Source: Micrococcales bacterium (GTDB taxonomy: Bacteria; Actinomycetota; Actinomycetes; S36-B12; GCA-2699445). Taken from it: DNA of 33,264 bases. Position numbers and translations under genes: made by a program. The stretch spans positions 1-33,264 of the forward strand of contig PAAU01000035.1 of NCBI GenBank assembly GCA_002699445.1, given 5' to 3'. Of this stretch, positions 1-33,264 are shown one piece after another. Below the pieces are notes generated by a model. It was not told where the DNA came from. It saw only the letters and a program-made list of their open reading frames with translations, and did no database searches. The stretch's first letter is position 1; each line of letters starts with the position of its first letter.

Positions 1-2
1 CG

Positions 3-692
3 GTATTGGATGCCCAAGGGGCTATGACTACGCAGCGGGTGCGGGTGGATACGCCCTACCCATGCCCGCCGGCCCGGTTCTTGAGTGAGGTCGACAATCT
101 ATGCACCGAGTTACCCCGCTCGCAGCGAGTATCAGTCGGCTTCCCAGGGATGCTGCGTGAGGGCAAAGTGCTTCACGTCCCATCACTATCGCGCCTCGAA
201 TACGGCGGACCTCAGGATCCCGGCCTAGCAGCCCGTTGGCACGGTTATCCCCTATCTGACAAGTTGGCAGAACTTTTCAGCGTTCCCACCAAAGTCGTCA
301 ACGATGCCGACATGCAGGGATGCGCGGTAGCCAAGGGTGAGGGTTTCGAGTTCGTAATGACCCTGGGAACCGGGGTCGGGACGGCCCTGTTCAACGAAGG
401 TTTGCTGCTTCCTCACCTGGAGTTATCCCACGGTGCCTTTCGCAAAAAACTGTCAACGGACCTTGCCCTGGGCAATGCGGCACGGAAGAGAATCGGAAAA
501 AAGAAGTGGCGCAAGCGAGTCGTCGAGGCCATCAACTGGTTCGATCAAATGTTGTTTTACGACACGATCTATATTGGCGGCGGTAACGCGAAGCATCTAG
601 ACGACGAAGCGTTACCAGACAACGCGCAAATCGTTCCCAACTCAGCCGGCATTACGGGTGGCGTTCGAGTCTGGGAACTTAGCACCGAGTAG
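3..692 (+). CDS. Polyphosphate glucokinase-like ROK family kinase, 5'-truncated by the window edge
   Basis: Frame is open to the window edge (VLDAQGAM...), so the real start lies upstream. Contains VGFPGMLREG, VVNDADMQG, TLGTGVGTALF and a C-terminal IGGGNAK, typical of PPGK/ROK kinases. Confidence 0.85.
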   Translation, partial: VLDAQGAMTTQRVRVDTPYPCPPARFLSEVDNLCTELPRSQRVSVGFPGMLREGKVLHVPSLSRLEYGGPQDPGLAARWHGYPLSDKLAELFSVPTKVVNDADMQGCAVAKGEGFEFVMTLGTGVGTALFNEGLLLPHLELSHGAFRKKLSTDLALGNAARKRIGKKKWRKRVVEAINWFDQMLFYDTIYIGGGNAKHLDDEALPDNAQIVPNSAGITGGVRVWELSTE

Positions 693-704
693 TTTTTTGG
701 AAGA

Positions 705-750
705 AAAAAGACCGGGGTCCTGGACTGTACTTCAGGACCCCGGTCTTTTT
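705..750. terminator. Strong bidirectional Rho-independent terminator between convergent genes
   Basis: AAAAAGACCGGGGTCCTG-gactgtactt-CAGGACCCCGGTCTTTTT: a perfect 18-bp stem with A/T tracts on both sides. Confidence 0.93.
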
Positions 751-758
751 ATGTTTGA

Positions 759-1358
759 TCAGCGGAAGGCTACGTGGACGTGGTCGTAATGCCGCGTTGT
801 GCAGCTACCACTGTGCATGCCCTTGCGCCAGTTATTGAACTTCTTCTTTCCGCTACCGTAAGCCCAGTAGGAGTTCTGCCAAATGATGTAGCGAACTCCA
901 TGCTTCCCCGCGTTATTCATCATGTAGCGCGCCACCTGGTCGCCGGTTTTATTTCCAGCGGAACAGCTACCGCTCAGGTTAACCATGATGTCTAGCGCCT
1001 TATTGGCCGCCGGATGATGGCCATTATAGGAACTAATCAGCTTAACTTTTTTGAAGCGAGAGGCGGCACAGCGTCCGCCCAATTTCGCGTCTTTGGTGTA
1101 TCCAAAACGATTTTCATTGAATCGTCTGGTCTGCTTGCATCCCTTTTGGATGGGCGTGGAAGACTTTGCCTTTTTCTTGGCAGACTTAGCCTTCTTCTTC
1201 TTTGATGACTTGGCTTTACCAGCTTCGGCCTTTACGGCGCTTACAGCACCTGGGGTGTTGCTCGGTCCTGCCACTGACGTTGTCGGCGCCGCGGTCACTC
1301 CTGCCAACAGAGCGCCAGAAACCAGCATGCTGCCGGCTAGTGCTCGTGTTGCTCTCAT
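759..1358 (-). CDS. Secreted peptidase M15 / ARB_07466-like C-terminal domain protein with a Lys-rich linker
   Basis: N-terminal signal sequence; KSSKKKKAKSAKKKAKSS linker; HHPAANKALDIMV and HYDHVHVAF motifs resembling LAS-type zinc peptidases. Confidence 0.75.
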   Translation of the reverse strand: MRATRALAGSMLVSGALLAGVTAAPTTSVAGPSNTPGAVSAVKAEAGKAKSSKKKKAKSAKKKAKSSTPIQKGCKQTRRFNENRFGYTKDAKLGGRCAASRFKKVKLISSYNGHHPAANKALDIMVNLSGSCSAGNKTGDQVARYMMNNAGKHGVRYIIWQNSYWAYGSGKKKFNNWRKGMHSGSCTTRHYDHVHVAFR

Positions 1359-1830
1359 GACGTGTCACATCCTTTGCTCGTACGTATATTTTTCAGATGC
1401 CGCTTTTCCGGCACCCGAGTCAGGTTGTGCCCTTTGAGACGTGAAATCAACGCTATTGAGACATAAATGAGATACGTCACCCATCCGATTTCTGGACTCG
1501 GAGCGCAAATCACGCAGCGTGAACACTCGCTGTATCGAGATTTGCCGCAAGACAGGCGTATTTGAGGCCTACCGCCCTGGACAACTACTGAGTGATAGTC
1601 CATCGAGCCTGAATCCATACCCTTCAACATGTCCGTTATTCGTTGTTTTGAGACGATTTTGAGATACAAAAAGTCACTTGCCTTCTGTTTTGACAGATTC
1701 CAAATGTGCGTCACCTAGGCAGGAGAGCAGCGAAAGTAGTCACCGCGCACGGAGCCTACGGCGCTGCGAATAACCGCCACGAGATGACAGGTGTGGATAC
1801 CGGCGGACCGCCGTCGAAAAAGTAGAGGAA

Positions 1831-2206
1831 CGAGTCGACCTATAAGCCGGATTCTGTGCCGGTTTCCCGGCGGCGACCATCCATCTGCGACCGTCGTTGC
1901 CGACGACCTGGTGCAGCCTACCCGCGAACTCGGGCGGGCCGCCCTCGAACGCTCGCGCAGTCAATGCTGTGCATCAACCTCTTGGCCTTGCTCCGGGTGG
2001 GGTTTACCGAGCCAATCGGGTCGCCCCGACTGCTGGTGGTCTCTTACACCACCGTTTCACCCTTACCACCCAGTAATGAGTGGCGGTCTACTCTCTGTTG
2101 CACTGTCCCGCGGATCTCTCCGGATGGGCGTTACCCATCACCTTGCCCTTCGGAGTCCGGACTTTCCTCGACATCTGGACGATGCCGCGGCCGCCCGGCC
2201 GACTCG
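1831..2206 (-). ncRNA. rnpB: RNase P RNA, bacterial class A
   Basis: Minus strand begins CGAGTCGGCCGGGCGGCCGCGGCATCGTCC...GAGGAAAGTCCGGACTCC and ends ACAGAATCCGGCTTATAGGTCGACTCG. Both are hallmark rnpB sequences, and the ends can form P1 (CGAGTC/GACTCG). Confidence 0.93.
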
Positions 2207-2269
2207 TTCGCCACCAGAATACGCACATATGCCAGAGCGCCGTTGTGCTAATCAGCTAGGCAAGGCCTA

Positions 2270-2995
2270 CTAGGAAACACCCCGGACGAGTAGGCAGCCA
2301 CACTCTTCACAATTTTCCAGCTCGTCTAACGGCTTACTCTCAAGATCAGCCGCAGTCCCGGGAGGCAGCGATAAGCGACAGCCGAGGCATTGACCCCTCT
2401 CTAAGACAGCCGCCGCCACGCCCGTTGCATTCCGAGAGCTGCGGTAACGCGCGAGGACTTCGGCTGATATCCCGTCAACTATTTCCCGAATCTGTGACTC
2501 TACAAGCGCTTGCTGCCGTCCCAATCCGGAGAGCTCCGCGTCACGATCCTGTTCGGCCGATACAAGACGGGCTTCGGTATCTGTAAGTTCACCTTCGAGC
2601 GATGCTATCTGCCTTTCGGCGGTTTCCTGATTTTCCAGTAGTTCCAACTCGGCATCTTCCATGGACTGAATTCGACGTTCCAGCGCTTGGGACTCGTGCG
2701 CCAACTCCCGCTGCACTTTAGCGTTGACTCCCGACCCGAGCATCTGCTCATCGTGCCGTTTCCGCTCTTGCAGTCGTCTTACATCCTCCTCGGCACGCTT
2801 GATAGCGCGAGCCAAATCTTCAGACTCCGTTCGCGCACGAACCAAATCTGCCCGCAGATTCTGACTGCGTCGCTCTAAGTCTTCGGCTAGTTGCACAGCT
2901 CGGGAGGATCTAATGCGTTCGGCGACTTGCACCACCTCAGTCTCCAACTCTTGTAAGCGGAGCAGTTGGATCTGCTGATCGTGAGGGAGTTTCAT
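2270..2995 (-). CDS. CT398-like coiled-coil protein with C-terminal C4 zinc ribbon
   Basis: Long coiled coil then CLGCRLSLPPG...CEECGCLLV. Start taken at MKLPHDQQ, overlapping the Nif3 stop (ATGA). Confidence 0.85.
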   Translation of the reverse strand: MKLPHDQQIQLLRLQELETEVVQVAERIRSSRAVQLAEDLERRSQNLRADLVRARTESEDLARAIKRAEEDVRRLQERKRHDEQMLGSGVNAKVQRELAHESQALERRIQSMEDAELELLENQETAERQIASLEGELTDTEARLVSAEQDRDAELSGLGRQQALVESQIREIVDGISAEVLARYRSSRNATGVAAAVLERGQCLGCRLSLPPGTAADLESKPLDELENCEECGCLLVRGVS

Positions 2996-4152
2996 GCGAG
3001 ACCTCCCGGAACTGAAAATGTCCACGGATCAGTATTATGCCGAGAAACTTGCACTTCGATCTGCCCTCCGGCCGCTAACACTTGCTCGTGCAAGACGGCG
3101 GCGGCACGATCTAACCACAACCATTCTCCAGCCCAATGGGCGATATCCAGTAGGGCTACGTCGTGATCAGCTCGAAACTCCGTCGCCGGGTGATGGCGCA
3201 AATCGCTGGTGACATAAGCATCGGCGTTGCTAGCTGCCACGTCGTCCAACAGGGAATCACCAGCCCCGCCGCAAACAGCCACCTGATGAATGAGACGGTC
3301 AGGATCGCCGGCCACGCGCACCCCGTGAGCGGTGGCGGGCAGCGCTTCCGAGAGGCTTTTTGCAAGATCGCTCAAACGGATTTCGCTAACGGCTCCGAGA
3401 CGCCCCAGTCCGCGTGATCCAGGAATCCCCGCTTCCTCCACCACGGTGAAAGCTGGCTCCTCATACGGATGGACCGTGCGAAGCGCATGTACGACTGCAG
3501 CCATCCTGCCCCGGGGAACTACCATTTCAACCCGGCGTTGCTGCACCCGTTCGAGTGCGCCTATCTTTCCGACGGCAGGCTCTGCACCGGGTAGCGGTCG
3601 AAACTGGCCCGTGCCGTCAGTCCAATAGGCACCGAAATCGTAATGTGCTGTCTTACCCGCCCCGGCCGCGGCCATTGCCGCAATCAAAGCATCGGTTTGC
3701 TCCGCTGAAACGTGAACTACGATGCGCGCCATGGCGGTGTCAGGAAGCGCCCGCAACGGTATGCGCTCAGACCGCATACCGACCGCATCTGCTAATGCGT
3801 CATTAACGCCACCCAAGGCTGCATCCGCATTCGTATGCATGGTGAGCAGAGCGCAAGAGTTTTTCACAAGCTGGTGCAGCGCTCGCCCCTTGGCATCCGT
3901 CGCTGCCACGGAATGGACCCCACGAAGCAGTAAGGGATGGTGCGCGACCAACAGATCGGCATCACTCGCCACAGCTTCAGCGACTATCTCTGGCAGGGGA
4001 TCTACCGCGAAGAGCACCCGCTGTACCGGTTGATCGGGATCGCCAGTCACCAATCCGATTCGATCCCAATCCTCTGCTGTGCTCGGATCAAAACTTTCAT
4101 CCAGCAGTGACACGACTTCCGCGAGCATCGGGGATCCATTGGTAGCGGGCAC
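2992..4152 (-). CDS. Nif3-like dinuclear metal center hexameric protein
   Basis: DLLVAHHPLLLRGVHSV, VHPYEEPAFTV, VCGGAGDSLLDDV, ALLDIAHWAGEW motifs. Confidence 0.92.
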   Translation of the reverse strand: MPATNGSPMLAEVVSLLDESFDPSTAEDWDRIGLVTGDPDQPVQRVLFAVDPLPEIVAEAVASDADLLVAHHPLLLRGVHSVAATDAKGRALHQLVKNSCALLTMHTNADAALGGVNDALADAVGMRSERIPLRALPDTAMARIVVHVSAEQTDALIAAMAAAGAGKTAHYDFGAYWTDGTGQFRPLPGAEPAVGKIGALERVQQRRVEMVVPRGRMAAVVHALRTVHPYEEPAFTVVEEAGIPGSRGLGRLGAVSEIRLSDLAKSLSEALPATAHGVRVAGDPDRLIHQVAVCGGAGDSLLDDVAASNADAYVTSDLRHHPATEFRADHDVALLDIAHWAGEWLWLDRAAAVLHEQVLAAGGQIEVQVSRHNTDPWTFSVPGGLA

Positions 4153-4238
4153 GTTGGCAGCCTAGCGCCAAACTGCCAAGATGCGAGAGGCGTCCGGCCA
4201 GTGGCCCACACCTGCTCCATCTCGGGGATAATGAAGGT

Positions 4239-5027
4239 GTGATCGAACGTATTGCCAAGCTGCTCGCAAAAGCCGAGCGGGCTACTACTGCAGCTGAAGC
4301 GCAGGCGTACTTCGATAAGGCTCAGTCGCTGGCAACGGCGCACTCGATCAGTCTGGCCAAGGCGCGCTTAGTCACTTCCGAGGTCCGTATCGCGCCTATT
4401 AACAAACGCATAGTCATTGGTGAGCCACGTCGACACGCTAATCGACATCTCATTAATCTCATGCATGCAGTAGCGACTACTAATGATCTTCAAATGGATA
4501 TCGCCCGAAATTCTACTTTCTGCATTTTGTTTGGATTCCCATCCGATATTGCCACGGCCGAAATGCTGTGGAGCAAGATCAGCACCCAAATGGTGCGTCT
4601 CGGCGAAGATTTCTTGTCTTCAGATACGTGGCGCGGCGATGTTCGAATAGTTCGACAAGGCCGTCACACGCGCAGAGCGCCTCTCACGAAACAAACTGCA
4701 CGAGCCCAGTACTATGAAGCATTTATCGAGACGGTCCGAGGACGCTTACAACTAGCTCGAGATCATGAGATTCATCTCCAGTCCGAGAAGGACGGACCTG
4801 ATGGCTCTGCTGGTACTCCCAGTACCGACATCGCTCTACTGGAAAAGGCAGAAGCGGTTGCTGACTATTATGGCGAGGTGTCGGATGCTCGTGGTTCATG
4901 GCGTGGCGACAGTCGAGTGCAGGGAATGTCAGCGGCCGCCCATAAAGCAGGGCACCGGGATGGCCAAAGAGTCCAGATCACGAGTAATGGTGGCTTGTCT
5001 GGGTCGCGAGCCAAACTCGGCCGATGA
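4239..5027 (+). CDS. DUF2786 domain-containing protein
   Basis: MIERIAKLLAKAERATTAAEAQAYFDKAQSLATAHSI N-terminus is typical of DUF2786. Confidence 0.85.
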   Translation: MIERIAKLLAKAERATTAAEAQAYFDKAQSLATAHSISLAKARLVTSEVRIAPINKRIVIGEPRRHANRHLINLMHAVATTNDLQMDIARNSTFCILFGFPSDIATAEMLWSKISTQMVRLGEDFLSSDTWRGDVRIVRQGRHTRRAPLTKQTARAQYYEAFIETVRGRLQLARDHEIHLQSEKDGPDGSAGTPSTDIALLEKAEAVADYYGEVSDARGSWRGDSRVQGMSAAAHKAGHRDGQRVQITSNGGLSGSRAKLGR

Positions 5028-5500
5028 CTCGCGATTCTCATCGGGCCGCGGTCTACGCCGCCGAAGATCAACTCAGCCGACTACTGGCATCCGGAGGAGT
5101 GATCGATTTCCACGGATCCACTCTGGATATCGCGCCTGAGCAGACGTTTCAAGAGATTGCTGAAATTCAGGAGTACCTCGACGCTATTCGATGGACATCC
5201 TGGGGACACGGTGACCTCATTGCGGCCCGCGTGTGCGCCAGTCGAGCCACGACTACCGCCGAATGGCGCGCACCAAACCTCATTCGAGTCCCCGTTAAAC
5301 AAGGATGGGCCATGCGGGAAAGTGTGGTCTTGCATGAGTACAGTCACCACGTCCAGTTTCACCGCACCGGAGCGACCAGCCACGATGAGGATTTTTGCCA
5401 GACGCTCCTCGGACTGGTCGAGTACGCGATGTCGCCCGCCGTGGCGCTGCTACTCCGAGCAGGACTCACCGATAACGGCGCTCTTAACTCTTTTCGCTAA
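5024..5500 (+). CDS. TIGR04338-type putative metallohydrolase
   Basis: VVLHEYSHHVQFH (HExxH) motif; start overlaps the DUF2786 stop (ATGA). Confidence 0.85.
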   Translation: MTRDSHRAAVYAAEDQLSRLLASGGVIDFHGSTLDIAPEQTFQEIAEIQEYLDAIRWTSWGHGDLIAARVCASRATTTAEWRAPNLIRVPVKQGWAMRESVVLHEYSHHVQFHRTGATSHDEDFCQTLLGLVEYAMSPAVALLLRAGLTDNGALNSFR

Positions 5501-5643
5501 CACAGCGATCTGACTGCCGGCGTTCACCTGCTGCACGATAGCGATGGTCGCTATATAGCGAGAAACGCAACGTCTGGAACGATTCATCCACGTAAGATCC
5601 GGGTGCACCCCCCATAACGACCGACTCATATTTGGAGGCGCTA

Positions 5644-6282
5644 ATGTCAGCCGTTGCACTTGTCACTACTCGTTACGTAGACGAAGGTCACGACGAGGAA
5701 TATCAAGCCTGGGCATCCAAGATGGAGTCTGTTCTGGGGTCGGTTCCTGGTTTTGTCGGGGCAGAACAAATCCCGGCCTCCGCTGGTGGGCAGGATTTTT
5801 GGACTCAGGTGATCCGATTCACGGACAAAGAGTCATCACTGAGCTGGAATAACTCTTCCGAACTGGCGCAATTGGTCGCTGAGGTAGATCAATTTAGTCA
5901 CGACTCGGAAGTCTCGGCCGTGCGAACCGGTAAGTCGGACTGGTTGAACTTCGGGTTCAACACTCAACCGGGTCCAGGAGCACCGATCAAATGGAAGCAA
6001 CTCATCGCAGGCATCATGGCGCTGTACCCCACGGTTGTGATCGCCCATGAAATTGTGTCGGCATTCATTTCGGTGCCGTTCGCTATCTCAACGCTGCTCA
6101 CTAACGCCATATCAATGTCCCTAGTCATGCTTCTATGGCTACCTGGGCTATCGAAAGTACTGGGTTTTTGGCTTCTCCCCACTCAACCGTTGCCACCGGC
6201 GAAGAACCTAGGAGTTGCAGCTCTCTTGCTCATAATTATTGGTTCACTGGCAGCAATTTTCTTACGACTTTTTCATGGCTAA
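5644..6282 (+). CDS. Antibiotic-biosynthesis-monooxygenase (ABM)-like domain fused to C-terminal TM helices
   Basis: GGAGG ribosome-binding site before ATG 5644; ABM-like N-terminus (RYVDEGHDEEYQAWASKM...PGFVGAEQ), then about 3 hydrophobic helices. Confidence 0.75.
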   Translation: MSAVALVTTRYVDEGHDEEYQAWASKMESVLGSVPGFVGAEQIPASAGGQDFWTQVIRFTDKESSLSWNNSSELAQLVAEVDQFSHDSEVSAVRTGKSDWLNFGFNTQPGPGAPIKWKQLIAGIMALYPTVVIAHEIVSAFISVPFAISTLLTNAISMSLVMLLWLPGLSKVLGFWLLPTQPLPPAKNLGVAALLLIIIGSLAAIFLRLFHG

Positions 6283-6433
6283 CTAGCCGCGGCGTTGTAC
6301 GTAAGTTTCCAACGAATGCGGCAGAACCATACCCGCCCTTGAGAGGTACGGCGGGCTGCAGTCATTTACTTGCTCACCACACTTCCTGCTGCCGGATTCA
6401 ATAGGCTCACAATCCAAAGGGAAGTAGCAAACT

Positions 6434-7387
6434 ATGTTTCGAGTGGGCGTTGACTTGGGTGGCACAAAAATCCAATCGGTTCTTCTCAACAAGGACAATC
6501 GAGTATTGGCTAATGACCGTAGGCTCACGCCACACGACAGCGGCCCACCTGGCGTAGCACAAGCGATCGCTGGATCAGTGACACAGGTAATCAAGAAGTC
6601 CAAGGTCGCCACGGCGGATGTAGTTGGTGTCGGAGTCGGGTCACCTGGACAAATCGACAAGCGAGCTGGCACTGTCAGTCATGCTGGAAACCTGCCCGAT
6701 TGGGATCAAACTTTTCCGCTGGGGATAGAGCTCGCCGCTCAAATAGACAAGCCAGTTGATCTGGGCAATGACGTCCAGCTAGCCGTTCGCGCTGAGTCTG
6801 AACTGGGCGCTGGGGCCAATCTCAACTCCTTCATCGGCGTCTTTCTTGGTACCGGCATTGGCGGTGGTGTCATTATCAATCGTAAGGAATGGTTGGGACG
6901 AGGCGCCGCGGGCGAAATCGGACATATGATCGTCAACCAAGATGGTCCAAGTTGCCCGTGCGGTCGATTCGGTTGCCTGGAAGCATACGCAGGTCGCGCT
7001 GCAATGGAGGCTCAAGCAAGAGCCTGGCAAGACACAGGACAGAAAACGATTTTGTTCGACATTATGAAACGTAAGAAACGAGAACGGCTCACTAGTGGGG
7101 TCTGGGCGAAGGCCCTGAAGAAACATGATCCAATGGCAACTCGCCTCATCGATCGCGCGGTGACGGCGCTCAGCGTAGGGATCGCTTCCGCCGTCAATCT
7201 TCTCGATCCCGATGGGGTAGTCGTGGGAGGCGGCTTGGGGATTCGCCTGGGCCAACCGTTTCTCGATCGAGTGGTACAAGAGACGACCCCCCTCATGATC
7301 TCTCGAGAACGACCGCCACAGTTCGCAGTTGCGAGTTTGGGTGATCTCGGTGGCGCCATCGGTGCCGGACTTCTACCGCTGGACTGA
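6434..7387 (+). CDS. ROK family glucokinase-like sugar kinase
   Basis: GVDLGGTKIQSVLL, GTGIGGGVIINRK, GEIGHMIV and zinc motif CPCGRFGCLEAYAG. Confidence 0.92.
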   Translation: MFRVGVDLGGTKIQSVLLNKDNRVLANDRRLTPHDSGPPGVAQAIAGSVTQVIKKSKVATADVVGVGVGSPGQIDKRAGTVSHAGNLPDWDQTFPLGIELAAQIDKPVDLGNDVQLAVRAESELGAGANLNSFIGVFLGTGIGGGVIINRKEWLGRGAAGEIGHMIVNQDGPSCPCGRFGCLEAYAGRAAMEAQARAWQDTGQKTILFDIMKRKKRERLTSGVWAKALKKHDPMATRLIDRAVTALSVGIASAVNLLDPDGVVVGGGLGIRLGQPFLDRVVQETTPLMISRERPPQFAVASLGDLGGAIGAGLLPLD

Positions 7388-7581
7388 GCCCGAAAGCCAG
7401 AGTTCAACGACACCTGCCACTACACGTCCGCCACCATCATTTTCAAAAAAGGAATCGTCTTGGGCAATAGACTCGCATTGTGAACCACCTCGAAGACTCG
7501 CCGTCTGCAAATGACACCCAGGGGGCTCGAGTGGCCGCCGATAATTTCCACTACTCACACGGTCCCGCGCTGTAATTACTT

Positions 7582-8628
7582 ATGCCTATTCCTCAACTGA
7601 TGGCCGCCGTAGAACTGATGGGGCATGGCGACCTGGATCAACTGCGTTACAACGAAGCCGTACCGGTACCCCAGGTTGGTGCACATGATGTCCTCATCGA
7701 AGTTGGCGGCTCCTCGGTAAACAACACCGATATCAACACTCGTACTGCCTGGTACAGCCGCGATGAAGCAGATACGGGGTGGTCCGGAGCCGCCATGCAC
7801 TTTCCTCGTATACAAGGGGCGGATTGTTGCGGTCGCATTGTGGCTGTGGGGAGCCAAGTCGGTTCACAACGTATCGGTGAGCGGGTCCTGGTCCGGACCA
7901 TGCAAGAACCGCTCCAGATGGATGAACATCTGGAGCCAGTAACCCTGGGCTCAGAGATTGACGGCGGCTTCGCTCAGTTCGTCTGTGTTCGATCTACGGA
8001 GGCCTACGCGGTGAACAGCTCATTATCGGACTCAGCTCTCGCTACTTTTCCTTGTGCCTATTCCACTGCTGAAGGGTTGCTGCAGCGAGCAAAAGTTTTG
8101 TCCGACAGAGTCCTCGTCACGGGGGCATCCGGTGGTGTGGGATCTGCGGTAGTGCAGCTAGCGGCACTGAGAGGTGCCACAGTGATAGCCGCTGCCCGGG
8201 ACCAGCATCACCGCGCACTTATGGAGCTCGGTGCGGCTGAGACCGTTGATCGCGACAGCGAGGTGGTAACGGTCTTGGGGGAAAACTCTGTTGATGTGGT
8301 GATCGACGTGGTTGGAGGTCCTCAATTTAGCGATTTGCTTCGAATCCTTCGCCCCCGTGGCCGCTATGCAACTTCTGGTGCGGTCGCTGGCCCGCGTGTG
8401 CAGTTGGATCTGCGGGACCTCTACCTCAAGGATCTCACCTTGTTTGGATGCACGTTTAATTCGCCTTCGATATTTACCCAGTTGATTGGCTACATTGAAA
8501 GCGAACGTTTACGGCCCACAGTCGCTCGTACTTATTCACTAGACGACATTCGGGCAGCTCAGGAGAAATTTCTGGCGAAAGATTTTGTTGGCAAAATTGC
8601 CGTAGTGCCGCCGCCGACCGATACCTGA
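7582..8628 (+). CDS. Zinc-type alcohol dehydrogenase / quinone oxidoreductase-like protein (MDR superfamily)
   Basis: GroES-like N-terminus; VLVTGASGGVGSAVVQLAALRGATVIAAA Rossmann motif; DVVIDVVGG. Confidence 0.9.
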   Translation: MPIPQLMAAVELMGHGDLDQLRYNEAVPVPQVGAHDVLIEVGGSSVNNTDINTRTAWYSRDEADTGWSGAAMHFPRIQGADCCGRIVAVGSQVGSQRIGERVLVRTMQEPLQMDEHLEPVTLGSEIDGGFAQFVCVRSTEAYAVNSSLSDSALATFPCAYSTAEGLLQRAKVLSDRVLVTGASGGVGSAVVQLAALRGATVIAAARDQHHRALMELGAAETVDRDSEVVTVLGENSVDVVIDVVGGPQFSDLLRILRPRGRYATSGAVAGPRVQLDLRDLYLKDLTLFGCTFNSPSIFTQLIGYIESERLRPTVARTYSLDDIRAAQEKFLAKDFVGKIAVVPPPTDT

Positions 8629-8758
8629 GAGCGGTCACGACACTATGACCCAAAGTTTCTGCTCAGAGGAGGATCAGTCACACCTGTCTCACTAGGCAAG
8701 AAGCGCGCTGCTGTAACCGATACCGTTGCGTCTCATCTACACCTTGGGATTGATTCAT

Positions 8759-9061
8759 ATGTATAGCGTCATCAGTTACTGGACCACATCTGCGGACTAC
8801 ACCGAAGAAATGAAACAGGCGGTGCAAGAGACGATTGTCCCTTCACTCATGAATCTCGGTGCGCAACAGGTGTACTGCGTGCAATCCGATGCCGAATCTG
8901 TCCAAGCAGTGGTCACAATTTTTTCCAGTGAGGCCGCGGCCACCGCGGCTCGACTCGCGCAGGAAGAACTCCGCACCGAGGCGTCTACCACGATGCCCGT
9001 GACATTCCAGTCTGAGATCCGCGGAGCCGTATTTGCAGCTGGACAAACTGAACAGAACTGA
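8759..9061 (+). CDS. Small ABM-like hypothetical protein
   Basis: Intact ORF MYSVISYWTTSADYTEEMKQAVQ...; alpha+beta pattern reminiscent of dimeric alpha-beta barrel proteins. Confidence 0.5.
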   Translation: MYSVISYWTTSADYTEEMKQAVQETIVPSLMNLGAQQVYCVQSDAESVQAVVTIFSSEAAATAARLAQEELRTEASTTMPVTFQSEIRGAVFAAGQTEQN

Positions 9062-9256
9062 GTCAGTTGCACAGAAACCTGCGATACGCACTAACAATGC
9101 GGGTAACGAGCTGGCCTGGACAGGGCTCAAGGTAGGAGGGAGATATAGCAACCTGCGACAAGGCTTTTATGGGAATGCGCTACAACCCAAAAATGTGTTG
9201 GTCGTTAGAGTGCGTTGGACGTACGGCCGTTATTTAACTAGGGAGCCCTAACCGTT

Positions 9257-9742
9257 ATGTCGCTTTGGTTCACTTGGCTGGCAGTATTTTCCGCGGTTTC
9301 GTACGGGATATTGGCGGGCGTCTTCTTGGCCTTTTCGGATTTCATCATGCGTTCGCTAAGTCAGATTTCTGGCAGTGGTGGGGTGGAAGCGATGCAGGTA
9401 ATCAATCGTGAAGTATTTCGTATTGTCTTCATGGTGCTGTTCATCGGCATGGCTCCGATCTCTCTAGTGCTCGTAGTACATGAACTGATGTGGGGTGGGT
9501 CTGAGGCACTGCTGCTAGTCGCCGCCGGCGCCGTTTATGTGGTGGGTTGTTTCGGGGTGACCGTCACTCGAAATGTTCCGTTAAATCAGGCCCTGGATGA
9601 TATGGAAACCGACAGCGCGTCGACCGTGGACTACTGGACGGAGACTTACGTTCCCCGATGGACTTTCTGGAATAGTGTGCGGACCTGTGCATGCGCTCTA
9701 GCCTCGGCATTGACCGTACTTGGTCTCGCTTGGCCGTTATAG
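9257..9742 (+). CDS. DUF1772 / anthrone oxygenase-like membrane protein
   Basis: About 4 TM segments; FLAFSDFIMRSL near the N-terminus and NVPLNQAL...WTETYVPRWTFWNSVRTCA near the C-terminus. Confidence 0.8.
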   Translation: MSLWFTWLAVFSAVSYGILAGVFLAFSDFIMRSLSQISGSGGVEAMQVINREVFRIVFMVLFIGMAPISLVLVVHELMWGGSEALLLVAAGAVYVVGCFGVTVTRNVPLNQALDDMETDSASTVDYWTETYVPRWTFWNSVRTCACALASALTVLGLAWPL

Positions 9743-9854
9743 CGAGTCCACCGGGCCAAACTCTCTAACCCAAGCATCATTGCCGAGCCACTGTCCCGGG
9801 CCACCTGCTAACTTGAACGAAATACCGGAGCAGAGCGACAGATAAGGGCCAGCT

Positions 9855-10589
9855 ATGACCGAGGCCCATACCTTTGTCTTTCTTCTGATTCCGACACTGG
9901 CGGGTATCGCCTCTGCGTTGTTCGGACTTGCATGGAAGCCGTCGGGTCAGGTCCGCAGCGGAGTCCAACACTTTGCTGCCGGAATCGTCTTCGCGGCCGT
10001 TGCCAGCGAGGTGATCCCAGAGATCCTTCGGCGCGACTTCATCATTGCCTTTGCTATCGGATTTCCTCTCGGAGTTTTAACGGTTGTGTCACTGCGTCAG
10101 ATGGACCGCCTACTGCAACGGCGGCGAGCGGCTGCCGGGACTGAACAGGCCACGGGTGCCATCGGAATAGTGGCGCCGGTGGCCGTCGACCTCGCCGTCG
10201 ACGGATTACTTGTCGGAGTGGGTTTCATCTCCGGCACCGGTATGGGCAGACTGCTAGCGATTGCCTTGACCATGGAGATGATGTTCCTGGGTTTGAGCGT
10301 CTCCCAAATGCTCACAAAACATGGATATTCGAGGCGCCGGGCGGCGGGGATCACCGTTGCGCTTGCATTCGTTCCTATAACCGTCGGGCTCCTCACGGTG
10401 ACATTCCTTGGAGGATTATCCGGAGCCGCCTTGGTTGTCCTCCTGGCATTTGGAAGCGCGGCACTGCTATATCTGGTGACCGAAGACCTCCTTCTGGAAG
10501 CACACGAGACTAATCCCAACGATTCCGTATGGGTGACAGCGCTCTTCTTCATGGGTTTCATGGCCGTCATCCTGGTGGAGGGCTTCTAG
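9855..10589 (+). CDS. ZIP-family-like metal transporter
   Basis: Multiple TMs; HFAAGIVFAAVASEVIPEI; AVDLAVDGLLVGVGF; EDLLLEAHE. Confidence 0.7.
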   Translation: MTEAHTFVFLLIPTLAGIASALFGLAWKPSGQVRSGVQHFAAGIVFAAVASEVIPEILRRDFIIAFAIGFPLGVLTVVSLRQMDRLLQRRRAAAGTEQATGAIGIVAPVAVDLAVDGLLVGVGFISGTGMGRLLAIALTMEMMFLGLSVSQMLTKHGYSRRRAAGITVALAFVPITVGLLTVTFLGGLSGAALVVLLAFGSAALLYLVTEDLLLEAHETNPNDSVWVTALFFMGFMAVILVEGF

Positions 10590-10944
10590 GATGTACCTGA
10601 CGACTCCTGGCGCTCATTCGACCCTCAGCAACAGCGCCACTATCAGCGAAAAGGTCCGTTAAGCAGGCGGCCTCGATGGGCTTCATCAGCCATTCCGGGC
10701 AGCCGTTATGCGAGAGGTTGCAGAGGAGAGGCACGGAACAGAAGGGCATGTCATGCCTCGGCTGCTGGTGATTCCTTGTGGTCGTGCGGTGCGACTTCTG
10801 GTTTTGTGCCCCTGCTAGCGCGGAAAGGGGCGTGATGCAGGCGAAGCTAAGTGTGGGGTGGCGATTGGGTGTTTTTTCCTCAAGGGATCCTCAAGGTTTC
10901 GTCTTTGTAGTGGCCAGCGGAGAGTATGGGCTGGTTATGTGGGT

Positions 10945-11133
10945 AACTGTGCGGCCTTTCGTGTGGACTCAGGGTGGTGTGATGCAGCGCAGATCGTTCA
11001 CGATGTTGACTGCCGGTGTGGTGGTGGGCCTGATGGCCCCGGTGGGTGGCATAGCCACCGCATCGGAAACGACACCCACCGGTGACAGTATTTCTGTCGC
11101 ACGTAGTGGTTTGTCGTTGACCGTGACAGCACC
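10945..11133 (+). repeat. 189-bp inverted repeat, left copy (signal-peptide region)
   Basis: Matches the reverse complement of 23410-23598 with about 11 mismatches by eye and no indels. Confidence 0.85.
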
Positions 11134-12679
11134 CCGAGAAGCCGATGCTGGTGAGGTCGTGACCATCACCGGCCGCGTGAAACACAATCGAGTGCAACGC
11201 AGTCGAAAATCCCGAGTGAAGGCCAAACTAAAGCTGCAGCACCACACACCCAAGAGCACCAAAGCCAGGAAAGCAAACAGCAAAGCTCGTTGGATCACGA
11301 TCGGTAAAACAACAACGACCCGCAAAGGCACCTACAGTACGTCGCTGACAATGCCGGAAATCACCGGAAAGCTAAAACTACGGGCGATAGCAAAGACCCG
11401 ACGTCCCCGCGCACGGGCACACAAGCGTTTCCACATCCGCATCACCCCCACCACCACTCCCCCCGCGGTAACGACTCCACCCGCTACCACGACTCCTGTT
11501 GCACCCGAAGTACCCAGCCAGCAACTCAACCCCGGCACACCCACCGACGGCACGCCCACCGACAGCACACCCACACCACCACCGCCGTGCACAGTTACTG
11601 ACATAAATACCGGCGAGCAGACCTCCGGATCCACGGCAGCACAACAAACTATCGACGCCGCAACTGCTGACGCCACACTGAATATCACCGGAATCTGCAA
11701 TGAATCAGATATCACCATCAACAAGAACCTGACATTGACCGGTGACGGAACCATTGACGCCCGACAGCAAGGCCGCGTCCTAATCAACCATGGTGCCGAC
11801 TTGATTATCAGTGGTGACCTCACTCTCACCGGCGGCCTAGCTCCAAGCGACAACATCATGGGGTCCCCTCACTTGTTCGGCGGCGGCATCTACAACCAGG
11901 GTGGAACGGTGCAACTCGCAGGCAGCGTTCGAATCAGTAACAACGAAGCGGGGGCTGATGCACCAAACGGCTATGGTGGCGGGATTTTTAACGACGGCAG
12001 TATTAGCGCAGCGACATTGATCCTCAACGGCGGCAGTATCACCAACAACATCGCCAGCGAAGGTGGCGGCATCTACAACTACGGAGGGACGGTGGAACTT
12101 AACGACGGCAGCATCACCAACAACACCGCCGAAATCATTGGTGGCGGTGTTGTTAACGACGGCAGTGATAGCACAGCCAGTGGCACAGCGACATTGACCC
12201 TCACCGGCGGCAGCATCACCAACAACACCGCCGAGCAGCGTGGTGGCGGCATCTCCAACCACGGAGGGATGGTGGAACTCAACGGCGGCAGCATCACCAA
12301 CAACACCGCGGAGGGAGTTGGTGGCGGCATGCACAACAGCAGCGCCGGGACGGTAGAACTGAACGGCGGTACTATCACCGGCAACACCTCCGCAAACGGT
12401 GGCGGCATCTTCAACTTCGGGACGGTGACCCTCGACGGCGATGCGACAATCACCGGCAACACCGCCGCAAACGGTGGCGGCATCTTCAACAACAGCGGAA
12501 CAGTCACCCTCAACGGCAACGCCACTATCACCGGCAACACCGCGCAAGACAATGGTGGCGGTATCTACAACAGCGGAACGTTGGAGGTGAACGGTAGCTC
12601 CGTCACCTTTGGTGACGTAGCGGCTGTGTCTGACAACGCAGCGCCGGCGAATCCGAATATCCGTTTCCCGTCGCCCTAG
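10982..12679 (+). CDS. Secreted repeat protein: basic Ig-like region, Thr/Pro linker, right-handed beta-helix (GGGIxN) repeats
   Basis: Signal peptide MQRRSFTMLTAGVVVGLMAPVGGIATASE; Thr/Pro-rich linker; repeated ELNGGSITNNTAE..GGGIYN units. ORF is open upstream to 10778. Confidence 0.85.
   Translation: MQRRSFTMLTAGVVVGLMAPVGGIATASETTPTGDSISVARSGLSLTVTAPREADAGEVVTITGRVKHNRVQRSRKSRVKAKLKLQHHTPKSTKARKANSKARWITIGKTTTTRKGTYSTSLTMPEITGKLKLRAIAKTRRPRARAHKRFHIRITPTTTPPAVTTPPATTTPVAPEVPSQQLNPGTPTDGTPTDSTPTPPPPCTVTDINTGEQTSGSTAAQQTIDAATADATLNITGICNESDITINKNLTLTGDGTIDARQQGRVLINHGADLIISGDLTLTGGLAPSDNIMGSPHLFGGGIYNQGGTVQLAGSVRISNNEAGADAPNGYGGGIFNDGSISAATLILNGGSITNNIASEGGGIYNYGGTVELNDGSITNNTAEIIGGGVVNDGSDSTASGTATLTLTGGSITNNTAEQRGGGISNHGGMVELNGGSITNNTAEGVGGGMHNSSAGTVELNGGTITGNTSANGGGIFNFGTVTLDGDATITGNTAANGGGIFNNSGTVTLNGNATITGNTAQDNGGGIYNSGTLEVNGSSVTFGDVAAVSDNAAPANPNIRFPSP
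11876..12600 (+). repeat. Coding tandem repeats of the beta-helix protein
   Basis: Recurrent GGCGGCATCTACAAC / GGCAGCATCACCAACAACACCGCC motifs about every 60-100 bp, encoding GGGIxN and GSITNNTA. Confidence 0.8.
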
Positions 12680-12738
12680 ACAGCGCACATAACCGGTGGC
12701 GCATTCATCTTCGGATGGCCCCGGCACAGTCACATCCG
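12674..12738 (+). repeat. Dispersed hairpin repeat, copy A (at the 3' end of the beta-helix gene)
   Basis: CCCTAGACAGCGCACATAACCGGTGGCGCATTCATCTTCGGATGGCCCCGGCACAGTCAC; matches copies B, C and D. Confidence 0.75.
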
Positions 12739-12772
12739 GGGATCTGGTGGCGACGGACTAGTCTTCCCCGGA
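12735..12772. terminator. Candidate terminator hairpin between convergent genes
   Basis: TCCGGGGA...TCCCCGGA inverted repeat with a weak T-rich tail (ATCTTCTTTT). Confidence 0.4.
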
Positions 12773-12803
12773 CGGTTAATCTTCTTTTACCTCCCCCGAC
12801 CAC

Positions 12804-13100
12804 TCATCGATCATCCTCAAGTTCTCGAAACTTCACATGCCGTCGCGGCTGGACCATCATGGGCTCCACGGCATCATGCCAAGTCTTATAGTGCTGCGTT
12901 CTTTTGTGGGCTGCGGCCGCATCGGCATCCAGATAAGCCTCAATCATGACAAAGCGAGTGGAATCATCGGACTGTTGGAGCAGCTGGAAATCGATATGTC
13001 CCGGCTCTTGCTTGCTGAGTCGTGCATCTTCTATCGATTCGCGGATGAAGTTAGCGACATCCGCTTCATGGACATGTACGTAGACATGGGTGAGATCCAT
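12804..13100 (-). CDS. ABM / putative quinol monooxygenase-like protein
   Basis: 98-aa ORF: HIDFQLLQQSDDSTRFVMIEAYLDADAAAAHKRTQHYKTW, the typical ABM pattern. Confidence 0.88.
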   Translation of the reverse strand: MDLTHVYVHVHEADVANFIRESIEDARLSKQEPGHIDFQLLQQSDDSTRFVMIEAYLDADAAAAHKRTQHYKTWHDAVEPMMVQPRRHVKFRELEDDR

Positions 13101-13329
13101 GTCGTAACCGTAGCTGAACTACACCCGCCCAACTCTGATTTGTACGTATTGGCTGCCTCGGCTGACGCCGCCGCCCACGAATCACAAAAAGGTAGGAGCA
13201 GGATGCAAAAGTCCTGCCGAAATATCTAGGATTTGCGAATATAGCGGCTGTGACGTCGGGGACCATTTGCCTTATTGAGTGTCGATGGTTCGCCAGCCAA
13301 CCGGGGAGTTGGGGTTTCCCTTTCCCGTA

Positions 13330-13389
13330 GCCCTAGACAGCGCACACAACCGGTGGCCGAGTTCATCTTCGGACGGACCCCGCCTCAGT
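13330..13389 (+). repeat. Dispersed hairpin repeat, copy B
   Basis: GCCCTAGACAGCGCACACAACCGGTGGCCGAGTTCATCTTCGGACGGACCCCGCCTCAGTC; same as copy A with substitutions. Confidence 0.75.
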
Positions 13390-13519
13390 CATGTCTGGTG
13401 CTTCATGCCTTTGATCGATCGGCACACCAGCCGCAAAACCTGACATGACGCCGGTCACATCGCCACCGTCGCCGCTGGTAGGCAGCTTCTCAGTACGCTT
13501 CCGCCGGTCGTATCGGGGC
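13390..13519 (+). repeat. Dispersed repeat R2, copy a
   Basis: CTGGTGCTTCATGCC.TTGATCGATC...CCTGACaTGACGCCGGTCACa.CGCCACCG...GGCAGCTTCTCAG...GTCGTATCGGGGC, recurring at 14722 (direct) and 16341 (inverted). Confidence 0.8.
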
Positions 13520-13592
13520 GGGATTCGGTCTGGTTTGTGATTGTGAGCTGTTTAGGCCGGTTTCGTCATGTCTTTGGCTTTACGGTGGGTCT

Positions 13593-14714
13593 ATGTTTCG
13601 TCTCTTGTTTGTTGCGTTGTGTGTTGTTGCTGCCGCTTTGGTGTTGCCGTCGGCCAGTAATGCCGACCCTTTTCCTCCCCCCGTCGGGGAGCCTTCGAGG
13701 TACACGACGTGGGGTAAGGGGGATAAGCAATGTGAACCGTGGCATGTGCCGCACACGAACTGCAAAAAGATTAGACATCGAGGATTAGAGTTTCGGGGCG
13801 GCAAAGCTCACAGAGTGAATGTGACAAAAGCAGATCTGCGTAACTCCAGTTTCGTTTGTTCAAAGATGCGTAACGCAAAAGGCGGTGCCACGGTCTGGAA
13901 AAACTCGGATTTCCGCGGCGCATCGATACCGGGCTTTAAAGCCCGCAAGAGTAATTTGTCGAACACAGATTTTTCGCCAACAAACTGCAACAAGAAGCCA
14001 AACAAGAAGCGGGCTCTGCGGGCGCAACCCCCATGTATGCCCGATTGCACCTCAGCGAATCTGAAAGGTGCGGACCTGAGATCTGCGGACCTGAGCGGCT
14101 CGAACCTGACCGGCGCGGATCTGAGCAAAGCGAACCTGACAGGTGCAAACGTGAGCGGCTCGAACCTGACCGGCGCGACCTTGAGCGGCGCCAACCTGAC
14201 AGGTGCAAACGTGAGCGGTTCGATCCTGAAGGACGCGCGGCTAAATCAGACGGTGCTATTCAACGCGAATCTGTCATTTTCGGGGACCCTGAGCGATAGG
14301 CAACTTGACGATGTGTTGTTCTTTCAAACAAAAATGCCTGACACGACCATCCGAAGCGACAATTTCATTCCAAAACCCAACGGTAATTTCAAAATCCTGG
14401 AAGATACGAACCTGAGGGGTGTAGACCTGAGCGGCGTAAAACTGATAGGTGCGCGCATCTCAGACTCGGACCTGACCGGCGCGAACCTGTCCGGTGCGGA
14501 CCTGTCCGGTGCAGACCTGTCCAGTACGAACCTGAGGGGTGTAGACCTGAGCGGCGCAAACCTGCGTAACGCGGACCTACGCTGGGCGAACCTGGTCCGC
14601 CCGGACCTGAGAAATGCGAACCTGACCAACGCGAAAATGCCTGAGAACACGGATGAATTGACCACCTGCAATACGACGATGTCGAATGGAACCATCGATA
14701 ACACCGACTGCTGA
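13593..14714 (+). CDS. Secreted pentapeptide-repeat protein
   Basis: Signal peptide MFRLLFVALCVVAAALVLPSASNA; long A(D/N)LxG arrays (ANLTGANVSGSNLTGATLSGANL...). Confidence 0.9.
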   Translation: MFRLLFVALCVVAAALVLPSASNADPFPPPVGEPSRYTTWGKGDKQCEPWHVPHTNCKKIRHRGLEFRGGKAHRVNVTKADLRNSSFVCSKMRNAKGGATVWKNSDFRGASIPGFKARKSNLSNTDFSPTNCNKKPNKKRALRAQPPCMPDCTSANLKGADLRSADLSGSNLTGADLSKANLTGANVSGSNLTGATLSGANLTGANVSGSILKDARLNQTVLFNANLSFSGTLSDRQLDDVLFFQTKMPDTTIRSDNFIPKPNGNFKILEDTNLRGVDLSGVKLIGARISDSDLTGANLSGADLSGADLSSTNLRGVDLSGANLRNADLRWANLVRPDLRNANLTNAKMPENTDELTTCNTTMSNGTIDNTDC

Positions 14715-14721
14715 CCTGCCG

Positions 14722-14845
14722 TAGTCACGTCTGGTGCTTCATGCCGTTGATCGATCCACAAGACCTGACTTGACGCCGGTCACACCGCTACCGCCGCCGT
14801 TGTTAGACAGCTTCTCAGCACTCTTCCCACAGTCGTATCGGGGCA
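14722..14845 (+). repeat. Dispersed repeat R2, copy b
   Basis: Direct copy of R2a immediately after the pentapeptide gene stop. Confidence 0.8.
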
Positions 14846-15077
14846 AATTCAGCTCATCAGCCGATAACACCAGTAACCCGACCGCCGCATCGATACGTAC
14901 ACCATCGGGTTAGGTGTAACTGTCGATGAGGTCATCCAGGTGATGCGACTCCATGCCCACTAGTAGACGTCACGAGCAGCCGAACCGGTAGACCGAATGG
15001 TCAATCTGTGGACAAACGAAAGCACCAGACTCTAGGCGTGGCTGTGGCGGGTCCCATCCGAAGATGAACCCCGCCAC
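14846..15077 (-). repeat. Repeat block D: hairpin plus decayed ORF start, inverted relative to 21798-22023
   Basis: The minus strand reads GTGGCGGGGTTCATCTTCGGATGGGACCCGCCACAGCCACGCC...CACAGATTGACCATTCGGTCTACCG...ATGGAGTCGCATCACCTGGATGACCTCATCGACAGT..., closely paralleling 21798-22023. The reading frame has TAA where the other copy has GAA. Confidence 0.8.
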
Positions 15078-15221
15078 CGGTCGTATTGGGTCAGAACTAG
15101 AACCTGCTGCGTACCTTCGCATTTAGGTATTGATAATTCGGATGTTGATATGGGGCCGTGTCGCGCTGATGCTTTCCCACGTTCTCCTGAGACGCCAACT
15201 CGACTCTGCCAGGCTTGCTGT

Positions 15222-16037
15222 GTGGGCGTTTGGAAGCAGATTATCGAGACCATTCCCTGGTGGTCGATACCAATTTTTTGCTTCATCCTGATTAGTGGCC
15301 TCTCGATGCTCGCCCGAGGGCTTGCTCAAAGGAGTAGCCAAGAACAGCGGCTGAAAGAGATCGCGGATTACAGCCAGAAACTGACCTCCGCGACCGCAAC
15401 CGGCCTTTTTGTCCTGATCGGTTTCTGCATAACGATGAGTTGGTCGACCTTCAACGCGGGCCAATCAGCAATCGACTCGCAGTTCTCGGGTGCAGACAGG
15501 ATTCTTGTGGCATTGGACACCTCCAACCTTTCGGAGCAGGACCGGAAAGACTTCTCCAACAACTTGGCCGAATATCTGGATAAAGCTTCGACTGAGGACA
15601 TCGAGTCGTTGCGGGCTGGTCAAATCCGTCCGCTTCCATCCGATGATTTCATTTATAGTTTGGAATTGGCTGTGATCGCGCTGACCGACGAATCCAAAAG
15701 AATGGGAGAAGTAACCAAACAGCTTTTGGTCACATCGTTGTTGGACATAGTGTCCGGGCGTGCCGAGTTGCAGTCGGTTTCCAATCGAGTACTTCCCGCT
15801 GGCTTGCTGGGGTTGGTTTTTCTGGCCGCGATGTTTGTCGCGATGGTGATGGGCGCAAGTATGTCTAGAGTGAGGCGGCCCTATTTGCTCATCGGGTGGG
15901 CGCTCGTCATGTCCCTGGCGCTTTCGGTGCTGATTTGGCTGTCGCAGCCCTTTTACGCCCCCCTTGAGATTGATGTCAAGTCGCTATCAGAGCTTGCGGA
16001 CGTAGCTCGTGAGCCGAAAAAATATGTAGATGATTGA
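15222..16037 (+). CDS. DUF4239/bestrophin-like-domain membrane protein (start uncertain; ORF open from 15150)
   Basis: N-terminal TM, cytosolic/periplasmic helical region and a C-terminal TM pair (LPAGLLGLVFLAAMFVAMVMG, YLLIGWALVMSLALSVLIWL). Possible GTG start at 15222. Confidence 0.6.
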   Translation: MGVWKQIIETIPWWSIPIFCFILISGLSMLARGLAQRSSQEQRLKEIADYSQKLTSATATGLFVLIGFCITMSWSTFNAGQSAIDSQFSGADRILVALDTSNLSEQDRKDFSNNLAEYLDKASTEDIESLRAGQIRPLPSDDFIYSLELAVIALTDESKRMGEVTKQLLVTSLLDIVSGRAELQSVSNRVLPAGLLGLVFLAAMFVAMVMGASMSRVRRPYLLIGWALVMSLALSVLIWLSQPFYAPLEIDVKSLSELADVAREPKKYVDD

Positions 16038-16263
16038 CGAATAAGCACGACTGGGCTGGTGAGACGCGCGAGGGCTGGCCCGGACTCCGCGGCCCCGATG
16101 GTCGTTGGGTCCCTGCTGCTGCCGACACAGACGCCAGCCCCCTGTGGCTACTCATCTATAACCATGTTGTTCAAGGCGCAGCCCGAGACCTTCTCATGCG
16201 CCAAGTCATCGAAGCCGAAGAGATTATTGGGGGCCGTACGGTTGACCCGCGGGGGACCGACTT

Positions 16264-16341
16264 CCGATACGACCGGGAAGCGTACTGAGAAGCTGCCTAC
16301 CAGCGGCGATGGTGGCGGTGTGACCTGCGTTATGTCAGGTC
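16264..16341 (-). repeat. Dispersed repeat R2, copy c (inverted, partial)
   Basis: The reverse complement gives ACCTGACATAACGCAGGTCACACCGCCACCATCGCCGCTGGTAGGCAGCTTCTCAGTACGCTTCCCGGTCGTATCGG, matching R2a. Confidence 0.8.
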
Positions 16342-16537
16342 TCGTCATCCCGGCGATTACTGCTGTGAGCTTGCCTGAAGCCGCATCGTCACAGCCGTCT
16401 CCTGCTTTTTGTCGGCCAGTCGAGAATGGATAACACCAGTCAGATCAGCCCGTGCCTCGCAGTGTGCATGGCAGGTTGGAGTCTTGTTGGGCTTTCCAGG
16501 TCCGGGTCCACTTAGCCCTCCCCGGCATTGTTGACGC

Positions 16538-16650
16538 CACAGGGTGTCGGACAGCCGCCGCCGCCGAAGCCGCCGCCGCCGGCGCCGCCCGGGTACGGAG
16601 CGTCACCTAAACCACTGCCCCCGCCACCGGCTGGCCCAGCGCCGCCTGCG
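16538..16650 (+). repeat. CCG-rich low-complexity tract (Pro-rich coding remnant?)
   Basis: CAGCCGCCGCCGCCGAAGCCGCCGCCGCCGGCGCCGCCC... encodes QPPPPKPPPPAPPGYG...; no credible complete ORF. Confidence 0.5.
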
Positions 16651-16863
16651 ATCACTAGGGTCTTAGTAAGGACCTTGTATCGGAGTCAGACGGAGCTGGC
16701 CCGGGGTCGTCACAAATCGTTTTTCCGTAACGGTCAGTACTTTCACGACAGTTGCTAGCTGGACCGACGGTTATGATGTGAGGATGGACTGGAGTCAAAG
16801 TGTCGCTTGGTCGGGGGCGTCACATACGGTGTCGCAGGACCATGTGACACGCGGTCCATAATC

Positions 16864-18756
16864 ATGTTGCGGTCAGGTGCCTTCGACAAACCCATTCGCT
16901 GCGCAAGTGCAATTGTTCTGGTGATCGTGTCGGCACTTGTTGCCACATCCTGTGGCAACACGAGTGATGACGTTCGCACCGTCGAGGTGAACGCGCTTTG
17001 GTATGGCGTTAACCAGGAATCTGGTGAGTCTCAGGGCGGAGTTACGCCTGTTCTTATCCGGTTCTCGGCCCGAAGTAATGAACTCGACATTGATGTAGCG
17101 GACCAGAAGTCGTCAGGTGCGGGTTCACAGTGGGTTGCAGCATCATGGTTGGGCGCGACCACGAGCTTGCTGGACCACACAGTTGATCCGGCTACGGTCC
17201 GACTGATGTTTGAAATTTCAGAATCTATCGACGGGCCATCTGCAGGTGCGCTTATGGCCGTTGGGGTCGCAGCAGCGTTGCGTGGAGACTCGATTCACCC
17301 AAGGATGGCGATGACGGGAACCATTGAAGTGGATGGTTCCATTGGCGGTGTGGGTGGACTGCCTCAGAAAGTAAAAGGCGCTGCTTCCGCCGGTGTAGAG
17401 ACCGTTCTCATTCCCAGCGGACAACGAACGGTCCAGGCGTCAGGTTCTGGCGACTTAGTCGACTTGGTCGACATGGGCACGGAGCTTGGCGTTACTGTTC
17501 GTGAGGTTGACGATATTGCTCAGGCGTATCAGGTCATGACGGGTAAGGAATTGGATGGGGCGGATCTTGCCCCGGTTTCCGATCCGCTCACGGATAGTTT
17601 TGAGAAGAAACTGCAGGTGCTGACTCGAAACCGGTTAAAGGCTCTTGAAACCACGATGAAGATACTCGATGACCGCCAACCACGTGCGGCAGATCCCGCC
17701 TCCAACTGGTTTCAACGAGCCATCGATGCCCAGGAAGAAGCTAAGCGTGCCGCAGCGTCCGGAGACTCAACAGTTGCCTACGAATCAGCCATGACCGCCA
17801 GTCTGGTGGCGCAGCAGGCGTTGTCGACGATGGCTGTCAAGGATGCCATTCGCGCACAAGGCACGGCGTCGGTACGTGACCAGATATTGAGTAGGGCGCA
17901 ACGGCTGGATGATCGTGCGCGCAAAACGACGCGTGATCTAGCGAGTAGTTCCGAATTCTCGGAACCTGCGAGGGCTTTGGCCTTCGGCGACGCCCTCGCT
18001 TGGATCACGACCGGTGGTCTTGTTGCTTTCCTCACGGCCAATAGTTTGGAAGCGTCATCTGCGAAGCCAGCTCTGCTGAAAGAGGCTGGTGCGGCCCTTG
18101 CGCGCAGCGAGATATATTTCGAGTCGTCTCGAGATGCTTTGGTGTTGTTGAATGAATTGCGTGACGGTAGGAAACCTGCTGAAACAAACCATGTCGCGGT
18201 CGCGGATCTGATGTGGGAAGCCGGCAGTGCATCACTTGCCTACCTTGACGACGTCGTCCTCAACCGCATTTCGGGGGACACACCCTTATCGACCTCAAAG
18301 CGCAGCAATTTTTTGGAATCTCCCGATTCCGATTATGTATATGTGACTCAGTCAGAGGCTTATCTAGAGAAACTCGTCGAAGGACTTAATGCTTCTGCTG
18401 CAGCGACGGTGAAGTCTGCTGTCGCGCTGGAACGTTATGTCTACACCGCCTACTTGATTGCCAAGTACGAAACTCTGCAGTCATCCCTGGACATAGATGG
18501 TTACGTGAGCGGACCCGGTAACAGCGCACAACTTGATGAGTATGTGACGCTCGCCCAGGAGCATCTCGACGAGTTGATGTCCGAGACTGCAGCGGTGGGT
18601 ATTGACACATCGTATTTGTACCTGCTCGCCGAGTGGGGCACGTCCCGACACAGCCGGGGTAAGGCCAGCGGTAACGCACTTGATGAAACATATGCACTCG
18701 CATTCCTTTGGCGCGCATTCGTGATCGGCCAGATTCATCGTCTCGTATCGGGCTAA
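16864..18756 (+). CDS. Lipoprotein with Lon-protease (S16) proteolytic domain and long helical C-terminus
   Basis: Lipobox LVATSCG; S16 motifs IDGPSAGALMAVGVA (Ser) and GTIEVDGSIGGVGGLPQKVKGAASAGVETVLIP (Lys); no AAA+ domain. ORF is open upstream to 16807. Confidence 0.82.
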   Translation: MLRSGAFDKPIRCASAIVLVIVSALVATSCGNTSDDVRTVEVNALWYGVNQESGESQGGVTPVLIRFSARSNELDIDVADQKSSGAGSQWVAASWLGATTSLLDHTVDPATVRLMFEISESIDGPSAGALMAVGVAAALRGDSIHPRMAMTGTIEVDGSIGGVGGLPQKVKGAASAGVETVLIPSGQRTVQASGSGDLVDLVDMGTELGVTVREVDDIAQAYQVMTGKELDGADLAPVSDPLTDSFEKKLQVLTRNRLKALETTMKILDDRQPRAADPASNWFQRAIDAQEEAKRAAASGDSTVAYESAMTASLVAQQALSTMAVKDAIRAQGTASVRDQILSRAQRLDDRARKTTRDLASSSEFSEPARALAFGDALAWITTGGLVAFLTANSLEASSAKPALLKEAGAALARSEIYFESSRDALVLLNELRDGRKPAETNHVAVADLMWEAGSASLAYLDDVVLNRISGDTPLSTSKRSNFLESPDSDYVYVTQSEAYLEKLVEGLNASAAATVKSAVALERYVYTAYLIAKYETLQSSLDIDGYVSGPGNSAQLDEYVTLAQEHLDELMSETAAVGIDTSYLYLLAEWGTSRHSRGKASGNALDETYALAFLWRAFVIGQIHRLVSG

Positions 18757-18860
18757 GGCAGAAGGAGCGTCCGTTAGGTCGCGATCCGATGTCCGATAGA
18801 AGCGAACTCGGAGAGGACAGAGGATGAGAGCAACCGTCGCACCATCGCCCCATTTGTCGT

Positions 18861-19778
18861 AATGATGACTCTCGGATTGATTCTGGGTGCGTGTTCGGCA
18901 AGCGAAGACTCCTCCGAAACTGCAGCGATAGACACTAACGACAAATCCGCGGTGGCAGAGACTGACGATTGGTGGTGAATTGCCGGATCATGCGATGCGT
19001 CAGCTATCGCTCCGGTTCCTCAGTCGGATGACTTTATTTTTGCCGTAGATGAGGACGATACGCTGCGCCGCTGGACCGCTCCTAGCGATTACCCCCCACC
19101 TAGCGGTCGGGCGGCCGGTGAAGTTGAAGCTTGGGTTGATTTGTCAAGCGAAGTTGAGTCCAGCGGCGAACTTTCGGTACCGCACGTGATCTATTGCCCG
19201 CTCTGCAGTCTGCAGACGGTATTGACCAAGCCCTCAGCCCACTGTTCGAAACATTGATTTCCGGGAGTGCCTCTGGCATTGCACCCAAGGAGGGCGGATT
19301 CAATATCGAGGGGCTGGCGACGGATGGAAAGAGTCTCCTCATCGGACTCCGTTCGCCCGTGGCAAATGGCAAGGCATGGATTCTTCGTCTCGCGAATCCT
19401 GCGGCAATCGTTGCTGACGTTGACGAGAAGCCTCAGATAACTGTGAAAGCGCAGGTTGACCTTGGTGACGGTCGAGGAATTCGCGCAATGACGGAATCTG
19501 ACGATGGTTGGATTATCGTGGGTGGCCCTATTAATGATCCGCCGCCCAGCTTTGGACTTTTCCAGTGCGACAAGGGTCCGACTGCGAAAAGTATTGACTT
19601 CACCTTTGCGGGCGGCACCCGTCCCGAAGGTATCGCGTCCCAGGATTCCAACGTACTCATGGTCAGCGATGATGGCTCCGTGCTGCGCAATGGGGTCGAA
19701 TGTAAATCCGAAAGTCCTGCCAATCAATACTTTCGGGCCACCTCAGTTCCGGAGAATCAGTTAGTGGTGACTGACTGA
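18861..19778 (+). pseudogene. DUF3616-like lipoprotein gene, interrupted
   Basis: Lipoprotein start MMTLGLILGACSASEDSS...TDDWW ends at TGA 18976-18978; the same frame resumes IAGSCDASAIAPVPQSDDFIFAVDEDDTLRRW; it then appears to shift frame at about 19165-19195 into ...LLPALQSADGIDQALSPLFETL...GGFNIEGLATDGKSLLIGLRSPVANGKAWILRL (DUF3616-like). Confidence 0.7.
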
Positions 19779-20038
19779 TTGGCACGGTCACCTCGACTCA
19801 CATCCGCTAGGACAGCAACTGTGGTTTTAGATGGGCCCATTCACCAAACAGAGGACGGCCGAGCTCAGGCCACAGAATCGGCTTTGGAGACTATTTCGCT
19901 GGATCGATTGCGTGCGGATTTTTGGGGCTGTTATATCCGGATGACGACCTCTCGTGCAATGGTGACGGCAGTTTCCCCGGTAACCGTGAAGCGTCCCTTG
20001 GTTGCTGAGCATCTGGGGGCGTGTTGCCGTTGCAGTAG

Positions 20039-21262
20039 CTACTTAGCGGAAGGGCACGTGGAGCCATTACCCTTTGTGCCGTCTGGCCAGCGAGTGCTGT
20101 CGTTGCAGGTGGCGTCGGACAGGTTGGCATCGCTCAGCTCGGCGTAGCGCAGGTTGGCATCGCGTAGGTCGGCGCCGGATAGGTCGGCGCCGCTCAGGTT
20201 GGCATCGCGTAGGTCGGCGTCGGATAGGTCTGTATCGCGCAGGGTGGTGCCGCGCAGGTTGGCGTCGAGCAGGTCAGCGTCATTAAGGTTGGCGGAGCTC
20301 AGGTCAGCATCGCGGAGGTTGGCGTCACGCATGCCGGCCCCGCTGAGGTTGGCTTCTTTAAGGTTGGCGGAGCTCAGGTCAGCGTTGCGCAGGTCGGCGC
20401 CGCTCAGGTCGGAATCGCGCAGGTCGGCCCCGCTGAGGTTGGCTTCTTTAAGGTTGGCGGAGCTCAGGTCAGCGCGGGATAGGTTAGCCGAGCTTAGGTC
20501 AGCGGACCTCAGGTCAACACGTTTAAGGGCGGCGCCGCTCTTATCGCAGCCGGACCAGTCCAATTTTGGCGCCGCTGATGCATCGCACTTAGTAGGGCAT
20601 CTGTTGTTGGGTCCAAGTTGGACCGGCTGGCTATTGGTCCACGTCGTCTCAGCGCTACAGCGACTGTCGGTCAAGACAGCATCGCGCACTAAGCCCTGGC
20701 GTTTCAGCTCGTCCAAACTCGGGCATGAAACTGGCCCCGGACATGACCCTGTTGTTCCTGATTTTACGCGCTGCGCTACGTAAGGGTCGCGATATAGATC
20801 GGCGTCCGAGAGGTTGGCGCCGGACAGGTTGGCGCCGGACAAGTTGGCACCAAGTAGTTTCGCGCCGGACAGATCCGCGTCGGATAGGTTGGCGCCGGAC
20901 AGGTCGACGCCCCATAGATAAGACCAGCGCAGGTTAGCTCCGGACAGGTCCGCGTCAGACATGTTCGTGCCAGTTAGGTTCGCCAAACGATTCGCCTTGT
21001 TAGTCAGGTTGACGCCGCGCAGATTAGCCCCGGACAGATCGGCGCCGCGCAGGTACTCGCCACGCTTATCGCAGCCAGACCAATCCACTCCTGGCGCCGG
21101 CGGCGCATCACACTCCTCAGTAACCGCCCCTGCTTCGCGTTCAACATCCTGGCCCGAGTCAGAAGATCCGCAAGCGCCCGCAATACCCACCACCAAGGCA
21201 AGCGCAGACGGTAACAATAGGCGTTTCAAGCGCCCTTGCGACTGCCCATACTGATAGCGCAC
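20039..21262 (-). CDS. Pentapeptide-repeat lipoprotein with two repeat blocks separated by a Cys-containing linker
   Basis: Lipobox GIAGACGSS; two DWSGCDK-preceded arrays of A(D/N)L(S/R)x repeats. Confidence 0.9.
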   Translation of the reverse strand: MRYQYGQSQGRLKRLLLPSALALVVGIAGACGSSDSGQDVEREAGAVTEECDAPPAPGVDWSGCDKRGEYLRGADLSGANLRGVNLTNKANRLANLTGTNMSDADLSGANLRWSYLWGVDLSGANLSDADLSGAKLLGANLSGANLSGANLSDADLYRDPYVAQRVKSGTTGSCPGPVSCPSLDELKRQGLVRDAVLTDSRCSAETTWTNSQPVQLGPNNRCPTKCDASAAPKLDWSGCDKSGAALKRVDLRSADLSSANLSRADLSSANLKEANLSGADLRDSDLSGADLRNADLSSANLKEANLSGAGMRDANLRDADLSSANLNDADLLDANLRGTTLRDTDLSDADLRDANLSGADLSGADLRDANLRYAELSDANLSDATCNDSTRWPDGTKGNGSTCPSAK

Positions 21263-21620
21263 AGTTCCTCTCCACTGCCCCCAATATTGACCCTACCTTC
21301 ATAGCGTTAGCTCTTGCCGAGTGAAGTCTCGGTGGATAAGCCAGGTGGTGTAACAGAAAATCGGCAGTCGTTGGGGAGTACTTCGGTGCAGCGTTTGTGC
21401 GTGGATTACCCATGACTGCTGTATCCCGACGACCGCCTCTCGCCGAATAGTGACGGTGCGCAGCGTGGGTGAGCAATCGAGTGCTGTGCCGACAGTTCCA
21501 GGACACAGGCCAAGGACAATGGGAAACGGAGGCTGCTCGGCGTGCGCTCCCTGTGGCATCGATCCCTCGAAGCCGCTCATCCTGTGCTTCCTGCAGAGAC
21601 ATGGAGCGCTGTAGTGCGCC

Positions 21621-21773
21621 ATCATCGGGGACCTCACCATCACCCGCGGCAAAGCCGACGGTTTCTTCTTCTCGGACGATCGTGGCGGCGGCATCTACAA
21701 CGACGGCGGGATTCTAGACGGTAACCTGTCGCTGGTTAGATCCAATAACCCCGACCAGATCGTCGGGGGCTAA
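21621..21773 (+). pseudogene. Fragment of a beta-helix repeat gene (3' end)
   Basis: IIGDLTITRGKADGFFFSDDRGGGIYNDGGILDGNLSLVRSNNPDQIVGG* has no start or signal peptide and is followed by a hairpin repeat, as at 12674. Confidence 0.7.
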
Positions 21774-21797
21774 TGCGCTAAACAGCACACACCACCA

Positions 21798-22023
21798 GTG
21801 GCGGGGTTCATCTTCGGATGGGCCCCGCCACAGCCACGCCCAGAGCCGGTCCGGCGGTTGCCCACAGATTGAACATTCGATCTACCGATGCGGCTTCTCG
21901 CAGCGTCTACTAGTCGGCATGGAACAGCATTACCTGGATGAACTCATCGAGAGTTTCACCGAACCCGATGGTGTGCGTATCGATCCGGCGGTCGGGTTGC
22001 TGGTGCTGTCTGCGGACGAACTG
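21798..22023 (+). repeat. Repeat block C: C(UUCG)G hairpin (21798-21831) plus short ORF start
   Basis: GTGGCGGGGTTCATC-TTCG-GATGGGCCCCGCCAC forms a 15-bp stem (two G-U) on a UUCG loop; the rest matches 14846-15043 on the opposite strand. Confidence 0.82.
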
Positions 22024-22240
22024 CGTTATTTGGCGGGCAGGTTCGTAGTGGACGCGAACCTGCTGGATTCCTGCTCACATAGCAATCCAGGCCAACCGAC
22101 GGCTCCCGCCGCAGCGACGACAGGTCAGGCCGCTGCCTCTGCGTACTCCTCTTCAATTATCGCGAGGGCTGCGTCGTCGGCACACCTGGCTGGGACCGGA
22201 CTTTAATCGGGCTTCTTCAGCGCTCATTGGAACGGTTGGA

Positions 22241-23023
22241 ATGCCAAATGAGGCAATCGCTAGTAGGGCCAAAAGTCAGGAGTGGTGCGGTAGGCTTCCG
22301 AATCGTGGGTCTGCCGACCCGGAAACGGACGATGTTGTGGCTGACGAGCTTTCGCGCAAGGACCTACTTAAGTCGGTGGCACTACTGGGAGGAGTGGGAG
22401 CCGTTACCGCCTGCACACCATCTAAAGATGGACAAGTGGACTCCGGGGTTCTGGGTACAGCATCAGATGCAGCTGGTATCGGCGATCCCGTAGTCAGCGC
22501 CGGTGATCTGTTCGACGTCCGCAATGCCTCTGGAATCCGCGCGGGGGTTCATGGTCCCCAGACGGAACGCCTGCAGACGTCACAACGTTCTTTCAAGGTT
22601 GAAGATGCTTACCGGGACCCCGGGCATTGGTTTTTTTACTATGACTCTGATGGGATAGTGCTGGCAACCCGTAACTACATCACGAAAAATAGTGGGAAAT
22701 CCGTGTGCTATTCCCTGGCCGGGTTCCGCACGGTACAAGGACCGCAGTTGACTACGAGCCTTGGTCAGGTCACGTTCGCCGCCACTGACGAACCCGGGGA
22801 AGTACGATGCCACGTCATGACGACCAGCAGTTATCGGGCGGCATCGCAAACCTCGCAGGACACCCAGCAGTCCAGCCCTTTTTTCGTCTCTGCTCAAGAA
22901 CTGCGCATCAAAGACAAGTCCACCCTTGATGCCAAACTGGTTGACACCATTAACTCCGTGATTGACCGCTCCGCCAATCAATTGGGTCTCAACGAAGAGA
23001 ACCTGCACCGTCTAGCGGACTAG
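22241..23023 (+). CDS. Secreted lipoprotein of unknown function, Tat-like signal (start uncertain)
   Basis: SRKDLLKSVALLGGVGAVTAC resembles a Tat/lipobox signal. The body is an intact ORF with no recognised family. Confidence 0.6.
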   Translation: MPNEAIASRAKSQEWCGRLPNRGSADPETDDVVADELSRKDLLKSVALLGGVGAVTACTPSKDGQVDSGVLGTASDAAGIGDPVVSAGDLFDVRNASGIRAGVHGPQTERLQTSQRSFKVEDAYRDPGHWFFYYDSDGIVLATRNYITKNSGKSVCYSLAGFRTVQGPQLTTSLGQVTFAATDEPGEVRCHVMTTSSYRAASQTSQDTQQSSPFFVSAQELRIKDKSTLDAKLVDTINSVIDRSANQLGLNEENLHRLAD

Positions 23024-23025
23024 AT

Positions 23026-23561
23026 CTACATCCAGAATCCGTAACACTGCATCGAGGCAGTCGCACCCCGCAACCCGCGACCCTTGCCCAACCGTGTAAA
23101 TACTTCCCCCCACTTTTTATGTACCGCGGTGTTGTCGCTGATGGTCGCATTGTCTTTGAGGCTCACCGTCCCGCCGTCGTTGAAGATGCCGCTACCGAAG
23201 TCTATGTTTCCGCTGGTGATGTTGAGTGTGTCGTCAGCATTTGCCATCGCAACAGCACCGGTAATGGTGTCACCGTTGTTGCAGTCCACTGGTGTGGGTG
23301 GATCAACGGGAACTTCCGGGGTGCGGGGTTGGGTTGCGGCGCAGGTGCGGGTGCTGCCGGTTCCGCCGGAGCTGCTGGAGCTGGTGCTGGTGCAGGAGTC
23401 GTGGTGGCAGGTGCTGTCACGGTCAACGACAAACCGCCACGTGCGACAGAAATACTGTCACCGGTGGGTGTCGTTTCCGATGCGGTGGCTATGCCACCCG
23501 CGGGGACCATCAGGCCCACCACCACACCGGCAGCCAACATCGTGAAAGAACCGCGCCGCAT
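23026..23561 (-). pseudogene. Truncated, frameshifted paralog of the beta-helix secreted protein
   Basis: MRRGSFTMLAAGVVVGLMVPAGGIATASETTPTGDSISVARGGLSLTVTAP, then a Pro/Ala linker; the frame changes near the linker into VDCNNGDTITGAVAMANADDTLNITSGNIDFGSGIFNDGGTVSLKDNATISDNTA. Confidence 0.75.
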
Positions 23562-23598
23562 CACACCACCCTGCGTCCACACGAAAGGCCGCACAGTT
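23410..23598 (-). repeat. 189-bp inverted repeat, right copy
   Basis: See 10945-11133. Confidence 0.85.
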
Positions 23599-23936
23599 CC
23601 AGGGCTGGTGAAGCTGCTCGACGGAGGCGGCCACGTCGCCCCCGTTTCCGGCTAGCAATTATGTTGTCAGTGCGGTTGGTTTTTCTGGCTTCACCAATTA
23701 ACGCATCACAAGCTCAGCAAGTAATAAGTGATCGTTCAATTGTAGACAGATCTTTTTTGAGTGATTAACGATTGTTCTGCATTTACCTTCTTGACCGATT
23801 ACGAGGTTCCGGGGCATCACGCTAACCAAAGTAAAGATCGCTACTATCAAAATACGTTTCGAGTTGGTCTTGGCTGACAACGTTGAACTGACAAGGAAGC
23901 GCAGCGCGCACCTGTCGCGGCGATTGGTAGGCAGAT

Positions 23937-25364
23937 ATGGACCACCACTCATCTTCGACACATGCCGATCGAACTCTCAACGTACCGCTGCTTGCAGTAA
24001 TGACCATCGTGATTCTTTATGGAATCGAAAATGCAGCGAGCATGGCTCAAATTGGCTGGGGATCAATAACAGCGTATGTGACTGCTGCGCTGTTTATTCT
24101 CATCCCAATCGGAGTAATCTCTGCCGAGTTAGCAAGCGGATGGCCTCACGATGGGGGGCTGTACCTCTGGGTGAGGGAAGCGTTTGGCCCGAAGTTCGGA
24201 TTCTTCGCTCTTTTTCAGCAATGGGTTGCGTGGGTCTTCACTATTCCTACCGTATTTACCTTTGTTGCAGTCACCGCTACATACGCTTTCGACTCGAGCC
24301 TGCAAGACAATCAGATTTATGCCGGCCTGACGGTTGTAGGGATCACTGTTATTGCGACCGGACTGAACTTCTTTGGCGTAAGGAAGTCGGGAATCGTTAG
24401 TGTGTTGAGCATTGTTTTCCTCGCAGTTATTCCCACTGTCACAATTTTGACGCTTGCGATTCGAGCGGTCATCCAAGGTCAAGTACAAGGAAACTTTGAG
24501 ACTAGTGATTTGTGGCTCTTTGGTGATTCTTCAGCATTTAAGTGGATTATCGCGGGTGTTAACTCATTTTTAGGACTCGAGATGAGTGCGTACTTCCTGA
24601 AACGGCTTCGGGATCCACAGCGTCAGTATCCGCTCGTTTTGATACTGGCTGGAATTCTGACGTTTACTTTCCTAACCCTCTTAACACTAGCGGTATTTCT
24701 GTTGAGCCCAAGCGGTTCAGTCAGCCTGACTGCCGGGATCATGGAGACAATCACTGCGTTATTTGATGCGCAGAATATCTCCTATCTTGTACCTGTTCTT
24801 GCAGCCCTCATCGCTTTAGGGGGATTGCTGAAGTCGAGCACAATAGTTATTGGACCGGCTGTCGGTCTACTTGCCAGTGCTCGTCACGGACATCTTCCGT
24901 CGAGGTTGGCAAGGGTGAACAAACACGGGGCTCCTGTAGCGATTTTAGTTATGCAAGGAGTCATCATTTTGATTGCTACGCTCGCGTTTGTCGTGCTCAA
25001 AAACGTCCAGACAACCTTTTTCCTGTTGTTGATCCTCTCGGTAATTCCCTACATGATCGCGTATCTCTTTATGTTCGCAGCTGCGGTTAGGCTGCGCTAC
25101 ACGCAACCAGATGTGCCTAGATCCTTCCGAGTGCCGGGTGGCAAGATTGGAATTTGGATCATCTCAATCATTGGTGTTGCGGCTTGCATCCTGGTTCTAG
25201 TGGATGGACTAAGTCCTCGATCTCTCCCCTCGGATGGTCGAGGGCTGACGGTAGTCTTAATACCGATAATCACTATCATTTTATGTATCGCCCCATTTGT
25301 CATAGATCGTCGAAATTCCCGGACCGATCCAATCGACCCGGAGTTTATTGACGAGGAACCCTAG
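23937..25364 (+). CDS. APC-family amino acid permease
   Basis: About 12 TM helices; IENAASMAQIGWGSITAYV, SAELASGWPHDGGLYLWVREAFGPKFGFFALFQQW motifs like GadC/YjeM-type transporters. Confidence 0.9.
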   Translation: MDHHSSSTHADRTLNVPLLAVMTIVILYGIENAASMAQIGWGSITAYVTAALFILIPIGVISAELASGWPHDGGLYLWVREAFGPKFGFFALFQQWVAWVFTIPTVFTFVAVTATYAFDSSLQDNQIYAGLTVVGITVIATGLNFFGVRKSGIVSVLSIVFLAVIPTVTILTLAIRAVIQGQVQGNFETSDLWLFGDSSAFKWIIAGVNSFLGLEMSAYFLKRLRDPQRQYPLVLILAGILTFTFLTLLTLAVFLLSPSGSVSLTAGIMETITALFDAQNISYLVPVLAALIALGGLLKSSTIVIGPAVGLLASARHGHLPSRLARVNKHGAPVAILVMQGVIILIATLAFVVLKNVQTTFFLLLILSVIPYMIAYLFMFAAAVRLRYTQPDVPRSFRVPGGKIGIWIISIIGVAACILVLVDGLSPRSLPSDGRGLTVVLIPIITIILCIAPFVIDRRNSRTDPIDPEFIDEEP

Positions 25365-25542
25365 GCCTAGTCGGAGTCATTGCAACTGGCTTCAGCTCAC
25401 ATTTGTTGAATCTGGCTCATTGAGTGGCTAGAGCTTTAATAAGCACATGCGAACACGCTAAATGGATATGAAAATACTAATATGAGGTGAGCGTCGAAGC
25501 GGGCGAGGCATCTGCCTTACGCCTGCGGAGAGGGGCGTCCTT

Positions 25543-28500
25543 ATGGACACCTTGAGCGACCTAGATGGTCATTTGGCGAGTGATACGGTTCCAAATGGAA
25601 CGCTGATCGAAGTCCTTCATGCAACAGTCGAAAGATTCAAAGAACGGCCTGCCATTGAAGGAGTTAATGAGCTCATCAGCTACGGAGAGCTGTGGAATCG
25701 CGCGAGAGATGTAGCGGACGAACTGCGATCTATTGGAGTAGGACCGGGCGAACGAGTAGGGGTCCGGGTCGCCAGCGGCACAACCGAGCTGTACATCGCG
25801 ATACTCGGGGTGCTGATGTCGGGGGCGGCATACGTCCCAGTTGATGTTGACGATCCGGAAAGTCGGGCTACCCAAGTTTTCGGAGAAGGAGACGTCTGCG
25901 CAATTCTCGAGGGGTCGGTTTCGGTTAATACCTCCCGCATGGAGATGGGACTATCGCTGCGGAATATTCGTGACGCACGCGCAACTCATGCGGATTTATC
26001 GCCCATCGACGATGCCTGGATTATCTTCACCTCTGGATCCACCGGAGTGCCAAAGGGAGTCGCCGCATCTCACCGGAGTGCTGTCGCATTTATTGCCGGC
26101 GAGGCGGCCCTTTGGAGTGTTGGTGAGGATGACAGAGTCCTAGCGGGTCTTTCGGTGGGCTTCGATGCCAGTTGCGAGGAAATGTGGTTGGCGTGGGCTA
26201 ACGGTGCCTGTCTCGTGCCCGCACCCAGAAACATTGTTCGTTCGGGCGTGGATCTTGGACCGTGGTTGGCAAGCCACAAGATAACCGTGGTCTCGACAGT
26301 GCCGACGCTGGCGGCGATGTGGGCTGATGATGCGTTGAGCGGCGTCCGTTTGATGATTTTTGGGGGAGAGGCCTGCCCCGAACAGTTGGGGTGGCGTATC
26401 GCGGCTGAGCGCGATGTGTGGAACACCTACGGGCCTACCGAGGCAACCGTGGTATCGACTGCAGGTCGGATCCTTCCCGATGAACCCATCACGATTGGTT
26501 GGCCACTCGAGGGTTGGGAGTGCGCGGTTATCGATGAAAACGGTGAACCCGTGCCGGTTGGTGAAGAGGGTGAACTGGTCATTGCTGGAGTAGGTCTAGC
26601 TCGTTATCTTCGCAGTGACTTGGACGAGGAGAAATATGCCCCATTACCTAGTCTGGGTTGGGAGCGGGCATATCGCTCTGGTGACATGGTTCGCGAGACT
26701 CCTTCCGGCTTTGCCTTTGCGGGGCGTACCGATGACCAAGTAAAAATCGGTGGTCGGAGAATCGAGCTGGGCGAGATTGAAGGGGTCTTAACGTCGTGCT
26801 CCGGTGTAGCGGCAGCCGCCGTCGTGGTGCAAAAAACCAAGGGCGGTAACTCGATGCTGATCGGTTATGTAACTGGTGATGTTGATATTGATGAGATCCG
26901 CCGAGATATCTCCGAACGGCTTCCGGCCTCGCTTGTGCCATTGCTGTGTCACCTGCCGGAACTCCCACTAAAGAGTTCGGGTAAGGCCGATAAGGCAGCG
27001 CTCCCGTGGCCGCTGCCTTCTGTGGCAGGAGATGACGCCGATTGGGATCCGATTCAACGTTGGGTTGCTGATCAAATAGCCGACCAACTCGGCCCGGTGC
27101 CAATGACACCAGAAAGTGACTTTTTCGAGATCGGCGGAACATCTGTCACGGCGGCAAAATTAGTATCGGTTCTGCGCCAAAAGTATCCCTCGGTAGCGGT
27201 TGCCGACGTATACCACTACCCCAAGATTGCCGACCTTGCCGACCGAGTTGAAGAACTCGCCGGCCCGGCTGAAGAACGAAGGAAGATCCCGGTTAGGCAC
27301 GCTAAGCGGTGGGCCGCAATAAGAACTTTCGGCATTTTGCTGCTGTTACTTTTCACGGTGCCGCAATGGGTCGTTATCGTCTTGGCCTACAACGAAGGAT
27401 TCGGTGGTGAGGATGGATATGGCCCTGGGTTCGTAGAAAACGCTTTAGGTCCGGCCGTCTCGGGTACATGGGTATGGGCTTGGATATCCATAACTGTCCT
27501 CTGGGTACTAATCGCGAATGCTCCACTTCGATCGATGGTCTACTTGCTAGTTCGTCGTCTCATGATGCGCAACGTCAAGCCGGGAAGATACCCGAAACAT
27601 GGTTGGATGAGTGCGAAAATTTGGTTTTTGCAGAAACTCGTAGTAACTCTCAACGTGAATCAAATCGCCGGTACGCCCTGGACTAACCGGCTTGCTCGAT
27701 GGAGCGGCGCAAAAGTTGCAGATGATGCCCGTTTAGTGGAGTTACCACCAATAACAGGTCTTATGACGGTCGGTTCCAAAGCCACTATCGAGGAAGAGGT
27801 CGATACCACTGGTTGGGTAATAGATGGTGAGGAACTGGTCATCGCGGAGTACATCATCGGTGCCGGCGCACGAGTTGGGACTCGGGCGCTTCTGATGCCA
27901 GGCTGCAATATCGGTGAGGGTGCAGAGATCTTGCCGGGTAGTGTCGTTGACCGTGAGATCCCAGCGGGGGAGCTGTGGGGTGGTTCCCCCATCGCGTCAT
28001 TGGGTGCCGCGGGCGAAACCTGGCCTGAAGAAGATCCAGAGCGAGAAGCCGCGACGATGCCCGGGAAGTTCATGTACGTAGTGGGCTTAGTCCTCTTGAG
28101 CCTACTGCCCTTGCTCGCTGCCTTACCTGGTTTGTTCTTGTTGATAAAACTTAATCAACCAGATCAAATGCATCCCGCCGGTCTATTCCTGTATTGGTTG
28201 GTTTGGGCCATCCCGATATCGCTGCTGTGGATTGTGATGTACAACCTCTTGATCGCGGCAACTCTGCGCATATGTATGCGCCTAATCAAGCCGGGGTTCC
28301 ATTCCGACTACGGGGGCGCCGCATGGGCGTACTGGTTTACACGTCAGGTCATGGTGGAAGCCCACATGTTTTTACGGTCTATCTTCTCGAGTATTTACAC
28401 AGCCAGTTGGCTTCGACTTCTGGGCTTAAAGGTAGGTAAAGGAACAGAAGTTTCGATCACTAGTGGTCTGAATTCGTACGTAAGTTTCGAAGATGGCAGT

Positions 28501-29445
28501 TTCGTAGCGGATGATGTTTTGTTTGCTACCGTTCGCCACAATCGAGGTTGGATGCACGTTCAAGGCATCAGTGTTGGTAGTAGGACCTTCCTGGGCAACA
28601 GCGTCATCGTCAAGGGTGGAACCGAACTCGGTGATGACAGTCTGGTTGGAGTATTGTCCAGCGCCCCACAAAAGCCGCCCGATGGTTCATCTTGGCTTGG
28701 GATGCCTCCCTTAGAGCTACCTCGGGTGCGAGAAAATGTCGATGTTTCCCGAACCATGGACCCTCCCACGAGGCTAAAAGTGGGTCGATCCATAGTTGAT
28801 GGGATTCGGATCTTGTTACCTGAAGTGATCTCGGTGATGCTTGCGACACTCGTGATATTTGCCGCGGATAGCATCGCCGACTCCACGGGTAGTACTTGGT
28901 GGATGGTTGTCGCGCTGCCATTTATCTTGTTGGGGGTGGGCCTACTTTCTTTGGTGGTCATGGTCATCTTGAAATGGGTACTGATGTTCCGTTATCGACC
29001 CGGCGGTCACCCGCTGTGGTCGTTCTTCTGTTGGCGAGACGAAATCATCAATGTGACTGGCGAAGTCGTTGCGGGTCTCTGGATGTTCCGATACGCGTTG
29101 GGAACTCCGATCATGCCCTGGTACTTCCGAGCGATGGGATCGAAGGTTGGTAAGAATCTGTGGTGCGACATGATCAATGCCACGGAATTCGATGTTATTA
29201 CTCTCGGCGACAACGTGAACCTAAATGCGGGTTCGTGTCTTGAAACTCATCTATTCCACGATCGCGTCATGAAAATCGGACCAACATACATCGGTGACGG
29301 TGCAACCCTTGGACCAAACTGCGCCGTTCTACCCGACACGGTTGTCGGTGAGGGTTGTCGAATCGGTGGTCGCTCAGTAGTGATGCGAGGTGAGACTCTG
29401 CCTCCTAATACTTCATGGCAGGGTGCCCCTGTGGTGTCTGCATGA
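25543..29445 (+). CDS. Pls/PosA-type single-module NRPS (A-PCP-multi-TM with LbH-like C-terminal domains); epsilon-poly-lysine synthase-like
   Basis: A domain IIFTSGSTGVPKG, FDASCEEMW, NTYGPTEATV, YRSGDMV, SSGKADK; PCP FFEIGGTSVTAAKL; about 6 TM segments interleaved with three hexapeptide-like blocks; 1300 aa. Confidence 0.9.
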   Translation: MDTLSDLDGHLASDTVPNGTLIEVLHATVERFKERPAIEGVNELISYGELWNRARDVADELRSIGVGPGERVGVRVASGTTELYIAILGVLMSGAAYVPVDVDDPESRATQVFGEGDVCAILEGSVSVNTSRMEMGLSLRNIRDARATHADLSPIDDAWIIFTSGSTGVPKGVAASHRSAVAFIAGEAALWSVGEDDRVLAGLSVGFDASCEEMWLAWANGACLVPAPRNIVRSGVDLGPWLASHKITVVSTVPTLAAMWADDALSGVRLMIFGGEACPEQLGWRIAAERDVWNTYGPTEATVVSTAGRILPDEPITIGWPLEGWECAVIDENGEPVPVGEEGELVIAGVGLARYLRSDLDEEKYAPLPSLGWERAYRSGDMVRETPSGFAFAGRTDDQVKIGGRRIELGEIEGVLTSCSGVAAAAVVVQKTKGGNSMLIGYVTGDVDIDEIRRDISERLPASLVPLLCHLPELPLKSSGKADKAALPWPLPSVAGDDADWDPIQRWVADQIADQLGPVPMTPESDFFEIGGTSVTAAKLVSVLRQKYPSVAVADVYHYPKIADLADRVEELAGPAEERRKIPVRHAKRWAAIRTFGILLLLLFTVPQWVVIVLAYNEGFGGEDGYGPGFVENALGPAVSGTWVWAWISITVLWVLIANAPLRSMVYLLVRRLMMRNVKPGRYPKHGWMSAKIWFLQKLVVTLNVNQIAGTPWTNRLARWSGAKVADDARLVELPPITGLMTVGSKATIEEEVDTTGWVIDGEELVIAEYIIGAGARVGTRALLMPGCNIGEGAEILPGSVVDREIPAGELWGGSPIASLGAAGETWPEEDPEREAATMPGKFMYVVGLVLLSLLPLLAALPGLFLLIKLNQPDQMHPAGLFLYWLVWAIPISLLWIVMYNLLIAATLRICMRLIKPGFHSDYGGAAWAYWFTRQVMVEAHMFLRSIFSSIYTASWLRLLGLKVGKGTEVSITSGLNSYVSFEDGSFVADDVLFATVRHNRGWMHVQGISVGSRTFLGNSVIVKGGTELGDDSLVGVLSSAPQKPPDGSSWLGMPPLELPRVRENVDVSRTMDPPTRLKVGRSIVDGIRILLPEVISVMLATLVIFAADSIADSTGSTWWMVVALPFILLGVGLLSLVVMVILKWVLMFRYRPGGHPLWSFFCWRDEIINVTGEVVAGLWMFRYALGTPIMPWYFRAMGSKVGKNLWCDMINATEFDVITLGDNVNLNAGSCLETHLFHDRVMKIGPTYIGDGATLGPNCAVLPDTVVGEGCRIGGRSVVMRGETLPPNTSWQGAPVVSA

Positions 29446-30029
29446 TCGGACTTCCGGAAGAGCGAACGTCGCTACTCATAGGGGATCCACAGGTTATATC
29501 GGTGCACCAGACTATGCCGCTAGTCGCACACGATAATCCCGATGAGTTGGGTCAGTTGCCGAAGGTTTACTTGGTCAGCGCAGATGTGACAAAACTCAAC
29601 TCGGATCAACTCCGTGCAGCAACTCGAATCGCCTGCAAAGAAAAAGGCGCAATGGGCGGTTCACGCGAGCACCAGACTTCCCGGTCTTATCGGTTCCCCT
29701 TTGCGTTATTTGCTGTCCACTCCGATTCCGTTGGTATCGATATCGAATTTGTGGACCCTTACGACCCCGTTTTTGCCGAATCCATTTGCACCCCAGCAGA
29801 ATGGTCCAAGAGTCAGACTCGTCCCGAAACGTCTCTCGAAGTTGCCGATGTTTGGTCCTCGAAGGAGGCGTTGGCGAAAGCTCTCGGTGACGCGGTGAAA
29901 TACGATCCGAGGCGATTGCCGAGCTTGGCGCTGACCCCAGACAGTGCAACGGGTGCATGGCACACTGCGAGGATAGACGTACCCTTCGGATACACCGGAT
30001 GGGTTGTGTGGAAACATGAGAATGCGTAA
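29442..30029 (+). CDS. 4'-phosphopantetheinyl transferase superfamily protein
   Basis: VGIDIEFV and VWSSKEALAKALGDAVKYDPR; start overlaps the NRPS stop (ATGA). Confidence 0.85.
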   Translation: MIGLPEERTSLLIGDPQVISVHQTMPLVAHDNPDELGQLPKVYLVSADVTKLNSDQLRAATRIACKEKGAMGGSREHQTSRSYRFPFALFAVHSDSVGIDIEFVDPYDPVFAESICTPAEWSKSQTRPETSLEVADVWSSKEALAKALGDAVKYDPRRLPSLALTPDSATGAWHTARIDVPFGYTGWVVWKHENA

Positions 30030-31497
30030 GCGCCGTAGCGATCTGCTTGTTACCGTAGCGATTTGCTCGGCCGTAGTGGTTGTTGGTTGTTCCTCGAACT
30101 CGGGCTCTAGGTCGGCGCCGGGGGTGGCCGTTTCTGGATCGGCATCGACCTCGGTAAGTTCGGCTGAAGCTATCGATTTGGATCCGACACCTCCCAAGAG
30201 ATCAGCAGCCAAGGGCTTGTCCAAAGTTCGCAAATGCTCCGATCAAAAACGAACGGAGTGCGCAACGCTTCGGGTGCCGTTGAACTACGCAAATGCCGGT
30301 GGTAAGAAGCTTTCGCTTCCGGTGCGCTGGTCGACTCGCGCTGGTACGAATGCCCCTACACTGCTGTACCTCAATGGTGGGCCTGGGCTAGGTAACAACA
30401 GACAGTTTCTGAAGAGCACGCTCAACAAATTGCCAAAAGTGGCAAAAAACTATCGAGTCGCGGTTATCGAGACACGAGGTACTGGTGACACCGCACTCGA
30501 TTGCCCGAAATTGCAGGCCGATCCGGACGCGGTCGAAGACGTCATGCCAATGCGTCCTAATCAGATCGAAGGGTGTGGGAAACGGATTGGGGAGAAGCGA
30601 AAGTTCTATACAACAGAGCAGACCATTGCTGATCTGGACCGTTACCGTCGCGCTTTGAGAATTTCCTCTTGGGCGGTCATGGGCTTCTCCTACGGGACAT
30701 TTGAAGCACAACGTTACGCGATCGCATATCCAGCAAGAACCGACACGCTTACTCTAGACGGGGTGGTGCGGCAGGATGGGGGAGACGCCTTTTATACCCC
30801 GGCATTGCACGAGACCGGTCGAGTGCTACGTGAAGTCTGCGCCGAAAAAAACTGCGGCTACGATCCCGCAGCGGATCTGAATAAAATCGTTGTCGAGGGT
30901 ATGGATGGTGTCGCTATCTTCAACGCGCTTTTGTTTGCAACATTGAAGCAGCCCTATGTTTACGGGTTAATCAAGGCGATACACAAGGCGGCCAACGGAA
31001 ATAAGCGGCCGTTACGACAACAGATTAAGATCTATCCGGCAGATCCGACGTCAGCTTCGGAATACAGTGTGGGGCTGTTTCTCGCCACAATGTGCACAGA
31101 CATGCGATTTCCATACGGAACATCCAAAGCGCCGCTCAAGAGTCGCCCCGCCGCGATTCGGGAGGGGGTCAATGAGATCAATCCCGCGGCACTGTATCCA
31201 TTCGACCGGACCACTGCTCGAGGGCAGGGACAGATTTCCAACTGCCGACATTGGCCAAGGACTCGCCCGGGTCGATTCACCAACGCAAAGTTCCCGGACA
31301 TGCCTACGCTGGTAATCAACGGTGATTGGGATCTTGCGACTCCCGTATCAGACGCTCGCGCGCAAGCCGCCCGAATTCCGAATTCCCAGATGGTGGTGGT
31401 CCCACGATGGGGTCACGAGACCATTGCCAATCCGTATGGAGCTTCTCAGATCTCTGGTTTTCTTTTGCGGGAAAAGCCGAGCGTGGTAGATCAGTGA
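30016..31497 (+). CDS. Alpha/beta-hydrolase lipoprotein, TAP-like (tripeptidyl aminopeptidase family)
   Basis: Lipobox VVVGCSS; LYLNGGPGLGNN; GFSYGTFEAQRYA nucleophile elbow; C-terminal LVINGDWDLATPVSDARAQA...PRWGHET. Confidence 0.87.
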   Translation: MRMRKRRSDLLVTVAICSAVVVVGCSSNSGSRSAPGVAVSGSASTSVSSAEAIDLDPTPPKRSAAKGLSKVRKCSDQKRTECATLRVPLNYANAGGKKLSLPVRWSTRAGTNAPTLLYLNGGPGLGNNRQFLKSTLNKLPKVAKNYRVAVIETRGTGDTALDCPKLQADPDAVEDVMPMRPNQIEGCGKRIGEKRKFYTTEQTIADLDRYRRALRISSWAVMGFSYGTFEAQRYAIAYPARTDTLTLDGVVRQDGGDAFYTPALHETGRVLREVCAEKNCGYDPAADLNKIVVEGMDGVAIFNALLFATLKQPYVYGLIKAIHKAANGNKRPLRQQIKIYPADPTSASEYSVGLFLATMCTDMRFPYGTSKAPLKSRPAAIREGVNEINPAALYPFDRTTARGQGQISNCRHWPRTRPGRFTNAKFPDMPTLVINGDWDLATPVSDARAQAARIPNSQMVVVPRWGHETIANPYGASQISGFLLREKPSVVDQ

Positions 31498-31506
31498 TTG
31501 GTTACG

Positions 31507-31532
31507 TCTGCTGGGACTTGTCTCGGCAGACC
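31507..31532. terminator. Candidate hairpin between convergent genes
   Basis: GTCTGCTG-ggacttgtct-CGGCAGAC: 8-bp stem including one G-U, no clear T tract. Confidence 0.35.
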
Positions 31533-31560
31533 TAACAAGAACACGCGTTGGAACCCCGGC

Positions 31561-33264
31561 TTAGCCGTTGGCTCGCTTAGTCGTGATGGCCGGACTGGGC
31601 AGCGAGTTGCCGAACACCCCAACGTTGAGCGAACCGAGTCCGGTCGCTCGATCGTAGCCTTTTCCGGCAGAGCAGCATCCTTGATCGTAAGGGTCGTTGT
31701 TGCCTTTGCGGATGTCATGGATCTGCGACGAACTGGAACCTAAGTCGTACAGCAGTGGCGACAACAGTCCCAGGGTAGGTCGTCCTTGAGCGATTTCGTT
31801 GCCACCGATAGTCGCGACGCTGGCCGCCAAGAGCGGTGTTGCCGCACTGGTGCCGCTCACTATTGTGGGCAGCCCAGAGTCACCCGTCCATAGCGGCCAA
31901 CCGGGACCGAGACTAGCGTGAGCGGAAATGTCGGGTACGGATCGCGTCTTACCGGAAATCCCGGCCTTGCGTTGCCACCACGGCTTAGCGACTAGAACGG
32001 ACTTACCGCCCCCGCCGGCGGTTGGTTGTGGCCCGATCGGTGGCTGCAAGCCTTCATCATTCCAGGCGTATTCCTTCTTTCGGGAGTTGTCTTTATTGAG
32101 GACAATCCGGGAGCCACCGACTGCGATGAAACTCGACAGCGACGAGGGCAACCCGACGGCCTTTTGCTTGTCTCCCGTAAAGTTCGTGCAACCGCTGGAT
32201 CCGTAATCTCCAGAGGCTGCAAAAACCGAAACTCCGGCCAGAGCCAATCGATTGGCCACAGAATCAGCCATTTGGAAACCAGTCGCCAAGTACGGCGAAG
32301 TTTCGCCAAGAATTAACTCACAGATGGCATAGGAGAGTGACACTGCGTTGGGCAGTTCACCCCGGTATGCAGCGGCATATGCCAGGAATGTTCGAGGGTC
32401 CGCGGTGAACGGAGCCTGTTCGATGATGTCAACCGAGCTTCCAACAGGTAAAACTGATTGCGCAACCTGAACATCCAAGTCACCCTCATCGCCATCGGGT
32501 AGCGCCCCCAGAAGGCCGGGTACGGAACTTCGCGTGAAGGACATCTTTGGAAGTTTGAAACACTCGCGAGAGAATTCCAGATTCTCTTCTGAGTAGCCCG
32601 AACCCCATGCGATGATCGCGAGTTTAGTTTGGCGACCTACTCGCTTTTTCCTGGGCAACTCATCGATTCCATAAGCAGTGTTCAGCTGGTTGTAGGCGTA
32701 TGACGTCTCTGCAAAACCCAGCTTCGTACCGGGAACGGTGATTGGAGCATTCTTGAGGCAACCTTTGGGTGTTCCCAGATTTCTGCCCGCGAATGACTTA
32801 GGACCTTCGGACTGTTTTGAGACTGGGATCTCAGCACCAGAAAGTTCGGTGAAATCCGCGAGAACATCAAGCGGCACCCATTCACCCTTGCGAACAAATT
32901 TTCGAATGCTCGCAGGCGGTTCACTTGGCCAGCCAATCTGCAGAGTTGTCCCGTCCAATAAGAACTCACCCTGGAACTCGACACCGAGCCAGGACGACAT
33001 GACGTCGGCTGGACCCGAGATTGCGCCGAAGATCCCTGTTGGATCCATCTTGAGATCTAGTCCAGCAGAACTAACTTCTGCACGAACGGCATTGATGTCT
33101 TTGCGACTTGCCCCATATCGTTTCCGAATTTGTTTCCGACTTGGAAAGACCCGATAGGTTTTGGATCCTGGGGTCGAAACCTTCCTCAGATCACGGTCAG
33201 CTGCTTTCTCATCACGGCGAAATCCGAAATGAATTGAGACGTTTCGTTCTGCTTCTGCGATCAA
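31561..33264 (-). CDS. S53 family (sedolisin/kumamolisin-like) peptidase with pro-domain, 5' end beyond the window
   Basis: Pro-kumamolisin-like N-terminus; EGDLD (Glu/Asp of the triad), GVSVFAASGDYGSSGC, SGTSAATPLLAA (Ser). Frame is open to the window edge. Confidence 0.88.
   Translation of the reverse strand: MIAEAERNVSIHFGFRRDEKAADRDLRKVSTPGSKTYRVFPSRKQIRKRYGASRKDINAVRAEVSSAGLDLKMDPTGIFGAISGPADVMSSWLGVEFQGEFLLDGTTLQIGWPSEPPASIRKFVRKGEWVPLDVLADFTELSGAEIPVSKQSEGPKSFAGRNLGTPKGCLKNAPITVPGTKLGFAETSYAYNQLNTAYGIDELPRKKRVGRQTKLAIIAWGSGYSEENLEFSRECFKLPKMSFTRSSVPGLLGALPDGDEGDLDVQVAQSVLPVGSSVDIIEQAPFTADPRTFLAYAAAYRGELPNAVSLSYAICELILGETSPYLATGFQMADSVANRLALAGVSVFAASGDYGSSGCTNFTGDKQKAVGLPSSLSSFIAVGGSRIVLNKDNSRKKEYAWNDEGLQPPIGPQPTAGGGGKSVLVAKPWWQRKAGISGKTRSVPDISAHASLGPGWPLWTGDSGLPTIVSGTSAATPLLAASVATIGGNEIAQGRPTLGLLSPLLYDLGSSSSQIHDIRKGNNDPYDQGCCSAGKGYDRATGLGSLNVGVFGNSLPSPAITTKRANG

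What the first reader, a model, noticed from the sequence alone, without database searches (positions are those of the whole stretch)
23937..31497. Candidate epsilon-poly-lysine (homopoly-amino-acid) biosynthesis locus
Seen: APC permease, 1300-aa single-module NRPS with A-PCP-TM/LbH architecture, PPTase and hydrolase lipoprotein, all on one strand. NRPS to PPTase overlaps by ATGA, and the hydrolase start lies inside the 3' end of the PPTase gene. Established: epsilon-poly-L-lysine synthetase (Pls) of Streptomyces has this A-PCP-TM-tandem C-like layout with no thioesterase and similar length. Inference: the locus makes a secreted cationic isopeptide. The dedicated PPTase and permease in one cluster would make a compact, self-sufficient system, possibly in a lineage not known for it.
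Basis: partly seen in the sequence, partly recalled or inferred. Interest (0 to 1): 0.75.

Follow-up and report, generated by a model that had tools for sequence, protein, structure and literature searches.

The report
Divergent epsilon-polylysine synthetase locus with PPTase
This uncultured actinobacterium carries what is very probably a gene for the natural antimicrobial polymer epsilon-polylysine, in an early-branching version whose partner gene switches the enzyme on rather than, as usual, breaking the polymer down.

Summary
25543-29445 encodes a 1300-aa single-module A-T-(TM2-LbH)x3 protein. It passes NCBI's Pls/PosA cut-off (519.9 against 423.1 bits). Its A domain is 55% identical to the solved epsilon-polylysine synthetase A domain, with an identical ten-residue substrate pocket (DAESIGTVVK), so lysine is the predicted substrate. 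The pls-PPTase overlap (ATGA) and the hydrolase start inside the PPTase gene are real.

Two corrections. The APC permease is a loose neighbour (178 bp gap) with no counterpart beside any of 131 related pls genes. The class is not new for pls (100 of 395 genomes), but the order is poor in it (4 of 166).

What is new is the context. In 118 of 131 related loci pls is followed by an M1 peptidase of the PldII type. The window and its three nearest relatives (two Thermoleophilia, one bog bin labelled Chlamydiae) have a related PPTase there and no M1 gene. These four form a 100/99-supported clade, sister to the PldII-linked enzymes. The S33 lipoprotein is unique to the window and may stand in for PldII (speculative). 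A new variant of a known kind; moderate interest.

The parts
25543..29445 (+). pls-type synthetase, 1300 aa: A domain (about aa 17-493), T domain (506-569, phosphopantetheine Ser534), then three repeats of a TM helix pair followed by a left-handed beta-helix (about aa 587-1300); no thioesterase
   Evidence: TIGR02353 519.9 bits, cut-off 423.1; Pfam domains; 54.8% identity to 7wew A domain and same code DAESIGTVVK; hydropathy; AlphaFold2 model pLDDT 85.4, pTM 0.87; Foldseek to hexapeptide acyltransferases
29442..30029 (+). Sfp-type 4'-phosphopantetheinyl transferase, 195 aa from ATG 29442, with VGIDIE and WSSKEALAK motifs; overlaps pls stop by ATGA
   Evidence: PF01648; 40-46% identical to PPTases directly downstream of pls in L033, L034, L035; sequence read
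30016..31497 (+). secreted lipoprotein of the S33 / TAP-like alpha/beta-hydrolase family; lipobox VVVGC; GFSYG serine, D and H of the triad present; start overlaps the PPTase gene
   Evidence: ORF 30004-31497; Abhydrolase_1 and TAP-like; weak PDB kin proline iminopeptidase, Hip1, carboxylesterase A; not found beside pls elsewhere
23937..25364 (+). APC-family amino-acid permease, GadC/AdiC-like, 475 aa; 178-bp gap to pls; link to the pathway uncertain
   Evidence: no counterpart in the flanks of related pls loci; GC 0.49 against 0.54-0.55 for pls, PPTase and hydrolase

Best explanation
A pls-PPTase(-S33 lipoprotein) operon that makes epsilon-poly-L-lysine. The PPTase attaches phosphopantetheine to Ser534 of the T domain. 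The A domain activates L-lysine and loads it there. The three membrane-anchored left-handed beta-helix repeats then form epsilon-isopeptide bonds one after another without a thioesterase, and the cationic chain leaves the cell. The S33 lipoprotein, outside the cell, may trim or degrade the polymer in place of the M1 peptidase PldII. Shown here: family, domain layout, pocket identity, gene overlaps, phylogeny and conserved pls-PPTase linkage. Inferred: lysine as substrate, polymer as product, PPTase-T domain pairing. Speculative: the roles of the S33 protein and of the permease.
For: Pls/PosA family above cut-off. Best PDB match is the epsilon-poly-L-lysine synthase A domain 7wew, 520 bits, 54.8% identity over 487 columns, pocket DAESIGTVVK in both. 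The code is shared by 83 of 86 aligned rows and differs in outgroups: DLEDIGSVVK and DLEDIGTVVK in Azospirillum and Rhizobium, DFECLSAVTK in a Streptomyces gene beside dat and ask. Alanine at the second code position marks lysine activators (PMC10522769). The window groups with L033-L035, sister to PldII-linked synthetases, within one 100/100 clade apart from the outgroups. PPTase linkage is conserved in all four, overlapping TGATG in L034 and ATGA here. Six TM helices in three pairs plus three beta-helices, as described for this family in PMC10522769.
Against: No product, expression or enzyme data. Whole-protein identity to Streptomyces-type enzymes is only 42-46%, and the window lies on a long branch (0.84) outside the clade that, by taxon, should hold the proven epsilon-polylysine producers. 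The product could differ in length or linkage. The S33 and APC genes have no comparative support as pathway genes. A clade with an intact pocket can still be silent: C. variabile made no polymer until its gene was expressed in Streptomyces (PMC8117764).
Confidence: 0.82

Rival explanations
1. The enzyme is a Pls/PosA-family synthetase, but it polymerises another diamino acid (ornithine, diaminobutyrate, diaminopropionate, beta-lysine) or makes only short oligomers.
For: Pls/PosA enzymes with other pockets make other polymers (PMC10522769). The window clade is sister to, not inside, the PldII-linked clade.
Against: The pocket is identical to the solved lysine enzyme at all ten positions. PosA has Met and the PDAP/PDAB enzymes have Phe at position 2 (PMC10522769). 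Chain length cannot be read from sequence.
Confidence: 0.11
2. The locus is a decaying or silent acquired fragment with no product in this organism.
For: It lies outside the block that is collinear with the genus mate (collinearity stops at about 5.5 kb). It is absent from the other members of genus and family searched.
Against: All motifs and reading frames are intact. Gene overlaps are preserved, and the PPTase co-segregates with pls across four lineages.
Confidence: 0.06
3. Adjacent genes are unrelated; the PPTase serves another carrier protein, and the S33 and APC genes are housekeeping.
For: S33 and APC are not conserved beside pls. The genome has three further ACPS-domain genes.
Against: For the PPTase: the same related PPTase sits at the same place in three other lineages and has no close paralogue in the host. 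For S33 and APC this rival stands.
Confidence: 0.4

Closest known systems
epsilon-poly-L-lysine synthetase Pls of Streptomyces albulus (A domain 7wew) and its pls-pldII operon
   Same: A-T-(TM2-LbH)x3 layout, length, no thioesterase, identical ten-residue pocket, A domain 55% identical; a translationally coupled downstream gene
   Different: No PldII (M1) gene downstream; a PPTase and an S33 lipoprotein instead. Window clade is sister to the PldII-linked clade; AU test rejects joining the window to that clade, p 0.007
pls-PPTase loci of Conexibacter sp. S30A1 (L035), a Solirubrobacterales MAG (L034) and a bog bin labelled Chlamydiae (L033)
   Same: Nearest synthetases (47-50%), same pocket, related PPTase directly downstream, no M1 gene
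   Different: No S33 hydrolase or APC permease found in their flanks; only about 1 kb of sequence is held after pls in L033
PosA, delta-poly-L-ornithine synthetase of Acinetobacter baumannii
   Same: Family, layout and proposed C-terminal fold (PMC10522769)
   Different: Pocket DMEHNGTVSK, ornithine substrate (PMC10522769)
Rhizobium sp. CCGE532 Pls/PosA gene with adjacent PPTase (L129)
   Same: PPTase directly downstream
   Different: Pocket DLEDIGTVVK, and the PPTase shows no significant similarity: an independent linkage

Membership tests
Pls/PosA family (cationic homopoly-amino-acid synthetases, NCBIfam TIGR02353) | Score over the curated TIGR02353 cut-off | tested here: met
   519.9 bits against 423.1, profile positions 16-695 of 695
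Pls/PosA family (cationic homopoly-amino-acid synthetases, NCBIfam TIGR02353) | A-T followed by six TM helices in three pairs and three soluble repeats, no classical C or TE domain | tested here: met
   Pfam, hydropathy, model with three helix pairs and three beta-helices, hexapeptide acyltransferase matches
epsilon-poly-L-lysine synthetase (Pls) | Lysine-type substrate pocket identical or near-identical to proven Pls | tested here: met
   DAESIGTVVK in window and 7wew; 83 of 86 aligned rows
epsilon-poly-L-lysine synthetase (Pls) | At least 40% identity over 80% of length to confirmed Pls proteins (cut-off used in PMC8117764) | tested here: inconclusive
   42-50% over about 98% of the protein to relatives that have the Pls pocket, but the confirmed full-length Pls sequences themselves were not on hand; the A domain alone is 54.8% identical to 7wew
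epsilon-poly-L-lysine synthetase (Pls) | Falls in the Pls clade rather than with other homopolymer synthetases | tested here: met
   Inside the 100/100 clade opposite the outgroups, but as a separate 4-row branch, sister to the rest
pls-pldII operon | M1 metallopeptidase PldII translationally coupled downstream | tested here: not met
   PPTase and S33 hydrolase occupy that place; the two M1 genes of the genome lie on other contigs
epsilon-poly-L-lysine synthetase (Pls) | Makes epsilon-linked polylysine | not testable with these tools
   Needs expression and mass spectrometry

The most novel reading that the evidence does not exclude
A second, early-branching type of epsilon-polylysine operon exists, in which the synthetase is inherited with its own dedicated PPTase and without PldII. 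In this organism an S33 lipoprotein has taken over polymer trimming or self-protection.
Probability: 0.25. Interest if true: 0.6.

Novelty: new variant of a known kind. Interest (0 to 1): 0.42.

Why it matters
PldII is thought to protect Pls producers and to degrade the polymer. A Pls clade that naturally lacks it, and carries a dedicated activating enzyme, lets one ask what sets chain length and self-protection, and offers a compact pls-PPTase pair for expression. It also suggests that the pls-pldII pairing arose after the split from the Thermoleophilia-type branch, if the root is right.

Tried and rejected
Permease as a conserved lysine supplier or exporter: no counterpart in the flanks of 131 related loci, and it is GadC-like by sequence only. 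S33 hydrolase as a conserved partner: absent beside pls in the other loci (one distant S33 hit 4 kb upstream on the other strand in L052); relatives in the host's family are only about 30% identical. Contig mis-binning: rejected, because window 1-5.5 kb is collinear with the genus mate at 52-76% identity. PPTase on plasmids: no match. Two paper queries failed on syntax. Promoter and terminator scans: promoter-like sites fewer than in shuffles, terminator-like sites more than in shuffles but mostly inside genes, so not informative.

Full report
Observation. The synthetase stop (29443-29445) overlaps the likely PPTase start (ATG 29442) as ATGA, and the hydrolase starts before the PPTase stop. 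The permease is different: 178 bp separate it from pls, and its GC is 0.49 against 0.54-0.55 for the other three. So the tight unit is pls-PPTase-hydrolase, with the permease as a neighbour.

What the synthetase is. The 1300-aa protein passes NCBI's curated cut-off for the Pls/PosA family (519.9 against 423.1 bits). It has AMP-binding, PP-binding and hexapeptide-repeat domains. Its best match among solved structures is the A domain of epsilon-poly-L-lysine synthase, 7wew, at 54.8% identity over 487 columns. The ten pocket residues D208 A209 E212 S251 I272 G274 T295 V303 V304 K481 read DAESIGTVVK, identical to 7wew and shared by 83 of 86 aligned rows, the window included. Outgroup members read DLEDIGSVVK, DLEDIGTVVK and DFECLSAVTK; the last of these sits beside a diaminobutyrate transaminase and an aspartate kinase, the context described for gamma-poly-diaminobutyrate synthetase (PMC8117764). 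The pocket literature says that alanine at position 2 marks lysine activators, methionine ornithine, phenylalanine the shorter diamino acids (PMC10522769). Lysine is therefore the predicted substrate; this is inference from sequence.

C-terminal part. Hydropathy shows three pairs of TM segments. An AlphaFold2 model of residues 495-1300 from 24 homologues (mean pLDDT 85.4, pTM 0.87) shows three repeats of a long helix pair followed by a left-handed beta-helix. Foldseek matches the beta-helices to hexapeptide acyltransferases (TM-scores normalised by the query are low because only one repeat aligns). This agrees with the model proposed for PosA (PMC10522769).

Relatives and context. A named-genome scan returned 80 loci. 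Three are nearest: a bog bin labelled Chlamydiae (L033, 50%), a Solirubrobacterales MAG (L034, 50%) and Conexibacter sp. S30A1 (L035, 47%). The others are 40-44% identical and come from Streptomyces, Nocardia, Arthrobacter and the like. With whole-genome and plasmid loci added, 131 loci were examined for what follows pls: an M1 metallopeptidase directly downstream in 118, M1 elsewhere in the stretch in 3, none in 7, and a PPTase related to the window's in 3. Those 3 are exactly L033-L035. Some loci may be duplicates between collections, and those from whole genomes hold only 1.5 kb of flank. PldII of S. albulus is reported as the major polymer-degrading enzyme, an aminopeptidase translationally coupled to pls (PMC9223678). 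Thus the window's branch has a PPTase where the rest have PldII-type genes. No relative has the S33 hydrolase or the APC permease beside pls.

Phylogeny. In a mixture-model tree of 24 synthetases the window and L033-L035 form one clade (bootstrap 100, SH-aLRT 99), sister to the remaining 17 Pls-type proteins (92/99). Placing the window with those 17 is rejected (AU p 0.007; the group was chosen after an earlier tree was seen, so the p-value is somewhat optimistic). A 45-row tree agrees. The four PPTases align over their catalytic part with VG(I/V)D and SKEAL motifs, 40-46% identical to the window's, while the window PPTase has no close paralogue in its own genome (best E 0.007). This fits a pls-PPTase pair inherited or transferred together. 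A Rhizobium Pls/PosA gene also has an adjacent PPTase, but with a different pocket and no significant similarity, so PPTase linkage has probably arisen more than once.

Host and distribution. The genome is 2.4 Mb, 92% complete. Window 1-5.5 kb is collinear with a genus mate at 52-76% identity, and no later window ORF has a match on that contig. So the contig belongs to the host, and pls lies in a variable region. In the order, 4 of 166 genomes have such a gene; the one checked by hand (G028) has an M1 gene downstream. In the class sample it is 100 of 395. In the phylum sample of 397 it is 22, all in the same class, although Thermoleophilia members do exist in the named collection. The class contains many genomes of 5-11 Mb, consistent with Actinomycetes; an order with genomes of 1.2-1.8 Mb would fit Nanopelagicales. 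Both names are my inference, untested.

Mechanism. Most likely: PPTase activates the T domain, the A domain loads lysine, the three membrane-anchored beta-helix repeats polymerise it through epsilon-amino groups without a thioesterase, and the chain is released outside. Steps shown: architecture, pocket, linkage. Steps inferred: substrate, product, PPTase pairing. The S33 lipoprotein has a lipobox and a serine-hydrolase triad by eye, and belongs to a family that includes exo-acting aminopeptidases (general knowledge); a PldII-like role is a guess. The permease role is open.

Verdict. The 'self-sufficient with permease' claim is not supported, and 'lineage not known for it' holds only at order level. 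The locus is a new variant of a known kind: Pls-type by every sequence test available, in a PldII-less, PPTase-linked branch that I did not find described in the papers searched.

Noticed in passing
13593-14714 (+) and 20039-21262 (-): Two pentapeptide-repeat proteins in the same variable region, both above the NCBIfam Alr5209-family cut-off.
   Followed up: no
31561-33264 (-): Pro-kumamolisin (S53-type) protease gene running off the contig end, convergent with the hydrolase gene.
   Followed up: no
16807-18756 (+): 649-aa protein with a Lon_C protease-like segment, patchily present in the family.
   Followed up: partly
L033: Record titled Chlamydiae bacterium carries a pls-PPTase pair closest to actinobacterial ones: a mis-binned contig or a transfer.
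   Followed up: partly
L026:5899-9886: Arthrobacter StoSoilB13 plasmid pls reads as two overlapping ORFs (894 and 469 aa), so a frameshift or sequencing error, with an M1 gene downstream.
   Followed up: no
L025 (pMAH135 of Mycobacterium avium): Plasmid-borne Pls/PosA gene without an M1 partner, beside a cysteine-synthase-like gene and large NRPS genes.
   Followed up: no
9257-9742 (+): Anthrone-oxygenase-like protein with a sub-cut-off match to the maturation helper ChrI.
   Followed up: no
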